DNA of 64,000 bases from Sphingobium arseniciresistens (GTDB lineage: Bacteria > Pseudomonadota > Alphaproteobacteria > Sphingomonadales > Sphingomonadaceae): positions 144,902 to 208,901 of the forward strand of contig JARFNK010000010.1 of the NCBI GenBank assembly GCA_029167225.1, written 5' to 3'. Positions 1 through 64,000 of this stretch are shown here, piece by piece (position 1 is the first letter of the stretch; every line of letters starts with the position of its first letter). The notes under the pieces were generated by a model. The model had not been told where the DNA came from. It saw only the letters and a list, made by a program, of their open reading frames with translations, and ran no database searches. A program made the translations under genes and the position numbers.

Positions 1-353
1 GCGGCATGTCGAGCGTCCGGGGCTACTTCGAGTCCGAAGCGATCGGCGACTATGGCTTTGCCTACCAGACCGAGCTGCGCTCGCCAGACCTTGCAAAGCT
101 GCTCGGCAGCGATCTCGTCAACGAGCTGCGGTTCCACGCATTCGTCGACACCGGCTATGTCGGTATCAACCAGCCGCTGCCGAGCCAGATCGCGACGCGT
201 GACACCTGGCTTTCCAGCGCCGGCCTCGGCGCCCGGCTCAAGCTCTTCAACCATCTGAGCGGTGCGATCGACGCCGGTGTGCCGCTCAAATCCGTGCCGG
301 AGTCCAACTCCGGCGACATCTTCGTCCGCTTCCGCATCCAGGGGGAATTCTAA
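1..353 (+). CDS. TpsB/FhaC/ShlB-type outer-membrane transporter, C-terminal end (gene cut by window edge)
   Basis: Only the last ~117 codons are visible; the frame is open from base 3 and stops with TAA at 351-353. The fragment contains a VRGY motif followed by an acidic/aromatic stretch, which is the conserved barrel motif of Omp85-type TpsB transporters, and it ends in an aromatic residue (GEF) as outer-membrane barrels do. TpsB proteins export one large TpsA partner across the outer membrane through a 16-strand barrel with periplasmic POTRA domains; those domains would lie left of the window. The giant TpsA-like gene at 6199 is the obvious cargo. Only 3 bases separate the stop from the next start, so it is probably the upstream member of the same operon. 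An in-frame ATG at 6 is internal, not the start. Confidence 0.8.
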   Translation, partial: GMSSVRGYFESEAIGDYGFAYQTELRSPDLAKLLGSDLVNELRFHAFVDTGYVGINQPLPSQIATRDTWLSSAGLGARLKLFNHLSGAIDAGVPLKSVPESNSGDIFVRFRIQGEF

Positions 354-356
354 ACC

Positions 357-2090
357 ATGTCAGTCTTTACACGTCTCAAGAAGGGCGTGGCCGGAACGCT
401 CCTGGCCGCTGCCGCCACGGTCGCCTTCGCCTCGCCGGCCCATGCCTGGTGGGAAGCGGACTATAGCTACCGCACCAAGATCAACCTCAATACGCAGGCC
501 GCCGGGATCACCAGCGAGGTGGCGCGTGCGCCGGTGCTGGTGCGCCTGCACTCGGGCAATTTCAACTTCAAGGATGTGAAGGCCGACGGTTCGGACCTGC
601 GCTTTGTCGCGGGCGACGATCGCACCCCGCTCAAGTTCCACGTCGAAAAGTGGAACCCGCAGGAAGAACAGGCTCTGGTGTGGGTCGATGTGCAGGGTCT
701 CCAGCCCGGTGCGGCCTCGGCGATCTACGCTTATTACGGCAACGAGAAGGCGGCCGCGAGCCAGGACATCGCCGGCACTTTCGGGCCGGATTACCGTCTG
801 GTCTATCACTTCAATAACGAGGGAGCTCCTCGGGACGCGACCGCCAATGGCGCCAATGCCACCGGCGGCGAAGGCCGGAACGCGGGCGGCCTGATCGGAC
901 AGAGCCTCGTCCTCGACGGGACGAGCCCGATCACGTTGCCTGCGTCCGCCTTTGCGGCTGGGCCACTCTCGATCAGCTTCTGGGTCAAACCAAGCCGCGA
1001 CGGAACGGTGTTCAGCCTGCCGGGTAGCGTGAGCTTGGCTGCCGAGGGTGGCCGGCTCTTCATCGACGCCAATGGCAAGCGCAGCAATGGCGCGGCGTTG
1101 ACCGCCGATAGCTGGACCAATGTCGCGCTGGTCAATGACGGTGCGAAGAGCGTTCTCTACATCAACGGCCAGCCTGCCGGTGAGGTGCCGGGTGCGCTTG
1201 CAGCCGCCACGGGCACCGCGCAGCTTGGCACCGGGTTCGCAGGCGAGATCGACGAACTGCGCGTCGCCGGCGCGGCGCTGCCGCAGTCGGCGTTTCAGCT
1301 TGCTGCCGCGAGCGAGGGCCAGACCTCGAAGCTGGTCACCACCGATACCGCGCAGAAGGTCGAGACCGGCGGCGGTGGCCATTTCGGGATCCTGTTCGGC
1401 GCGCTGACGTTCGATGCGTGGGTGGTGATCCTGATCTGCGCCTTCATGCTGCTGGTCGCCATTGCGATCATGATCACCAAGGGGCTGCTCATCGGCCGGG
1501 TGCGGTCGGCGAACGAGGCTTTCCTCGACGCCTATAATGCCCAGGCACGCCGCGCGGGCGACCATGACGGGCTGCCTGCGTTCGATCCCGGCGCTACGGC
1601 GGCGGACTCCACCCTGGGCCGCCTCTACAATATCGGCCGGCGCGAACTCACCGAACGCCTCAAGGAAGGCCGGGCGACGGGTTCGCGCTTCGCGATCCGC
1701 GCCCAATCGATCGCCGCGATCCGTTCCGCTCTGGACGCCGGTCGCGTGCGCGAAGGCCAGAAGCTCAATGCGCGGCTGGTGCTGTTGACCATCGCCATCT
1801 CGGGCGGCCCGTTCATCGGCCTGCTCGGCACCGTGCTCGGCGTCATGATCACCTTCGCCAGCGTTGCGGCGGCGGGCGAGGTCAATATCAACGCCATCGC
1901 GCCGGGTATTGCGGCGGCACTCCTCGCCACCGTCGCGGGCCTCGCCGTCGCGATCCCGGCGCTGTTCGGCTACAATTATCTGCTCAGCCGCATCGAAGAG
2001 ATCACCGCCGACCACGACATCTTCGTGGACGAGCTGGAGAAGCGCATCGCCGAAACGTGGCAGGATGTTCCTGCGGCGCAAGCGGCCTGA
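357..2090 (+). CDS. MotA/TolQ/ExbB proton-channel protein with N-terminal DUF2341 and LamG-like domains
   Basis: 577 residues. A signal peptide (about 1-30, ending SPAHA) is followed by a DUF2341-type beta domain (about 45-125, with GSDLRF and YYGN motifs) and a LamG/concanavalin-A-like domain (about 140-310). A membrane segment at ~350-375 leads into a TolQ/ExbB core with two further helices (about 470-575, including SGGPFIGLLGTVLGVM). Ordinary ExbB/TolQ proteins are about 230 residues, so the periplasmic half is an added sensor or binding module. The core should form the proton channel with the ExbD-like protein encoded next and drive the TonB-like protein at 2892. The start has a good ribosome site (AGGGGG) 3 bases after the TpsB stop. 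Family assignment of the core is firm; ligand binding by LamG (glycan or protein) is inference. Confidence 0.85.
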   Translation: MSVFTRLKKGVAGTLLAAAATVAFASPAHAWWEADYSYRTKINLNTQAAGITSEVARAPVLVRLHSGNFNFKDVKADGSDLRFVAGDDRTPLKFHVEKWNPQEEQALVWVDVQGLQPGAASAIYAYYGNEKAAASQDIAGTFGPDYRLVYHFNNEGAPRDATANGANATGGEGRNAGGLIGQSLVLDGTSPITLPASAFAAGPLSISFWVKPSRDGTVFSLPGSVSLAAEGGRLFIDANGKRSNGAALTADSWTNVALVNDGAKSVLYINGQPAGEVPGALAAATGTAQLGTGFAGEIDELRVAGAALPQSAFQLAAASEGQTSKLVTTDTAQKVETGGGGHFGILFGALTFDAWVVILICAFMLLVAIAIMITKGLLIGRVRSANEAFLDAYNAQARRAGDHDGLPAFDPGATAADSTLGRLYNIGRRELTERLKEGRATGSRFAIRAQSIAAIRSALDAGRVREGQKLNARLVLLTIAISGGPFIGLLGTVLGVMITFASVAAAGEVNINAIAPGIAAALLATVAGLAVAIPALFGYNYLLSRIEEITADHDIFVDELEKRIAETWQDVPAAQAA

Positions 2091-2114
2091 CCCCGGAAAG
2101 CAGGAGATCAGGCC

Positions 2115-2531
2115 ATGGGCATACAGGTAGGCGGTCCGAAGAAGCCGTATAACGAGATCAACATCACCCCGTTCGTCGACGTGGTGCTGGTGCTCCTCAT
2201 CATCTTCATCCTGATGACGACGGCGGCGGTCCAGGGGATCAAGGTGGACTTGCCGTCCGCCTCCTCGGCCAAGACGCTCGAGGCGCAAAAGAGCCGGGTG
2301 ATCGCGGTCAGCAATGACGGGACGGTCTCGATCGACGCGATCCCGGTGTCGCTGGCGGAATTGGAGGGCCAACTGCGCTCCTCGATCGCCACTACGCCGG
2401 ACCTCGCGGTGATCCTGCGCGGCGACCGCGCGGTGCAATACGACAAGGTCATGCAGGTGCTCGACCTGTGTTCCAAGGTTGGTGTCCCCTCGCTCGGCAT
2501 GGCGTCCACGCGCCCGCCAAGTGCCAACTGA
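2115..2531 (+). CDS. exbD: ExbD/TolR family biopolymer transport protein
   Basis: 138 residues. It has a short cytoplasmic N-terminus, one membrane helix (about 17-38) carrying the family aspartate in the segment NITPFVDVVLVLLIIF, and a periplasmic domain with the usual DLP and SxxAxT-like stretches. ExbD partners ExbB in a proton-driven stator that energises TonB. The start is preceded by AGGAG, 24 bases after the ExbB-like gene, so the two are surely co-transcribed. Length is normal for the family. Symbol given for family only; the specific partner system appears to be the neighbouring secretion cluster. Confidence 0.88.
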   Translation: MGIQVGGPKKPYNEINITPFVDVVLVLLIIFILMTTAAVQGIKVDLPSASSAKTLEAQKSRVIAVSNDGTVSIDAIPVSLAELEGQLRSSIATTPDLAVILRGDRAVQYDKVMQVLDLCSKVGVPSLGMASTRPPSAN

Positions 2532-2551
2532 GCGGGAGGGACAAATGCATC

Positions 2552-2788
2552 ATGTTCTCTTTTCGCCGATGGCTCGATCGCAAGCTGGATCGCAGGCCGA
2601 TGGTGCGGATCTCGCGCCGCAGCTTCCGCAAGCCCTGGTGGCGTCGCTGCGGCCGGGCATTTCTGCTTCTGACGTTCCTGCTGGTTCTGGGCGCGGCAAT
2701 CCTGCTGCTGCTCCAACCCGTGTCGGCGATGCAGACGTCGGCCCCGCCTCCCGGCGCCCCGTCCACCGATCGGCCGGACTCGGCCTGA
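2552..2788 (+). CDS. Small single-pass membrane protein, function unknown
   Basis: 78 residues. A very basic N-terminus rich in Arg (about 1-36, with the run RRPMVRISRRSFRKPWWRR) precedes one strong hydrophobic segment (about 37-60, LLLTFLLVLGAAILLLL) and a short Pro/Ser-rich tail, giving a predicted N-in topology. A GGGAGGG ribosome site lies at 2534-2540. A competing ATG at 2545 in another frame is closer to that site but gives a protein without recognisable features. Sitting between exbD and tonB, it could be an accessory subunit of the Exb/Ton complex; this is inference from position. No family recognised. Confidence 0.5.
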   Translation: MFSFRRWLDRKLDRRPMVRISRRSFRKPWWRRCGRAFLLLTFLLVLGAAILLLLQPVSAMQTSAPPPGAPSTDRPDSA

Positions 2789-2891
2789 GGCTCGAAGCCA
2801 TCCGTTTTGGCCTTGATCTCTCGGACTGGACCGGCGCACGCCTGTTCCTTGCTGGCCTTGGCCGCGAGCATGACGCCTCGCTGGTGCTCTT

Positions 2892-3602
2892 GTGATGGCG
2901 GCCGCAACCTTGATGCCGCCCGGCGGCCCGAATGGCCCGCGCCGCCGCAAGCAGTCCCCAATCACTTTCGGGCGCGTGCTGGCCGTGGTTGGCGTCGGCC
3001 TGGTGCTGGTCATCGGCTACAGCTTCCTGGGGCAGCAGACGATCTCGGATCGTCCCAATGAGATGAAGACGACGACGGTGATCTTGCCGCCGCCGCCACC
3101 ACCGCCACCACCGCCAAAGGAACAGGTCGAGCAGCCGCCGGAGCCGACGATCGCACCGCCGATCGAGCAGCCGCTGGACACGCCGCCACCACCTGATCAG
3201 GCGAACAGCGATCCAACGCCCGGCGACAATGCGCTCACCGCCCGTGAGGGCGCCGGCCCCAGCAACTACGGCCTCGCCCGTGGCGACGGCTCGGGCACGC
3301 GTATCGGTGGTCGACCCGGTGGAGGAACCGGCGATGCGTTCCGTGCCTACGCAGTCACCGCTCAGGCCTGCATCCAGCGGGCGGCGCAGGCGGATCGCGA
3401 ACTGACCCGCGGCAACTATCGCGCTCAGCTTTCGGTCACGATGGGCACTGATGGACGGATCGCCACGGCGCGGGTGACCAGCGGGGTCGACGATCGCCGC
3501 GCGGCACGCATTCAGACCGTCCTCTCCGGCGTCCAGTGCCAGGCGCCGCCCGCAGGCCTCCCGGCCATGCGCCTTGAACTCTCCACCCGTTCGGGAGGCT
3601 GA
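2892..3602 (+). CDS. tonB: TonB-family energy transducer
   Basis: 236 residues. It starts GTG-ATG (either codon could initiate) with a cytoplasmic basic segment, one membrane helix (about 30-50, VLAVVGVGLVLVIGYSFLG), a Pro-rich periplasmic linker (about 62-105, including ten prolines in a row) and a TonB-C-like globular domain (about 150-230). TonB spans the periplasm and passes proton-motive energy from ExbB/ExbD to outer-membrane partners. Usual partners are TonB-dependent receptors, but none is encoded nearby here; the neighbours are a TpsB transporter, a porin and a giant adhesin. Stop (TGA 3600-3602) is followed almost at once by the porin gene. Confidence 0.85.
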   Translation: MMAAATLMPPGGPNGPRRRKQSPITFGRVLAVVGVGLVLVIGYSFLGQQTISDRPNEMKTTTVILPPPPPPPPPPKEQVEQPPEPTIAPPIEQPLDTPPPPDQANSDPTPGDNALTAREGAGPSNYGLARGDGSGTRIGGRPGGGTGDAFRAYAVTAQACIQRAAQADRELTRGNYRAQLSVTMGTDGRIATARVTSGVDDRRAARIQTVLSGVQCQAPPAGLPAMRLELSTRSGG

Positions 3603-3652
3603 CGATGTCCGCACAGCTCACCGACGCATCCACTCCCAGGGGGAAAAATAAC

Positions 3653-5413
3653 ATGTCCTACAATGTCATTCGCCATCGCCTCAAACCCGCGCTTCTGGCC
3701 TGCGCTGCCGGCGCCAGCCTGATGGCGAGCCCTGCCTTCGCGCAGGCGGTCGACCCGAACAAGCTGCTGGAGATCATGGTCGAGAAAGGCCTGGTCAGCC
3801 GCGCCGAGGCCGACGCGATGATCGCCGAGGCGCGTACCGCGCCGGCCTCGCCGCAGCAAGTCCAGGCCCCGATCCAGGGCGGGGTTTCCGCCGACGGCAC
3901 CCAGACCATCCCCTATGTCCCGCAGGTGGTGCGCGACCAGATAACCGAGCAGGTCCGCACGCAGCTCGCCAGCCAGGCGCAGGCCGAAGGCTGGTCGAAG
4001 CCCGGCGAGACGCCCGAGTGGACTCGGCGCATCAGTCTCTATGGCGATATTCGTGCCCGCTATGAGGGCATCTTCATGGACAAGTCCAACTCGGACATCT
4101 TTCCCAATTATGGTGCGGTCAACCAGGGCGATCCCCAGAACATCAACCCCCGCACGCCCGGCTATGTCCCGCCCGCGTTTCTCAACACCCTGGAGAACCG
4201 CACCCGCTTCCAGCTTCGCGCGCGTCTCGGGCTCAAGGCCCAGATCGCCGACTGGGTTTCGGGCGACATCCGTATCGCCACCGGCAACGATCGCACGCCT
4301 GTATCGACCAACCAGACGCTGGGTGCCTTCGGCGGCGGCGGTTATCAGGTCTGGCTCGACCGCGCCGCGATCCATTTGACCCCGGTCAAGGGCGTGGGTG
4401 TCGATTTCGGCCGGTTCAGCAATCCTTTCTGGACCAGCGAACTGCTGTTCGATCAGGATCTGAACTTCGACGGCGTCGCGGTATCGGCACGCGGCAAGCT
4501 CGGCGACAATCTTGCCCTGTTCGGCACGGCGGGCGCGTTTCCGATCTTCAACTCCGATCTCAACCTCGGCTCGCGCAACGCGCCGGTGGGCACGGGCGGC
4601 CCCTATAAGAGCCAGGACAGATATCTGTTCGCGGTGCAAGGCGGCGCTGAGTTCAAGCCCATCGACCAGGTCAGCCTGCGTCTGGCGGGCGGCTATTTCC
4701 GGTTCGACAATGTCGAGGGCAAGCAGTCAGCGCCCTGCTACTGGTATGAGCTCACTTGCTCGACCGATGCGACCCGGCCTGCCTTCCAGCAGTTCGGCAA
4801 CAGCATGTTCCCGATCCGGAAAATCACTCCCAATCCCGCCGATCCGGTAGGATCGCCCGAGAACCAGTATTTCGGGCTCGCCTCGAAGTTCGAGATCCTG
4901 AATATCCATGGCGCGCTCGAATATCGCCCATCCGAGCGCTTCGGCGTCCGGCTCGAAGGCGACTATGTCCGCAATCTCGGCTGGAAGCGCGCGCTGGTCA
5001 GCACGCGGGCGATCAACAATCTCGGTGCCTCGACCACCATCCCGGACCCGAACGATTCGACCAAGACCATTACGGTCGCAGGGCCTTATGAGGGCGGTAA
5101 CAGCGGCTGGCACGTCCGCCTGGCCATCGGCTCCGCGCTCGATGCCAGTCAGGGCAATGTCACCGGCGCGCGCGCAGGCGACTGGAACGCCTGGGTCAGC
5201 TACCGCCGCCTCGAAAGCGACGCGGTGCTCGATGCCTTCACCGATAGTGATTTCCACATCGGCGGCACCAATGCGCGCGGCTGGCAGGTCGGCGGCAACT
5301 ACGCGGTCGCGCCCAATCTGCTGTTCGGCGGACGCTGGATGTCGGCCGAGGAAATCGCGGGTTCGCCTTTCTCGGTGGACCGCTTCTTCATCGACCTGTC
5401 GACGCAGTTCTAA
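3653..5413 (+). CDS. Putative outer-membrane porin (Porin_5-like)
   Basis: 586 residues from the preferred start. The ATG at 3653 is preceded by AGGGGGAA and begins a standard signal peptide (MSYNVIRHRLKPALLACAAG, cut after SPAFA); an in-frame ATG at 3605 would add 16 polar residues before it and is less likely. After a short helical region (VDPNKLLEIMVEKGLVSRAE) the rest alternates in beta-barrel fashion, with aromatic girdles and a C-terminal phenylalanine (STQF), the outer-membrane assembly signal. It resembles the family often annotated as putative porin in sphingomonads. It belongs to the exb/ton operon by spacing. Substrate unknown. Confidence 0.8.
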   Translation: MSYNVIRHRLKPALLACAAGASLMASPAFAQAVDPNKLLEIMVEKGLVSRAEADAMIAEARTAPASPQQVQAPIQGGVSADGTQTIPYVPQVVRDQITEQVRTQLASQAQAEGWSKPGETPEWTRRISLYGDIRARYEGIFMDKSNSDIFPNYGAVNQGDPQNINPRTPGYVPPAFLNTLENRTRFQLRARLGLKAQIADWVSGDIRIATGNDRTPVSTNQTLGAFGGGGYQVWLDRAAIHLTPVKGVGVDFGRFSNPFWTSELLFDQDLNFDGVAVSARGKLGDNLALFGTAGAFPIFNSDLNLGSRNAPVGTGGPYKSQDRYLFAVQGGAEFKPIDQVSLRLAGGYFRFDNVEGKQSAPCYWYELTCSTDATRPAFQQFGNSMFPIRKITPNPADPVGSPENQYFGLASKFEILNIHGALEYRPSERFGVRLEGDYVRNLGWKRALVSTRAINNLGASTTIPDPNDSTKTITVAGPYEGGNSGWHVRLAIGSALDASQGNVTGARAGDWNAWVSYRRLESDAVLDAFTDSDFHIGGTNARGWQVGGNYAVAPNLLFGGRWMSAEEIAGSPFSVDRFFIDLSTQF

Positions 5414-5548
5414 AGAAAGATGTCGACCGCGACGCTCCTCTTCGTCTCCACCTGGCTGCGGACGATTGCACCCGCAGACAGGTGTCCGCACCCGGCTTCG
5501 TCCGTCGCCCTCAGCGGGCGGAGCCGGGTCACGCGAAGCATCGCGGCG

Positions 5549-6103
5549 ATGTCGCTTAATGGAGTCACCACCCTATTCCAGCGCCTCCGCGTCGGAATCC
5601 GTTCGCTTCGCTTCCCCTTTGCGCGGCTAACGGTTCGTCCACTGGCCTGCGCGAGCGCGCGATTGCTCCTTTCGCGCGCTCGCGTCTTTTCTCTTGGCGG
5701 TCTGCTCGCACTGGTCCCGGCTGGGAGCACGCAAGCTCAGAGCCCACCGGAGCTAGCGTCTCCTGAAGCCGCGCCATCAACACAGGGGGGAGAAGCGAGC
5801 GGCGCCCGCGAGCCGGTTCGCATCGGTGGCGAGGCACCCGCCACACCCTGCGTCGAGGTCGAAGTCGCCGGTTACAAAGCCGGCCATCTGGATTGCGCGA
5901 CGCGGCGGCTGACCGAGGCTGCCCGCATCGCACGAGAGCAGGCGCGTGCCAGCATGGATATGCCGGTCCCCGAGGCCGGATCGCCCGACGTCCAGGTGGG
6001 CGTCGCCAACCAGACCGCGACACGTTTGCGCATGGGCGACGCGCTTGGCCGATCGGTCAACCCCGAACGTCCCAATCGGCCGCCCGCAGGGCCGCGCCGA
6101 TGA
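5549..6103 (+). CDS. Small secreted protein of unknown function preceding the haemagglutinin gene
   Basis: No family recognised. The convincing part is the C-terminal ~120 residues: a hydrophobic stretch ending in a signal-peptidase-like site (LLALVPAGSTQA, then QS), a region with two cysteines (CVEVEVAGY and LDCATRR) and a Pro-rich tail. The start is uncertain. The open frame extends back to ATG 5420; ATG 5549 is used here; a TTG at 5663 would give a compact signal peptide but falls in the loop of the terminator-like hairpin at 5651-5695. The stop overlaps an ATG (6101) in the frame of the next gene. Being exported and immediately upstream of a TpsA gene suggests a role with that adhesin, which is inference. 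Confidence 0.55.
   Translation: MSLNGVTTLFQRLRVGIRSLRFPFARLTVRPLACASARLLLSRARVFSLGGLLALVPAGSTQAQSPPELASPEAAPSTQGGEASGAREPVRIGGEAPATPCVEVEVAGYKAGHLDCATRRLTEAARIAREQARASMDMPVPEAGSPDVQVGVANQTATRLRMGDALGRSVNPERPNRPPAGPRR
5651..5695 (+). terminator. GC-rich hairpin followed by T-rich run (terminator-like)
   Basis: A perfect 12-bp stem (GCGAGCGCGCGA at 5651-5662 pairing with 5672-5683) has a 9-base loop and is followed by GTCTTTTCTCTT, the shape of an intrinsic terminator on the + strand. It lies 238 bases after the porin stop and inside the 5-prime part of the next open frame. It could end the porin transcript, act as an attenuator, or be coincidental coding sequence for an Arg-rich stretch. Confidence 0.4.
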
Positions 6104-6198
6104 CCAGCATTCCCGTGGGCCGCAGCGCCCGCACCGCCACATCGATCGAACATGAGGCGTCCGCTGAATGCGGCGCCCAGGACTTTTGGAGACCCAAG

Positions 6199-9100
6199 AT
6201 GAACGCCACCCGCAGCAAGCTGCTCATCACCGTTTCGGCAGGCGCCCTGCTCCTCTCCGGCGCCGCACTGGCACAGGATCGTTCGGGAGCGCCCCTGTTC
6301 GGCAGCCGTGGCGGTGGCTCCACCAGCGACCCGGCTGCAGCCGCCGCGAACGCCGCGTTGGAGCAGGCAACACGTCAGGCCCAAACCAACAGCGCCACCC
6401 AGCGCGCGATCGAGGCGTTCCGCCAGGCCGCCCAGACGCGCGCAGCAATGCAGGACGCCCAGGTGCAGGCCCGCGCCGCCGCCAAGGCCGCGCAGAGTCT
6501 CGTGCCCAATGGGCTCAATCCAGGCGGACTTCAGGTCGCAGGCGAGATCGCGATCGATCCCAGCCTCTGGCTTGGCGCCAAATCGCCGACGCAGACGACC
6601 GGAACGGACGGGCGCACCAGCGTCTTGGTCGAGCAGACCCAGCAAAAAGCCATCCTCACCTGGGACAGTTTCAATGTCGGTCGCGACACCGATCTCGCCT
6701 TCCGCCAGGACGGCACCGACTGGGTCGTGCTCAATCGCGTGCGCGACATCAACCCCAGCCGCATCGAGGGCACCATCAAGGCGCCCGGCACGGTCCTGAT
6801 CCTTAACCAGAATGGTGTCCTGTTCAGCGGCACATCGCAGGTCAACGTCCGCAATCTCGTCGCCGCCGCCGCCACGATGAGCGATGACCAGTTCCTCAAT
6901 CGCGGTATCTACAGCCAGGTCACGGGCGCCAATTACGCGGCGGCCTTCGCCAACGCCGGCGGCGCGGTGAGGGTTGAGGCCGGCGCCCAGATCAACACCG
7001 CCGCGCCGACGTCGGTCACGGCGGGCGGCGGCTATGTCATGCTGCTCGGCAAGGAGGTCACCAACACCGGCTCGATCACGACACCCCGCGGCCAGACACT
7101 TCTCGCGGCGGGCGACAATTTCCTGGTTCGCGCGGGCGTCGGCACGGAAGCCAATCAATATTCGACGACGCGCGGCAACGAGGTGCGTTCGCTCCTCAAT
7201 GCCGACAGCAGTGCCGGATCGGTCGTCAACAATGGCCTCATCGAAGCCACGCAGGGCGACATCACGCTGACTGGCCGCACTGTCCGACAGGAGGGCGTCG
7301 CGCTCGCCACCACCTCGGTCAACCAGCGCGGCTCCATCCATCTGAGCGCCTCGGCCAGCGACACCAAGGGATCGGTGACGCTCGGCAAGGACGGCCTCAC
7401 CATCATCCTTCCCGAACTCGACAGCAAGGACACCGCCCTCGACGCGCAGCGCGACGCGATCATCGCGGAATCGAGCGTCCAGGACAGCGCGCGCCAGCAG
7501 GCGAATTTCGGGCAGTTCGACACTCTCGCCAAGCTCCAGGATCGCCGCGACCAATCGCGCGTCGAGATCGTCTCGGGCGGCAACGTCCTGTTCGAAGGCG
7601 GCTCGCAGACCAGCGCGCAGGGCGGGCAGGTTTCGGTTCAGGCCAATGCGGGCCGCATCACCGTCGCCGACGGCGCGCGCATCGACGTCTCGGGCGTCAT
7701 GGGCGTCGCGCTCGACATGGAGAGCAATTCCATCAAGGTGAACGTGCAGGGCAACGAACTGCGCGATTCCCCGCAGAACCGCGACACCGCTGGACTCAAG
7801 AGCCAGGATGTCTGGGTCGACGTGCGTGACCTCGTCCTGCTGCCGTCGGGCACCGGGGGCTATGAAGGCGACCGCTGGTATACGCCAGGCGGCCTGCTCG
7901 AAGTCGGCGGCTGGCTCGGCAACACCGCCCATTCGATTGGCGAATGGAGCGCGGTCGGCGGCACGATCACGCTCGCGGCGAAGGAGGTGGTCGCCGAGAA
8001 GGGCGCTGTGTTCGATCTTTCAGGCGGCAGCCTCGACTATCAGGGCGGCTATATCCGTTCGACCCGCGTCATGGGCGCGGATGGCAAGCTTTACGACATC
8101 GCCCAGGCGCCCGCCGGGATGGCGATGCTCGGCTATGGCAATGTGTTCGTGCGCAAGCATGAGCGCTGGGGTGACGCGCTTACCCAGAGCTGGTCCGACA
8201 AGCTGTTCAGCGGGCGTGAAAGCGCGCGCTGGGAGGACGGCTATAGCGTTGGCCGCGATGGCGGCCGCCTCATCCTCTCCGCGCCGACCGTGTTGTTCGA
8301 TGCCGACATCCTCGCCGAAACGATCACCGGCGGCCGCCAGCACATCGCCCGGCCCAGCGGCACCGTCACCGACGGCTACAAGCTCGGCCAGAACCAGGCC
8401 GCGCTCGCCGGTGGCCTCATCCTCGGCAACTATAACGCGCTCGGTCTGCTCGGCGGGTTCAATAGTGACGTGCGGATCGCCGATGGATCCTTGATGGTTG
8501 GGCTCGACGACCCAGTTGCGCCGGACCAAGTCAACACCGCCTGGTTCGATGGCGAACGGCTATCTTCGTTCGGGTTGGGTCGCATCGAACTCAATACAAG
8601 TGTCAAAGCGGTGGTCGATGCTGACTTGACCATGGCCAATGGCGGCCAGTTCAGCATTACCGCGCCCAATACCGACATCTCGGCCAAAGTGACCGCGCAT
8701 GGCGGCGATATCACGCTTACCAATGTATACAGGACCCAGAGCGGCAGCGTCGCCGCTGGCCAGGGCTCGATCGTGCTCCACGACGGCGCGGCGCTCGACG
8801 TCTCGGGCAAATGGACCAACGCCTTCCAGAGCCCCGACGACCTGTCGGGGCTGGCGTTCCTTGATGGCGGCACCGTCAACATCCGCTCCACCCAAGATGT
8901 CGTGCTTGAGGAAGGCTCGCTGATCGACGTCTCCTCGGGGGCAGCCCTGCTCGCCGACGGATCGCTGGCGGGTGGGCGCGGCGGCGATGTCTCGTTGATC
9001 GCTGACATCCGTTTCAATACCACCGCCAACAACAGTTCCGGCAGCGTGGTGCTCGACGGTACGCTCAAGGCGAATGGCGTGCTCGGCGGCGGCACGCTCA

Positions 9101-12100
9101 CCATCGAGGGCGGGCCGGGAATTGTGATCGGCGGCGGAATGCTGGCCGAAAACGGCACGCTGAGCGCGGGCGAGACCTCGTTGGTGGACCTCACTACCAC
9201 TGAGGCGATCACCGTGCGGATGGGTGACACGCTCCCCGCTGACTTCGGATTCACCAAGACTCGGGCTAATCCCGGCGAGCAGATCGGCGGCGCGCCCAAC
9301 TTCTCGGCCGCAAGTCCGGTCACCCTTGCCGCGGCGTGGCAACCGCCGCAGCCGGCGGTCAGCTCCTACACGATTTTCTTCACCGATGGCACCGCGGTGT
9401 CCGTCTTCTCCGGTGCCAGCAACACGCCGCCAACTATTGCAGCCGGCAAAACGATCCGCTCGATCGATGCGCCGGGCCTGTTTCCCAAGGACTATGTCCT
9501 GCCGGCGAATGCTTTCCCGAACGGCATCGCCATCCAGCCCTCGCAGGCGATCGCCAAGGCCGGCACCCCTGCGCCGGTCGATGCCACGATCGCCGCCGGC
9601 GCCAGGATTCCGGCCGGCACGCGTGTGGCCAGTCCGGTGCGAGTGCAGAAGCTCCAATATCTGGATACGTCGCTGTTTCAGCAGGGCTTCTCCAACTACG
9701 TGATCGATGGCCACCAGGGATTGGCCGTGCTGCCCGGCACGAAAATCGAAGGCGTATCGCCGGTCTATCGCCTCAAGGCCGATGGGTTCGACGTCGCCAC
9801 CGGCGCGAGGCCCGATGCGGGGCTCGAGCTGTGGACGCCGCCCGTTTACCAGGAGGATGCGGTCAACGACCGCTTCGTTCAGCGCACCGGCACCAATATC
9901 CAGCTCAATTCGAACGCCAGCACGCCATTTGGCAACACTGTCGGTAGCGGTGGCAGCGTCGTGATCGGCACGCAGGCTGAGGTGACGGTCGATCCCGGCA
10001 GCCGGATCGCGATCGGCACCACCGGCACGATTTTCGTCGATGGACGCCTCACCGCGTCCGGCGGGAACATCGACCTGATCCAGTCCAATGTCGCTTCGCT
10101 TGTCGGTGTGCCCGCCGATCCGTTGGTGGGGCAGCGCGCTATCACGGTGGGCGAGCATGCGGTGCTCGACGTGGCCGCTCGCGCGGTGACGGCGACGGGC
10201 CGCGATGGGCTGCGCTACGCATTGGTGCCCGATGGCGGCAGCATCACGATCGGCGCGCCGACCCTGCTTGCCAATCCCGGAAGCATTGCCCAAGCGGCCG
10301 AGGCGTTCATCGTGATCAAGCAAGGCGCTGTCCTTGATGCGAGCGGTGCCAGCGCCGTGATCGACCTGCCGCGGGACGGCGGGCTGGGCGATCGCTCGAC
10401 ACCGCTCACGCTCGCCAGCAATGGCGGCACGATCGCGCTGAACAGTTTTTATGGCCTCTATCTCGACGGCACGATGCGCGCGAACGCCGGTGGCGCTGGT
10501 GCTATGGGCGGTTCGCTCATTCTCGCTCTGGAAACGCCGCGCTACAGGACGAGCACCGCCCAGCCGCTAATTCCTGACGATGTCCGCTACATCCGTGAAC
10601 TGGTGATCGGCCAGGATTACGAAGCGAGCGGATCAGGCGGCCCGCTCCAGACCGGCACCGCGCGGATCAGCGTCGAGCAGATCGACGCGGGCGGCTTCGA
10701 CAATTTTACCGCCTATGCCGATGTGCTCCGCTTCGACGGGAACGTCGACCTGGCCGTGGGCAATGCCTTGTCGCTCTATTCCGGGATCAACGCCACCGAT
10801 GGCTCGGACATGGCGGTGCGGTTGGCCGCTGACTATGTGCTGCTGAGTGGCTCGGCCTATCAGTCGATCGAAGGAAATCCGATCTATCCCAAGGCCGGCG
10901 GTCCGATCGGCACCCCGTCGACACGCCCCACTAGCGCGACGCTGACCGTAGATGCCGATTTCCTCGATGTCGTGGGGCTGACGCTCTACGGCGTCAAGGG
11001 CAGCGTGCCTCTATCGAGCGGCAGCCGCGCCTTCGACTATGCGGGCTTCGACAAGGCGACGCTGAACAGCCGCGGTGACATCCGAATGCGCGGAAGCATA
11101 AGCGGCGCGCGGGAGATGGATCTCAACGCCGCGCAGATCTACCCCGAAGGCGGCGGTACGATCATGGCGAAGGATCTGGTGCGCATCGGCCGTATCGGCG
11201 ACCTGCTGCCGGCGATGCCCTATTCGGCGTTCGGCACCCTCGGCATCTACGCGACCGAGATTGAGCAGGGCGGCATCCTGCGCGCGCCGCTGGGCAGGAT
11301 CACGCTTGGAACCGACCTGGTGCTGCAGAACGGTGCCGCCTCGGCCCCGATCGCCGAAAAGGTCACATTGCTGCCGGGCAGCATCACGTCGGTCAGCGGC
11401 AATGGCCTGATGCTGCCCTATGGCGGCACGATCGACGGCATCACCTACATGCACGGCGCGGGGACCGTGACAGGATCGATCGACGTGCTTCCTGGTGTAA
11501 CGCTTGGCGGCAAGGCGTTCGAGGTTCAAGAGGGCGCACTGATCGATCTCTCGGGCGGCGGCGACCTGCTTGGCGCCGGCTTCACAAGCGGTCGTGGCGG
11601 TTCTGTGGACGTTCTCACGACTGCGCTCGCCAATGCCAATCCGGCCTATGCCCTCAGCGCTTCGGGCAACGAAGTCTATGCGATCGTGCCGGGGGTCCAG
11701 AACGGCTATGCGCCGCTTGACACCACCAATGGCGCGATCCCCGAGGTCGGTCGCCAGATCACCATTCCCGACGGCGTTCCGGGCCTCAAGGCCGGCACCT
11801 ATACGCTGATGCCGGCGCGCTATGCGATGCTGCCGGGCGCCTATCGCGTCGAGTTGGGCGCGCGCCAGACGAGTCTGGCCGGCGGCGCGATCGATGCCGG
11901 CGCAGGCACCTGGGTCGTCCAAGGTTATCAAGGTCTTTCAACCAACGGCTATCGCGATGCTCTGCCCACGCAGATGCTGATCTCGTCCGGCACGGCGGTG
12001 CGCACCCAATCCCAATACAATGAGATGCGTTACGACCAGTTCCTGGTCGCCGATGCCGCAAAGTTCGGAGCGCCGCAGCCGGTGCTGCCGCGCGATGCGC

Positions 12101-15100
12101 ACAACCTGTATCTGAGATATGCCCTGCAGCCGAGCGCTACCGAGGAGGCGCTACGCTTCGACGGCGAAGCCGACTTCACGCCGGGCCAGGGTGGCCAGGG
12201 TGGCAGTCTATTCGTCACCAGTGCCTTCACGGGCATGAAGCTGGAGATTCTTGCCGACGACGCAGCCGCGAACACCGGCTTCACGTCGCTGCGCGCGTCT
12301 GATCTCAACGGCATCGGCGCCCAGCGCATGGCGCTCGGCGGCAATTTCCAGTTATTCAGCGACACCAACCAGCTCAGCATGCGCAGCTTCGCCAACTCGG
12401 TGACAGTGCGCGAAGGCGCGGTGTTGGCGGCACCGGAGATACTGCTGCTCGCCACAAACGGCGGCGTCACGATTGAGGACGGCGCGACGGTCACCACGAT
12501 CGGCAAGGGGGCTGACACGCCCTATTCGGCCGGCGAGGGCTATGCCTATGCGGTCGATCTGGGTGTGAATGCGCTGATCCTCTCCAACGGTGTTCTCAAT
12601 CTCAATTCGCGCAGCGGCGCAGGCACGGGCGGCGGCGGCATCACCATTGGCGATGCCGACCTCCTCACCGAAGGCACGCTCGCCTTCGCTACCAACACCG
12701 GCGGAAAGCTGACGCTCGGCGACGGGGCACGCTACGGTGCGAAGTATCTCTCGTTGGTCGTGCCGACCATCAACATCGGCGAAGAATCGGCACTGGCGGA
12801 TGCCGTGGCGGCCGGCGTGCTGCCCGATGGACTGGTCTTCAACCAGAAGATCTTCGCGGACCTGCTGCGCGGCAATGTCGCCCCCGGCGTGCCCAAGGTG
12901 GAGACGCTGATACTGTCGGCGAGCGGATCGGTGAACTTCTTTGGCTCGGTCACGCTCGACACGATCGATCCGACCACCGGCAAGTCCAGCCTTGCTCAAT
13001 TGGTGCTCAACACGCCCGGCATCTATGGCCTGGGTGGTGCTGGCGACACCGCCACTCTCACCACCGGCGCGCTGTTCTGGAATGGCGTGAGCGACGGCAA
13101 GCGGCGCGATACCAATTCGGAACCCGGCAGCCTGCCGCCCGCGGCGGTGATCCCCGGCGGCGCGGGCACCGGCAGCGGCAAGCTCCACATCATCGCCGAC
13201 CGGATCGAGTTCGGCTATGAGCCCTTCGCCCTGGCGGACACGCAGCTCACCCTTGACCGGACCGTGCTGGGCTTTTCGGAGGTCGACCTCACCGCCGCTG
13301 ATCGGATCACCTCGAACAGCCACAACAGGCTCTCGGTCTATCAGTCGAAGGCGAGCGACGGCAGCTTCAGCGGCGGCAACCTCAACCTCGTCACGCCGCT
13401 GCTGACTGGCGAGGGCGCTTCGGTGACGCAGATCGCCGCTGGCGGCAATCTGCTGTTCACGTCGCCCCAGGGAACAACGCCCGCCGCCAATGACGTGCTT
13501 GGCGCGGAGATCAGCCTCAAGGGCAGCACCGTCACGATCGATGGCACCGTCTCGCTCCCGACCGGCAAGCTGTCGGTGGAGGCGGATGGCAACGTCCTCC
13601 TCACCGACCACGCACAGATCGACCTTTCGGGCCGCGCCGTCGAGATGTTCGACGTGACCAAATATAGCTGGGGTGGCGACCTGGTGCTCGCCAGCGCGAA
13701 CGGTGACATCCGCCAGGCGGCGGGCTCGAAGATCGACCTGTCGGCGGAGAACAACGCCGCCGGCACGCTTGCCGCTACCGCGACCGGCGCGGGTGCCGGC
13801 CTCGTCGACCTGGTCGGCACGATCCTGGGCTCAGCGAGCGGTGAGCATGACGCGGGCGGGACGATGGTACCTTGGCTGGGCGGCCAGATCGACATTCGCG
13901 CGCAGACGATTGCGGACTTCACTGGCCTCAACCAACGACTGAGCAACGGTGAGATGTTCGGTGCGCGCGGTTTCCAGATCAAGCAGGGCGACCTCGTCAT
14001 CGGCGACGAGCTGAAGGCCAACAGCATCAGCGTGTCGGTCGACGGCGGCAGCCTGACCGTCACCGGCAAGGTGGATGCGAGCGGCGCCGAGGTCGGCACG
14101 ATCCGGCTCGGCGCGCGCGACGGGCTGATTCTGGCGCCCACGGCGGTGCTTGACGCGCATGGCACCATGTTGCGCGTCGACAGCCGCGGCCAGCCGATCG
14201 ACTCGCCCAACCGCGCGATCGTCGAACTGACCGCCACCAGCGGACGCCTGACGCTCGCCCCGGGCGCCACGATCGACGTCCGCTCGGCGGACGGCATCGC
14301 GCGCGGCACGGTGACGCTCAACGCGCCTCGCCTCACCGAGACCGGCGGCGATATCGACATCGACGCATCCGGCACGGTGACGATCGACGGCGCGAAGAGC
14401 GTCGCGGTCAACGGCTTCTGGCGCTACACCGATGCGCCCGCCGGAACGCCGGGAGACGACGGCAAGCCGATCCAGACGGTCGACCAGACCTATCTCGACG
14501 CGATCCACGGCAAGAGCACGGCGTTCATGAACGCGGCGTTCGGCAATGACGACCTCCAGGGCCGTCTGGCCGGCCTCAGGGCCTATGGCGATGCCTATCA
14601 CCTGCGCCCCGGCGTCGAGATCGCGAGCGCCACGTCCGACGGCAATCTGGTAGTGACCGGCGATATCGACCTGTCGGGCTATCGCTACGGCCCCGGCATC
14701 GACCCGGCGGTGCGCGGCTCGGGCGAGCCGGGCGCGCTCCTCCTGCGCGCCGGTGGCGATCTCACCATCAAAGGCAGCATCAACGACGGCTTCGCGCCGC
14801 CGTCGCGCACGCCGGACGACAATGGCTGGGGCGTCACCGGTCTGCTCGCGGAGGATTTCACCACCACTATCCCCACCTTGCTTCAGGGTTCGGCTTTCGG
14901 CAACTCGACGACGCTGCCGTTCAGCTTTGGCCAGAGTTTTGGTTTCGACATCACCGCCCGCGATTTCTCCGTCCCGGTCGGTCTCGTCATCCCGTTTGAG
15001 TTCGTGGCCAGCGACTATTTTGAGTATACTGACGCCGACTATAATTACGTGCCGTGGCGAGCGACCGCACCGATCTGGGATGCGGACGGCAACCTGCTCT

Positions 15101-18100
15101 ATGCGGCCGGCGACATGGTAACCGACTTTCTTCAGCCTGACTTCCGTTTCGGCGCGGGGACAGTGCTGCCTGTGCCGCTTCCAGACGCTGCATTTCCCTA
15201 TATGCAGTTGCCGGTCGGTTCGATGACCATCCCGAAGGGGACACCGATCGACTTCGTCCTTCCTAACACGAACAAGATGGTCCTGGCGGCGAACGTCACC
15301 GTGGCGGCCGGAACGGTGATCCCTAGGGGCACCACGGTTCGCGGTATCCTCTCCACACGGCCGACATTGCCCGACGGCACCCAGGGCAAGATGTGGGCGG
15401 TGGCACCGATGCTGGAGCAGGGCACGCAGAGCTGGTCGATGCGGCTGGCGGGCGGCGCCGATCTCGCCGCTGCCGATACGCGCTCTCTGAATGCCGCCAG
15501 GACAGGAGACCTGATCCTCTCCGACCCCCATTTCACCGGACCGGCCAAGACGGCTGAGGCGCCCAGCGTTATCCGCACCGGCACCGGCGACCTGGAACTG
15601 CAGGCAGGCGGCGATTTCACGATGAGCTCGCTCTACGGCGTCTATACCGCCGGCACCCAGTCCGCGCCGATCCTTGCGGACGACGGGTCCAATCCCTACA
15701 ACCAGCCGCGCGGGCTGGAGCGGACGAACAGCGGGGCCGGCACCTCGGTGCTCGGCTCGGCCGGCGGCGCTTATGAATCGCTCGTGAGCGGTGGGGCTTC
15801 GCTCTATCAGGCCTGGTATCCCGAGCAGGGCGGCAATCTGCTGGTCGAGGCTCAGGGCGATCTCTCCAGCTACAACCTCAAGACCGAGACCGGCGACTGG
15901 CTGTGGCGCCAGGGCGGCGACCTCTCGGGTCTGCCGGCGGCGTGGTGGATAAATTTCGGCACCTATGTCCCCAGCATGAATCCGGACGGTGCATATAATC
16001 CCTTCGGCAGCATGAGGCTGGCCGCCTTCACCGGCTTCGGCGCGCTCGGTGGCGGCGACGTGGTGATCCGCGCGGGAGGCGACGCCGGCGTGATCACGCC
16101 GCTCAACGCCATGCGCAGCCACGGCGTTTCAGCGGCGGTGGGCGGCAGCGGCCGGATCACGGCGGGCGATCAGCTGGTGCAGACCGGCGGCGGCGATCTG
16201 AGCTTCACAGTCGGCGGCACGCTCAATCCGCTCGATGCCAACCTCAATCCGGGCAGTAACCTTGCCCAAAACACCTTCTGGGTGCGTGGCCAGATCTCCG
16301 ATCCGCAGCTTAACGGCGTGCTTGCTAATCTGCGCGGCATGGTGACGCTGGACGCGGGCGCGATCGGGCGTCTCGATCTCGGCTATGGCACCACTTCACC
16401 CCAGTTCAAGCCCGATCCACGTCCGATCGACCTCAACGAGGCGAACGGCGCCCGCCCGAATGGTGGGCCGCAGCTCGTGCTGGGCGACGCGGTGGCCTCG
16501 TTGACAGCGCGTGGCGACTTGGTGCTGTCGCATGCCGCCAATGCCGGTCGCGTCCCCGTGCCGAACAGCACGCCCTTTACTGCAACAGTGAACGGCGTCA
16601 CCACGGTCTCGACCGGCGGAGGCTATGCTTGGTTCTCGCTCTGGACCGATCATACCGCGGTGGAGATGTTCTCGGCAGGCGGCAATCTCCAGCCCTATGT
16701 CACCAACACCGGCGGGCTCGACAGCCGGTTCGATTTCCCCGGCACGCTGCAGGCAGTCGCGCCGGAGGGCAACATCTATTACGGCATGCACCGTGGCGAG
16801 TTCGCGACCACAACGGCGATGGTGCTCGCTCCGGTCCCGAACGGCCAGCTTGAGATATTGGCGGGCGGATCGATCTATGCGCTCGGCAGCTCGCTCGACA
16901 TGTCGGGCGCGGACCCCAGCGCGATCCCGACGCCGTTTCGTCCCGCCTTCATGGGCTATACGACCGCGAGCATCCCGAGCATCACCAATCTGAGCAGCGC
17001 TGGTGAAGGCGTCAGGACTGGCCTCGCCTTTTATGCCTTCGGCCCCAATAGCGTTTCCGGAAATCTCCATGCCGGCGACGATCAGCCGATCCGCTTCTAT
17101 GCTGTGGGCGGCGACCTGATGGCGGTGCGATCGGGCGAAGTGCTGGATTTCACCAACGGGGGCAGCGTCCTGTCGCCTAAGATGCTCGACCGCTGGTATA
17201 TCGGGGCAAAGCCGGTGTGGATGCTCGCCGGGCGCGACATCGTGTCCTCGGGCGCGCAGCCGCAGATCGTCATCAACGGCAAGCCGCTCTACGAAGGCGG
17301 GCGCTATGGCAGCCAGTCGACCAGCGCCCTGTTCTTCCATACGGACGCAGACGACGTGTCGGTGATCCGCGCCGGCCGCGACATCCTGCAACTTGGGCTT
17401 CAGGTGGCAGGACCGGGCACGCTGGACCTTTCGGCGGGGCGCAACTTCTATCAGGCCGACAAGGGGTCGATCACATCGATCGGTGCGCTGGTGGCCGGAG
17501 ATACGCGGCCGGGCGCGTCGATCGTCGCGGCGGCAGGCGTCGGCGCGACGGGGCCGGACTATGCGGCGATTGCGGCGCCCTATCTCGATCCGGCGAACCT
17601 CGCCGATCCCGAACGCCCGCTCGCCGACCAGGCCGGAAAGGTCGCTAAGACCTATCAGGCGGAGTTGGGCGACTGGCTGGACGAACGCTACGGTTTCACC
17701 GGTACCGATGCCGAGGCGCTGACATATTTCGCGGGACTTTCATCCGAGCAGCGGGCCATCTTTCTGCGGCAGGTCTATTATGCCGAGCTGAAAGCGGGCG
17801 GACGCGAATATAATAACCCCGACAGCCGCCGCTTCCAGAGCTATCTGCGCGGCCGCGACATGATCGCGACGCTGTTTCCCGAGAAGGATGCGCAGGGCAA
17901 CGCGATCGTCCGCCAGGGCGACATTACGATGTTCGGTGGCTCGGGTATCCGCACCCTGTTCGGCGGTGACATCCAGTTCCTGGCACCGGGCGGGCAGATC
18001 GTTCTTGGTGTCGAAGGCGCCGTGCCGCCGGCGACTGCGGGCGTGGCGACTCAAGGAGAGGGCGACATCGCCATTTATAGCAAGGGAAGCCTGTTGCTTG

Positions 18101-18621
18101 GTCTGTCACGCCTGATGACCACCTTCGGCGGTGGCATCCTGGGATGGTCGGCCGAGGGCGACATCAATGCCGGCCGTGGCGCGAGGACGACGATCCTGTT
18201 CACCCCGCCGCGGCGCACCTACGACAAATACGGCAATGTCCAGCTCGCGCCGCAGGTGCCATCCTCAGGTGCTGGCATCGCGACGCTCAACCCGATCCCG
18301 GAGGTCGCGCCTGGCGATATCGACCTGATCGCACCGCTGGGCACCATCGACGCGGGCGAGGCGGGCATCCGGGTCTCGGGCAACGTCAACCTCGCCGCAC
18401 TCCAGGTGCTGAACGCCGCCAACATCCAGGTGCAGGGCGAAGCGACCGGTATCCCTGTGGCGGTGAGCGTCAACACCGGCGCGCTGACCTCCGCGTCCTC
18501 GGTGTCGAGCGCGGTCGCCAACCAAGCGGCCCAACTCGCCGAACGGGCAAGGCCGCAGGTCCGCACCGAGGTGCCGGTCATCGTGCAGGTCCGCCTGCTG
18601 GGCTTCGGCGAGAATCCCTGA
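6199..18621 (+). CDS. Giant filamentous haemagglutinin (TpsA-type exoprotein)
   Basis: 4140 residues. The ATG at 6199 follows GGAG and begins a clean signal peptide (MNATRSKLLITVSAGALLLS, cut after GAALA), so earlier in-frame ATGs are not needed. Residues ~110-260 form the two-partner-secretion domain: residues 203-206 are NQNG, the position of the NPNG motif, within LILNQNGVLFSG. The body is a very long Gly/Asp/Ala-rich beta-helix of degenerate repeats. The last ~250 residues look like the DUF3739 haemagglutinin tail (GDINAGRGARTT, GTIDAGEAGIRVSGNVNLAA). No nuclease, deaminase or other toxin tip is visible, so an adhesin or biofilm role is more likely than contact-dependent inhibition. Export partner: the TpsB fragment at the left edge. 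Confidence 0.92.
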   Translation: MNATRSKLLITVSAGALLLSGAALAQDRSGAPLFGSRGGGSTSDPAAAAANAALEQATRQAQTNSATQRAIEAFRQAAQTRAAMQDAQVQARAAAKAAQSLVPNGLNPGGLQVAGEIAIDPSLWLGAKSPTQTTGTDGRTSVLVEQTQQKAILTWDSFNVGRDTDLAFRQDGTDWVVLNRVRDINPSRIEGTIKAPGTVLILNQNGVLFSGTSQVNVRNLVAAAATMSDDQFLNRGIYSQVTGANYAAAFANAGGAVRVEAGAQINTAAPTSVTAGGGYVMLLGKEVTNTGSITTPRGQTLLAAGDNFLVRAGVGTEANQYSTTRGNEVRSLLNADSSAGSVVNNGLIEATQGDITLTGRTVRQEGVALATTSVNQRGSIHLSASASDTKGSVTLGKDGLTIILPELDSKDTALDAQRDAIIAESSVQDSARQQANFGQFDTLAKLQDRRDQSRVEIVSGGNVLFEGGSQTSAQGGQVSVQANAGRITVADGARIDVSGVMGVALDMESNSIKVNVQGNELRDSPQNRDTAGLKSQDVWVDVRDLVLLPSGTGGYEGDRWYTPGGLLEVGGWLGNTAHSIGEWSAVGGTITLAAKEVVAEKGAVFDLSGGSLDYQGGYIRSTRVMGADGKLYDIAQAPAGMAMLGYGNVFVRKHERWGDALTQSWSDKLFSGRESARWEDGYSVGRDGGRLILSAPTVLFDADILAETITGGRQHIARPSGTVTDGYKLGQNQAALAGGLILGNYNALGLLGGFNSDVRIADGSLMVGLDDPVAPDQVNTAWFDGERLSSFGLGRIELNTSVKAVVDADLTMANGGQFSITAPNTDISAKVTAHGGDITLTNVYRTQSGSVAAGQGSIVLHDGAALDVSGKWTNAFQSPDDLSGLAFLDGGTVNIRSTQDVVLEEGSLIDVSSGAALLADGSLAGGRGGDVSLIADIRFNTTANNSSGSVVLDGTLKANGVLGGGTLTIEGGPGIVIGGGMLAENGTLSAGETSLVDLTTTEAITVRMGDTLPADFGFTKTRANPGEQIGGAPNFSAASPVTLAAAWQPPQPAVSSYTIFFTDGTAVSVFSGASNTPPTIAAGKTIRSIDAPGLFPKDYVLPANAFPNGIAIQPSQAIAKAGTPAPVDATIAAGARIPAGTRVASPVRVQKLQYLDTSLFQQGFSNYVIDGHQGLAVLPGTKIEGVSPVYRLKADGFDVATGARPDAGLELWTPPVYQEDAVNDRFVQRTGTNIQLNSNASTPFGNTVGSGGSVVIGTQAEVTVDPGSRIAIGTTGTIFVDGRLTASGGNIDLIQSNVASLVGVPADPLVGQRAITVGEHAVLDVAARAVTATGRDGLRYALVPDGGSITIGAPTLLANPGSIAQAAEAFIVIKQGAVLDASGASAVIDLPRDGGLGDRSTPLTLASNGGTIALNSFYGLYLDGTMRANAGGAGAMGGSLILALETPRYRTSTAQPLIPDDVRYIRELVIGQDYEASGSGGPLQTGTARISVEQIDAGGFDNFTAYADVLRFDGNVDLAVGNALSLYSGINATDGSDMAVRLAADYVLLSGSAYQSIEGNPIYPKAGGPIGTPSTRPTSATLTVDADFLDVVGLTLYGVKGSVPLSSGSRAFDYAGFDKATLNSRGDIRMRGSISGAREMDLNAAQIYPEGGGTIMAKDLVRIGRIGDLLPAMPYSAFGTLGIYATEIEQGGILRAPLGRITLGTDLVLQNGAASAPIAEKVTLLPGSITSVSGNGLMLPYGGTIDGITYMHGAGTVTGSIDVLPGVTLGGKAFEVQEGALIDLSGGGDLLGAGFTSGRGGSVDVLTTALANANPAYALSASGNEVYAIVPGVQNGYAPLDTTNGAIPEVGRQITIPDGVPGLKAGTYTLMPARYAMLPGAYRVELGARQTSLAGGAIDAGAGTWVVQGYQGLSTNGYRDALPTQMLISSGTAVRTQSQYNEMRYDQFLVADAAKFGAPQPVLPRDAHNLYLRYALQPSATEEALRFDGEADFTPGQGGQGGSLFVTSAFTGMKLEILADDAAANTGFTSLRASDLNGIGAQRMALGGNFQLFSDTNQLSMRSFANSVTVREGAVLAAPEILLLATNGGVTIEDGATVTTIGKGADTPYSAGEGYAYAVDLGVNALILSNGVLNLNSRSGAGTGGGGITIGDADLLTEGTLAFATNTGGKLTLGDGARYGAKYLSLVVPTINIGEESALADAVAAGVLPDGLVFNQKIFADLLRGNVAPGVPKVETLILSASGSVNFFGSVTLDTIDPTTGKSSLAQLVLNTPGIYGLGGAGDTATLTTGALFWNGVSDGKRRDTNSEPGSLPPAAVIPGGAGTGSGKLHIIADRIEFGYEPFALADTQLTLDRTVLGFSEVDLTAADRITSNSHNRLSVYQSKASDGSFSGGNLNLVTPLLTGEGASVTQIAAGGNLLFTSPQGTTPAANDVLGAEISLKGSTVTIDGTVSLPTGKLSVEADGNVLLTDHAQIDLSGRAVEMFDVTKYSWGGDLVLASANGDIRQAAGSKIDLSAENNAAGTLAATATGAGAGLVDLVGTILGSASGEHDAGGTMVPWLGGQIDIRAQTIADFTGLNQRLSNGEMFGARGFQIKQGDLVIGDELKANSISVSVDGGSLTVTGKVDASGAEVGTIRLGARDGLILAPTAVLDAHGTMLRVDSRGQPIDSPNRAIVELTATSGRLTLAPGATIDVRSADGIARGTVTLNAPRLTETGGDIDIDASGTVTIDGAKSVAVNGFWRYTDAPAGTPGDDGKPIQTVDQTYLDAIHGKSTAFMNAAFGNDDLQGRLAGLRAYGDAYHLRPGVEIASATSDGNLVVTGDIDLSGYRYGPGIDPAVRGSGEPGALLLRAGGDLTIKGSINDGFAPPSRTPDDNGWGVTGLLAEDFTTTIPTLLQGSAFGNSTTLPFSFGQSFGFDITARDFSVPVGLVIPFEFVASDYFEYTDADYNYVPWRATAPIWDADGNLLYAAGDMVTDFLQPDFRFGAGTVLPVPLPDAAFPYMQLPVGSMTIPKGTPIDFVLPNTNKMVLAANVTVAAGTVIPRGTTVRGILSTRPTLPDGTQGKMWAVAPMLEQGTQSWSMRLAGGADLAAADTRSLNAARTGDLILSDPHFTGPAKTAEAPSVIRTGTGDLELQAGGDFTMSSLYGVYTAGTQSAPILADDGSNPYNQPRGLERTNSGAGTSVLGSAGGAYESLVSGGASLYQAWYPEQGGNLLVEAQGDLSSYNLKTETGDWLWRQGGDLSGLPAAWWINFGTYVPSMNPDGAYNPFGSMRLAAFTGFGALGGGDVVIRAGGDAGVITPLNAMRSHGVSAAVGGSGRITAGDQLVQTGGGDLSFTVGGTLNPLDANLNPGSNLAQNTFWVRGQISDPQLNGVLANLRGMVTLDAGAIGRLDLGYGTTSPQFKPDPRPIDLNEANGARPNGGPQLVLGDAVASLTARGDLVLSHAANAGRVPVPNSTPFTATVNGVTTVSTGGGYAWFSLWTDHTAVEMFSAGGNLQPYVTNTGGLDSRFDFPGTLQAVAPEGNIYYGMHRGEFATTTAMVLAPVPNGQLEILAGGSIYALGSSLDMSGADPSAIPTPFRPAFMGYTTASIPSITNLSSAGEGVRTGLAFYAFGPNSVSGNLHAGDDQPIRFYAVGGDLMAVRSGEVLDFTNGGSVLSPKMLDRWYIGAKPVWMLAGRDIVSSGAQPQIVINGKPLYEGGRYGSQSTSALFFHTDADDVSVIRAGRDILQLGLQVAGPGTLDLSAGRNFYQADKGSITSIGALVAGDTRPGASIVAAAGVGATGPDYAAIAAPYLDPANLADPERPLADQAGKVAKTYQAELGDWLDERYGFTGTDAEALTYFAGLSSEQRAIFLRQVYYAELKAGGREYNNPDSRRFQSYLRGRDMIATLFPEKDAQGNAIVRQGDITMFGGSGIRTLFGGDIQFLAPGGQIVLGVEGAVPPATAGVATQGEGDIAIYSKGSLLLGLSRLMTTFGGGILGWSAEGDINAGRGARTTILFTPPRRTYDKYGNVQLAPQVPSSGAGIATLNPIPEVAPGDIDLIAPLGTIDAGEAGIRVSGNVNLAALQVLNAANIQVQGEATGIPVAVSVNTGALTSASSVSSAVANQAAQLAERARPQVRTEVPVIVQVRLLGFGENP

Positions 18622-18630
18622 CCAGACACG

Positions 18631-18683
18631 CGCCGCTGAAGAGCGGCGTGCCCACCGGGATGGCGCCTCCCACGCCATCCCGG
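18631..18683 (+). other. Two adjacent hairpins between haemagglutinin and sapC genes
   Basis: The 88-base gap holds two perfect inverted repeats: CGCCGCT/AGCGGCG (18631-18637 with 18642-18648, 4-base loop) and an 11-bp stem CCGGGATGGCG (18655-18665) with 18673-18683, 7-base loop. Neither is followed by a T-run. They may damp read-through or protect the 3-prime end of the long haemagglutinin transcript. Confidence 0.5.
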
Positions 18684-18709
18684 ACCATTCAATCGCAAGT
18701 GAGTAGTTT

Positions 18710-19600
18710 ATGACCGATAGTGTTTCGCAAACCGCCCCTGCGGCGGACCAACCGCTGCTGCCGCTGTTCTACAAGTCCGTTCAGCCGCTGCATGGCGCGG
18801 CGCATGCCAGCTGGCGCTTGAAGGATGGCGATGCGTCGTTCGCCGATGACACGCCGTTCGTGCCGATCGTCGCCGGTGAGCTGGCGTCCGCGGCGCGCGA
18901 TTATCCGGTCGTGTTCGCGGCCGATAGCGCGCAGCCCCTTGCGATCCTGGGCCTCGAGCGGCGCAACCTGTTCATCGAGGGCGGCCGCTGGTCGGCGGAT
19001 GCTTATATCCCCGCCTATGTCCGGCGCTACCCCTTCGCTTTCGTCGCGACCGTCAACCCGGACGGGTTTGCGCTCGCTATCGACACCGGTTCGGAACGGG
19101 TCGTGGAAGCCGGCGAAGAGGGCGACGACGAAGGCGCGGCGCTGTTCGAAAATGGCGAGCCGAGCGCGCTGACCAGGCAAGCGCTGGAGTTCTGCGCCGC
19201 CTTCGGGCGCGAGGTGGAGCTGACGGCGTTGTTCACCACGGCGCTCAAGGAAAAGGATCTGCTGATCGACCGGCGCGCCGATGCGACGCTGCCGGACGGC
19301 CGCAAGCTCGGCCTCGACGGCTTCCAGATCGTCGATGCGGAAAAGCTCGCCGCGCTCGACGATGAGACGGTCGTCGCCTGGCACCGCCAGGGTATCCTCG
19401 CCCTCGTCCATCATCACCTTGCCTCGCTCGATCGGTTCACCCTGCTGCTGAACCGCCAAGCGCTGGTCTCGGCCGACGAACCGGTCATGCAAACGTCATT
19501 CGCAGATGGTTCAGCCGTGGCAGCTAACCCCGAAGCTGAAACAACCTCGCCTCCCGCCGACGCGCCAGCGCCGGCTGCTCCCAAATCGAAGAAAGCCTGA
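18710..19600 (+). CDS. SapC family protein
   Basis: 296 residues. The N-terminal two thirds match the SapC family pattern: a start with Pro/Leu-rich LPLFYKSVQPL, the motif VPIVAGELASAARDYPVVF, the segment LFIEGGRWSADAYIPAYVRRYPF, and a later LDGFQIVDAEKLAALDDE. SapC was named from a Campylobacter S-layer gene cluster; its biochemistry is not established, though it recurs beside large secreted surface proteins. The C-terminal ~35 residues are Ala/Pro/Lys-rich and poorly conserved. No signal peptide, so cytoplasmic. It sits 88 bases after the giant adhesin and 3 bases before the OmpH-like gene, which fits a role in production or display of the adhesin (inference). Confidence 0.85.
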   Translation: MTDSVSQTAPAADQPLLPLFYKSVQPLHGAAHASWRLKDGDASFADDTPFVPIVAGELASAARDYPVVFAADSAQPLAILGLERRNLFIEGGRWSADAYIPAYVRRYPFAFVATVNPDGFALAIDTGSERVVEAGEEGDDEGAALFENGEPSALTRQALEFCAAFGREVELTALFTTALKEKDLLIDRRADATLPDGRKLGLDGFQIVDAEKLAALDDETVVAWHRQGILALVHHHLASLDRFTLLLNRQALVSADEPVMQTSFADGSAVAANPEAETTSPPADAPAPAAPKSKKA

Positions 19601-19603
19601 CCC

Positions 19604-20242
19604 ATGAAATCCCCACTCCTTCTCCCCGCGCTCCTGCTCGCAGCCGCCAGCCTCACCACCACCGCCTCCGCGCAAACGGTCGGCGGCGCCCCGGCGGCGG
19701 CGCCCGCTCCAGCAGCCCAGCCTCTCGGCGGCCCGGTCGTGCCGGGCGTCTGCCTGCTGTCGCGCGAGGCGATCTTCGCCAATGCCGCGGTCGGCAAGGC
19801 CGCCTCTGCGCAGCTCGCCGAACTGACGCGCGCGGCGCAGGCCGAGATCGACGGCCAGCGTCCCGCCATCGAGAATGAGGCCAAGGCGCTCGAAGGCCAG
19901 CCCGACAACGCAGCGAACAAGCAGAAGCGCGAGGCGCTTGCCGTCCGCTGGCAGACCCTCCAGCAGAAGGCCGCACATACCGGCCGCGAGATCGAGGCGA
20001 CCCGGGCGAAAGCGCTGGAGCGCATCGCCAATGAGGCGCAGCCGATGATCGCGCAAGTTTACACCGCAAAGAAATGCGGCCTGCTGTTCGATCGCGGCGC
20101 GGCGCTCGGCGGCAATTTCGCGAACGATCTGACGGCCGATGTCGTGCGTGCCCTCGACGCGCGCATCCAGACCATCACGTTCGAACGCGAGCGGCTCCCG
20201 GTCCACCAGGCGGCCCAGCCGCCGGCGCCCGCCCAGCGCTGA
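19604..20242 (+). CDS. OmpH/Skp-like periplasmic chaperone
   Basis: 212 residues. A signal peptide (MKSPLLLPALLLAAASLTTT, cut near ASA) leads into a segment VPGVCLLSREAIFANAAVGK of the type seen at the start of OmpH/Skp proteins, followed by a long helical, Ala/Glu/Gln-rich coiled-coil region (about 60-145) and a short return segment. Skp-type trimers hold unfolded outer-membrane or secreted chains in the periplasm. Three bases separate it from sapC, so it is co-transcribed and may be a dedicated chaperone for the giant haemagglutinin or its barrel. It is distinct from a housekeeping skp, which usually sits by bamA. Confidence 0.75.
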   Translation: MKSPLLLPALLLAAASLTTTASAQTVGGAPAAAPAPAAQPLGGPVVPGVCLLSREAIFANAAVGKAASAQLAELTRAAQAEIDGQRPAIENEAKALEGQPDNAANKQKREALAVRWQTLQQKAAHTGREIEATRAKALERIANEAQPMIAQVYTAKKCGLLFDRGAALGGNFANDLTADVVRALDARIQTITFERERLPVHQAAQPPAPAQR

Positions 20243-20263
20243 CGCGCCTGAAGGAGAAGCCGC

Positions 20264-20464
20264 ATGTTCGTCATCATCGTCGCGTTCGTCAGCTTTGCTT
20301 GTGGCGTGCTGCTGACGGGCATGCTGGCCGCACTTGTCATCGGTCTCCTCCACCGCGAGGCGGCACAGATGGTGGATTCCGCGATCCTGATGGCCGGCCT
20401 GGGAGCTGGCAGCGCGGTCGTCTATCATCACGACGGCGCGCAAGGCTCGCGGGCCATCCCATGA
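20264..20464 (+). CDS. Tiny membrane protein, function unknown
   Basis: 66 residues with a strong ribosome site (AAGGAGA) 7 bases before the ATG. The first ~30 residues form a hydrophobic helix (FVIIVAFVSFACGVLLTGML...), and a second weakly hydrophobic helix covers ~38-55. No family recognised. The stop overlaps the ATG of the next gene (ATGA at 20461-20464), so the pair is translationally coupled. Position in the sapC-ompH cluster implies an envelope role, but nothing in the sequence defines it. Confidence 0.6.
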   Translation: MFVIIVAFVSFACGVLLTGMLAALVIGLLHREAAQMVDSAILMAGLGAGSAVVYHHDGAQGSRAIP

Positions 20465-20691
20465 CGGACGATCGATCCGCGATCGCACTCGTCGGGACCG
20501 CGCTCGCGCCACGCGGGCGCTGGCTCGGCAGCGTTCTTGCCTCGCACCGCGCCGCGATGGCCGAGGCGAAGCTCCGCCGCCTGGTCAAGTGCGCCCCGCC
20601 GCTGGGCCGGTATGAGGCACTCTTCTATCAATCGATCGCAGCCGGTGGTCTCGTCCTCTGCGCGCTGCTGATCCCTGGAGCGAGATCATGA
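20461..20691 (+). CDS. Small membrane-anchored protein, function unknown
   Basis: 76 residues. It starts at an ATG overlapping the previous stop and ends overlapping the next start (ATGA at 20688-20691), so three genes in a row are coupled. The first ~50 residues are soluble and basic (including MAEAKLRRLVKCAPPLGRYE), and a single hydrophobic helix lies at the C-terminus (about 54-71, FYQSIAAGGLVLCALLIPG), giving a tail-anchored arrangement. No family recognised. Confidence 0.6.
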   Translation: MTDDRSAIALVGTALAPRGRWLGSVLASHRAAMAEAKLRRLVKCAPPLGRYEALFYQSIAAGGLVLCALLIPGARS

Positions 20692-21305
20692 ACAGCAAAG
20701 TCCCTCGCGCCACGCGCTTCGGCCGCCTGGCCTGGAGGCTGGCCTCGGCGCTTGGCGTGGGCACTGCGCTCGCTGCCTCCCCGGCGGCAGCGCAAAGCGT
20801 ATCGCCCGAACAGGCGCCCGCCGAATGGGTGCGCTATGCCGACTATGCCACGAAGACGATCACCACATGGCTCGAAGCGCAGAGCGAGGCGGCCATCCGG
20901 CTACGCACCTATCTGGACGCGACCCGCGCCGCGCCCGATCAGCCGACCGCGCCGCTGATGCTCAAGATCTGGATCGGCAAGGATGGCAAAGTCGCCCGCA
21001 TCGAGCACACGCCGTTCGCCCACGCAGAGGCCAATGCCGATCTTCGCGCGCTGATCGTCGGCGGCGAACTCGATGTCTCGCCGCCCGAAGATATGCTGCT
21101 TCCCTTGCGCATCCTTGTCCAGCTTCCGCCGGCACCCGCGCAGGCGACGTCGCAAACCGCGCTCGAGACCGCCAACCGCAAGCTCCAGCCTCCCGCGCCG
21201 GATCAGCGCCCCGCCACCGCCGCGCTCGGCCTGCCCGAACGCGGCGGGGTCAACCGTTTGCAGCTTGAAGGCCAGCCTGGCGCAAAGCCGCCGACTATCC
21301 ATTGA
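20688..21305 (+). CDS. Secreted protein with TonB-C-like domain, function unknown
   Basis: 205 residues. A signal peptide (about 1-35, cut after SPAAA) is followed by a domain of ~100 residues that resembles a stand-alone TonB C-terminal fold: an N-terminal helix (YADYATKTITTWLEAQSEAA), then LMLKIWIGKDGKVARIEHTP, the strand-Gly-strand pattern of TonB-C/TolA-C domains. The tail is Pro/Gln-rich. It lacks the membrane helix and Pro-rich linker of a true TonB. Coupled translation with the two small membrane proteins suggests that together they form a split TonB-like assembly; that is inference. Confidence 0.6.
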   Translation: MNSKVPRATRFGRLAWRLASALGVGTALAASPAAAQSVSPEQAPAEWVRYADYATKTITTWLEAQSEAAIRLRTYLDATRAAPDQPTAPLMLKIWIGKDGKVARIEHTPFAHAEANADLRALIVGGELDVSPPEDMLLPLRILVQLPPAPAQATSQTALETANRKLQPPAPDQRPATAALGLPERGGVNRLQLEGQPGAKPPTIH

Positions 21306-21312
21306 GGTCCAC

Positions 21313-21450
21313 ATGCTGCTGCGCTGGCTGAGACGAAGACGCTGGCGGCGGACGGCCTCGCAGATGCAAACCTCAAGGCCGGTGCAAGTCCATCGGAACC
21401 CGGCTATCGGTCCCCTTTGCAACACCAATGAAAGTAAGCTTGAGATATGA
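21313..21450 (+). CDS. Possible 45-residue Arg-rich leader peptide overlapping HU start
   Basis: ATG at 21313 follows GAGGT and opens a 45-codon frame (starting MLLRWLRRRRWRRTASQM) whose TGA overlaps the HU ATG at 21447 (ATGA). It could be a translationally coupled leader for the HU gene or chance. Nothing else supports it. Confidence 0.25.
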   Translation: MLLRWLRRRRWRRTASQMQTSRPVQVHRNPAIGPLCNTNESKLEI

Positions 21451-21722
21451 CTGGAAATGACCTCGCCGAAGCCCTTGCCGCCGCTCATGGCCTGACGAAA
21501 GCGGACGCCAAGAAATATGTCGATGCCGTGTTTGCTGCAATCGGCGACGCCGCCGCGAAAGGCGAGGACGTCTCGCTGAACGGCTTCGGGAAGTTCGCCA
21601 CAAAACGCACTCCCGAGCGCCAGGGCCTCAATCCCGCGACCAAGGAACCCATTACCATCAAGGCTGCGAACAAGATCAGCTTCAAGCCCGCGAAGGCGCT
21701 CAAGGACAAGCTCAACGGCTGA
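21447..21722 (+). CDS. hup: HU family DNA-binding protein
   Basis: 91 residues, the normal length. It has the HU/IHF layout: two N-terminal helices (LAEALAAAHGLTKADAKKYVDAVF), the turn ISLNGFGKF-like segment VSLNGFGKFATKRTPERQG, the beta-arm with the DNA-intercalating proline in GLNPATKEPI, and the closing helix NKISFKPAKALKDKLNG. HU dimers bend and compact DNA without strong sequence preference. It is separated by 141 bases from the secretion cluster and is probably not part of it. Whether it is HU or an IHF-like variant cannot be told from sequence alone, but the arm residues favour HU. Confidence 0.92.
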   Translation: MTGNDLAEALAAAHGLTKADAKKYVDAVFAAIGDAAAKGEDVSLNGFGKFATKRTPERQGLNPATKEPITIKAANKISFKPAKALKDKLNG

Positions 21723-21748
21723 TCGGCCGCTCAGGCGAAGGATGGGCG

Positions 21749-22156
21749 ATGCCATCACCAGACGGCGCAAAGGTGATCGTCATCGACGGCGATGCGATCA
21801 CCGGCATCGCCAGCTTCTACGGCGAGATAAACCGGGCGTTCATGGCTGGGGAAGACTGGACGCTGGGGCCGAGCCTCGATGCCCTGAACGACCTTCTCTA
21901 TGGTGGTTTTGGCGCGATCGAGGGCGCTGAGCCGGTGACGCTTGTCTGTAACAAGATCGAGCAGAGCAGGACGGCGCTCGGACGGGACGCAACGCGCGAC
22001 CATTATCGCGCCAAGCTTGCCCGCCCGGGCGTCTATGACCGCGCGCGTATCGAGAAAGACATCGCAGCGCTCGAGGCTGGAACCGGTCCGACCTATTTCG
22101 AGATCATCCGCGAGATCATCGCGGACCATCCCAATATCGAACTGCGCGAAGCATGA
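21749..22156 (+). CDS. Barstar-family (ribonuclease inhibitor-like) protein
   Basis: 135 residues. The first ~75 residues follow the barstar fold: a start strand ending in DGDAITGIASFYGEINRAFM, then the hallmark acidic helix segment SLDALNDLLYGGF, in which Asp residues of barstar plug the barnase active site, and the strand VTLVCNKIEQSR. The remaining ~55 residues (RDHYRAKLARPGVYDRARIE... to NIELREA) extend beyond a normal ~90-residue barstar. No barnase-like RNase gene is visible on either side, so it would be an orphan antitoxin or a domesticated regulator. Alternative ATG at 21742 is out of frame. Confidence 0.7.
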   Translation: MPSPDGAKVIVIDGDAITGIASFYGEINRAFMAGEDWTLGPSLDALNDLLYGGFGAIEGAEPVTLVCNKIEQSRTALGRDATRDHYRAKLARPGVYDRARIEKDIAALEAGTGPTYFEIIREIIADHPNIELREA

Positions 22157-22164
22157 TGCGCCGG

Positions 22165-22557
22165 TCAGCCGGTCCCGTCAGGCCTGTCCGGTCCTTCCAG
22201 GCGCAAGGCGCGCCGCCGCTGAGCCTTTCGCTCAAGCGCCATGTCGATCTCGGGCCTGTTCCAACGCGCCGCGCCTTCGAGGGCGCCCAGCTCCTCCGCG
22301 TAGGTCAGGAAGGTGAACACCTTGTTGGTGATCTCGATCATGAGCGTCTTCATCTCCACGTCCGAGATGCGCGAAAGCCGGGTCCAGGGGATTTCGCCGA
22401 AGGGCGTCACCACCTTGACGTCGCTATAGTCGCCGCTGGCGCTGTCGGGCACGGTCCCGGCATGCAAGTCTTCGAGGAACGTGTTGCGCACGCACTGCTG
22501 GACCAGCGCCAGTGTGAACCGGGTCTTTTCGGCATAGGTAAGAGCTTCATCGGACAT
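22165..22557 (-). CDS. Conserved-looking protein of unknown function
   Basis: 130 residues from an ATG with GGAG seven bases upstream; a TTG 12 bases earlier is part of that ribosome site and is not the start. It is mostly helical with no signal peptide or membrane segment (starts MSDEALTYAEKTRFTLALVQ, later TLMIEITNKVFTFLTYAEEL, ends in an Arg-rich RKAQRRRALR tail). No family recognised. It converges on the barstar gene (8 bases apart) and is transcribed divergently from the gene at 22691. Confidence 0.6.
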   Translation of the reverse strand: MSDEALTYAEKTRFTLALVQQCVRNTFLEDLHAGTVPDSASGDYSDVKVVTPFGEIPWTRLSRISDVEMKTLMIEITNKVFTFLTYAEELGALEGAARWNRPEIDMALERKAQRRRALRLEGPDRPDGTG

Positions 22558-22690
22558 CGGCGTCTCCAAGATGGCGCAGCGAAGGCGCCGATTCCGGTTG
22601 CGAGACCGGATTGTCTTGTCGGTGCAACAAGCTCATCCTAAGGGATTGACGGGCAACATAGAACAGGGGGATTTTCGAGAGGAGATCACC

Positions 22691-23206
22691 TTGTCGTGCG
22701 TCGCAGTTTTCGGCTTTGCCGCAACCACCGCTCCGGAGACGATCATCGTCGATGCGGTTCGATGCTGGCGCGATGCGATCGATCGCAAGTCCCCTGTCCT
22801 TCTGCCGACCCTGTTCGCTCGCCTCGAAACGAATGGCGCTGGCTTCCTGGCGCCGGCGATCGCGGCGCTGCTCGCCGTGCATGAGGCGTGGTCGGGCCAA
22901 CGCTTCCAGGCTGGTGATCGAGCGGCTTCGGCCTTGACCGAGGACGAGATGAAGCTTTTGGGTTTGCTGGAGACCACCGCGCCACCGCCGACCGACATTC
23001 CTTTGAGACCTGGCCTGACCGCACCGCTGCGGATCGCGCTGCGGTCGACGCGCATACTGCTGCTGCGGGTGCTCGGACGGGATCTCGGGGACGGAGGGCC
23101 GGCGTCTCCCGCCGCGACGAATATCCCGATGTTCTTCGCGTTCAGCGACGAGGCTTTGGCAATGCCCGATCCGCACGGCGTCCGCCAAACTCAGGACGCG
23201 GCCTGA
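22691..23206 (+). CDS. Protein of unknown function, TTG start
   Basis: 171 residues. The open frame extends back to 22571, but the first 40 codons look non-coding and would overlap the divergent promoter. A TTG at 22691 is preceded by AGAGGAG at seven bases and is the better start. The protein begins with a hydrophobic run (VAVFGFAATTAPETIIVDAV), continues helical (ETNGAGFLAPAIAALLAVHE) and has basic, Leu-rich segments near 120-135. It might be weakly membrane-associated. No family recognised. It ends overlapping (by 16 bases) the convergent CYTH gene. Confidence 0.5.
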   Translation: MSCVAVFGFAATTAPETIIVDAVRCWRDAIDRKSPVLLPTLFARLETNGAGFLAPAIAALLAVHEAWSGQRFQAGDRAASALTEDEMKLLGLLETTAPPPTDIPLRPGLTAPLRIALRSTRILLLRVLGRDLGDGGPASPAATNIPMFFAFSDEALAMPDPHGVRQTQDAA

Positions 23207-23691
23207 CTCCGTGCTGGCCCGACAGCCTCGCACGGCGGTCCATCGCGCGCGATTGCCGCGTTGCGATAGCGCCGATCATGCGTCACCTCGTCGCCGATCC
23301 ATTCGGGACGGTCGAGAGACTGGTCGATGGATGCAAGCTCGACTTCGGCAATTACGAGGCCCGAGGCGACGCCTTCGAACACGTCGATCTCCCAGACCAG
23401 TGCGCCGCGCATGACGCGGTAGCGCACCTTCTCCAGGATTGGACCGGCGCAAAGCGAGGTGAGCATTTCGTCGGCGTCGGCGCACGGAATCTCATATTCG
23501 AACTCTGGCCGCGCTATGCCGTCCCGCTCGCCCTTGACCGTGATCCAGGCGTGATCGCCGGCGCGTCGAACCCGGATACTGACACCACCGCCATTGGCCA
23601 AATAGGCTTGCCGGATTCGCGACCCGTCGTCGGCTTCTGCGCGCCAATTCTCGCCGATGACGAGGAATTTTCGTTCGATCTCGATCCCCAT
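23191..23691 (-). CDS. CYTH-domain (triphosphate tunnel) protein
   Basis: 166 residues. The N-terminus carries the family signature ExExK (E4, E6, K8 in MGIEIERKFL), followed by the tunnel strands with alternating charged residues: RIRQAYLANGG, VSIRVRRAGDHAWITVKGE, EFEYEIP, ILEKVRYRV, WEIDVFEG, LVIAEVELAS. CYTH enzymes hydrolyse triphosphate compounds (tripolyphosphate, thiamine triphosphate) or, in CyaB, make cAMP; short bacterial forms like this are usually inorganic triphosphatases. All strand motifs look intact, so an active enzyme is expected. It is a stand-alone form without the CHAD domain often fused to it. Confidence 0.88.
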   Translation of the reverse strand: MGIEIERKFLVIGENWRAEADDGSRIRQAYLANGGGVSIRVRRAGDHAWITVKGERDGIARPEFEYEIPCADADEMLTSLCAGPILEKVRYRVMRGALVWEIDVFEGVASGLVIAEVELASIDQSLDRPEWIGDEVTHDRRYRNAAIARDGPPCEAVGPARSQAAS

Positions 23692-23808
23692 TTGGTTCTT
23701 TTCCTAGTGCAAAGTCCGCTTTCCCGCGACCGATAGTTGGCGGCGCGACTGGTCAGTCAGTGGCCGATCTCGATGGCGCACGCCGTCTCCTGATCCGCCT
23801 GCGGGTGG

Positions 23809-24450
23809 TCAGTGCGGATTGTGGGAGTCATCTGTCGGCAAGCGTACCACCTGTTTGGCTGGACGCCGCAGACCGCTTGCGGAGGCGGCAAGGCGCTCGA
23901 TCTTGCGCTGCCAGACGACAAGATGCTTCTCGACCCCGCCTTGGCGAACCGGGCCGAACCTGGTGATGCGCAGGGGCTTGAAGCCGCAGAAGCCCAGGAT
24001 CTGTCCGCGCCAGCGGCGCACGACCGGATTGCCATAGGCGAACCGCAGGAACCAGGAAGGCGTGTCTGTCGTGATGAGGACGTCGGCTGAGCGTCCTGCA
24101 AGAAGCCGGTCCCAGAACGGATCGTTCCTGTGATAGCGAAACGCGAAGCCTGGCAGGAGGACACGGTCGAGCAAGCCCTTGAGCTCGGCCGGCTCGCTGC
24201 CCCACCACATCGGAAAAGCGACGACGAGATGATCGCAGGCGGAGATGGCCGCGCCAACGCGTTCAAGGTCCGGCTCCCATGGTTGCACGACCCTGTAGCC
24301 CTGTCGAAGGACAGGATCGAAGGCGAGATCGCGCACCGCGATGCGTTCGACCTCCGCGTCATCGCCGAGGGCAGCCTGGTAGAGGTCGAGCAGATGGCTG
24401 ACCAACCGGCCTTCGTCGGGATGACCATCGAGGATGAGAACGCGCATCAT
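23809..24450 (-). CDS. NAD(P)H-dependent oxidoreductase, flavodoxin-fold quinone reductase family
   Basis: 213 residues. It opens with a flavodoxin-like beta strand and loop (MRVLILDGHPDEGRLVSHLL) and contains the FMN/FAD-binding segment DHLVVAFPMWWGSEPAELKG, a strong signature of the modulator of drug activity/NQO1-like family, then DRVLLPGFAF and TDTPSWFLRF. Such enzymes reduce quinones or related electrophiles by two electrons using NAD(P)H. A Lys/Arg-rich C-terminal extension (about 185-213) is not part of the core. Its stop lies only 9 bases after the start-side of no other gene on this strand; it overlaps nothing and follows the EEP gene (25572-24460) by 9 bases, suggesting one transcript. 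Confidence 0.85.
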   Translation of the reverse strand: MMRVLILDGHPDEGRLVSHLLDLYQAALGDDAEVERIAVRDLAFDPVLRQGYRVVQPWEPDLERVGAAISACDHLVVAFPMWWGSEPAELKGLLDRVLLPGFAFRYHRNDPFWDRLLAGRSADVLITTDTPSWFLRFAYGNPVVRRWRGQILGFCGFKPLRITRFGPVRQGGVEKHLVVWQRKIERLAASASGLRRPAKQVVRLPTDDSHNPH

Positions 24451-24459
24451 AAGCTTTTC

Positions 24460-25572
24460 TCAGAGGTCGATCTCGGCCCATAAGGCGGCGTGATCGGACC
24501 CCGCGTCGGCCGGCCTGCCGACCTCGGGATAGGCCTCCCAGCGTTTGGGCCGCGAGCCCGGCCACATGCCGGCTCGAAACACGCCGCCCGCCCGCACGCG
24601 ATCGAAGAGTGCCGGCGACAGCAGCATATAGTCGATCTTGTTGGCGGCGTTGCACAGGCCATAGGTGCCCGGATAGCCGCCGTCCTCGAACGCCGGGTGC
24701 GTGAAGATGTCCCGCAGGCCGGTGCCGTTCAACAGCGGCGCCAGCGGCGCACTGGCAGGCGTGTCGTTGAAGTCGCCGATGATCGCGACGTGACTGTCGC
24801 CGTTGTCGGTCATCTCCCGGTAGATCGCGGTGATTCGCTCTGCCTGCGCCTTGCGCTTCGCGTTGGCCTCGGCGGTGCCGCCATAGCCCTTGCTCTTGAG
24901 GTGATTGACGAGGACCGACAGGCGGGCGCCCGATGGCGTAGCCACCTCGAACGCAGGGCAATCGCGCGAGAAGACAGGCTGGCCGTTCGGCAACCGATCG
25001 TCGACGCGGCTACGCATGGCGCCGATTGGGAACCCCTCCCGGCTCATCAGGCCGACATCGATGCCGCGCTCATCATTACCGTCGATCAGCATCACATGAC
25101 GGAACGGGGAGCCGCCGAGCGCGGGCAATATCTCGCTGTTGAACGCGGCAAGCACCGGGCGGCTCTCGGCTTCGACAACCCCCAGCACATCAGCGCCAAG
25201 GTCGATCATCACGCGGGCGGTGTTGCGCATTGCATGCTCGTTGACCGGCTCATCGCGCAGCTCGAGCGATCCTACCCAGTCCGCGCGGCCGTCCGCCTCG
25301 ATCAGGATGCCGCCAGTCTTGGGCCGGCGCAGCAGGCCGCCGCGATTGCGCCGCAGGATGACGAACGGGCCGGTATCGGATTTCTCCAAGCCGAGATCAC
25401 GCATCAGCTCGGCCATGCGAGTCTTGTCAGCGGGGTTATAGTGGAGCTGGCCCAAAAGCCCGTTCAGCGCCGCGAACTTTTCAAGGATGGGACGCCCTTC
25501 TTCCCAAGTGTCGAGGTTCATCGCCTTGGCGCGGTCGAACAGATTTTCGACGTTGTAGACGGCCAGCTTCAT
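24460..25572 (-). CDS. Endonuclease/exonuclease/phosphatase family protein
   Basis: 370 residues. The N-terminal MKLAVYNVENLFDRAK matches the first catalytic motif (the N-V-E-N-L-F variant), the middle has LGVVEAESRPVL with the metal-binding Glu, HVAIIGDFNDTPAS supplies the D-x-N motif, and the C-terminal GSDHAALWAEI gives the S-D-H motif. All catalytic elements of the DNase I-like fold are present. The family includes DNases, phosphodiesterases and lipid phosphatases; this cytoplasmic (no signal peptide) variant is usually uncharacterised. Nine bases separate it from the downstream quinone reductase gene. Confidence 0.88.
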   Translation of the reverse strand: MKLAVYNVENLFDRAKAMNLDTWEEGRPILEKFAALNGLLGQLHYNPADKTRMAELMRDLGLEKSDTGPFVILRRNRGGLLRRPKTGGILIEADGRADWVGSLELRDEPVNEHAMRNTARVMIDLGADVLGVVEAESRPVLAAFNSEILPALGGSPFRHVMLIDGNDERGIDVGLMSREGFPIGAMRSRVDDRLPNGQPVFSRDCPAFEVATPSGARLSVLVNHLKSKGYGGTAEANAKRKAQAERITAIYREMTDNGDSHVAIIGDFNDTPASAPLAPLLNGTGLRDIFTHPAFEDGGYPGTYGLCNAANKIDYMLLSPALFDRVRAGGVFRAGMWPGSRPKRWEAYPEVGRPADAGSDHAALWAEIDL

Positions 25573-25644
25573 CGCACTATCTCCTCGTTCAGGATGGACT
25601 TGCCCGACAACTGTTGCGTGACCGCGACGTATGGTGGGCTTCGT

Positions 25645-26805
25645 CTAGCCAGCCAAGCCGTTTGGCGGACCGAAAGCCTGGTTTTCAGATCGATGCACCC
25701 CAAAATGCAGCCAGAATCTCTTGGCAAGGGGCAGCAGACCGGCCACTTCGATCCGATCGAGGCGCAGTTCACCGATCAGCGTTTCGTCCTTAAAGGCTGG
25801 CCGCGTCTGGTAGTGGTCGCCAAAGATCATGAAGTGATCCTTCACACCATAGATACTCGCTATCACGATCCAGGGTCCTTCGACCCCGAACTGCTGGAGC
25901 CGGGTCTGGGTCGCGCGCGCCGCTGCGATCAACCCCTCTTCGAAGGATGGCGCGAAGACCAGCTTCATGTCCTGACCTTGCTGGTTCTGCCGCGTTCCAC
26001 CGATCGTCCAGGCAACGTCGGTGCGCCCGTTACGATATGTGATCGCAAAGCTGCGCACCCGCCCGGTCGCTTCATCGACCGGAGTGTGCAGCATCACGCC
26101 TTCGATCATATCGATGGAACTGTAGGCGTTGGGGCGAATGGGAACGAGTGCATGATCGTCGGTGATCGCGATCTCGCGTTCTTCACGGAACAGCGAAAGC
26201 GGCATGGTCGAGACCACGGCGGTCGGATCGTTCATGATCGCAAACGGCATGTCGATACCCCGCGCGCGCTCGATTCCTTCCGCGTGATATTGGCGGAAGC
26301 GTGCCGGGAGCCGACTTGAATCCACAAAGGCGTGGCGCAGTTCGTGGACATCCAGCTCATATTTGCCGCGGCTCGTCCGCGCATAGAATTTGCCGCTGTT
26401 GCGGAAGGTGACGCGGTGGGGCGGCTGAAGACCCGGTGGAATGCGGATGAGCAGCGCGCCATTGCCGGCGGCAAGAGGAATATGGCGGATTCGCACGCCG
26501 ATGAGCCTCGGATCGACATTGGTTCGGATGATCTGCTCGAGACGCAGTATTTCGTTGTCGACATTGGCGATCACGACTCCGGGAAGCCCGGCGGCGACAC
26601 CTTCGACATCCTCGATCCCGAAGATGAGATCGCCGCCATTGGTGTTGGCGAGCGACGTTACATCGGCGAGAAATTCGCGAATATTGTCGGGCTCCTGACC
26701 GGGCAAGTCACGTTTGAACTCAAGGTCGCGGCTTTCCGGGGTCTCGTTTGCGACAAGCTGGGCGAGCGCCGCCTCGTCGATGTCATCGAATGCTATGTCG
26801 AGCAT
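25645..26805 (-). CDS. Schlafen AlbA_2-domain protein
   Basis: 386 residues. The N-terminal ~150 residues are a Schlafen/AlbA_2 domain: an entry motif ESRDLEFKRDLPG (the E-x-K-x pair), ADVTSLANTNGGDLIFGIED (family hallmark A-x-x-N-x-x-G-G-x-x-x-x-G-x), IPPGLQPPHRVTF, and FYARTSRGKYELDVHELRHAF. The remaining ~230 residues form an unassigned domain. AlbA_2 proteins are nucleic-acid-binding and often act as putative regulators or in defence islands; the acidic residues of the nuclease-like Schlafen core are present at the start. It lies 124 bases from an Abi_C-like gene on the same strand. Confidence 0.8.
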   Translation of the reverse strand: MLDIAFDDIDEAALAQLVANETPESRDLEFKRDLPGQEPDNIREFLADVTSLANTNGGDLIFGIEDVEGVAAGLPGVVIANVDNEILRLEQIIRTNVDPRLIGVRIRHIPLAAGNGALLIRIPPGLQPPHRVTFRNSGKFYARTSRGKYELDVHELRHAFVDSSRLPARFRQYHAEGIERARGIDMPFAIMNDPTAVVSTMPLSLFREEREIAITDDHALVPIRPNAYSSIDMIEGVMLHTPVDEATGRVRSFAITYRNGRTDVAWTIGGTRQNQQGQDMKLVFAPSFEEGLIAAARATQTRLQQFGVEGPWIVIASIYGVKDHFMIFGDHYQTRPAFKDETLIGELRLDRIEVAGLLPLAKRFWLHFGVHRSENQAFGPPNGLAG

Positions 26806-26929
26806 GGTCGGTATCTCTCCAGCGTGCCTGAAACGTCATCATTTCGGCGGACATTATCCGCACCGGATGACCGGCAGTCGAACCGCCAATCTTCCATCAT
26901 AGCCTTGGCGTATTTGCACGCCGCCTCGA

Positions 26930-27784
26930 TCAAATGCTTGCGCGCTGGTCGAAGCGCCGAAGGAAGAGGCGCGCGGTGATCAGGCTGATCTGAAGGCGAA
27001 ACATCGCATCCTCTTCTTCGGAAAGCCCCGGATGACCGCCATGAGGATGGAAGCGGTTCATCAGCCCCTGCACATATTGCGGCTTGCTGTCATTCTTGTC
27101 CCATTCATTATAGTCGCTCAGCAGAAAGGGTGGATCGAGCTGGCCGAGATAAGCCCGCTTGTCCTTGCTAGAGTCCGCCCGATCACACCCAAGCCGTTCC
27201 GCAATCTCGTTGAGGTAGCCCTCATAAAGCTTGCGCAGCTCGCCGTTGGAGGCCGACCAGTCCCCGCGGCTGAACGCTGCGATCGCTTGTTGCAGATGCC
27301 CTTTGGAGACGGCGAAGTTATGGCGGTCCAGCAGGCGCACGACCTCGCTCTCGGCCTCTCGGAAATCAAGCTCGGGCACATCTTCGGGCAACATGCGGAC
27401 CAGTTCGAAGGTGGCGGTGCGCGTGTTCCCCCACCCGAAGCGCGAACTGTTCTCCGCTTGCATTGCCACCAGCTCGAACCCGTCAAAGCGCAAGCCTGCC
27501 ACCAGCTTCTTCCAGCTTGCTCCATCCCTCGTCTTGGGTGGTGCCAGGATGGCGATGTCGATCATCGCCCGGCTCAAGGGAAGCCGCCCATGCTCAGTCA
27601 GGACTTCGAGCCCATCGTCGATCGCAATGCGGGCGAGGCTGGCGATGCGTGCGGGCTTGCTGGAGCCGTTGCATCGCCCGACAATGTCCCATTGGACTTC
27701 GAGGACCTCCATGTCGCTATGGGAGTTGAACTCGGCCACGACTTCTGCGGCCGCAACGATGGTCATGCGATTAAAATTGCTCAT
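26930..27784 (-). CDS. Unknown protein with abortive-infection-like C-terminal region
   Basis: 284 residues from ATG 27784 (MSNFNRMTIVAAAEVVAEFN); the frame is open to 27892 but the extra 36 codons look non-coding. The first ~170 residues are unassigned, with a possible nuclease-like core (HSDMEVLEVQWDIVGR, then MIDIAILAPP). The last ~110 resemble Abi_C/HEPN-like helices: AAFSRGDWSASNGELRKLYE, then YLNEIAERLG, and a final helix AMFRLQISLITARLFLRRF. Such tails occur in phage-defence and stress proteins. The AlbA_2 gene follows on the same strand. Family assignment is by resemblance only. Confidence 0.55.
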   Translation of the reverse strand: MSNFNRMTIVAAAEVVAEFNSHSDMEVLEVQWDIVGRCNGSSKPARIASLARIAIDDGLEVLTEHGRLPLSRAMIDIAILAPPKTRDGASWKKLVAGLRFDGFELVAMQAENSSRFGWGNTRTATFELVRMLPEDVPELDFREAESEVVRLLDRHNFAVSKGHLQQAIAAFSRGDWSASNGELRKLYEGYLNEIAERLGCDRADSSKDKRAYLGQLDPPFLLSDYNEWDKNDSKPQYVQGLMNRFHPHGGHPGLSEEEDAMFRLQISLITARLFLRRFDQRASI

Positions 27785-27974
27785 CTGGATAATGAAGCAA
27801 AACGCCTTCGGGTCGGAAAGACGAAATTGTGCCCGCAGCGAAGATGGTCTGATCGCGCGGACCTTTCTCATCGAGGAGATCATACCGGGCAAACGGCAGA
27901 AGGGGCTCCCGTGAACGCAGCCCTGCGACTGAAACCGACATTAAAATCAATCCGCGGCAGTAGCTTCGGCGCGC

Positions 27975-29027
27975 CTAGTCGAGCAGCATTCGGTGTAGGC
28001 CCCGCGCTACGCAGCGTGCCGGCTCGTCCGCGACCGTGACGGCAAGTCCTGTGTCGGCTTTGATCATGGCGCTGAGCAGCGGCGTTGTCGCGCTTCCGCC
28101 CGTGAGCACGATACCGCGCTCGTGAATATCCTGGCTGAGTTCGGGGGGTGTGTCGCTCAGCACCTCGCGAACCGCATCGATGATCTGCTGGAAATGCTTC
28201 TCGGCCACCTGGTCGAGTTCCGTGAGCGGCAGCGCCAGGGCAGCGGGCAGTCCGGTCGTGAGGCTGCGCCCTTTGACCTGAATCGTCTCGTCCTTCACCG
28301 CCTCAGCGCGACGTTGTTCCCCATACCCCAGCTTGATCCGTTCCGAGGTCAGCTCGCCGGCCAGGAACTTGTGCTTGAAATGCAGATGGTCGGCGATCGC
28401 CTTGTCGAGCGTTGCGCCGCCGACACGCACCGAGCGCGTCAGGCAGATACCGCCGAGCGACAGCACCGCCACCTCCGTCGTGCCAGCGCCGCACTCGACG
28501 ATCATGGTTCCGTTCGGGGCGCTGATCGGAAGGTCGGCTCCGATCGCGGCAGCGAAAGGCTCGGCGACAAGCCGGACCGAGCCAAGGCCGGCATCGTGCG
28601 CGGCCGTCATCAGGGCTCCGCGTTCCGCCTGGGTCGCATCGGCGGGTACGCCGATCATGGCATGGGGTGTACGAAAATGCTTGCGGCCGCGCGCCTTGCG
28701 AACAGCGTAGCGCAGCAAATGCGTCGCGGCGTCGATGTCCTGGAGCACGCCGCGCCCCAGCGGCCGCCTGATCTGGAGCTTGCCGGGCGTCCGATCAACC
28801 ATCGCCTGCGCCTCTATGCCAGCGGCGTAGAGGCTGGGCGCCGTATCGATATCCGCAAAGCAGCAAATCGACGGCTCATCAAGGATGATACCCTCATCGC
28901 GGCCGATCACGCGCAGATTGGCGGTCCCGAAATCAATCGCGAGTTCGGGCCGCTTCCAGGAAAAGTGCGAAGCCACTCTGAGCCGGTAGCAAGCGGCGCG
29001 GCATTTGTCTCGCGCGACATCTCGCAA
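27975..29027 (-). CDS. MreB-family actin-like protein (paralogue)
   Basis: 350 residues. Actin-fold nucleotide motifs are visible: phosphate-1 in LAIDFGTANLRVI, connect-1 in IGVPADATQAERGALMTAA, phosphate-2 in MIVECGAGTTEVAVLSLGG (normally D-I-G-G-G-T-T-E; here the first Asp is Glu and a Gly is Cys-Gly-Ala), connect-2 and adenosine motif IVLTGGSATTPLL. The true MreB is encoded with MreC and MreD; here no such genes are near, so this is a stand-alone paralogue, possibly in shape, envelope or plasmid-like functions. The first ~25 residues are Arg/Cys-rich and may be non-coding; a GTG at 28976 gives a more family-like start. Confidence 0.82.
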   Translation of the reverse strand: MRDVARDKCRAACYRLRVASHFSWKRPELAIDFGTANLRVIGRDEGIILDEPSICCFADIDTAPSLYAAGIEAQAMVDRTPGKLQIRRPLGRGVLQDIDAATHLLRYAVRKARGRKHFRTPHAMIGVPADATQAERGALMTAAHDAGLGSVRLVAEPFAAAIGADLPISAPNGTMIVECGAGTTEVAVLSLGGICLTRSVRVGGATLDKAIADHLHFKHKFLAGELTSERIKLGYGEQRRAEAVKDETIQVKGRSLTTGLPAALALPLTELDQVAEKHFQQIIDAVREVLSDTPPELSQDIHERGIVLTGGSATTPLLSAMIKADTGLAVTVADEPARCVARGLHRMLLD

Positions 29028-29283
29028 GCGCTCATCATGCGGAGCTATTTGCGGTCGCTATCACGTCGACGTTGACGCCAGGCCCCGCGCAGGACATGCT
29101 CTGCCGGTCATGCAAATGCGCAGTCTCCTTGTCCGGAACCGTCATCACGCGGGCCAGCTTATGGTGGGCATCTAGCCCCGGGTTCCGGCGCTTCGTGCCC
29201 GAACTCGGGGCACAAACTCCATCGCCTCATCTGCCGTCGCCCCCCTTGTCGGTCGGCGTGCTTTTCCGCAGGAAGACCTTGTC

Positions 29284-29712
29284 ATGACCAGCCCGAAGCA
29301 CGTGGCTCGCCCGCCCGTTCATATGATCGATACGCAAGCCGATGCTCTCTCGGACCTCGCCCTGCGGACCGAGGATCGCAACCCCGAGGTGAGCGCTCTG
29401 CTGCTCGAGGAGATTACCCGCGCGAAGATCCACGTCGCGGCGAAGATCCCCGACGACGTCGTTACCATGCATGCGCGCGTGGAGTTCGTCGATGAATCGC
29501 GCGGTTTGCCGCACATTGTCGAACTCGTCTGGCCCGGCGAGGCCGACTTCGCGGCAGGACGCCTCTCAGTTCTGACCCCGACCGGCGCGGGCCTGATTGG
29601 CCTGCGCGAGGGCGGCTCGATCCTCTGGCCCGACCGCGAAGGGCGCGAGCGCCGGCTGACGATCGTCAAGGTCACCCAGCCCGATCCTATGCTGGGGCGG
29701 CCGGGTCTATAA
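29284..29712 (+). CDS. rnk: Nucleoside diphosphate kinase regulator (Rnk, GreA/GreB C-terminal fold)
   Basis: 142 residues. The N-terminal half is helical (ALSDLALRTEDRNPEVSALL, then LLEEITRAKIH), and the C-terminal half is a GreA/GreB FKBP-like domain with the pattern VTMHARVEFVDE, HIVELVWPGEADFAAGRLSV, TPTGAGLIGLREGGSILWP. Rnk lacks the long coiled coil of GreA and binds RNA polymerase or NTP-metabolism partners. ATG 29284 has AGGAAG upstream. It lies alone: 256 bases from the divergent MreB-like gene and about 246 bases from the convergent NO-island gene; neither gap holds a convincing gene. Confidence 0.87.
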   Translation: MTSPKHVARPPVHMIDTQADALSDLALRTEDRNPEVSALLLEEITRAKIHVAAKIPDDVVTMHARVEFVDESRGLPHIVELVWPGEADFAAGRLSVLTPTGAGLIGLREGGSILWPDREGRERRLTIVKVTQPDPMLGRPGL

Positions 29713-29958
29713 TCATAGTGGCCTAGTCACGCGATGTTACCTTCAGCACATGACTGAAGCAGGCTGCCGAAGCGCTTCATATTTCATGGCACCTCCTCAA
29801 TAACGCGCCTGCCTGCCTGCCGCGGACGGTGGCGGCACCTGAGCGTGCGCCACGTTCATTATCCCACCGGGTGCTTCGCAGCTATAGCTCGTTCGCAGAC
29901 TTTCCGAGCGTGCATCGGGTATCGCGTTCAATAAATTATCCCTCAAAGGCGCAATCAG

Positions 29959-30423
29959 TCAGAACAGGCCATGACTGCCGCCCACGGCACCCGCCAGCGC
30001 GATGACGGAGGCTGCCAGCAAGACGCGGTGCATCTGCTCCATGCGCGCGAAATCCCGAGCCGGCCGGGCCGTCCTCTCCATATGCCGGTGCAGGAACAAA
30101 GGTTCGATGAGGAACAGCATAGCCGCGAAGACGAGCCAGACAGCGACCATCGCATGCATCCACCAGAAGGAGGGATTGTGGAAACGGTCCCACATCTGGC
30201 CGCGCCACGTCATCCAGAACCCGCTGGCACCCGCCAGCAGCACCCAGATGCGCGCCTGCGGCGCAAAGCGACCTTCGATGCGGTGAAAGGCTGACAGCCT
30301 TTCCTCCGGAAGATTGCCGGTTCGCACCGACGGCATCACCACGAGCGTGACAAAGGCGACGCCGCCGATCCAGAACAGGACCGACACGACATGGATCACG
30401 CGCGCGATGATGAAGTCGTCCAT
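29959..30423 (-). CDS. CopD-like four-helix membrane protein of the NO island
   Basis: 154 residues with four hydrophobic helices (about 5-30, 60-78, 86-108, 132-152). Its start (HVVSVLFWIGGVAFVTLVVM) carries the His-x7-G-G pattern of the CopD/DUF-type quinol-facing helices and another conserved His lies in WWMHAM. The ATG is 8 bases after the flavohaemoprotein stop, so it is the last gene of the leftward NO operon. CopD-like proteins bind haem or copper; a role in quinol-dependent NO handling or haem b electron transfer is inferred from its place. No family name is certain. Confidence 0.6.
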   Translation of the reverse strand: MDDFIIARVIHVVSVLFWIGGVAFVTLVVMPSVRTGNLPEERLSAFHRIEGRFAPQARIWVLLAGASGFWMTWRGQMWDRFHNPSFWWMHAMVAVWLVFAAMLFLIEPLFLHRHMERTARPARDFARMEQMHRVLLAASVIALAGAVGGSHGLF

Positions 30424-30431
30424 GGCGAGCC

Positions 30432-31643
30432 TCAGGCTGCGAGCAGTTCGTCGGCGGGGCCGAAGAATTCATAGTGGATGCGGCTTGCGGACACACCTGC
30501 GAGCGAAAGCGCGGAGACCGCATGCCGCAGGAACGGGCGCGGACCGCAGATGAAATAATCCGCCTCCGCAACCGGGGTGCTGGCGACCAGCCATTCATCG
30601 GTGATGATACCGGCCACGTCGTAATCGCGGCCCTCGACCTCGTCGCCGAGCGGTGCCTGATGGAAGTCCGTAACCGTGATCGCCTGTCCGTTGGCGGCCT
30701 GCTTACGGACGTGATTGCGCATCGCATGCGTGTCGCGGTCGTGGGTGCCGTGAATGTAATGGACGGGTGCCTCACAGCCCTGCGCCACGAGCGCTTCGAG
30801 CATCGCCACCATTGGAGTCAGACCAACGCCGCCTGAGAGCAGCACGACCGGACGTTCGGGCTTGCCATCCAAGAAGAACTCACCGGCCGGGGCCGCCACC
30901 TTAAGCACCGTGCCCACCGTTGCCTGCTCATGCAGCCATCCGGAAACGAGCCCCAGCGGCTCGCGCTTGACCGAGATGCGATAGCTCTCGCCATTTGATG
31001 CCGAAGAGATCGAGTAGTTGCGCTTGATCGACGCATGGCCGGGGATCTCGATCCAGAAGGTCAGATATTGACCCGGCTTGTGAGCCATGACCGGAGCGCC
31101 ATCGACGGGCCGCAGGATGAAGGACTTGATGACGCTGCTTTCCTCGACGACATCCTCGACCCGAAAATCGCGCCAGCCGTTCCAGCCGCCGGTCGTCTCC
31201 TTCTGATCGTCATAGATGCGGTGTTCGCGGGCAATCAGGATATTGGCAAGGAACCAGTAAGCCTCACCCCAGGCGGCCAGGATCTCGTCGGTCGCAGCAT
31301 TACCCAGCACGGCCTTGATCGCCCCGAGCAAGGCCTCGGCGACATAGGGATAATGTTCGGGCAGGATCTGCAGGCCGACATGCTTTTGCGCGATCCGCTC
31401 GACCGCAGGAGCAAGGGCTCCAAGATTGTCGATGTTATTGGCATAAGCGAGGATCGCGCCGGTCAACGCGCGCGGCTGCGAGCCGGCATCGCCATGATGC
31501 GACTGGTTGAACAGATCGCGGATCTCCGGGTTCTGAAACATGCGCGAATACATCTCGCGCACAATATCTAGGCCATGTGCTTCGAGCGCGGGAACGGTGG
31601 CTTTGACGAGCGCGATGGTCTGCTCGCTCAAGGGCTGCGACAT
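30432..31643 (-). CDS. hmp: Flavohaemoprotein, nitric oxide dioxygenase
   Basis: 403 residues from the ATG at 31643 (AGGAG six bases upstream). Globin domain ~1-140 with Tyr B10 (Y32), Gln (Q56) and proximal His (H88 in QKHVGL), FAD domain ~150-255 with RNYSISSA, and NAD(P)H domain ~265-400 with LLSGGVGLTPM and CGPRPFL. It oxidises NO with O2 to nitrate using NAD(P)H, in the cytoplasm. All three domains are intact and length is normal. It follows the DUF1971 gene by 35 bases in the operon that starts with the truncated haemoglobin, so NsrR control is likely. Confidence 0.95.
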   Translation of the reverse strand: MSQPLSEQTIALVKATVPALEAHGLDIVREMYSRMFQNPEIRDLFNQSHHGDAGSQPRALTGAILAYANNIDNLGALAPAVERIAQKHVGLQILPEHYPYVAEALLGAIKAVLGNAATDEILAAWGEAYWFLANILIAREHRIYDDQKETTGGWNGWRDFRVEDVVEESSVIKSFILRPVDGAPVMAHKPGQYLTFWIEIPGHASIKRNYSISSASNGESYRISVKREPLGLVSGWLHEQATVGTVLKVAAPAGEFFLDGKPERPVVLLSGGVGLTPMVAMLEALVAQGCEAPVHYIHGTHDRDTHAMRNHVRKQAANGQAITVTDFHQAPLGDEVEGRDYDVAGIITDEWLVASTPVAEADYFICGPRPFLRHAVSALSLAGVSASRIHYEFFGPADELLAA

Positions 31644-31678
31644 GAAAATCTCCTGGCTGGCTAATGGGTGGTGCTGGT

Positions 31679-31957
31679 TCAGACGCCCGATGGCGGTTGA
31701 TCGTAGAAATCGACCTGCATTTTCATGTTGCCGATCGGCGTCACGAAGTGCGGCTGCTGGGGTTGGATCAGGCCGGGCTTGTCCGGACTGAGCACCACTT
31801 CGGACGGCGGCTCGAAATAGGTGAGCCGGAGCTCGCCCTCGATCACCCGGATCAGCCCCCAAACGCCCGCCTTTGTATCGTGACGGGCGCGAAGGGCTGC
31901 CGGCAGCGTGTCCTGATCGAACACCGGCGTCGAGCGGTAGGGCGCCGGGGCCGTCAT
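31679..31957 (-). CDS. DUF1971 (TehB-like N-terminal) domain protein
   Basis: 92 residues from an ATG one base past the alternative-oxidase stop (TGA at 31959-31961), which makes the pair coupled. The sequence matches the compact double-stranded beta-helix (cupin-like) domain DUF1971: TPVFDQDTLPAALRARHDTK, then GVWGLIRVIEGELRLTY and a central FVTPIGNMKMQVDFY. DUF1971 is found fused to the tellurite-resistance methyltransferase TehB or alone, often with NO or nitrite genes. The exact biochemical role is unknown. Confidence 0.8.
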   Translation of the reverse strand: MTAPAPYRSTPVFDQDTLPAALRARHDTKAGVWGLIRVIEGELRLTYFEPPSEVVLSPDKPGLIQPQQPHFVTPIGNMKMQVDFYDQPPSGV

Positions 31958-31958
31958 C

Positions 31959-32645
31959 TCAGGCAGCCATCCGGACGTCATCGGCATGCGCCGGATAAGG
32001 CGCAGCCTTGCCCGTCGGCGCCAGTCTGGCGAGCTCGCTGGCGAAACCATGATTGACGTCACGGTGATGCGCCTCGTCCGCCCGGACCACCAGCACCACG
32101 TCGCGCAGGGTCGCGTCATCGGCGAGCTTCCAGTAATGCCGCGCGATGGCCGGTGCCGGCAGGTTCGGGCTGCGGCCCTCGTCGATCTCCTTGAGATAGA
32201 GGGTGTAGCTGATCACCGCTTCCTCCTCGAAATAGCCGACGATGCGGTGCGCGGTGCGCGGGCTGACCAGGTAAAGCGCGAAGAAGGCCAGATAGAACAC
32301 CCACTGGACGCCCAGGATCACCATGCGCTCGAACAGGGTCGGCTTCGTGACCTCGATGAAGGTCATGAGGTGCATGCGCTCATTCTCCGCTTCCTCCATG
32401 AGGGTGCGGATCCAGCCCTTGTCGTCGCACATGCGGCGCAGGCATTTGAGATGATTGATGGTCGCGCCGACCATGCCCGGCACCGCAGCAACCGTCTCGA
32501 GCACGATCGCGCGGTGGCCGTAGCGTTTGGCGAAGAAAGTGTCGGCGCTCCAGCGCAGGACCTTCGTGAAGCCGAGTGCGACCCGGTCGCGCAGATCGCG
32601 CGGCTTGTGATGAACGCTGAGGTCCACGAGAGGAATATCGGTCAT
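31959..32645 (-). CDS. aox: Alternative oxidase (di-iron ubiquinol oxidase)
   Basis: 228 residues with the di-iron ligands in the standard order: [25 protein letters not shown] and [12 protein letters not shown]. Two amphipathic membrane-binding helices fit a monotopic inner-membrane protein. It oxidises ubiquinol with O2 without pumping protons. Because it has no haem/copper site it resists NO, which explains its position with NO-detoxification genes. Length (about 230) is that of bacterial forms. The start overlaps the truncated haemoglobin stop (ATGA), so the two are co-translated. Confidence 0.95.
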
Positions 32646-33085
32646 GGCAGCACACTCCGTTGAGGAAGATCCGTCGCGTCGGCATTGCGGCGTGCGGGTC
32701 CGGGGATCGGCTGGTCATCCAGCCGGAAGAACAGGGCGAGTTGCAGGCTCTGCGCGATGCGAGCCGCGCGGTCCTGCAAGACTGCGGCCGCCCCAGGCGT
32801 CATCAGTTCGCCGGTGGTCTGCGCCCAGAGCGCCAGCCAGCGGTCGAACAGCGCCGGCGTGATGCGGTCCTTGTGCTTCATATGGGCCGGCACCGGCTGC
32901 CCCTTGTAGCGGCCGCTGGTGAGCATGACCGACGACCAGAAGGCGGCGAGCTTGTCGAGATGCTCGGGCCAGTCGGGAATCGCATCGTTGAAAATCGGGC
33001 CGAGCGCACCATCGGCACGGACACGCGCATAAAAGGTATCGACCAGCGCTTTTAGCCCTTCATCGTCCATTTCCAGCGCGGCCAT
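32642..33085 (-). CDS. Group III truncated haemoglobin
   Basis: 147 residues. It shows the group III layout: an N-terminal helix [20 protein letters not shown] (B10/E-helix features), [26 protein letters not shown] with the proximal-side His, and [17 protein letters not shown]. The ~20-residue C-terminal extension is Pro/Arg-rich. Group III globins bind O2 and NO; in this operon it probably scavenges NO or delivers it to the reductases. It is the first gene of the leftward operon whose promoter faces nsrR. Confidence 0.87.
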
Positions 33086-33194
33086 CGCTCCGACTCCAAA
33101 TCATGCTTCACGAATGCATCTATACGGGGAGCCAAAAACATGCAACAAGAATACATGATTATGTGATGAGCCGACAGCTCGCTCCGGAGTTGCC
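33086..33194. promoter_or_regulatory. Divergent NO-island promoter region with candidate NsrR operators
   Basis: The 109-base gap between the truncated haemoglobin and nsrR starts holds three palindromic words. At 33098-33121 AATGCATCT lies opposite ATCATGC; the word resembles the AATGCAT core of NsrR boxes. At 33136-33160 an ACATGCA half site faces a TACATG half site. At 33153-33164 there is an exact ACAT-GATT-ATGT. Any one could bind NsrR and control both transcripts. This is pattern matching by eye, not a measured score. Confidence 0.45.
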
Positions 33195-33683
33195 ATGAAA
33201 CTGACCCTGTTCACCGATTATGCGATGCGGACGCTGCTCTATCTGGGCGCGCGTCCGGAGCGACTCTGCTCGATCGGCGAAGTGGCGCAGGCCTATCGCA
33301 TCTCGCAGAACCACCTGATGAAGGTGGTGGTCGAACTGGTGCGAAGCGGCCATGTCGAGAGCGTGAGGGGACGGTCCGGCGGCATTCGTCTGGGCATGCC
33401 ACCGGAGGAGATCAATGTCGGCGCTGTCGTTCGGCACACCGAAGATGGCTTCGACCTGGTCGACTGTGGAAGCTGCATCGTCGCCCCGGCTTGCGGGCTC
33501 ACGGGGGTGCTGAAGGAGGCGCTAGGCGCATTTATGGCTGTGCTCGACCGCTATACGCTTGCCGACCTGCTCGCCAAACGCGGCGATATCGCCGCGATCT
33601 TCGCTTCCAAGGAGATCAGCGCGCTTGACGCAGCCCCGATCCGAAAACGTCGCCAGGAGTTGGCATTGCAAAAGGAGGCCTGA
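33195..33683 (+). CDS. nsrR: NsrR, Rrf2-family nitric-oxide-sensing repressor
   Basis: 162 residues. It has an N-terminal winged helix (LTLFTDYAMRTLLYL, then GEVAQAYRISQNHLMKVV with the VRGRSGG wing) and the iron-sulphur cluster ligands C91, C94 and C100 in CGSCIVAPAC. The C-x2-C-x5-C spacing is that of NsrR, which carries a [4Fe-4S] or [2Fe-2S] cluster that NO destroys, relieving repression. It is divergent from the NO-detoxification operon and is followed by a coupled 54-residue protein and cupin. Alternative: IscR has different Cys spacing. Confidence 0.92.
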   Translation: MKLTLFTDYAMRTLLYLGARPERLCSIGEVAQAYRISQNHLMKVVVELVRSGHVESVRGRSGGIRLGMPPEEINVGAVVRHTEDGFDLVDCGSCIVAPACGLTGVLKEALGAFMAVLDRYTLADLLAKRGDIAAIFASKEISALDAAPIRKRRQELALQKEA

Positions 33684-33686
33684 GCC

Positions 33687-33851
33687 ATGTTCTGCCCCGA
33701 GTGTGGTCAGCCGGTCGATCCCGCGCCGTTCGACCCTCGTCGCCAATCGCCGGGTCAGTTTGCAACGATCGCGAGATTTTTTCGCCGGCTCATCGGCAGT
33801 GATCCACGCAAATATTGTGGTCATCGCGCCGCAAGGGAGGAATGCGAATAA
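33687..33851 (+). CDS. 54-residue CxxC zinc-ribbon-like protein
   Basis: ATG at 33687 has an excellent AAGGAGG site (33671-33677), three bases after the nsrR stop, and its TAA overlaps the cupin ATG (33849-33853, TAATG). The protein starts MFCPECGQPVDPAP, with a CPEC knuckle, and has a later Cys-Gly-His (CGH) and Cys near the C-terminus, enough for a single four-ligand Zn or FeS site. The middle is basic (FATIARFFRRLIG). Co-encoded with NsrR and a cupin, it might bind metal or act in the NO response. No family is certain. Confidence 0.55.
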   Translation: MFCPECGQPVDPAPFDPRRQSPGQFATIARFFRRLIGSDPRKYCGHRAAREECE

Positions 33852-34198
33852 TGGCTCTGCATCACGCGGCACCCGGTGAGGTGATCGATCTTTCCTTGCG
33901 GCCGCTCTCCGCCGAAACCGAACATTCGACCGCGATCGTCAAGACCGATCAGTTCGAAGCCATTCGTCTCGTGATCCCGCGCGGCACGGATATGCCGCGG
34001 CATCGGGTTCCCGGCAGCATAACGCTGCATTGCCTGGAAGGGCGCGTGCAATTGGGGCTGGGCGAAACGGTGACAGAGCTAGGCGCGCATCAATGGGTCT
34101 ATCTTGAGGGCGGCGCACGCCATTCGGTCAAGGGTCTTGAAGATTCCGTTCTGCTGCTGACGATCCTTTTTCCGCCTGCCGATGCGAGCATCGGATGA
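33851..34198 (+). CDS. Cupin-domain protein
   Basis: 115 residues from ATG 33851. The cupin core is clear: MPRHRVPGSITLHCLEGRVQ (G-x5-H-x-H-like motif with H at RHR) and later QWVYLEGGARHSVKGLEDS (motif 2 with a metal-site His). The fold can bind metal or small molecules; similar short cupins occur beside NsrR or NO reductase genes. Coupled to the zinc-ribbon gene by an overlapping stop/start. Function unproven. Confidence 0.75.
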   Translation: MALHHAAPGEVIDLSLRPLSAETEHSTAIVKTDQFEAIRLVIPRGTDMPRHRVPGSITLHCLEGRVQLGLGETVTELGAHQWVYLEGGARHSVKGLEDSVLLLTILFPPADASIG

Positions 34199-34306
34199 CG
34201 TCCGAACGATACGGCTGCATCAGCGATTACTTGCTGTCAGCCTAACAACAATTTTCGCCGCTGTAGGCGCGGCCATAAGCTGTTCTGAGCGAAGAGGGGT
34301 TGGGGC

Positions 34307-36610
34307 ATGAAGAGCTATCAGACGACATTCAGCATCAAAAGGCTGTGGATCATCCTGTCGGTCGGCATGGTGGTCATGTTCGGTATCCTGCTGCTGCTCG
34401 GTCAGCAGATCTATCAGCAGGCCCCGCCCATCCCCGAAGCGGTTAAATCCCAAAGCGGCGAGACGATCTTCACGCGCGCCGATATCGAAGCTGGCCAAAA
34501 TGTCTGGCAGTCGATCGGTGGCATGCAGCAGGGTTCGATCTGGGGCCATGGCAGCTATCTGGCGCCCGACTGGAGCGCGGACTGGCTGCACCGGGAGGCG
34601 GAGACCTTGCTCGCTCTGTCCACCGCGCCGCTGCCAGCTGGCCTCTCCCCAGCGCAGACCGATGCCGTGCGAAAGGCCGCGCTGCAGGAAGAAATGCGCA
34701 GGAACAGCTATGATCCCGCGTCCGGGGTCATAGCTGTCAGCGACACCCGCGCGCGCGCTATCGGGCAGGTGCAGCAGCACTTCGTCAGCCTTTATGTGGG
34801 CAGTGACCCGACCTCGCTGAAGCTGCGTCGCGACTATGCTTTTCCGGTCTATGGCACATTGTCGGCCGCGGAAGCCCGGCAGCTTACCGCTTTCTATTTC
34901 TGGACCGCCTGGGGGGCGACCACGAACCGTCCGGGCCAGACCATTACCTATACCAGCAACTGGCCGCACGAGCCTCTGGTGGGCAACAGCCCGACCACCG
35001 GCACATTGTTGTGGAGCCTTGCTTCGGTCATCCTGCTGCTCGCCGCGGCCGGCGCGCTGATCGCATATTACGCCAAGCAGTTCGACGTCTGGCGCGGCGA
35101 CATCTTGCCCGAAGGCGGCATGGCGACTTCCGACCTTCTGGGACAGGCTGTCATCACACCATCGATGCGGGCTACGGCAAAATATTTCTGGGTCGTCTGC
35201 GCGCTGTTCGTGGGGCAGGTGCTGCTCGGCATCGTCACTGCCCACTATGCGGTCGAAGGGCAAGGTCTCTACGGGCTGCCGTTCGCCGAATATCTGCCCT
35301 ACACGATCACCCGCACATGGCACACGCAGCTCGCGGTGCTGTGGATCGCCACGGCCTGGCTGGCGACCGGGCTCTACGTCGGACCGATGCTCGGGGGACG
35401 CGACCCCAGGTTCCAGCGGTTCGGCGTCAATTTCCTGTTCGTCAGTCTACTCATCATCGTCATCGGCTCCTTTGCCGGGCAATGGGCGGCCGTCCACCGC
35501 TTCTTCACCAACCTGACAGCGAATTTCTGGTTCGGGCATCAGGGCTATGAATATGTCGATCTCGGCCGCTTCTGGCAGATTTATCTCCTGATAGGTCTGT
35601 TTCTGTGGGTGGCGCTGGTCGTGCGCGCGCTCTGGCCCGTCCTGCGGCGCGAGGGCGGCAAGTCGCTCATCTATCTCGTGCTGGTGTCGGCGCTGGCCAT
35701 CGGGCTGCTGTATGGCGCCGGGCTGATGTGGGGCCAGCATACCAACATCGCCGTGATGGAATATTGGCGCTGGTGGGTGGTCCATCTGTGGGTGGAAGGC
35801 ATCTTCGAAGTCTTCGCCACGGCCATCATCTCGCTGCTGTTCGTGCAGATGGGCATCCTGCGGACCTCGACCGCCACCGTGATGGTGCTGTTCGCGACGA
35901 TCATCTTCCTGTTCGGCGGGGTTCTCGGAACCTTCCACCACCTGTATTTCAGTGGCACGCCAACGTCGGTGATCGCGGTCGGCGCGATGATCTCGGCGCT
36001 GGAAGTGGTGCCACTGCTGGTGGTCGGGTTCGAAGCCTACACACGGCACAAGGTCGAGCATGAGGCCGAATGGGAACGGATCTATCACTGGCCGTTCATG
36101 TTCTTCGCCGCCGTCCTGTTCTGGAATCTGGTCGGCGCCGGACTGTTCGGCTTCCTGATCAACCCGCCGATCGCGCTCTATTACATGCAGGGGCTGAACA
36201 CGACGGCGAACCACGGCCATGCCGCACTGTTCGGTGTCTACGGCATGCTCGGCCTTGGGCTGACGCTCTATTGCATGCGGGGGCTGACCGACGTCACGCG
36301 GTGGAACCAGAAATGGATCAGGATATCCTTCTGGTCGCTCAATATTGGCCTGGCGATGATGACCTTCCTGTCGCTGCTTCCCCAGGGTATCCTGCAAACC
36401 TATGCCAGCATCGAACATGGCTATGCCTATGCCCGCTCGGCGGAGTTTATCCATAGCCCGATCATGCAAGCGCTGGTCTGGGCAAGGGTGCCCGGCGACA
36501 TCGTCTTCGCCATCGGTGTCTTCGCGTTCGCATGGTTCATGGTCCAGGCATTCATGTTCGGCAGGAGGCCCGGTCCAGAAACGGCCGCCGTTCCAAAACC
36601 AGTGCTTTAG
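34307..36610 (+). CDS. norZ: Quinol-dependent nitric oxide reductase (qNOR, single-subunit NorB/NorZ)
   Basis: 767 residues, the length of qNOR. It has an N-terminal helix and a large periplasmic cytochrome-c-like domain (about 40-215) that lacks haem-c Cys ligands as in qNOR, then a twelve-helix haem-copper oxidase-like core (about 225-760) with His-rich segments such as HTQLAVLWIATAW, HLWVEGIFEVFATAI and GTFHHLYFSGTP. It reduces 2 NO to N2O in the inner membrane with quinol. The start follows GAGGGG. It may have its own promoter in the 108-base gap after the cupin gene. Confidence 0.95.
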   Translation: MKSYQTTFSIKRLWIILSVGMVVMFGILLLLGQQIYQQAPPIPEAVKSQSGETIFTRADIEAGQNVWQSIGGMQQGSIWGHGSYLAPDWSADWLHREAETLLALSTAPLPAGLSPAQTDAVRKAALQEEMRRNSYDPASGVIAVSDTRARAIGQVQQHFVSLYVGSDPTSLKLRRDYAFPVYGTLSAAEARQLTAFYFWTAWGATTNRPGQTITYTSNWPHEPLVGNSPTTGTLLWSLASVILLLAAAGALIAYYAKQFDVWRGDILPEGGMATSDLLGQAVITPSMRATAKYFWVVCALFVGQVLLGIVTAHYAVEGQGLYGLPFAEYLPYTITRTWHTQLAVLWIATAWLATGLYVGPMLGGRDPRFQRFGVNFLFVSLLIIVIGSFAGQWAAVHRFFTNLTANFWFGHQGYEYVDLGRFWQIYLLIGLFLWVALVVRALWPVLRREGGKSLIYLVLVSALAIGLLYGAGLMWGQHTNIAVMEYWRWWVVHLWVEGIFEVFATAIISLLFVQMGILRTSTATVMVLFATIIFLFGGVLGTFHHLYFSGTPTSVIAVGAMISALEVVPLLVVGFEAYTRHKVEHEAEWERIYHWPFMFFAAVLFWNLVGAGLFGFLINPPIALYYMQGLNTTANHGHAALFGVYGMLGLGLTLYCMRGLTDVTRWNQKWIRISFWSLNIGLAMMTFLSLLPQGILQTYASIEHGYAYARSAEFIHSPIMQALVWARVPGDIVFAIGVFAFAWFMVQAFMFGRRPGPETAAVPKPVL

Positions 36611-37008
36611 ATCCGCCACTCCGCTCCCGACCGCACCTTGGATTTCAACGGAGAGTCGGCTAATTTCCGGCCTTGGTCGGGAGCGAATAGTGCCTTTTCG
36701 CCGTAAAGCGACTTCAGGATCGCCGGATAGCCTCGCCTGATAGAGCCTGCGGTCACTTCACGACCTTGCCTCTATCAGGGTCTCGGCGCCTCCCCAGCCG
36801 ACGCTTCCCAATATGCTATGGCTCCAAGTTTATCGCCACTGCCGTGCAGACTTGGCCCGCCCAGATCGGCGTGAAGACGCTCCACATCACGCCGCGCTGG
36901 CTTGATCCAGACGGGCGCATGCTGCCACGAATCGATGGTATGAAGCACTCCTCCCGACAGAGTAGCTCACATCGGTTCGACACCTTCGCCAGCCGAACTG
37001 CAAGGTTA
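36611..37008. other. 398-base gap with two inverted repeats, no gene
   Basis: Between norZ and the IS element I see no convincing gene. An 11-base inverted repeat CGCTCCCGACC (36622-36632) pairs with 36675-36685 across 42 bases, and a 10-base repeat CCTGATAGAG (36736-36745) pairs with 36770-36779. Either may end norZ transcription. The remaining frames look like noise or remnants of a gene broken by the IS. Confidence 0.5.
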
Positions 37009-37050
37009 GCGTCCGCGCTCGTGGTGTAATTTCTGGTGTAGATTGAGATG

Positions 37051-37086
37051 ATCGCATGGGGTGGGGCATGCCCCACCCCATGCGAT
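37051..37086. repeat. Perfect 36-bp palindrome inside the IS
   Basis: Positions 37051-37068 are the exact reverse complement of 37069-37086, with no loop. It sits between the left end and the transposase start (70 bases before it). It could form a hairpin in read-through RNA that hides the ribosome site, a known way for transposons to limit transposase made from outside promoters, or act as a protein site or terminator. Confidence 0.85.
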
Positions 37087-37155
37087 TTCGATCTCGGTGG
37101 CCACCGGGCTCATCGGTAAGGTGGAGTTACCACACTTCACACGCCCACCGAGGAG

Positions 37156-38376
37156 TTGATCCCGATGACCGACGACAGACTACCGCTTGCCGAGCTGATG
37201 GCGAAGACTGGAGATGGAGATTTCCTGCGCACGATCGCCGAGAGCGTATTACAGATCATCATGGAGGCCGACGTCGATGGCCTGGTCGGCGCTAGCCGAC
37301 ACGAGCGCTCCGGCGACCGGACGACCTGGCGGAACGGCTACCGCGACCGCAGCCTCGATACCCGGCTCGGCACGCTCAACCTGAGGATTCCCAAGCTACG
37401 GACCGGCGCCTACTTCCCTGGCTTCCTGGAACCCAGGAAGACCGTCGAGAAGGCGCTGGTCGCGGTGATCCAGGAGGCGTGGATCGCCGGCGTCAGCACC
37501 CGGCGTGTCGACGAGCTGGTGCAGGCCATGGGCATGACCGGCATCTCCAAATCCTCGGTGTCCAAGCTGTGCAAGGATATCGACGAACGTGTCCATGCCT
37601 TCCTTAAGCGGCCGCTCACCGGCGACTGGCCCTACCTCTGGCTCGATGCTACCTACCTCAAGGTGCGCGAGGGCGGGCGGATCGTCAGTGTCGCCGCGAT
37701 AATAGCCGTTGCCGTCAACACCGAGGGCAAGCGCGAAATCGTTGGCCTTCACATTGGACCCTCCGAAGCCGAGCCATTCTGGTCGAGCTTCCTCAAGGAC
37801 CTCGCACGCCGCGGACTGACCGGCGTGAAGCTGGTCATCTCCGATGCCCACGAGGGCCTCAAGGCAGCGATCACTCGCGTGCTCAGCGCCACCTGGCAGC
37901 GGTGCCGCGTCCACTTCATGCGCAATGCCCTGGCCTACGTGCCCAAGGGCCAGAACACCGTCGTCGCCGCTGCCATCCGCCAGGTCTTCCTCCAGCCCGA
38001 CCATGCCGCCGCGACACAGGTCTGGCGCCAGGTCGCCGACCAGTTGCGTACCCGCTGGCCAAAGCTCGGCGCCTGCATGGACGATGCCGAGCACGACGTG
38101 CTGGCCTACATGACCTTCCCCGAGCAGCACCGCGTCAAATTACATTCCACCAATCCACTGGAACGCCTGAACAAGGAAGTGAAGCGCCGCGCCGATGTCG
38201 TCGGCATCTTCCCGAACGAGGATAGCATCATCCGCCTCGTCGGCGCCGTCCTGCTGGAGCAGAATGACGAATACCAGCTCCAGCACCGCTACATGCAGAT
38301 CGAGGGCATGGCCGCCCTTGCTACACCAATGATCGAGGAGGCACAGCCGCTACAGATTACACCCAAGGCCGCCTGA
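37156..38376 (+). CDS. IS256/Mutator-family transposase
   Basis: 406 residues, the usual length. DDE motifs are visible: D in WLDATYLKVREGG, D in VISDAHEGLKAAI and E in NPLERLNKEVKRR, with the Cys/His-containing insertion RCRVHFMRNAL between the last two. The start lies within the IS; GTG/ATG (37156) gives an N-terminal ADVDGLVGASRHERS block typical of the family. It catalyses excision and insertion through an RNase H-like active site. The gene seems complete, so the element may be active. Confidence 0.95.
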   Translation: MIPMTDDRLPLAELMAKTGDGDFLRTIAESVLQIIMEADVDGLVGASRHERSGDRTTWRNGYRDRSLDTRLGTLNLRIPKLRTGAYFPGFLEPRKTVEKALVAVIQEAWIAGVSTRRVDELVQAMGMTGISKSSVSKLCKDIDERVHAFLKRPLTGDWPYLWLDATYLKVREGGRIVSVAAIIAVAVNTEGKREIVGLHIGPSEAEPFWSSFLKDLARRGLTGVKLVISDAHEGLKAAITRVLSATWQRCRVHFMRNALAYVPKGQNTVVAAAIRQVFLQPDHAAATQVWRQVADQLRTRWPKLGACMDDAEHDVLAYMTFPEQHRVKLHSTNPLERLNKEVKRRADVVGIFPNEDSIIRLVGAVLLEQNDEYQLQHRYMQIEGMAALATPMIEEAQPLQITPKAA

Positions 38377-39836
38377 AAATGCAGCCCGCTGGCCACACCC
38401 AATTCTACACCACATTGACGGACGCGACCACTGCAAGCCCAAGGCGGTAATTCCCCAAGGTCGATTAGCTCGGCCCGGACAAGGCCATCCAGAGCCTCGG
38501 GAAACATGCGGACCACAGCCCACCATACGACATGCCCCGGATCGATCTGGGTCTGCGCATCGCGGGCATTGCCGAGGATTTTCTGAAGGGAAGGACGGCC
38601 CAGCAAGTCGGCGAACGGCGTGTTCTCTACAAACGCCTGCAACAGGTTGGCGTACGGCAGAAAGTCCGCCCCGCTAAACTTGCTGTTCAGCATCGCCAGG
38701 AGGGCGCCATCGCCAGAATGGCGTGTGATATAAAGCGTGTCCGTCCCCTGTTCGGCACTGTGCGCCACTGAGCAGAAGATCGCGAACAGAGAGGCAAGAT
38801 GGGCTTGCGCCCGATCGGAATGGCTTGCCCAATAGTCGTCCTTCCATTTCGACAGGTCCGGAACCTGGCCGCAGATAGACGTCCATGCCGGGGCGAAGCG
38901 TTCGCTGTAGAATGGGGAGTTCGGCCTCTCTCGCTGTGCGTGCTGAAGCGCCTTCCACCAATGGTTGCGAACCTCTCGGCAGTAGGCAGTCAGCCGGTCG
39001 CTGCGTCGATCTTCCAGGAACACCGAACGTCCCGAAGCGGTATTGAGATCGTCGAGCCTGACAAGTCGGGGCTCGAGATACCCTCCCTGACCATCTTCGA
39101 GATAGCAGCTCAGGATAAGGGTGCCGCTATCGATGGAGGCTGACTGGGCGGCGTCATCGAACAGGAATGCGTTGCCCCTCTGCATCGTGATAACGTCGTG
39201 GAAGCCTTGAGGCAGCGGGCTTTCCAGTTCCCGGAAGATCCAGATCAGCCGCACTCCTTCGCGTTCGTAGTGCAGATGGCGGGCAGCGATCTCGGGGGCG
39301 AATGGTTTCGAGAGCTGGACTTCCAGGGCGAACCGGCCAAGCTCGCCCATGTCGAGAAAGACGTCCGGCCATCGGCCGCGCTGATGAATCGCCGGTCGCA
39401 GATAGGTGTCGACCGCCGACGCGGCACATCGCGGATCGGCTTTGGCCAAGGCCTCTATCGTCTGACACAGATGACGGTGGAGCGCGGATTCCTGGTGACC
39501 ATGATATTGTGCGGCGCGCGCCGCGTCGGGCGTCATTGTGCCGCCCTCGTGCCAGGGGCAGCCCTTGGGAGCCTCTGGAAAATGATAATAGAGGGGCATG
39601 TGATCGCCATCGGCAACCGCCTGTGCGCGAATGAAGACGCCGCCGCCGCAAATCCGGCATCGCGCGAGAGGGCGCGCGGGTTCGTCACGGCGCCGCAGGT
39701 TGATCTCGGTCCGCAGATGTTCCCACCGCTCGCGCGGCATAGCCATCAAGGCCTCGATCGATACCGCGCCGCGGGGCAGATCGAAATCGGCTATCCGGAT
39801 GGTGCGCTGCCGCTCAGACGACCGCATGGTGCCCAC
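38289..39836 (-). CDS. CoiA/DUF6035-like nuclease-family protein, C-terminus probably cut by the IS
   Basis: The open frame runs to a stop at 38289, but the last ~45 codons (from about 38425) are the right end of the IS256 element, so the native C-terminus is probably lost. The N-terminal ~75 residues carry a CRICGGGV zinc-like knuckle; residues ~170-195 (RWPDVFLDMGELGRFALEVQ) show the D-x-E-x-Q pattern of PD-(D/E)XK nucleases as in CoiA; the rest is unassigned, with CxxxxH-like segments. Resembles the DUF6035 family. It is the last gene of the leftward operon from 45024 and lies 31 bases after the 113-residue gene. Confidence 0.65.
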   Translation of the reverse strand: MGTMRSSERQRTIRIADFDLPRGAVSIEALMAMPRERWEHLRTEINLRRRDEPARPLARCRICGGGVFIRAQAVADGDHMPLYYHFPEAPKGCPWHEGGTMTPDAARAAQYHGHQESALHRHLCQTIEALAKADPRCAASAVDTYLRPAIHQRGRWPDVFLDMGELGRFALEVQLSKPFAPEIAARHLHYEREGVRLIWIFRELESPLPQGFHDVITMQRGNAFLFDDAAQSASIDSGTLILSCYLEDGQGGYLEPRLVRLDDLNTASGRSVFLEDRRSDRLTAYCREVRNHWWKALQHAQRERPNSPFYSERFAPAWTSICGQVPDLSKWKDDYWASHSDRAQAHLASLFAIFCSVAHSAEQGTDTLYITRHSGDGALLAMLNSKFSGADFLPYANLLQAFVENTPFADLLGRPSLQKILGNARDAQTQIDPGHVVWWAVVRMFPEALDGLVRAELIDLGELPPWACSGRVRQCGVELGVASGLHFQAALGVICSGCASSIIGVARAAMPSICM

Positions 39837-39867
39837 GTCCTTGCAGCTTCATGGGCATGTCCATGCC

Positions 39868-40209
39868 TCAGCGGCGATCGTAACGGTTGATCCGTGCCAG
39901 CGACAACAATCCGAGGGGATCGACGAGCAGGATTTTCTGGACGCCCGCCTCGGCCGCGCGCAACTTGGCCTTGTGCATGAGTTCAAGCGCCGGGAATTCG
40001 AAGCCACTGAGCTTGCGCGGAGCGGCGATCTCGGGTGTCACCGGCCCCGTGAGGTCCATCTCCAGTTCGGCGACGATGGATTGGACCGCGCCCCCGGGAC
40101 GGTCGACATAGACCGCGAAATAAGGCTCGCCATCGGCGATGGCTTGCTCATTGAGAACGATTTCGGCCAACAAACCCCCCATGTCACGATGAGAACTTTT
40201 ATAGAACAT
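39868..40209 (-). CDS. 113-residue protein of unknown function
   Basis: Residues 10-110 read as one compact alpha/beta domain (GGLLAEIVLNEQAIADGEPY, then FAVYVDRPGGAVQSIVAELE, and KILLVDPLGLLSLARINRYD at the end). No signal peptide, membrane helix or Cys motif. No family recognised. It follows the GNAT gene by 44 bases and precedes the CoiA-like gene by 31, so it belongs to the operon. Confidence 0.5.
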   Translation of the reverse strand: MFYKSSHRDMGGLLAEIVLNEQAIADGEPYFAVYVDRPGGAVQSIVAELEMDLTGPVTPEIAAPRKLSGFEFPALELMHKAKLRAAEAGVQKILLVDPLGLLSLARINRYDRR

Positions 40210-40253
40210 CGTGCCGCCCGCGCAACCCGGACAGTGCCGTACCGACTCGCCGA

Positions 40254-41003
40254 TCAGGCGCGCGGGTCACACGGTTCCACTGCGTCCACATAGAAAGCGC
40301 CGCCTTTCCAGTCGCGGACGACGCCAGATTCTTCGGCTTCCTCATATTTTGCTTTGGAGAAGCAACGAACCACGCCGTCCACTTCGATCTTGACGGCCAG
40401 ATCACGCCCTTCCGGTTCATCGTCGCACAGGCCGACGACCCGGCGTTCGAGCATGATGGTGCCATCGTCCAGGCGGCCGCCCCGAACCTGGTGGGCCGCG
40501 ATGGGTGGCGTTTCCTCGCGGCCATAGGTGGCGCGCTCAGGATAAAAGCTGATCACGACCTCTGCCGACGGCAGCTCCGGCGGAACGTCGAAGGTTCGCG
40601 TGAGCACGCGCCGGGCGGTCACCTTCGCAAACTCGCGCATGTCGCCGAAGCGCACGAAGCCGTGCCGCTGCCAGAACGTCCAGGAACTGCGCGGCGAACA
40701 TTCGATCGAGAGGACATTGATGCCATCGATCCTGGCGCGTTCGAGCGACGCGGCGAACAGCGCGTCGCCGAGGCCCTTGCGCCGCCAGTCCTTGCGGACA
40801 CTGACAATGTCCGCAGCATAAATTCCGACCTGGAACGCGACGGCTTCCCCACCCTTGCGAACCACCCAGAGGTCTTCCAGTTCGAGCGAGCGCTCGATGA
40901 TTGCACGATTGCACCAGAAACCATCGCCATCCTCGGCATGTTCCCGCTCGAGCCAACCCAGGACCGTCGTCAAATCCGACGCGGTCGCCTTTTCGATTTC
41001 CAA
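40254..41003 (-). CDS. GNAT-family N-acetyltransferase with C-terminal extension
   Basis: 249 residues. Residues ~1-140 form a GNAT domain; the acetyl-CoA motif is R-R-K-G-L-G-D-A (WRRKGLGDALFAASLERARI) and the beta4-helix segment AADIVSVRKDWRR precedes it, with FWQRHGFVRFGD closing the fold. The remaining ~110 residues are a separate, mostly beta region ending in DAVEPCDPRA. The acetylated substrate (protein, tRNA or small molecule) cannot be told. GNAT proteins are frequent effectors or modifiers in toxin-antitoxin and defence operons, which fits the company here. Confidence 0.8.
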   Translation of the reverse strand: MEIEKATASDLTTVLGWLEREHAEDGDGFWCNRAIIERSLELEDLWVVRKGGEAVAFQVGIYAADIVSVRKDWRRKGLGDALFAASLERARIDGINVLSIECSPRSSWTFWQRHGFVRFGDMREFAKVTARRVLTRTFDVPPELPSAEVVISFYPERATYGREETPPIAAHQVRGGRLDDGTIMLERRVVGLCDDEPEGRDLAVKIEVDGVVRCFSKAKYEEAEESGVVRDWKGGAFYVDAVEPCDPRA

Positions 41004-41054
41004 TTCTGTCTTCCTTCGCCTGGCGGTCCGGCAACCCGCTGACCTGTCGGGGGG

Positions 41055-42025
41055 TCAAGGTTTCTTTTTGGGCTTCGGTTTGGCCTTGGGCCTGCTGGAT
41101 TTCGCCTTCGCCGGGCTCTTGGCAGGTGCGGGCGTCGCCGCAGCAGCCCCGATATTCTCGCCGACCGTGCCGCCGGAGCGCGTCGTGGGCACTGCATCAA
41201 GTTCCTGAAGAGCGAGACGGCGCTCGAGGCGCACGCACATCCTGGTCATTTCGATCAGGATCGTGGCGTCCTTGGCAGTGACGGTGGGCGCGTTCGTGGC
41301 GCCGTGACCTGCCAGCGGCTCGACGTTCCGGCGGTTATAGGTCGCAAGGATGTAGTCCAGAAGGGGTTCGGGCAGCTCCGAGCGTTTGCGGTAGCCGTCG
41401 AACAGGCTGGCCAGGGTCTTGTTCTCGACGTTCGGATTGTTGAAGACCAGCTTCGCGAGCGTTTCGAAGATATTGGCGCTGGCGTGCAGGACGCCGGCAT
41501 AGTCCTTGGCCTCGAACGCTTGGTCCATCCGCTGCGACAGAATACGGATGTTGGGATGATCGGGATCGACATTCTCTTCCTCCAGTTCTGTCTCGGAGAG
41601 AATCGTAACCTCGATATCCTCGTCGAAGCCTTCGATCTTGAATCGGACCGAACTGTTGTCCTCGGCGAGGACCTTGTTGACCGACCACATGTCGAGCATC
41701 CCCTGCTGGACCATGTCCGCGAGGATTTCGACAAGCTGCACGGTGTCCGGCCGTCGCATGATGAGTTCGGTCTCGGCGATATGCCAACCGAACTCCTCGC
41801 TCATGTACATCCCCATGTCGTCGGGCTCGAGGCGGTAGATCGGAAGATCGAGAACCGTCCGCCCGACGTTGATGAAGTGTGATTGCGGTTGATGAGGCTG
41901 ACATTGTTGTCGTTGCTGGCGCAGCGCTTGCGCACCAACCGGGTCAGCTTGAGCCTCGCTTCGTTGGAAATGACCTCCGATTCGAGATTCTTCTTGTCTA
42001 CTTTCGAAAGACCCATGAAATACAC
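41055..42025 (-). pseudogene. Abi_C (abortive infection) family protein, frameshifted near 41874
   Basis: The gene starts at GTG 42025 (AAGGGG upstream; ATG 42016 is an alternative) and reads about 50 codons (MGLSKVDKKNLESEVISNEA ... LINRNH). At about 41870-41880 the frame changes: the downstream frame resumes with FINVGRTVLDLPIYRLEP and reads to 41055. One missing base explains it. The downstream part ends with an Abi_C domain (about HASANIFETLAKLVFNNPNV ... GHGATNAP ... LERRLAL) and a Lys/Pro/Ala-rich tail. Abi_C proteins contribute to phage-triggered growth arrest. It is either a pseudogene, a sequencing error, or a recoded gene. Confidence 0.7.
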
Positions 42026-42048
42026 CGCAGCACCCCTTCAGGCTGTTC

Positions 42049-45024
42049 CTACCGTTTGAGACGCACCCGCATACGGCGCGCGCGTTCACGGAACGCTTCC
42101 TCGCCGCCTTCGAGAATATCGCAGACCGCTTTCCGGATCGGTTCGTCCTCGAGTCCGCCAGCGGTATAGGTGATCGGCGGCAGGCCTCCGCTCTGGTGAG
42201 CACCACAATCAGCGATGATGATCTGGTCCGCATCCGTGTTGATGACGAGGTTGGCGTTGTGGGTCACCATGATGACCTGTCGCTTGGCCTTGGCCGCTAT
42301 GAACAGGGACACCAGTTCGTCGAACACGGATTTCGGGTCGAGATTCTCTTCGGGCTGATCGATGATGAGGGGCCGATCGTCACCATCGTCGAGGGCGAGA
42401 TAGAGCAGCAGCAGAACGATCCCGCGAGTGCCCGGCGACAGCTTCCGAATATCGACGCCGTCATAGGCAATCTCGTAGCGCACAGCGATGTGGTCTGTGC
42501 CGAACAGCCATTGCGCGAACTGCTTCGACCAGGCGCGGAAGTCGGCCTGCTGCGTCGGTGCGTAGGGCGCATGGACAAGGATGTCGCGCGTATAGGTGGC
42601 GATGAAGCCGGACATGGCCGCCTGCACATCGGCGGCGCTGCCCTGCTGCCACGCGGGTTTCAGGACTGTCTCGGCCACTTTGATCAAGGAACCACGTCCA
42701 TAGAAGGGACCGGCCTTGCGGCAATCGATCAAATGATCCTCCGCGACATTGCCCCAACCGGCGGCATCGACGATGCGGGTGACCGAGAAGCTGAGTTTCC
42801 GCAGCGTGCCGGAAGCGGCCGCTAGTTTGGCCATGAGCGGCGCGTACAGGCCCGCGAGCGCGGTCTGCTCGCTGATCACGGCCTGGAAGACACGGCCATA
42901 TGCGGCATCGCGTTCGCCTTGCAGCACCTTGCGGCGATCCGCCGCGCCCTGCGCGTCGGTCAGACGGGCTTCGACCCCCTGAAGCTCGCTATTCTCCTGG
43001 CCAATGCGGGCCGAGAGCGCCGTGTATTGGTTGCGGACGACCTGATCCGCGCTGATCAACTGCTCAAGGCGCGCCATCTCGGCCTTGACCAGCGCAAGCG
43101 GCAGGCTGGCTAGATCTACACCGTCACCGATCAGCGCGGTGTTCGGATTTCCGGGCGGCGGCGGCACGCCGTTCAGTGCGGCGATCTGCTGGTCGGCCCA
43201 GCGCACATAGCCTGACAGAGCGTTGTCGACATCGCCCTTGTAGATCAGCAGGAAATCCTCCCACTGCTTGCCATCAAGGCCGCTGGCCGGATGGCGTGCC
43301 TGTGCCTGACGTAACAACTCGGGGGCCTTGGTGGCCCGCATGCTGACCACCTCATCTTGCAGTGCCAGGAAAGTGCGGCGCTGATTAGCATAGGCTTGGA
43401 CCTTCGCGTCGATCGCCTGCGCCGCCTGGTTCAGTTGCCCGTGCCGCGCCGCTTGCGCTTCGGTGCCCTTGACGACGAGCTTGGCCAGATCTGCGGTGTA
43501 GCCAGCGATCAATACGCGCTTCTGTGCAGCTTGCCCCGTCAACGCGGTCACAAGCGCCTCTTTCTCGAATTCCTCGGCGATGCGATCTGAAATATCAGCG
43601 ATCGCCTCGGCTTCGCGCTGGCGAGCCTGTTGGAAGCGGACGGTGCGGCGCTCGCGCAACTGGACGAAATTCACTGCACCGTCACGTTGATCATAGGGGT
43701 GCGCCTCGAAGATGACGCGTTCGATCTCGCGGATCAGTCCCTCGGAGGCTCCTTTCGATGAGCAAAGCTCCTCGACGAACTGCTGCGAGAGATAGCGCGC
43801 TCGCGGAAAGGCGAGAGGGTCGTTGGCGTCGCGTCCGTCGAGGAAGCGACTGGTTTGCGTACCACCGCCCCAGGTCAACGTGGCCCGGGCGTTGCCGATG
43901 AGGGAACGCGCACGGACGAGGAAGGAAGGACTGATATTCTCGTCTGCCCTCCAGGCTGCCGGCGTGATCGCGTCGCATCCTGCGGCGATCATGTCGGCAA
44001 GCGCGGTCTTGCCCGAGCCGCGCGCGCCGATAATTGCCACCAGTCCGGGATTGAGCGGCACGACGGAGGTGGAGGCCCAGCTTCCGTCCGCTATCTCGAC
44101 CTGGGCTATCACTTGTGAGGGCATTGCCGTATGCGGCGGTTCGACACCGACATAGGCGCGACCATCAGGGTCGATGCAGGCTTGCCGCAGCGCATCGAAG
44201 GTCACCGCACCCTTGATCCAAGTGAAACGGTCGTGCGTCGGTTGGCCCACCGCCTGGTGATCGTGGGCATCACTGCCGTGAAGGCACGGCTTACAGCCGG
44301 CGTAATCTTCTCGGAGTTGGTCGGCGGAAAGTACCCCCTGGCCTAGCCAGAAGGCGCGATCCTTGGGGCTGCTCGTGAATATGATATGAGCGAACTTCTC
44401 GATCTCTTGACGCACAGTTGCGTCCGCAGCCTGCCGCAGCCCGGACGTACCATCATTACTCCCACCCGCCACTGCGACGAGAATGTTGTGCTTCGCCCAG
44501 TCATTGTCGCCCAGAACCTTGCGTAGCTGGGTGAAATTGACCTTGAACTGGGTCGCGCCATGGGCGAGCGCTGCGCGATCGTCGATAAGTGCGGGATTTG
44601 CGCGGCGACCGAGCCGGATCAGATCCGCTCGACTACAATCGAAATCATCGTCGAACGCATGGAATTGCAGCCTGGTGAGGATGCGCTTCACGGCGGCGAG
44701 ATGATCCGGATCCTCCGGGCTGACGAGAAGGTGGACATTCACGAAACCGGATTTGGCGGCCACATCGAGCCGGATCTCGATGTTTGGGAAGATCAGATCG
44801 ACGTTCGGGAGCCGATTGGCGGCCTTGTAGCCAAGAATCTGCTCGTAGGTGTCGGTGACATAGTAATCTGTCGCAGCGATGGCCTCAATGACGGGCGAGC
44901 GCGCCTCAAGCGCCGCGATATAGTCTCCCCACGGATCGGCCCCACCAAACTGGTTGTTGAGGACGGTTCCTGGCGCATGAATATGTGGCTCCCACCGACG
45001 CCACTCCGACCCCCTAGCAATCAT
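42049..45024 (-). CDS. TrlF-type PHP-SMC fusion ATPase
   Basis: 991 residues. The N-terminus is a PHP phosphoesterase-like domain (H14 and H16 in PHIHAPG, and HGSDAHD at 249-255). It is followed by an SMC/ABC ATPase half: Walker A GARGSGKT at 333-340, a long coiled region (about 425-800) and, near the C-terminus, a signature-like segment SPGTRGIVLLLLYLAL (about 864-880), Walker B LIIDQPEENLD (Asp 889) and the H-loop VTHN. This domain order matches the TrlF family; such proteins recur in phage-defence islands. It is the first gene of the leftward operon; GGAGAGG precedes its ATG. Confidence 0.9.
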   Translation of the reverse strand: MIARGSEWRRWEPHIHAPGTVLNNQFGGADPWGDYIAALEARSPVIEAIAATDYYVTDTYEQILGYKAANRLPNVDLIFPNIEIRLDVAAKSGFVNVHLLVSPEDPDHLAAVKRILTRLQFHAFDDDFDCSRADLIRLGRRANPALIDDRAALAHGATQFKVNFTQLRKVLGDNDWAKHNILVAVAGGSNDGTSGLRQAADATVRQEIEKFAHIIFTSSPKDRAFWLGQGVLSADQLREDYAGCKPCLHGSDAHDHQAVGQPTHDRFTWIKGAVTFDALRQACIDPDGRAYVGVEPPHTAMPSQVIAQVEIADGSWASTSVVPLNPGLVAIIGARGSGKTALADMIAAGCDAITPAAWRADENISPSFLVRARSLIGNARATLTWGGGTQTSRFLDGRDANDPLAFPRARYLSQQFVEELCSSKGASEGLIREIERVIFEAHPYDQRDGAVNFVQLRERRTVRFQQARQREAEAIADISDRIAEEFEKEALVTALTGQAAQKRVLIAGYTADLAKLVVKGTEAQAARHGQLNQAAQAIDAKVQAYANQRRTFLALQDEVVSMRATKAPELLRQAQARHPASGLDGKQWEDFLLIYKGDVDNALSGYVRWADQQIAALNGVPPPPGNPNTALIGDGVDLASLPLALVKAEMARLEQLISADQVVRNQYTALSARIGQENSELQGVEARLTDAQGAADRRKVLQGERDAAYGRVFQAVISEQTALAGLYAPLMAKLAAASGTLRKLSFSVTRIVDAAGWGNVAEDHLIDCRKAGPFYGRGSLIKVAETVLKPAWQQGSAADVQAAMSGFIATYTRDILVHAPYAPTQQADFRAWSKQFAQWLFGTDHIAVRYEIAYDGVDIRKLSPGTRGIVLLLLYLALDDGDDRPLIIDQPEENLDPKSVFDELVSLFIAAKAKRQVIMVTHNANLVINTDADQIIIADCGAHQSGGLPPITYTAGGLEDEPIRKAVCDILEGGEEAFRERARRMRVRLKR

Positions 45025-45544
45025 TACCTCTCCGCTTCGAACTTCCCCATCTATGCGTCTGCATAGACGATGACGTGACCAGTTGGAATTTGAACTCGCA
45101 CGAAGAACGAAACGACTTCCAGAGCATCGTGAACGAGGGAAGCGATGCCGGCTGATGACATACCTTGGCGCCGCATGACACGGGCCATGAGGATCGAGTG
45201 ATGTTCAGAAATCCCGAGAAGGTGGCAACCTATACAGAAGGGTCAAGTCGTTTCGTAGCTCGGCTTGGGCGCCTCATCGGATGACGGAGCTGCTGTTGAT
45301 TGGTTATGTGGGCCGGAAGCCTTCGGGTCCATCCGCGCAATCGACGCAGGATGGCCGGTCGAGGCTGTTTCCCTCTTGCCTGACCTCAGCCCGTTGCATA
45401 TCGAACGACGACGCAGTGACGTAAGGCTGGCTGAAACAGCTGCATCTCGCGTCTTTGTTGGTATATTTGTTGGCACAATGACAGACGTTCGGCAAAAAGT
45501 CACCTGACTACAAGTCGTTAGAGCACTTTTTCGATTCCGGCTCG
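45025..45544. other. Gene-poor region upstream of the TrlF operon
   Basis: About 520 bases with no gene I can support. It should contain the promoter of the leftward TrlF operon, but I do not see a clear -35/-10 pair. Short frames on both strands look non-coding. Confidence 0.5.
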
Positions 45545-45594
45545 GGAGCCGATATGACCTGACCGACTGCGAGTGGCGCGCGATCGAACCGCTG
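45545..45594 (+). mobile_element. Fragment of an IS5-family transposase gene
   Basis: The bases translate as SRYDLTDCEWRAIEPL, matching the conserved N-terminus of IS5-family (IS1031/IS5-like) transposases, which usually begins near RYDLTDFEWR. The frame breaks at once on both sides, so only a short remnant remains. It marks an old insertion at the edge of the defence-like block. Confidence 0.55.
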
Positions 45595-45692
45595 GAGCAA
45601 TTCCGATCCGATTGCATCGGTTCGGCTGCTCTAAGCTTTTGGTTTACCGCATTTTCCGAGCCAGCAGCAGATTCCGTCTGCTTGGAAAATGC
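45595..45692. repeat. Two adjacent imperfect palindromes (intergenic repeat-like)
   Basis: The first (45595-45631) has arms GAGCA...CCGAT and ATCGG...TGCTC; the second (45649-45692) has arms GCATTTTCC and GGAAAATGC plus inner AGCAG/CTGCT. The words resemble short interspersed palindromes of alphaproteobacterial intergenic DNA. They lie just before the 3-prime end of the GntR gene and could act as a bidirectional terminator. Confidence 0.5.
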
Positions 45693-45703
45693 TCCAGAGC
45701 GGG

Positions 45704-46465
45704 TCAAGACTCCCCTTGTTCAACGACCAGATCGTAAGCGTCTCCGCGATAGTAGCACTCCGTCGCTTCGACGAGGCGACCATCCGGCAAGAAGGCGCGG
45801 CGTTCGATCGCAAGGCAAGGGTCGCCCTTGGAAATGCCGAGCATCTCGGCGTGCTCGGCACTGAACCCGATGGAACGCAACCTTTGAAGCGCTCGCACCG
45901 GTCGATGGCCGACGACATCCAGCGCTGCGTAAAGCGATTCATTGACGACGTCAGCAGAGGGGAGAGCCCATCCCGGCAGCATCGCCCGTTCGATCGCCAT
46001 GGTCTCACCGTCTGCGCAACGGATCCGGTGAAGTCGCAGGACGCGGGATCCCGGTGAGAGGCCCAGCAACATCGCTTCTTCCGGGGTTACGGCTCCTTCC
46101 GATCGATCGATCCATATATTGCCCGGCTTGCGTCCCCTGGACGCCATATCCTCGGAAAATGAGGACATGATCGAAAAGCTTTTTTCAACCCGGTGTTCGC
46201 CATCGGCACGGTTCGGTACGGCGACAAAAGTGCCTGCGCCCTGCCGTCGCTCCAGGAGTCCTTCGTCGACCAGCCCGTCAATAGCCTTACGGACGGTCAC
46301 ACGCGAAACGCCGTACTCTTCAACCAGTTCGCGTTCGGCCGGCAAGGCGGCCCCCGCTGCGATACGATGCGTATCGACCGCTTCCCGGATGAGGCGCTGA
46401 AGGCGCATGTAACGGGGTCCCGTGTCGTTTTCGACAAGCGGACCTATCTTACTCGCGGCGGTCAT
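45704..46465 (-). CDS. GntR-family regulator with UTRA domain
   Basis: 253 residues from ATG 46465 (MTAASKIGPLVENDTG); 18 further upstream codons look non-coding. The N-terminal winged helix has RYMRLQRLIREAVDTHRIAA, LPAERELVEEYGVSRVTVRK and GLLERRQGAGTFVA, the GntR/HutC pattern. The C-terminal half is a UTRA ligand-binding domain (ESLYAALDVVGHRPVRALQR, LGISKGDPCLAIERRAFLPD, ATECYYRGDAYDL). UTRA GntR proteins such as NagR sense amino-sugar phosphates, which fits the neighbouring TonB receptor and amino-sugar enzymes. It may repress itself and the receptor gene. The 3-prime end faces the repeat at 45595-45692. Confidence 0.9.
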   Translation of the reverse strand: MTAASKIGPLVENDTGPRYMRLQRLIREAVDTHRIAAGAALPAERELVEEYGVSRVTVRKAIDGLVDEGLLERRQGAGTFVAVPNRADGEHRVEKSFSIMSSFSEDMASRGRKPGNIWIDRSEGAVTPEEAMLLGLSPGSRVLRLHRIRCADGETMAIERAMLPGWALPSADVVNESLYAALDVVGHRPVRALQRLRSIGFSAEHAEMLGISKGDPCLAIERRAFLPDGRLVEATECYYRGDAYDLVVEQGES

Positions 46466-46524
46466 AGCTTTCCTCTTCGCGTCAGCGATACGCCGAGACC
46501 ACGACAATGTGAATATCATTTAGT

Positions 46525-46552
46525 ATCATATTGGTATTAATAATCCGGACAA
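46525..46552 (-). promoter_or_regulatory. Candidate promoter and operator of the GntR gene
   Basis: Read leftward, TTGTCC (46547-46552) is 16 bases from TATGAT (46525-46530), a near-consensus pair, about 60 bases before the gntR start. The spacer carries TTGGTAT, and the downstream promoter region of the receptor gene carries ATGGTATGG at 47062-47070; both resemble the half-site of HutC/NagR-type operators. Autoregulation is plausible. Confidence 0.4.
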
Positions 46553-47294
46553 AAGAGAAAGAAAGCAACATCACCCTGATCCTGTGCCGTGGACTCATAA
46601 GGTGCAACGAACGCAGCGACCGTCAGCGCCAACTGGCAATTATCCGATAAGAAGAGCAAATGCCAGCGCGTCCCGATGCGTATGCCGCGCCGCAAGGCGA
46701 GACAAGTTCGCGCACTGCAGCCTTTGCCCATGCATTCGGCATGGGCGGTCCGCAAAAAGGACATCTGTAAAGCCCACCCCTCCCCACCGCGATCGGCTCA
46801 TCCAGGGCTGCAAGCCCCTGAGAGATCAGCGCCGGTTCCACGCTGACGAGCATGTGCATGACGACAGATGCTCCGGCCTCAGACATTTCGATATGCATGA
46901 GCGCGGGGCGGCGGTGCCGTTGATAACACCGGAGGCTTCCGGGTCGGAGGACAGAGGTCGCACCTGCTTTCACATTCGACGAATCCTCTTCTCAACATGT
47001 TGAAGCCCGCCCCTTGGAACTCATGGATATTGGTTTTATTTTGACCAAAACTCATAGCACAATGGTATGGTCAATAGATTAGATTGTGGCAGCTCGCTCT
47101 CGATCCGGAAGCCGTTCAAGCGACAACTTGAAGCCTGTCGGCGCGCAGTTCGAAATGGCACCTACCGCCGCAACCTTAACATTCCAGACAATTTCTAGCA
47201 CCATACAGATGCCAAAGCAGGCCATTCTGGCGCCAGCCCTATAAACCCCTGCAAAAAACAATACCAAAATAATCTTGTTTGTATCTAAATGGAC
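46553..47294. other. Gene-poor stretch between the GntR and TonB-receptor genes
   Basis: About 740 bases with no supported gene. An open minus-strand frame (46623-46973) contains a CPFCG knuckle but has no recognisable family, start site or partner, and may be a remnant. The right part is AT-rich and holds an inverted repeat TTGACC (47041-47046) / GGTCAA (47069-47074) beside the word ATGGTATGG. Confidence 0.45.
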
Positions 47295-47325
47295 TTGACT
47301 CGCTTTTGTGCCTTTGTGACATAAT
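47295..47325 (+). promoter_or_regulatory. Candidate promoter of the TonB-dependent receptor gene
   Basis: TTGACT (47295-47300) lies 19 bases from CATAAT (47320-47325), close to a sigma-70 consensus pair but with a slightly long spacer. It is about 90 bases before the preferred receptor start. A GGGAGGAG run at 47353-47361 further on is too far from that start to be its ribosome site. Confidence 0.35.
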
Positions 47326-47415
47326 AGCGCAACAAATAAAAAATGTCGTTTGCGGGAGGAGCGAGAGTCCAGTCGGACTTCTCCGTTCCTAGAAACACGG
47401 TTCAGGGTGTTAGAC

Positions 47416-50160
47416 ATGACAAATTCCGAACGAATTTTCGACCCGATCACGCAACGAATGAGCAGGCTGGCGCTACTGCTTTCCAGTTGCGCACCAGTCC
47501 TCCTGACGGCAGGCCCGGCAATGGCCCAGACAGATGCGACATCCGCCTCTTCTGCGGCGACCCCGGCTGGAGGGGCCAACGAACCGGGCGATGACATCGT
47601 CGTCACCGGCTTCCGTAGCAGCCTTCAAAATGCCCTGGACGCCAAGCGCACGGACGTCCGCGTCACCGACGGCATCTCGGCCGAGGATATCGGCAAGTTT
47701 CCCGCAGAGAATATTACCGAGGCGATCCAGCGCATCTCAGGCGTCCAGATGTCGAACATCAACGGCCGCGGCGCAACGATCAGCATCCGCGGCCTGGGTC
47801 CGCAATATGCGCTGACGACCATCAACGGCCAGACTTTCAAGAGCGCTGACTTCACCGACGGCTTCCGTTACGACATCATCCAGACCGAACTCGCCAACGC
47901 GGTTGAAGTCGTCAAGTCACCCACCGCAATGATGGACACGGGCGGTCTTTCGGGCACGGTGAACATCACCACCCCCAAGCCGCTCGACTATAAGGACCGC
48001 CAGGTCATCCTGTCGGTCAAGGGCCAGAATTCGGAATATTCGGGGGGCAAAATCACTCCCAAGATCAGCGGCAGCTATGTCGACCAGTTCGCCGACGGCA
48101 CGCTTGGCGTCTATGCCAACCTCGGCTACCAGAAGCTGCGCGACCGCGCTGACTATTTCTGGATGGACCGCTGGGCCGACGCCACCGTCAATGGCGAGGC
48201 CGTACAGCTACCGCGGCGACCGCGCTACCGCCGGATCGATCGTGACACCGAAAGGCTGATGGCCAGCGGCGGAATCCAGTGGAAACCTTCGGATCGTTTC
48301 GAGGTGAACGCCACCGCCATCTATGCGCGCGACAAGACCGACTATGACCTGAACCAGCAGGTCTTCCTGTTCAATACCGCCAGGATCACGGCGAACGATG
48401 TCACCAACGGCATCGCCACCAATGTGACGGCGACGAACTTCACCATGGAGAACAACCGCCAACACGAGGACCGCGACCTCACCAGTCAGGGCTACACACT
48501 TGGCGCCAAATGGAACGACGGGAACGGCTGGCTGGCCAGCACGACGCTGAACTACACCAAAGGCTCCACATATCAGCGCGAGGCAGCGGCGATCGTCGGC
48601 GTCAATATCCCTACGGCGACGATCGACTTCACCGATCCTGATGCGGTCGCCTTCTCGGTCGGCACGGACCTCACCAGTCCCGGTCTCTACCAGCGTAACA
48701 GCCTGTTGCGCAACGAGTACCCGAACGGGGCCACGCGTCGCATGCGTTCGTCCGAGAAGTCAGCCCAGTTCGATCTCAGCCGCGAAGTCGAGTTCGGACC
48801 GATCTCCAAGCTGAGCGCAGGCGTGAAGTATCGCAACGAAACCTTCAACCGCTACGTCTCGCGGCATGACATGATCGCCCTCTCCAATGCTCCGGCGGCG
48901 ACGAGCAGCATCTTCCCCGACATGACCACTCAGAACTATCCGGTCTCCGGCTTCCTCAATGGGAATTCAGGCATTCCGAATGCGTGGATCGGGCCCGACC
49001 TCGCTGCTTATGATGGAGCCCTGAGCGCGGCCGGCATAACAGTTCCGGACATCTTCGCACCGGAAGCCAGCTATCATGTCGCGCGCGACATGCCCGCAGT
49101 CTATGCAATGGCCGATATCGATACGACCGTGGCCGGAATGCCCGTGCGTGGCAACATCGGCATGCGCTACGAGCATACCAAGCAGAAGGTGCTCGGCAAC
49201 GTGACCGGCCCGCGCGACGACGGCTACGACGAAGTCCAGCAGAAAATCGGCGAATATACGGTCACCCAGAAGTACGGCAATTTCCTGCCCAGCCTCAGCC
49301 TGGTGGCCGAACCCACCAGCACGCTGCAGGTCCGCTTCGCCGCCGCCAAAGTCCTGGTCCGACCGTTCATGGACTCGCGCACCTCGATGGCCCAGACCAC
49401 CTCGTCCAGTCCCAACACGTTCCCGGCCGGAACCAACACGATCACCGTCGACCTCGGCCAAGCGACGCTCAAGCCGCTGACAGCCAAGCAGCTTGACCTG
49501 GGCGTCGAATGGTATTTCGAGCGTGGCAGCGCCCTGTCGATCAACGGTTTCTACAAGTGGATCAAAAACGGGACCTATTCTGCGCTAATCTGCCCCGGCT
49601 CGTTCAACAACACGACGCTTTCCACCAGCGCAGCGGGCGAATGCGTCGATGGTCCGGGGAACGTCTACGACATCACCCAGACGCTCAACGATCCCAGCAC
49701 GATCCGGGTCAAGGGCTTCGAAGTGAGCTGGACGCAGTCGTTCGACCGCTTCCTGCCCATCGACGGCTTTGGCGTGATGGCGAACCTGACCCGCGTCTAT
49801 CCGCAGAGCGTCGCTATCGGCACCGGCTACACGATCCGCAACCTTTCGAAGGTCACGTGGAACCTGGTGCCCTACTGGGAGAACGAGCACTTCAACATCC
49901 GCGCAGCGATCAACCATCGCAGCGGCTACGAGCAGAACAGCGCCGACAGCTTCTTTGCCTATGCGGGCCATACCGTGCGCGCCCGTACGCAGGTTGACTT
50001 GAGCGGAGGCTACTCGCCGAGCGAGCATCTCAGCTTCACCGCCGGCGTCATCAACCTCAACAACAGCCGCGAGGAAGCATATTATACCGATCCCTCGATC
50101 TGGCAGGAGAGCAGCTTCTATGGCCGCAGCTTCTACCTTTCGGCGACGCTGAAACTCTGA
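47416..50160 (+). CDS. TonB-dependent receptor (Xanthomonas/Caulobacter type)
   Basis: 914 residues from ATG 47416 (MTNSERIFDPITQRMSRLAL), with a signal peptide ending AGPAMA and a TonB-box-like DDIVVTG. The plug domain (about 70-190) shows FPAENITEAIQRISGVQM, GRGATISIRGLGPQYALTTI and VVKSPTAMMDTGGLSGTVNI; the 22-strand barrel ends in KL after FYLSATL. Receptors of this TIGR01782-like group take up carbohydrates. With GH89 and NagX next door, the ligand is probably a GlcNAc-containing oligosaccharide. Upstream in-frame codons from TTG 47350 are possible but unlikely. Confidence 0.92.
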   Translation: MTNSERIFDPITQRMSRLALLLSSCAPVLLTAGPAMAQTDATSASSAATPAGGANEPGDDIVVTGFRSSLQNALDAKRTDVRVTDGISAEDIGKFPAENITEAIQRISGVQMSNINGRGATISIRGLGPQYALTTINGQTFKSADFTDGFRYDIIQTELANAVEVVKSPTAMMDTGGLSGTVNITTPKPLDYKDRQVILSVKGQNSEYSGGKITPKISGSYVDQFADGTLGVYANLGYQKLRDRADYFWMDRWADATVNGEAVQLPRRPRYRRIDRDTERLMASGGIQWKPSDRFEVNATAIYARDKTDYDLNQQVFLFNTARITANDVTNGIATNVTATNFTMENNRQHEDRDLTSQGYTLGAKWNDGNGWLASTTLNYTKGSTYQREAAAIVGVNIPTATIDFTDPDAVAFSVGTDLTSPGLYQRNSLLRNEYPNGATRRMRSSEKSAQFDLSREVEFGPISKLSAGVKYRNETFNRYVSRHDMIALSNAPAATSSIFPDMTTQNYPVSGFLNGNSGIPNAWIGPDLAAYDGALSAAGITVPDIFAPEASYHVARDMPAVYAMADIDTTVAGMPVRGNIGMRYEHTKQKVLGNVTGPRDDGYDEVQQKIGEYTVTQKYGNFLPSLSLVAEPTSTLQVRFAAAKVLVRPFMDSRTSMAQTTSSSPNTFPAGTNTITVDLGQATLKPLTAKQLDLGVEWYFERGSALSINGFYKWIKNGTYSALICPGSFNNTTLSTSAAGECVDGPGNVYDITQTLNDPSTIRVKGFEVSWTQSFDRFLPIDGFGVMANLTRVYPQSVAIGTGYTIRNLSKVTWNLVPYWENEHFNIRAAINHRSGYEQNSADSFFAYAGHTVRARTQVDLSGGYSPSEHLSFTAGVINLNNSREEAYYTDPSIWQESSFYGRSFYLSATLKL

Positions 50161-50268
50161 CAACCACAATGCATCGCGCGGCGTGTCCGGGACGTCCAAG
50201 GCACGCCGCGCCCGTATACATGGTCCCGCGCCAACCGAACGGAATGCGCTGGCACCGCCGGAGAAATC

Positions 50269-52632
50269 GTGCCGATGATCGCTAATTGCATACAGAACCG
50301 GCGCGGGACCGTGGCGATGCGATGGGTGAGTGCTGTCACTTTGCTCTGGATGGCCTCACAACCCTGCACGGGGTCTGCGCACCCCCTTCCTGACGGACCT
50401 CCTGCGGCCTTCGCTCCATCAGCCACGGAACGATCCGGCGTCGCTTCAGCCACTGCGGCGCTAGCCCGCTTCGGCTTGCCCACCGACAGGCTCGTGCTGA
50501 GCCTGCGCCCGGATGCCAGCGTAGCGCGCTACCGCGTCCGCATACATGGCGGCCGCATTGAGGCGGAGGGTTCGTCACCCGTCGCGCTGGTGCGCGGCGT
50601 TGTCGCCACTCTGGAACGGCTGGGGCGACTGCACGTCAGTTGGGAAGGTCGGCGCCTGGGCTCTTTGGACAGCCTGCCGGATACCGACAGCGGCAATGTC
50701 ATTTCCCCCTTCCAGCTGCGCGCCTATCTGAACACCTGTACCTACGGCTACACAACGCCTTGGTGGGGCTGGAATCGCTGGCAGGAAGAAATCGACTGGA
50801 TGGCTGCCCACGGCGTCGACACGCCGCTGGCCATGGAAGGCCAGGAATATGTCTGGCGTGCGCTATGGCGCGAGAATGGCCTTAGCGAAACGGACATCGC
50901 AAACGGTCTTTCCGCCGCACCATTCCTGCCATGGCAGCGCATGGGCAACCTTGCGGGCTATCGCGCGCCACTGTCGCCAGGCTGGATCGAGAAGAAGCAC
51001 CAGCTCCAGCTGAACATTCTCGCCCGTATGCGCGCGCTCGGCATGAAGCCCGTGCTGCCTGCCTTCGCAGGCTATGTGCCCGAGGCCTATGCCAAGGCGC
51101 ACCCCGGCGCGAAAATCTACAAGATGCGCGCATGGGAAGGCTTCCCGCCAACCTACTGGCTAGACCCGTCAGACCCACTCTTCGCCCAGCTCGCCGCGCG
51201 CTTCGTGACGCTTTACAACCAGACCTATGGCGAGGGGCAATATTATCTCGCCGATGCCTTTAACGAGATGATCCCGCCGATCGCTGATGACGGCAGCGAT
51301 GCCGCATCGGCCCAATATGGCGATTCCATCGCCAACACCGCGGCCACGCGCGCCGCAGCGCTCCCCCCTTCGGTGCGGGACGCGCGCCTCGCCGCCTATG
51401 GCGAGCGGCTCTATCGATCCGTGACCGCCGCCGCTCCCAAGGCAACTTGGGTCATGCAGGGCTGGCTGTTCGGCGCCGACAAAGCCTTCTGGACACCAGA
51501 GGCGATCGCCGCCTTCCTGAGCCGCGTGCCTGACGACCGGATGCTGATCCTCGACATCGGCAATGACCGTTACCCGGGCATCTGGCAAAAGACCCAGGCG
51601 TTCGACGGCAAGGCATGGACCTACGGCTATGTCCACAATTACGGCGGCAGCAACCCGGTCTATGGCGACCTTGAATTCTACCGGCGGGACATGTCTGCGC
51701 TGCACGCCGACCCTCGCAAAGGGCGTCTGACCGGCTTCGGCCTCTTCCCGGAAGGCTTGCACAGCAACTCGATCGTCTATGATTACGCCTATGATCTCGC
51801 CTGGGGCGAACCCGACCGCCCCCTTTCCGAATGGATCGGCGAACGTGTGAAGGCGCGCTACGGCATTGCCTCTCCCGCGCTGGCGAAGGCATGGGAGCAG
51901 ACCGTGGCCGGCGCGTATCGCACGCGCTACTGGGAACCCCGCTGGTGGCAGCAGCATGCCGGCGCTTACCTCTTCTTCAAGCGACCAATGCCTGACGGCG
52001 TCGATTATCCAGCCGCGCCCGGCGATGCGGCGGAATTGCGAGCCGGCATCCTCGCCCTGCTTGATGCCACGCCTGCCAAGCCGCCGCGTCTTTTGACCTA
52101 CGACATCGTCGACCTGGCCCGGCACTATGCCAGCCTGGAGCTCGACAACCGTCTCAAGGCGACGCTCGCCGCCTACCGCGACGGCAGGTTGGCCGAAGGC
52201 GACCGCAGCCGCGCAGAGATGGCTCATCTCGCGCGCGGTATAGACAGGCTTGCGGGCAACCAGCAGGAAACGCTCGGCTCCTGGATCGCCGACGCGCGCG
52301 CCTATGGCGACACGCCCGCCGAAAAGGCACGCTTCGAAGAGGAAGCCAAGGCGGTCGTCACCCTATGGGGCGGCGAAGGGCATCTTTCGGACTATGCCTC
52401 GCGCGCGTGGCAGGGCCTCTATGCGGGCTACTATCTGCCCCGCTGGCAGGCCTTCATCGACGCCCAGCGCGCAGCCGCCGTGACCGGCACGCCGCTGGAC
52501 AAAGCGGCAACGGACGGAGCGATTCGCGCCTGGGAACTGCAATGGGTCGCGGATGGTCGGCGATGGGCGCGCACGCGTCCCAAGGATCCGTTGAAAATGG
52601 TTCGCATCCTGCTCGAGGAAACCCACCCATGA
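50269..52632 (+). CDS. Alpha-N-acetylglucosaminidase (GH89, NAGLU-like)
   Basis: 787 residues; the GTG at 50269 has GGAG at five bases, and ATG 50275 or 50317 are alternatives. A signal peptide (cut near TGSA) suggests periplasmic export. The catalytic barrel has NTCTYGYTTPWWGWNRWQEE, GQEYVWR and DAFNEM, where E is the acid/base residue of NAGLU. At the position of the human nucleophile (FAESQP) this protein reads GNDRYP, so Asp stands where Glu is expected by my alignment. It removes terminal alpha-linked GlcNAc. Its stop overlaps the NagX start, and the TonB receptor lies upstream. Confidence 0.88.
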   Translation: MPMIANCIQNRRGTVAMRWVSAVTLLWMASQPCTGSAHPLPDGPPAAFAPSATERSGVASATAALARFGLPTDRLVLSLRPDASVARYRVRIHGGRIEAEGSSPVALVRGVVATLERLGRLHVSWEGRRLGSLDSLPDTDSGNVISPFQLRAYLNTCTYGYTTPWWGWNRWQEEIDWMAAHGVDTPLAMEGQEYVWRALWRENGLSETDIANGLSAAPFLPWQRMGNLAGYRAPLSPGWIEKKHQLQLNILARMRALGMKPVLPAFAGYVPEAYAKAHPGAKIYKMRAWEGFPPTYWLDPSDPLFAQLAARFVTLYNQTYGEGQYYLADAFNEMIPPIADDGSDAASAQYGDSIANTAATRAAALPPSVRDARLAAYGERLYRSVTAAAPKATWVMQGWLFGADKAFWTPEAIAAFLSRVPDDRMLILDIGNDRYPGIWQKTQAFDGKAWTYGYVHNYGGSNPVYGDLEFYRRDMSALHADPRKGRLTGFGLFPEGLHSNSIVYDYAYDLAWGEPDRPLSEWIGERVKARYGIASPALAKAWEQTVAGAYRTRYWEPRWWQQHAGAYLFFKRPMPDGVDYPAAPGDAAELRAGILALLDATPAKPPRLLTYDIVDLARHYASLELDNRLKATLAAYRDGRLAEGDRSRAEMAHLARGIDRLAGNQQETLGSWIADARAYGDTPAEKARFEEEAKAVVTLWGGEGHLSDYASRAWQGLYAGYYLPRWQAFIDAQRAAAVTGTPLDKAATDGAIRAWELQWVADGRRWARTRPKDPLKMVRILLEETHP

Positions 52633-53759
52633 GCGCAACAACTGGTCAGCCCCCGCAGCGTTTCCCTTCCCTCGACATATTCCGCGGAGCCACCATTTTC
52701 CTGATGATCCTGGTCAATACCGCCGGTCCAGGCGCTCCGGCATTTCCGGCGCTGGTTCACGCCGATTGGTTCGGTTTCACGCTGGCCGACCTGGTGTTCC
52801 CGTCCTTCCTGTTCGCCATGGGCAATGCGATGAGCTTCTCGCTGCGCAGGCCTGTTGCGGCCGGACCTTACCTGACCCGGCTCTTGCGGCGCGGTGCGAT
52901 CATTTTCACCATCGGCTTCCTGATGTACTGGTATCCCTTCGTCAGGCACGACGCCGATGGCTGGAGCATGGCTCCCTTCGCCCTGACGCGCGTTCCCGGC
53001 GTGTTACAGCGCCTTGCCCTCTGCTACATTCTGGCTGGCCTGCTCGTGCGCTGGCTCGACTGGAAGCCCCTTCTCGCCGTGTGTGCGCTGCTGCTGCTGG
53101 GCTATTGGGCGATCCTGCTGGGCATGAGCCTACCCGGGGAAGCCTTCTCCAAGTTCGGCAACGCAGGCACCCGGCTGGACCTGTTTCTGCTATCCCCGGA
53201 ACATCTTTACAAAAAGGACGGTGGTTTCGATCCGGAAGGGTTCCTTGGAACCCTGCCCGCCACGGTCAACGTATTAGCAGGCTATCTTGCTGGCCTCGCG
53301 ATCCTGCGCGCCGGTTCGCTGGACAAGACGTTGCGCGCAATGGCCGTTATCGGCGCGGCGCTGGCCGTGCTGGGTCTTGCCTGGAATCCATGGTTTCCGA
53401 TCAGCAAGAAGCTCTGGACAGGCTCGTTCGTGCTCCTGACCGTCGGGCTGGACCTCATCCTGCTGGCGACGGCCAGCTGGCTGTTCGAGATAAAAGGCCT
53501 GCATCACGGCAAGCGCTTCTTCACGATCCTCGGGCGCAATCCGCTTGCGATCTATCTTTTCTCCGAACTCTTCGTCATAACCTTGAACATTGTGCAAGTG
53601 CCCGGCTTTGGCGGATTGTACGACTGGATCGGGATTGCCCTGTTCCAGGCTCTCTTCCCGGGTCCGGTCGGCTCGCTGCTCTGTGCTTTCACATACACCA
53701 TGCTTTGCTGGGTCGTTGGTTGGGCGCTCGATAGGAAGAACCTCATACTGAAGGCCTGA
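52629..53759 (+). CDS. nagX: NagX-like acyltransferase (heparan-alpha-glucosaminide N-acetyltransferase/DUF5009 family)
   Basis: 376 residues with about ten membrane helices. The first helix bears SLDIFRGATIFLMILVNTAG, and the active-site segment VHADWFGFTLADLVFPSFLF retains the His-x-Asp/Asn-Trp pattern in which the His of HGSNAT carries the acetyl group. Later motifs are GVLQRLALCYILAG and PLAIYLFSEL. Human HGSNAT transfers acetyl from acetyl-CoA across the membrane to glucosamine; in bacteria NagX occurs in GlcNAc loci. Start ATG 52629 overlaps the GH89 stop (ATGA), so translation is coupled. Confidence 0.88.
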   Translation: MSATTGQPPQRFPSLDIFRGATIFLMILVNTAGPGAPAFPALVHADWFGFTLADLVFPSFLFAMGNAMSFSLRRPVAAGPYLTRLLRRGAIIFTIGFLMYWYPFVRHDADGWSMAPFALTRVPGVLQRLALCYILAGLLVRWLDWKPLLAVCALLLLGYWAILLGMSLPGEAFSKFGNAGTRLDLFLLSPEHLYKKDGGFDPEGFLGTLPATVNVLAGYLAGLAILRAGSLDKTLRAMAVIGAALAVLGLAWNPWFPISKKLWTGSFVLLTVGLDLILLATASWLFEIKGLHHGKRFFTILGRNPLAIYLFSELFVITLNIVQVPGFGGLYDWIGIALFQALFPGPVGSLLCAFTYTMLCWVVGWALDRKNLILKA

Positions 53760-54261
53760 GGTCGATCTCCTCTCTCCCAAGCTGGCGCGATGTGATGGAC
53801 GGCATGCTGGGCGCATTTTCTACGACAAAGACTGAGCTGTCTCCTTTCCGGCGGACCATCGAGTATGATGGGAAGCCCCAGCTTCCGAAAGCGCGCAGGC
53901 GGCGAAGATACTCGAGACCTTGCACAGGAGTTTTTCCTCAAGCTGCTCTGCGCGGGCTGGCGGAGCAGATGGAGAACCTGCAAGCCTCTCTGATCCGATG
54001 CGGGCGCCCCTCTCATCGGGCCGTGCGCGTCGGAAGGCGTCAGCGCACCGAGCGGTTCTCCTTGAGGAGACCATTGGTAAAGGGGGGCTCAACCTGTCGG
54101 ACGCGGCCGGGCATCCATCCGCGGCCACAGCCTCTGACCACCGCACGCCCCGGTCCGACCCTTCATCGAGGAGTTGATTTCTCGCGTCATCAACTCTTTG
54201 GCGGCTGCAGCAAAACAAGTTTGTCGGAACATGAGCGCAGCTTGGTCCGGCAGCAGGATCA
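53760..54261. other. 500-base gap with no supported gene
   Basis: Open frames exist on both strands, including a 158-codon frame at 53792-54268, but all have an Arg/Pro/Ser-rich, non-coding look and none has a family. Some of the DNA may be decayed insertion sequence. Terminators of nagX and the promoter of the LysR gene should lie here. Confidence 0.5.
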
Positions 54262-54276
54262 GTGTTAAGCAACGAC

Positions 54277-55185
54277 ATGCTCACCTTGCGCCAAATTGAA
54301 ATATTCCGCGCGATCATGATCACCAAGACCGTCAGCGCGGCTGCGCAGATGCTGGGCACGTCGCAGCCTGGCCTCAGCCGTATGATCGGGCATATGGAGG
54401 ACAAGCTGCGCTTCCGCCTGTTCGATCGCACGCGGGGGCGGCTGGTGCCGACGCACGAAGCGCGCGTCCTGTTCGATGAGGTCGAGCATGTCTATAAGGG
54501 CTTTGAAGACCTTGCCCACATCATCAAGCGGTTGGCGAAGGGCGATGACCGGACCTTTCGCGTAGGCGCCTCGCCATCGCTTGGTCACTCGGTGGTCCCG
54601 CAGATGCTGGCGCGACTGACGGCGAATTATCCGGGCCTTACGATCCAGTTCGATATTCTCTCCGTGGAGCAGGCGGCCGATTATCTGGCGCTTCAGCGCG
54701 GCGACTATGCGCTGACCGTATTTCCGATCGACCATCCCAATGTTCTGTCCAGCCGGATCGGCAGCGGGCGCATGGTCTGCGCGGTGCCGGCCAACCATCC
54801 GCTCGCCGCCCGCACACGGATCGGCATCGCCGATATTGTCGGGGAACAGCTGCAGTCCTTCCGTCCCGAAACACCGCACGGCCGTATCATCGCAGACATG
54901 TTCGCCCGCGCCGGGGCGGCGCTGGAGGTGGCGACCTATATCCGTTTCGCGGAAACGGCGGTCGCCTTCGTTGCTAATGGCATGGGCATAGCGCTGGTCG
55001 ACAGCTTTACCGCGATGCAGGCGCATGCGGAGACCGTACGGTTCCTGGAATTCGATGATCCCGGCACGCTTCCGATCTATATTAACCGCAATCTCGACTC
55101 ACCCCGGGCCATCATCGGTGAAACCTTCGAGGAGATCGCGCGGACTGTGCTGCTGAACATACCCCGACCCAAGGCTATAACATAA
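54277..55185 (+). CDS. LysR-family transcriptional regulator of the quinate/shikimate locus
   Basis: 302 residues from ATG 54277 (MLTLRQIEIFRAIMITKTVS); GTG 54262 would add five residues. The N-terminal winged helix has VSAAAQMLGTSQPGLSRMIG and RLVPTHEARVLFDEV, and the C-terminal part is the substrate-binding domain (FRVGASPSLGHSVVPQMLAR, VEQAADYLALQRGDYALTVF, VAFVANGMGIALVDSFTAMQ). It is in front of the transporter and shikimate genes in the same orientation and probably activates them with quinate, shikimate or protocatechuate as inducer. No operator was identified. Confidence 0.9.
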   Translation: MLTLRQIEIFRAIMITKTVSAAAQMLGTSQPGLSRMIGHMEDKLRFRLFDRTRGRLVPTHEARVLFDEVEHVYKGFEDLAHIIKRLAKGDDRTFRVGASPSLGHSVVPQMLARLTANYPGLTIQFDILSVEQAADYLALQRGDYALTVFPIDHPNVLSSRIGSGRMVCAVPANHPLAARTRIGIADIVGEQLQSFRPETPHGRIIADMFARAGAALEVATYIRFAETAVAFVANGMGIALVDSFTAMQAHAETVRFLEFDDPGTLPIYINRNLDSPRAIIGETFEEIARTVLLNIPRPKAIT

Positions 55186-55326
55186 AGGCATCGATAAGAT
55201 TGTCTCGCTGGGTGGAATGTGAGGAAGGTTCACATAATGCTCCGTCGATCCGCAGAATAGACCGAACATGGCACCGGGTATATCGGGTTGGGGCATGGCC
55301 CCAGGAGAGATTGAAAGGCAGTTTCC

Positions 55327-56679
55327 ATGGCCAGCTATTCATCGAGCGGAACCGTGTCGGTCCGTCCCTATGTCACCGTAGATGACTCAGCAACGCCGCC
55401 ATCCGACAGTCATTGGACGGCGCGGCAGCTATTGGTCGTGGGGATCTGCTTCGTGCTCAACATGCTGGACGGCATGGACGTGCTGATCCTGTCCTATATC
55501 GCTCCTGCACTGTCTGCCGACTGGCAGGTAAGCCCGGAAAGCCTGGGCGTAGTGTTCAGCGCCGGTCTGGCCGGCATGGCGGCCGGCGGACTGCTGATCG
55601 CACCGCTGGCTGATCGATATGGGCGGCGCAAGCTGATCCTCGCCTCGCTCATCATGATGGCGGCGGCCATGTTCGGATCGAGCATCGCCACGTCCATTCC
55701 CGAACTCATCGCCTCCCGTTTCGTCGTGGGCATCGGCATCGGCACCGTGCTGGCCAGCATGGCTGCGCTGACGGCCGAATATGCGCCGGAAAAGCACCGG
55801 ACCTTTGCGGTCGGCTTCCTTCAGGCGGGGTATCCGGTGGGCGCGACCCTGACCGGTTTTGTCGTCGCCAGCCACGTATCGACCCATAGCTGGCAAGCCA
55901 TGCTGTTCGGTGCCGCGCTGCTCTGCGCCGCCGCCGTCCCCGTCGTCTGGCTGATCCTGCCGGAGTCCATCGCCTTCCTGCTGACCCGGCAGCCCAAAGG
56001 GGCGCTGCAGAAAGCCAACCGGCTGCTCGCCTCCATCCGGCAGCCGCAGCGTGATTCCCTGCCTCCGCTTGCGGCCAGCGAGAGCCGCCATGCGGGCGTG
56101 CGCGGTCTGCTGAGCGAGGGCCGGGCGATGAGCACGATCCTGCTTTGGCTGGCGATCATCTTTAGCTTCATGACCCTGTATTTCGTGATCAGCTGGATTC
56201 CGAAGCTCGCGGTGGAAGCCGGCCTGCCGACCTCCCAGGCGATTTACGCTGGTGCGATCTACAATGTGGGCGCCTTTGTCGGCACCTCCTCAATCGGTCT
56301 GGTTGCCATGCGTTTCGACCTGCGGCGGTTGATCTTCGTTTACATGGCGCTGGCGGCCGCAGCGCTCGTGATGTTCGGCTCGGTTGCGATGCCTCTCGCC
56401 GCGACCTTGGCAACGGCATTCCTGATCGGCGTTTTCGTGCAAGGCGGCTTCAACGGCTGCTACCCGCTCGCCGCCAGCCTTTATCCGCCGGAGGCACGCG
56501 GCACGGGCATCGGCTGGGCCATGGGCGTCGGTCGCATCGGCGCGGTCGTCGGCCCGATGCTTGGCGGCTTCCTGCTTGCGGCCAAGGTTTCGCTGCCGGT
56601 GATCTTCGGCATCTTCGCCGTGCCGGTCGTACTTGCCGGCATGTGTGTTTCGCTGATCCGTCTGCCCAAGGCGGCCTGA
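55327..56679 (+). CDS. MFS transporter, aromatic acid:H+ symporter (AAHS) type
   Basis: 450 residues with twelve predicted membrane helices. The first helix carries LNMLDGMDVLILSYIAPALS, where D-G-x-D is the AAHS signature, motif A is ADRYGRRKLILA (with GRRK), and IGIGTVLASMAALTAEYAPE fits motif B/C. Relatives (PcaK, BenK, ShiA-like) import 4-hydroxybenzoate, protocatechuate, quinate or shikimate with protons. Place between LysR and shikimate dehydrogenase points to quinate/shikimate or dehydroshikimate. Confidence 0.88.
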   Translation: MASYSSSGTVSVRPYVTVDDSATPPSDSHWTARQLLVVGICFVLNMLDGMDVLILSYIAPALSADWQVSPESLGVVFSAGLAGMAAGGLLIAPLADRYGRRKLILASLIMMAAAMFGSSIATSIPELIASRFVVGIGIGTVLASMAALTAEYAPEKHRTFAVGFLQAGYPVGATLTGFVVASHVSTHSWQAMLFGAALLCAAAVPVVWLILPESIAFLLTRQPKGALQKANRLLASIRQPQRDSLPPLAASESRHAGVRGLLSEGRAMSTILLWLAIIFSFMTLYFVISWIPKLAVEAGLPTSQAIYAGAIYNVGAFVGTSSIGLVAMRFDLRRLIFVYMALAAAALVMFGSVAMPLAATLATAFLIGVFVQGGFNGCYPLAASLYPPEARGTGIGWAMGVGRIGAVVGPMLGGFLLAAKVSLPVIFGIFAVPVVLAGMCVSLIRLPKAA

Positions 56680-56705
56680 TCCAGTCGGTATCGAAGGATA
56701 TTGCC

Positions 56706-57602
56706 ATGACTGCCATACGCATCGTTGATGCGGGTTCCTTTCGCGCGTCCGTGCTCTGCGGCCTGATCGGTCAAGGGATCAGCGGGTCGCGCAGCCCTGA
56801 AATTCATGAAAGGGAAGCGCGCGCTCTAGGCATCCCGATGGTCTACCGCATCCTTGATGCCGACGTGTTGGGCTATGATGCCGACGGGCTCGCGCAATTG
56901 CTCGATCAGCTGGCAGCAATGGGTTTTGACGGTGTCAACGTCACCCACCCCTTCAAGCAGGCGGTACTGCCCCTCCTCGACGGCCTGTCGGACGCGGCGA
57001 GCGCGCTTGGCGCGGTGAACACCATCCTGTTCCGCGACGGTCGCCGCCATGGCGACAATACAGACTGGTCGGGCTACCGCGCGCATTTTCTCGCCGGCCT
57101 TGGCGATCGTCCGCGCACTCGGGTCGCCTTGATCGGCGCGGGCGGCGCGGCGGCGGCGGTTGGCTACGCCCATTGCGACTTGGGCGCACAAAGCCTCGCA
57201 ATATTCGACCCCGCGCCTGAGCGGGCCTATGCCCTGGCGCAGCGGCTCGGCGCCCTCTTTCCCAAAGTGCAGATGCGTGTTGCCGCTACCGCAGCAGAGG
57301 CGCTGGCAGGCGCGGAGGGCGTTGTTCAGGCCTCTCCCATCGGCATGCTGAGCCATCCTGGCCTGCCATTCCCTCCCCAGTTGCTGGAGCCGGCCATGTG
57401 GGTGTCGGACATCATCTATTTCCCGCTGGAAACCGAATTGCTCAAGGCCGCCGCCACGAAAGGCTGCGCGACGCTGAACGGGGGCGGCATGGTGGTGATG
57501 CAGGCAGCCCAGGCCTTTGCCCTCTTCACCGGCAACGAAGCCGAGCGCGACCGCATGCTCGCCGAGTTCGCGGTCTCCAGCGCACGAAAGGCTGCACCAT
57601 GA
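56706..57602 (+). CDS. Shikimate/quinate dehydrogenase family protein
   Basis: 298 residues from ATG 56706 (AAGGA upstream). The N-terminal catalytic domain has LIGQGISGSRSPEIHE, NVTHPFKQAVLPLLD (catalytic Lys) and AVNTILFRDGRRHGDNTDWS (catalytic Asp). The Rossmann domain has ALIGAGGAAAAVGYAHCDLG, and the C-terminal part ends with MVVMQAAQAFALF (substrate site). It interconverts shikimate or quinate with dehydroshikimate or dehydroquinate. In this catabolic locus it probably oxidises quinate/shikimate (a second, biosynthetic AroE would be elsewhere). Stop overlaps the porin ATG (ATGA). Confidence 0.9.
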   Translation: MTAIRIVDAGSFRASVLCGLIGQGISGSRSPEIHEREARALGIPMVYRILDADVLGYDADGLAQLLDQLAAMGFDGVNVTHPFKQAVLPLLDGLSDAASALGAVNTILFRDGRRHGDNTDWSGYRAHFLAGLGDRPRTRVALIGAGGAAAAVGYAHCDLGAQSLAIFDPAPERAYALAQRLGALFPKVQMRVAATAAEALAGAEGVVQASPIGMLSHPGLPFPPQLLEPAMWVSDIIYFPLETELLKAAATKGCATLNGGGMVVMQAAQAFALFTGNEAERDRMLAEFAVSSARKAAP

Positions 57603-58897
57603 TAGCCGACAGCCCGCCTGCCATCATCATTCCCGCCCCGCAGCCTGCCGCTGCCGAGCAGAAGACTGGCCCCGCCACGATCTCTGCCGTGCCTTCATCT
57701 GAACCGTCGAAAAAGCCAGGCTGGCGGACGAGGCTGAAGCAGAAAGGCATAGACCTGACCTTCTCCTACGCCTCCGAGAGCGCGGCGACGGTAACCGGCG
57801 GCCGCGACAGCGGTTCAGCATATACGCAGCAGTTGCTCGCGTCCGCGGTGGTCGACACCGGCAAGGCGCTCGGACTGGAAGGCGGCAAATTCATCGCAAC
57901 GTTCATCCACCGCAAGGGCAAGGACTTGACCGCGACGCGGATCGGCAATCTGTTCGAAGTGCAGGAATTGTTCGGCGGCGGCCAGGATCTTCGCCCGGCG
58001 GAACTCAGCTATGAGCAAAAGCTCAATGGCGGCAAGACCGCGCTCAAGATAGGCCTTTATCATACGGGTGACGATTTCGCGACGCTGCCCAGCGGGTGCC
58101 AGTTCCAGAATTTCGCCTTCTGCCCTCGCCCAACGACGCTCTTCTACAATAGCGGCTTTTCCGGCTTTCCTATCCCGCGTTGGGGACTGAGGGCCAAACA
58201 GCAGATCGGCAAGGGGCTGACGGTCACCGTTGCAGCGTTCGAAGTGAATGCCATCCGTGCCCAGACGGGCAATGGGTGGAGACTTGCGCCCCGCTTCGAC
58301 TCCTTCGTGGTCCCTGTCGAACTGGGCTGGCAATTCGGACAGCAACCAGATGGCCTGCCCGGACTGGTCCGTGTCGGCGGGCTGATCGACACGACCGATC
58401 GCGCCGATGTCCGTGACGATGCAAATGGCGATCGTTATGTGCTGTCCGGCCTGTCACCCGCCATGCGGCAGGAACGGTGGAGCGCCTGGATCATGGCGGA
58501 AAAGATGATCACTCGCTTTGGTCCGGGGGATCGCGGCCTCAGCCTGTTCGGCACCCTCACCATGTCCGACCTGCATACGGCCCGCGTACCGATCTTCGCC
58601 AGCGGCGGTTTCATCGCCCGCGGGCTGTGGGACCGTCGGCCAAAGGACAATTTCGGCCTGGGCCTCGTCTATGCTCGGGTCAATCCGCGCATCACCGACC
58701 GGCAGGGCGATCAGCTCTCACTGGGGCAGGATGTCGCGGTTCAGACCTACGAAATGAGTGGCGAGGTTTTCTATGGCTGGCAGGCCGCGCGGCAATTGCT
58801 GGTACGGCCCAACCTGCAATATATCCACCGCGTCGGCGCGACCGACCGCTATGCTGACTCGCTGGTTGCAGGCTGCACCATCAAGGTTGTCCTATAG
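57599..58897 (+). CDS. OprB-type carbohydrate porin without visible signal peptide
   Basis: 432 residues. The barrel region matches the OprB family: LKQKGIDLTFSYASESAATV (the mature start of many members), VQELFGGGQDLRPAELSYEQ, KTALKIGLYHTGDDFA, and the final strand VAGCTIKVVL. But the first ~45 residues (MIADSPPAIIIPAPQPAAAE ... KKPGW) are Pro/Ala-rich and lack the hydrophobic core of a signal peptide, and no start farther upstream in this frame helps, because it overlaps the shikimate dehydrogenase gene. Outer-membrane export is therefore uncertain. Stop (58895-58897) overlaps the convergent QuiC-like gene by six bases. Confidence 0.75.
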   Translation: MIADSPPAIIIPAPQPAAAEQKTGPATISAVPSSEPSKKPGWRTRLKQKGIDLTFSYASESAATVTGGRDSGSAYTQQLLASAVVDTGKALGLEGGKFIATFIHRKGKDLTATRIGNLFEVQELFGGGQDLRPAELSYEQKLNGGKTALKIGLYHTGDDFATLPSGCQFQNFAFCPRPTTLFYNSGFSGFPIPRWGLRAKQQIGKGLTVTVAAFEVNAIRAQTGNGWRLAPRFDSFVVPVELGWQFGQQPDGLPGLVRVGGLIDTTDRADVRDDANGDRYVLSGLSPAMRQERWSAWIMAEKMITRFGPGDRGLSLFGTLTMSDLHTARVPIFASGGFIARGLWDRRPKDNFGLGLVYARVNPRITDRQGDQLSLGQDVAVQTYEMSGEVFYGWQAARQLLVRPNLQYIHRVGATDRYADSLVAGCTIKVVL

Positions 58898-60775
58898 GAT
58901 GGCGTCAGGAACCGCGTCCGGACGGAAGCGGTTCTGGGACGCCAGCCTTACCCCGGAATTGGGGGCTCCATAGCCGGTATAGCCTGCGGCGCGCTGAACA
59001 AATTCAAAGAAGAACAGCTTGTCGAAGGCACGGCTGTAAAGCTGCCAATATGGCGCGCCATCGCCATCTTCGTCATACAGAATGCCATGGTCGGCCATGC
59101 GTGCGATCAGTGCATCGTCAAACCCGAAACGCGCGGCGAGATCATCATAATAATTGGCCGGGATATCCAGCATCGCCGCCCCGCCTTGACGCAGCGCTTC
59201 GGCCGTGGCGAAAATATCGTCTGTCGTCAGCGCGACATGCTGATAACCGCCGCCTATCCCGTGATCGAGAAAGCGCGACGACAAGGTTTCACGCGCGTCC
59301 GAAGCATTGAGCGTGACGCGGAACGCGCCATCGGTAGATTGCAGTGCCTGGCTATGGACGAGCCCAGCGGGATCGATCACATCTTGCGCGGCGCGCACCT
59401 CCAAGCCGAAAAGTGCCCGCCAATAGAGCTGCCAGGACAGAAATTCGTCATTGTGGACAACGGCAGCCAGATGATCGATCCCGCGTGCATGGACGGCACC
59501 GTCCAGTTCCGGCGCGTCGAGCGCGGCGAACTCCCGCGCCCACAGCCCTTCCACTTCATTATCGTCGATCAGGTAGATGAGGCTGCCGCCGACGCCCCTG
59601 AGCGCGGGCATCGCCATGCGGCCCGGACGGCCCGCAGGGCTATAGGCCTTCATCCCCAACGCCGCGGCGCGGGCGAGAACCGCCGCCTTGTCTTTCACCC
59701 TCACGCCGATAGCGCAGATCGACGTTCCCTGCGTCGTGCGATAGGCGCTGGCGAACCCCTTGGGCTCGGCGTTGATGACCAGATTGATGCTGCCCTGACG
59801 CCAGCGCGTCACCTTCTTCTGGCGATGTTCTCCGACCAAATTGAAGCCGAGCGACGCAAAGCTGCTGCCAAGGCGGGCGGAGTTGCGCGCATCGGCGGTG
59901 AATTCCACGAATTCAGCGCCCAGCACGGGCTGCGGTGCGGGCATGTCGGTGGGCATGCCCAGCAGCCTTCTGGCAGCGTCGCGAACATTGTCGAGCGATC
60001 GATGCCCATCTTCCGCCACCAGTCGCGCCGCGTTGGAACGAAAGCGATCGTTGAAAATCTCCAGCGACAGCGGCCCTTTATAGCCAGTCCGCAAGATCTC
60101 TGCGACAAAGCCGGTGACGTCCAGTCCCCCCTGGCCTGGCAGGTTGCGGAAATGCCGGCTCCAATAGAGCAGGTCCATGTCGAGCAGCGGTGCGTCGGCC
60201 AACTGAACGAACGCGATCTTGTCGCCGGGGATGGCGCGGATGCTGTCGTTCGGGATCTTTCGGGATAGCGAATGGAAACTGTCGAGGATGATGCCTATGG
60301 CGGGATGATCGACAGCCTCGACGATCGCCCAGGCGTCGCGATGATCATGCACATGACGTCCCCAGGCGAGCGCCTCATAGCCGACGATGATGCCGCGCTC
60401 TGCCGCCCGCGCGCCAAGCTCGCAAAAGTCGTCGATGATCCGTTGCCGATCACCGAGCGAGGCAGGCGCGCAATTGGAACAGACCAGGATGCGGTCGGTG
60501 CCCAGCGCGTCCATCAGGTCGAACTTGCGCTCCGCCCGATCGAAGGCGCGCTGCCGGAGCAGACCGGGCATGCCCTCAAAATCGCGAAAGGGCTGGTAAA
60601 GCATGCAGGCCAAGCCCAGATCATCCAGCAGCGCGCGCACCTCACGCGGGGAAAGCGGCGATCCGACCAGGTCATTCTCGAAAATCTCGACACCGGCAAA
60701 GCCGGCGGCAGCGGCCGCCCTGAGCTTTTCTTCCAGCGTCCCCCTCAACGAAACTGTGGCGATGGCGTTGGACAT
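58892..60775 (-). CDS. quiC: Fused 3-dehydroshikimate dehydratase and 4-hydroxyphenylpyruvate-dioxygenase-like protein (QuiC type)
   Basis: 627 residues from ATG 60775 (AAAGGAG upstream). Residues ~1-280 are a xylose-isomerase-like TIM barrel (GFAGVEIFENDL, VGYEALAWGRHVHDHRDAW, GIILDSFHSLSR, KGPLSLEIFND), the dehydroshikimate dehydratase half; residues ~290-620 resemble the VOC-fold HPPD half and retain metal-like His-x-His-x-Glu positions (DHLAAVVHNDEF, YQHVALTTDD, LFFFEFV). The dehydratase makes protocatechuate from 3-dehydroshikimate. The fusion is the QuiC1-type arrangement known in Pseudomonas. It converges on oprB with a six-base overlap. Confidence 0.9.
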   Translation of the reverse strand: MSNAIATVSLRGTLEEKLRAAAAAGFAGVEIFENDLVGSPLSPREVRALLDDLGLACMLYQPFRDFEGMPGLLRQRAFDRAERKFDLMDALGTDRILVCSNCAPASLGDRQRIIDDFCELGARAAERGIIVGYEALAWGRHVHDHRDAWAIVEAVDHPAIGIILDSFHSLSRKIPNDSIRAIPGDKIAFVQLADAPLLDMDLLYWSRHFRNLPGQGGLDVTGFVAEILRTGYKGPLSLEIFNDRFRSNAARLVAEDGHRSLDNVRDAARRLLGMPTDMPAPQPVLGAEFVEFTADARNSARLGSSFASLGFNLVGEHRQKKVTRWRQGSINLVINAEPKGFASAYRTTQGTSICAIGVRVKDKAAVLARAAALGMKAYSPAGRPGRMAMPALRGVGGSLIYLIDDNEVEGLWAREFAALDAPELDGAVHARGIDHLAAVVHNDEFLSWQLYWRALFGLEVRAAQDVIDPAGLVHSQALQSTDGAFRVTLNASDARETLSSRFLDHGIGGGYQHVALTTDDIFATAEALRQGGAAMLDIPANYYDDLAARFGFDDALIARMADHGILYDEDGDGAPYWQLYSRAFDKLFFFEFVQRAAGYTGYGAPNSGVRLASQNRFRPDAVPDAIL

Positions 60776-60933
60776 GGACTGCTCCTTTACCGCCATTTTC
60801 GCACTTCAGGAGGCAAGGGGAAAGCGCCTTAGCTGCCAATGCTATACCATGGTGTTATGAAGTAACGGCACTGAATGGTCTCTAAAGACCTGATTTATCT
60901 GCGCTTCGTGCGCCCGATCAGAGTGCCTGCTCC

Positions 60934-61842
60934 TCAGAGTGCCTGCGCCGTCACGTCCCGCGGGAAGCCGGCCGCCAGATGATCGATCAAAGCACGAACG
61001 GCTGGGGGCAAGCCCCTGCGTGTTGTGAAGACCAGATGCACGATGCCCTGGAGCCCGCGCCAGGCAGGCAGGACATGGACGAGCTTGCCGGAAAGCAAGG
61101 CGTCGCGACAGACGTGATCGGGCAGGATCGCTATTCCCAGACCGTCGATGGCGGCGTTGCGCACCGCGGCCATGTCCGTGCAACCCATGCGGGGCTCGAT
61201 CCGGACGACATGTTTGCGGCCGTCTTGCGTCTCCAGATGCCATTCGAGATCGTCCGCTGCATCATGGGTCGCCAGAGTGGGAAGGGATGCCAGGTGCTCG
61301 ATGCTGCCCACCTGTTTCGCCATAGGGGGACTGGCGACGAGGATGCGGGTCGATGTTCCCAGTGACCGCATCGTCAGCGCGGCGTCGCTGGTGAGGCTGG
61401 CGCGCACGCGCAAAGCGAGATCGATCCGCTCCTCGATCAAATCGACCGCGCGATCCGTCGCCACGAGTTGGAGCCGCACCTTGGGATAACGGGCGAGGAA
61501 GGAAGAGATCAGGCCGGATATGGGTTCGATCATGCCCGTCGGACAACTGAACCGGATGCGGCCATGCGGTTCGGCCCGCGCCTGCATCACCAGCGCCTCT
61601 GCCTGTTCCGCCTCCGACAATATGGCGCGGCATCGCTCGTAAAAGGCCTGGCCGGTGTCTGTCACGCGAAAGCGGCGGCTGGATCGCTCGATCAGCCGAA
61701 GCCCGAGGCGCTCTTCCAGTCTCGCGATGCGTCGGCTGAGCTTCGACTTGGGTTCGCGCAGGGCGCGGCCCGCCGCCGCGAAGCCGCCATGGGCGACGAC
61801 CTCCGCGAAATAGGCATAGTCGTTGAGATCAGTCCGCATCAT
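60934..61842 (-). CDS. LysR-family transcriptional regulator
   Basis: 302 residues. N-terminal winged helix with LNDYAYFAEVVAHGGFAAAG, LREPKSKLSRRIARLEERLG and RRFRVTDTGQAFYERCRAIL; then a substrate-binding domain (PHGRIRFSCPTGMIEPISGL, RDALLSGKLVHVLPAWRGLQ). It is divergent from the SDR gene (111 bases apart), the usual arrangement for a LysR protein and its target. It is a different family member from that at 54277. Confidence 0.88.
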   Translation of the reverse strand: MMRTDLNDYAYFAEVVAHGGFAAAGRALREPKSKLSRRIARLEERLGLRLIERSSRRFRVTDTGQAFYERCRAILSEAEQAEALVMQARAEPHGRIRFSCPTGMIEPISGLISSFLARYPKVRLQLVATDRAVDLIEERIDLALRVRASLTSDAALTMRSLGTSTRILVASPPMAKQVGSIEHLASLPTLATHDAADDLEWHLETQDGRKHVVRIEPRMGCTDMAAVRNAAIDGLGIAILPDHVCRDALLSGKLVHVLPAWRGLQGIVHLVFTTRRGLPPAVRALIDHLAAGFPRDVTAQAL

Positions 61843-61952
61843 CGTTCCTCCTGTAGAACGCTAAGTGCCATATCTGCCGTCTACACGCATCATCGTTCTC
61901 GCTGCATCTACAGGGCACCGGCGCTTCGCCGGAGCTTCAAAGGAGACAGACG

Positions 61953-62705
61953 ATGACAAAAAAGTTCGACAACAAGGTCGTGGTCGTGACCGGCGGCACC
62001 AGCGGTATCGGCCTCGCCACCGCAAAGGCCTTCGCCGCGGAGGGCGCATCGGTGTTCATCACCGGCCGCCGCCAGGACGCGCTGGATGCGGCGGTCAAGC
62101 AGATCGGCGGCCGAGTAACGGGCGTGCGCGGCGACATGGCCGATCTGGCTGACATCGACCGGCTCTATGATGCCGTCCAGCAGCAGCATGGCCAGATCGA
62201 CGTGGTCTTCGCCAATGCGGGCGGCGGCGAGATGGCACCACTCGGTTCGATCACCGAGGCGCATTATCAGGCTACCTTCGACACCAATGTGAAGGGCGTC
62301 CTCTTCACGGTGCAGAAGGCGCTGCCGCTCCTGAAGGACGGCGCCTCGGTGATCCTGACAAGCTCGACCACCAGCGTTTCGGGCACGCCCGCCTTCAGCG
62401 TCTACTCGGCGACCAAGGCGGCGGTCCGCAACTTCGCGCGCAACTGGATCCTCGACCTCAAGGACCGGCATATTCGGGTGAATGCGGTCAGCCCCGGCGT
62501 GACGGATACTGCGGGCCTCGACCATCTGTTCGGCGGCGGCGATCAGGCCGAGGGCACGAAGGATTATCTGGCCAGCCTGATCCCCGCCGGCCGCATCGGT
62601 CAACCCGAAGAAATCGCCAAGGCGGTGCTGTTCCTCGCCTCCGATGATGCGAGCTTCGTCAATGGCGTCGAGCTGTTTGTCGATGGCGGTCAGGTCCAGA
62701 TTTGA
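61953..62705 (+). CDS. SDR-family NAD(P)-dependent oxidoreductase
   Basis: 250 residues. The Rossmann start is VVVTGGTSGIGLATAKAFAA (TGxxxGIG), followed by NAG in VVFANAGGGEMAP, the active-site Ser in ILTSSTTSVSG and the Tyr-x3-Lys pair in YSATKAAVRNFARN, and a closing GVELFVDGGQVQI. Classical SDR length. The substrate is unknown; the divergent LysR gene probably controls it. AGGAG-like GGAGACAG lies before the ATG. A 16-bp hairpin follows the stop. Confidence 0.92.
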   Translation: MTKKFDNKVVVVTGGTSGIGLATAKAFAAEGASVFITGRRQDALDAAVKQIGGRVTGVRGDMADLADIDRLYDAVQQQHGQIDVVFANAGGGEMAPLGSITEAHYQATFDTNVKGVLFTVQKALPLLKDGASVILTSSTTSVSGTPAFSVYSATKAAVRNFARNWILDLKDRHIRVNAVSPGVTDTAGLDHLFGGGDQAEGTKDYLASLIPAGRIGQPEEIAKAVLFLASDDASFVNGVELFVDGGQVQI

Positions 62706-62716
62706 ACCTCAACGGC

Positions 62717-62766
62717 CCGAGAGCCGGATGATATGCTGCCTCCGCCGCAGATCATCCGGCTCTCGG
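62717..62766 (+). terminator. Perfect 16-bp hairpin downstream of the SDR gene
   Basis: CCGAGAGCCGGATGAT (62717-62732) pairs exactly with 62751-62766 around an 18-base loop. No T-run follows, so it is a strong structure but only terminator-like. It lies 12 bases after the SDR stop. Confidence 0.6.
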
Positions 62767-63022
62767 TCCATCGAACTGGGAAATGGGAACCGGACTGGCC
62801 GCACCTGGGATGAAGGATCGGCATCGACGGCAAGGATGGATCGGTTTGGCGGCTCCGCGCCATTTGTCGTCACTCAGCGGCTCATTCTCATCTCCCGGAA
62901 GCGGCCATTCGTTCGGATTGGCACCGCCCATCTAGCGACAAAATGCTGCCGGTCGGCCGTCGACCATTTCTAGACTCAGAAGGCGGCCTGAACTTCAGCC
63001 GGATTGCGGACGTTCTTGGTCT
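62767..63022. other. Gap between SDR hairpin and small lipoprotein gene
   Basis: Together with the hairpin this makes about 317 bases without a gene. I see no supported frame; a promoter for the small protein at 63023 should lie at its right end. Confidence 0.5.
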
Positions 63023-63313
63023 ATGCGAACCTACGGCATGAGGCGGTTTGGTATCCTTTTTTTGCTTTACGCGATGTCGGCCTGCTCCGAGCAGCCAAAG
63101 CGCGAGGTTTGGGCTGTGGTTGTCAGTATTGCTGAGCACGCAAACCCCAAATGGCACCCCGACGAGTTGGTCGTCACAGCACGAAGTCAAGATGGAGCCT
63201 TCGGATCAAAAGCCGTTCTGAGGGCACGCCTTCACTGTCGCATTGGTGATACGGTTCACGGTTCTGCACGCGGCATGTCGTTGACGCTAGACGACAGCGC
63301 GTGCGTCGGTTGA
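63023..63313 (+). CDS. Small lipoprotein of unknown function
   Basis: 96 residues. ATG 63023 or 63038 (MRRFGILFLLYAMSACSEQP) begin a short basic-hydrophobic leader ending in a lipobox-like A-M-S-A-C, so Cys would be lipidated. The mature part (KREVWAVVVSIAEHANPKWH ... DELVVTARSQDGAFGSK ... ARLHCRIGDTVHGSARG) is small with a Cys and a His-rich turn. No family recognised. Confidence 0.5.
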   Translation: MRTYGMRRFGILFLLYAMSACSEQPKREVWAVVVSIAEHANPKWHPDELVVTARSQDGAFGSKAVLRARLHCRIGDTVHGSARGMSLTLDDSACVG

Positions 63314-63563
63314 GTCCGCTTTCTGGCTTTCGTACTTGTAAGGGGACTGTCCGCAACCCACCCATCCCTTTAATTTGGGGGGTGGACGAAGCGGTGAGTC
63401 GCGCCGGTGCTGCCCGTCCGGTTCATCTTTGGACCAGATTCGCCGCCAGGACGGCGCGGACGAGTGGGTAGCGGAATGTCTGCTATGCGGGAACATCATT
63501 TGGTTAGCCGACATTCAGTGGGCGTGCTTTTTCGGCGCAGATACCTTTACACACCCGCGCTGG

Positions 63564-63836
63564 TTAGTCGTTCATCCCGTCCGAACGAGAGCGTGTCAGT
63601 TGGCGTCTAGCGCTAAGATAAACCCGCCAGAACCATATCGCGAAAAGCGCGAATGTGAAGCCGCCGACAGCGATGCCCTCGAACGCTGTCGGTGTTTCGC
63701 CCATGCGACGGAATATCAGGCTAAAAATTCCCGCGATCATGAGCGGCACGATCGGCACAATGCTGGAAGGCCCGTTCATGCGCGGCCACCCATCGCCAAG
63801 GTCTCGATCAATCCAAGCGATATAGCGTCGCCACAT
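63564..63836 (-). CDS. Small membrane protein of unknown function
   Basis: 90 residues with two hydrophobic helices (about 25-43, IVPIVPLMIAGIFSLIF; and 52-72, IAVGGFTFALFAIWFWRVYL) separated by a short polar loop. The N-terminus is aromatic and acidic (MWRRYIAWIDRDLGDGWP) and the C-terminus basic. No family recognised. It lies at the right edge with about 160 bases beyond it that hold nothing visible. Confidence 0.55.
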   Translation of the reverse strand: MWRRYIAWIDRDLGDGWPRMNGPSSIVPIVPLMIAGIFSLIFRRMGETPTAFEGIAVGGFTFALFAIWFWRVYLSARRQLTRSRSDGMND

Positions 63837-64000
63837 ACTAACCTCGAAATCTCTTCACGCTTTGACCTTTGGAGCGAACATCCGCAATAAGTAACAGCAC
63901 GACAATGGTCCAATGACATAAAATGGTCGCTTTTGCCTGGTCCGCTTCCGGCAAACGCTTCATCCCCTCCCCGTCGCCCGGCAAGCGTGGAAAGGGGTGG

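Follow-up and report, generated by a model that had tools for sequence, protein, structure and literature searches.

A probable patchwork of defence genes eroded by insertion sequences, with a TrlF gene and a CoiA-like gene pair, in Sphingobium arseniciresistens

Five closely packed genes that point the same way and carry domains familiar from phage defence raise the question of whether they form one system or a cluster of independent parts. Such a locus lies in a 64,000-nucleotide stretch of Sphingobium arseniciresistens DNA (hereafter the window), where the original prediction had read five leftward genes as one transcript and one unusual system: a PHP-SMC ATPase, an Abi_C protein, a GNAT enzyme, a protein of 113 residues and a CoiA-like nuclease. 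We conclude that defence genes have probably piled up at this locus and been worn down by insertion sequences. Rather than one five-gene system, it is probably a composite of defence-type genes that move independently of one another, with TrlF usually lacking a fixed partner, the second and third genes as separate accessories, and the 113-residue and CoiA-like genes as a second modular unit.

An open reading frame check placed five minus-strand frames at 38289..45024, which bears out the predicted place, strand and packing, although two of the five genes are damaged (Table 1). The gaps measure 23, 51, 44 and 31 bases, as against 24, 52, 44 and 31 in the original prediction, and the first becomes 32 if the second gene begins at its ATG. 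The five genes may share one transcript, as had been proposed; they are tightly packed on one strand, and in the cluster neither promoter-like sites (1 found, 1.8 expected) nor terminator-like sites (4 found, 5.5 expected) exceeded shuffled sequences. Packing of this kind could reflect co-transcription, with a joint function particular to this lineage, a point against a composite reading. Profile scans took in eight window proteins, among them those of the cluster and of both flanking genes, the IS transposase and the GntR regulator. Family and domain matches for TrlF, GNAT and CoiA, the last a narrow one, agree with the predicted labels and with the view that the ingredients are defence-like, while Abi_C fell below its Pfam cut-off. 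An Rfam scan gave no match.

Table 1. Features of the cluster and its borders, in window coordinates.
Feature	Position	Strand	Basis
norB-like gene, left flank of variable site	34307..36610	+	95% protein identity in G957
IS256-type (Mutator family) element, ends approximate	37004..38430	+	alignment with other copies
IS256-type transposase gene	37156-38376	+	Transposase_mut, 418 bits
Run-on of CoiA-like ORF into IS256 sequence	38289..38429	-	residues 470-515 match IS copies
Native part of the CoiA-like ORF	38430..39836	-	CoiA_nuc match, invariant residues
113-residue protein (P0004)	39868..40209	-	relatives found with CoiA-like genes elsewhere
GNAT-type acetyltransferase with extra C-terminal region, 249 aa	40254..41003	-	Acetyltransf_7
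Abi_C/HEPN-like gene split over two frames	41055..42025	-	third-position GC, relatives
Full-length TrlF family protein of 991 aa, PHP + SMC/Rad50-like ATPase with intact motifs	42049..45024	-	NF045780, invariant residues
GntR/UTRA regulator, right flank	45704..46519	-	UTRA 123.6 bits, GntR 71.7 bits

The large protein is a full-length member of the TrlF family, scoring 682.3 bits against NCBIfam NF045780 (cut-off 350) over residues 4-985. Among 13 aligned TrlF proteins, the window's included, H14, H16, E83, H98, D252 and H254 are invariant, as are G333, G336, S337, K339, S863-G865, D889-E892 and H922; we take these residues to be PHP-type metal ligands and ATPase motifs. Because no Pfam PHP model matched the protein, its PHP assignment rests on the family match and these residues. 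A profile search for solved relatives of the TrlF, CoiA-like and Abi_C-like proteins returned none convincing at full length, and open-literature searches returned no phage experiment on TrlF.

If the five genes were a system, TrlF should keep their company elsewhere. We compared 26 other TrlF loci, 13 on plasmids and 13 genomic, each matching over at least 926 residues and mostly fetched with 5-9 kb a side (the L098 stretch begins 285 bases before the TrlF match, and those of L080 and L141 have one short side). One locus, L078, was dropped as lying on the same plasmid as L037 (84,850 bases), and partial matches (G016, G678 and weaker rows) were kept outside the 26; loci with broken TrlF frames (L043, L099 and possibly others) were retained, as was L100, where TrlF is just 26% identical. 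Within the fetched stretches, relatives of the other four genes were present at none of the 26, and because of this we do not regard the five as a conserved system and reject the idea of a five-gene defence system with shared synteny. The comparison of homologues and gene order that the original prediction itself proposed therefore came out against it; the only cluster genes found together elsewhere are the last two. Short gaps and defence-type domains made no system here, as the 26 loci show.

TrlF itself emerges as a widespread and often plasmid-borne PHP-ATPase. It was matched over at least 80% of its length in 42 plasmid records, and among the 13 examined its neighbours mostly differ; one adjoins a restriction-modification pair and another lies near a CBASS cyclase. 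A scan of genome contigs supplied two TrlF loci, and viral contigs scanned with P0001, P0002 and P0005 held no relative. Partners do recur at some TrlF loci, which speaks against a composite reading: a TauD/TfdA-hypothetical-GIY-YIG set in L033 and L145, and a similar gene of about 300 residues in L097 and L098.

The second and third genes have their own distributions. Third-position GC indicates a frame switch in the second gene near 41870-41885 (35 of 44 codons upstream in one frame, 47 of 56 downstream in the other), and a full-length Abi_C/HEPN-like protein is probably not produced from it here. Relatives with 33-42% identity over parts of the length are encoded in seven plasmid records, and in the three examined they lie apart from the other cluster genes. 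Phage records searched with this protein (P0002) gave none, and a single match in G042, mostly in the out-of-frame part, was counted as chance. The Abi_C domain originally assigned to this gene did not hold up as a firm label: Pfam Abi_C (PF14355) had no match in the window protein at E 0.05 and gave 14.4 bits, 13.3 bits and no match in three relatives (gathering cut-off 24). An RN...GHG motif is invariant in four aligned proteins (R182, N183, H190), with seven residues between R and H. The third gene matches Acetyltransf_7 at 32.6 bits (cut-off 27), and its relatives occur in 14 plasmid records, in 12 of them over at least 80% of the protein; in the three records examined the relatives lie apart from the other cluster genes.

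The CoiA-like gene has been altered at its end. Its ORF (38289-39836) overlaps the IS256-type transposase gene, and IS sequence makes up the final 46 codons. Residues 470-515 have matches in IS copies of other genomes, so the native part stops by about 38430. The protein passes CoiA_nuc (PF06054) narrowly, at 21.0 bits against a cut-off of 20.3, and shares C60, C63, H85, C93, P157, D158, E172, Q174 and S176 with all of 13 aligned CoiA-like proteins, itself included. The gathering score and the PD-(D/E)XK-type residues P157, D158, E172 and Q174 place it among CoiA nuclease-like proteins, with a nuclease-like PD...ExQxS core followed by a further C-terminal region; its Cys/His residues, judged by their pattern, may resemble a zinc ribbon. 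When five CoiA-like relatives were scanned, two passed CoiA_nuc and two DUF6035 (PF19500). PADLOC matched none of seven CoiA-like proteins even at E 10, and we therefore reject a system already known to PADLOC for these genes; for the same reason identity with PD-Lambda-3_A is unsupported, though a neighbour matches PD-Lambda-3_B.

The 113-residue gene has relatives in three other genomes (63%, 53% and 56% identity). It directly precedes the CoiA-like gene in G056 (63%/74% identity for the pair) and G217 (53%/62%), and in G345 it lies about 5 kb from a remote CoiA-like gene. Because the G056 and G217 pairs were found through the CoiA-like gene, G345 is the sole independent check of the pairing. 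No plasmid record was found with the 113-residue protein as query, and it could not be aligned with P0007, the other small protein encoded before a CoiA-like gene.

Further insight into the CoiA-like family comes from its neighbours. We collected 19 CoiA-like loci beyond the window, leaving out short or partial matches, and scanned chosen neighbours with PADLOC in 11 of them (L039, L048, L049, L050, L076, L077, L113-L116, L120, L125; in G345, L139 beside L122). The pair in G056 heads a run ending in SIR2 (876 bits) and HerA (1281 bits), a defence reportedly named Nezha in one paper. In the window's own genome, a CoiA-like copy on contig C80 is followed by a PD-Lambda-3_B protein (267 bits). 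Other relatives adjoin Gabija at the G004 locus (GajA 861, GajB 732) or IetAS (IetS 387, IetA 279) or lie near AbiEii (230) or a reverse transcriptase (168), while eight chosen neighbours had no match and three had weak ones only. Defence matches above 150 bits thus stand beside or near CoiA-like genes at no fewer than 6 of the 19 loci, a count from chosen neighbours with no control rate and a lower bound, since neighbours were scanned in 11 loci alone. CoiA-like genes are found near or next to six kinds of defence gene, some with a small partner gene of their own. If the link holds against a proper control, the family would become a candidate for an accessory part shared by several known systems.

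The borders of the cluster are those of a variable site, as had been predicted. An IS256 copy occupies one border, identified by its transposase match and by ends aligned with other copies, with no direct repeat of at least 5 bases flanking it in the range tried; the right border carries a dispersed repeat of about 105 bases. The left-flank gene, which we take to be norB-like, was found at 95% protein identity in one same-genus genome, G957, of 17 searched. There a 19.9-kb stretch matches the window no further than 131 bases past this gene (window 36741), and two PADLOC candidate-defence genes follow instead.

How, then, should the locus be read? That it is one anti-phage operon, in which TrlF would be the sensor-ATPase, Abi_C the killer, GNAT the modifier and the CoiA-like protein the nuclease, appears very improbable: a common strand, gaps of 23-51 bases and defence-type domains invite this view, but it must contend with the 26 loci, with damage to two of its five members and with the second and third genes having relatives that, where examined, occur without the others. 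It is decidedly unlikely that TrlF serves a stress or temperature response and that the cluster is not about phages. TrlF is named in a temperature restriction locus of Photorhabdus, where trlF lies with trlR and trlG and where a host that has lost the entire operon can grow at 36 degrees C (PMC7554251). This is the one TrlF locus found with a published phenotype, and it also counts against the composite reading. The same paper reports mutations in trlG and none in trlF (PMC7554251), however, and the lack of a TrlG-domain match in the eight window proteins scanned and the many plasmids with TrlF, one with a restriction-modification pair beside it and one with a CBASS cyclase nearby, also weigh against a temperature role.

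The gene pair invites two further readings. As plasmid or transposon housekeeping genes for DNA uptake or repair, the CoiA-like and 113-residue genes would sit in islands by chance; this we find somewhat unlikely. CoiA is by name a competence protein, some relatives have SbcCD, WYL-type regulators and ParB-like genes nearby (several labels read from sequence), and many scanned neighbours lacked a PADLOC match, but CoiA-like genes directly beside SIR2-HerA, GajAB, IetAS and the PD-Lambda-3_B protein on the same strand argue otherwise, as does the CoiA domain of an E. coli defence system that has been validated by experiment (PMC9519451). A bolder proposal, and an unlikely one, is that the two proteins form an exchangeable module (acting as a sensor, a processor of DNA ends or a licensing factor) able to plug into these same four systems and was captured beside TrlF here; if true, unrelated bacterial immune systems would share a component. 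The CoiA-like module is the part of the cluster to follow.

Under the composite reading, TrlF would usually occur without a fixed partner and most likely acts alone, like its relative Ppl, in a putative anti-phage role. Its Rad50/SMC-type ATPase head would most likely detect some state of DNA or protein linked to phage, and would then license cleavage of a phosphate-ester substrate by the PHP metal centre at the N-terminus. The Abi_C/HEPN-like and GNAT genes would be separate accessories, and the 113-residue and CoiA-like genes part of a second, modular unit of the kind whose relatives precede or follow known defence genes. Here the IS256 copy terminates the CoiA-like gene close to the end of its native codons, and genes that once followed may have been lost or may never have been present.

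The cluster was also compared with known systems. AriA of PARIS shares its ATPase C-terminus with the window TrlF (41 bits in PADLOC; 24.5 bits for solved AriA chains), whereas TrlF carries a PHP part instead, and no AriB match was found in the five cluster proteins (PADLOC; for TrlF, among the best 25 of 38 families). The usual HEPN catalytic motif is R-x4-6-H; the second gene may resemble HEPN/Abi_C proteins, going by its RN...GHG motif and the weak Abi_C matches of two relatives, but the spacing of its motif is longer and the gene is broken here. The Photorhabdus trlF belongs to the same family, which the window protein matches over its full length and with conserved motifs, but the TRL operon runs trlR-trlF-trlG, and the cluster has no trlG-like gene among the proteins scanned (AlbA_2 and HATPase_c_4 unmatched in eight window proteins at E 0.05). 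CoiA_nuc and DUF6035 proteins have the nuclease-like core in common with the window protein, which adds an N-terminal Cys/His region, a long C-terminal region and a paired 113-residue gene. The cluster has no SIR2 or HerA gene, whereas in G056 relatives of both its small and CoiA-like genes head the SIR2-HerA run. Ppl, a single-gene anti-phage protein, is described as having an ATPase domain after its PHP domain (PMC13152194). Its model NF042955 gave the window TrlF 119.8 bits (cut-off 1000), best over the C-terminal ATPase end alone, but the order of PHP domain and then ATPase is the one that the window TrlF also has.

The five predicted genes were all confirmed at their places on the minus strand. 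The original prediction gave gaps of 24, 52, 44 and 31 bases between genes 1 to 5; the last two hold, while the first two measure 23 (or 32) and 51 bases. Promoter and terminator scans of the cluster returned fewer sites than shuffled sequence did, and Rfam gave zero matches within 36500-46600.

Coordinates of the five genes and bordering features in the window
Feature	Position	Strand	Status
norB-like gene, left flank	34307-36610	+	
IS256 element	~37004-38430		
Gene 5, CoiA-like	38289-39836	-	ORF confirmed
Gene 4, 113-residue protein	39868-40209	-	ORF confirmed
Gene 3, GNAT	40254-41003	-	ORF confirmed
Gene 2, Abi_C-like	41055-42025	-	ORF confirmed, read from two frames
Gene 1, TrlF family	42049-45024	-	ORF confirmed
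~105-base element	45592-45698		

The proposal that these genes form one conserved system found no support in synteny: none of 26 TrlF loci beyond the window (13 of 42 plasmid records with 80% cover, two from genome contigs and 11 from genomes) holds relatives of genes 2-5 at E 0.001, with relatives of each of these genes added as queries. Examined relatives of genes 2 and 3 (three plasmid records and three neighbourhoods, respectively) also lack the other four genes, those of gene 2 lying in differing surroundings. A smaller unit does recur: two other genomes, G056 (63% and 74%, 16 bases between) and G217 (53% and 62%, 54 bases between), pair the 113-residue gene with the CoiA-like gene, both pairs having been located via the latter. 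The G056 pair comes first in a row of five same-strand genes whose last members are SIR2 (876 bits) and HerA (1281 bits). When 249 family genomes were searched separately with the 113-residue protein, G345 (56%) was the only one matched apart from the window’s own; there a remote CoiA-like gene lies ~5 kb away, beyond an apparent WYL-type gene and apparent SbcCD genes, and is bordered on its far side by an AbiH-like gene (85 bits). We favor a composite island over a single system.

Among 17 genus genomes searched, the norB-like gene is found at 95% in G957, on a 5.2-Mb contig; matches in G949 reach 42% and 36%. Over the 19.9 kb compared, G957 and the window share 89% nucleotide similarity, which stops at window position 36741, and a candidate defense pair, PDC-M41B-like (331 bits) and PDC-M30A-like (73.5 bits; L130:14029-16127), occupies the place of the cluster. 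Because similarity ends there and different genes follow, the place after the norB-like gene is, judging by this one comparison, variable. At the other border, the ~105-base element has many matches in the same-genus G949 and G957, mostly 75–87% identical, and by these matches is a dispersed repeat, not unique DNA.

The predicted IS256 border was borne out, with the final 46 codons of gene 5 consisting of IS256 sequence. Five of seven CoiA-like relatives stop no more than ~15 residues from the break point, another is longer and the last shorter (the protein of locus L117 also extends past it); thus, little native sequence is probably missing. No direct repeat of at least 5 bases flanking the element was found in the range tried, which fits later rearrangement without proving it. 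Gene 5 passes CoiA_nuc narrowly (21.0 vs. 20.3 bits); among five scanned relatives, two pass (23.0, 25.1), three fail (16.7 to 18.7), and two pass DUF6035, a term met in a single paper of the literature searched, on a sugar pathway. Invariant across 13 aligned proteins are C60, C63, H85 and C93, and P157, D158, E172, Q174 and S176.

The CoiA-like module is the part of the locus outside any named system. A CoiA domain is reported in a validated E. coli defense system (PMC9519451). In an uncontrolled count over selected neighbors, six of the 19 loci with CoiA-like genes outside the window had a scanned neighbor exceeding 150 bits in PADLOC: SIR2-HerA (L076), PD-Lambda-3_B (L077), GajA-GajB (L115), IetS-IetA (L114), AbiEii (L048, at a distance of 1.8 kb) and a reverse transcriptase (L125, at 0.8 kb). 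Eight scanned neighbors had no PADLOC match (L048:5400, L049:1680, L050:2459, L076:7928, L076:9959, L116:2022 and two of L120), and three matched weakly (the small gene P0007, 14.7; L049:2744, 24.9; L113:6319, 29.4 bits). In L115:743-6135, the CoiA-like gene shares its strand with the strong Gabija GajA-GajB pair and sits 104 bases behind it. A trio of small gene, CoiA-like gene and TIGR02391-type gene (PD-Lambda-3_B in L077) occurs in the window’s own genome (contig C80, L077:117-2861) and on a Sphingobium plasmid (L039:5649-7985), with small genes 70% alike. Remote CoiA/DUF6035-type genes adjoin an apparent WYL-type regulator in L113 (29 bits), L121 and L122 (by eye), the latter two alongside SbcCD-like genes (by eye).

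Gene 2 was read from two frames because third-position GC marks one frame upstream of ~41870-41885 (35/44 codons) and another downstream (47/56), and only the second piece gives a significant alignment to a Rhodococcus relative. Its Abi_C label is not firm, as Pfam Abi_C falls under cut-off; an RN...GHG motif, invariant in four aligned gene 2-type proteins, suggests a HEPN-type ribonuclease. Plasmid relatives are few (seven records, E 0.01), and in the order a single one of the other 395 genomes matches, weakly and mostly within the out-of-frame part. For gene 3, 14 plasmid records contain relatives, 12 of which align with 80% or more of the protein and every one of which is below 60% identity.

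The 991-residue product of gene 1 belongs to the TrlF family of AAA-like ATPases (682.3 bits over residues 4-985; cut-off 350) and is sporadic in the order (at least 90% of length in 9/395 other genomes). Among 13 aligned TrlF proteins, H14, H16, E83, H98, D252 and H254 are invariant in the N-terminal part, and G333, G336, S337, K339, S863-G865, D889-E892 and H922 in the ATPase; we take these to be PHP ligands, Walker A, signature, Walker B and H-loop. Solved structures related by sequence are the ATPase parts of Rad50, SMC, AriA and an ABC transporter. The family is named after the Photorhabdus temperature restriction locus trlR-trlF-trlG, where PMC7554251 places mutations in trlG and none in trlF. 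No phage test of TrlF was found in the open literature searched, which covers few subscription journals. TrlF is immediately followed by similar (by eye) ~300-residue genes in two genera (L097:9017-9937, L098:3171-4175), with no match in Pfam for either copy or in PADLOC for that of L097; such a gene is a possible TrlF partner. TrlF, TauD/TfdA-like, hypothetical and GIY-YIG genes stand in identical order on an Agrobacterium plasmid (L033:6001-11145) and a Paracoccus plasmid (L145:5001-10127). In PADLOC, the TrlF of the window scores 106 bits with Ppl and 41 bits with AriA. From family and residues, its ATPase would license the PHP phosphoesterase, and it probably works without the other four genes, in the manner of Ppl, a defense system whose mechanism is, according to PMC13152194, undescribed.
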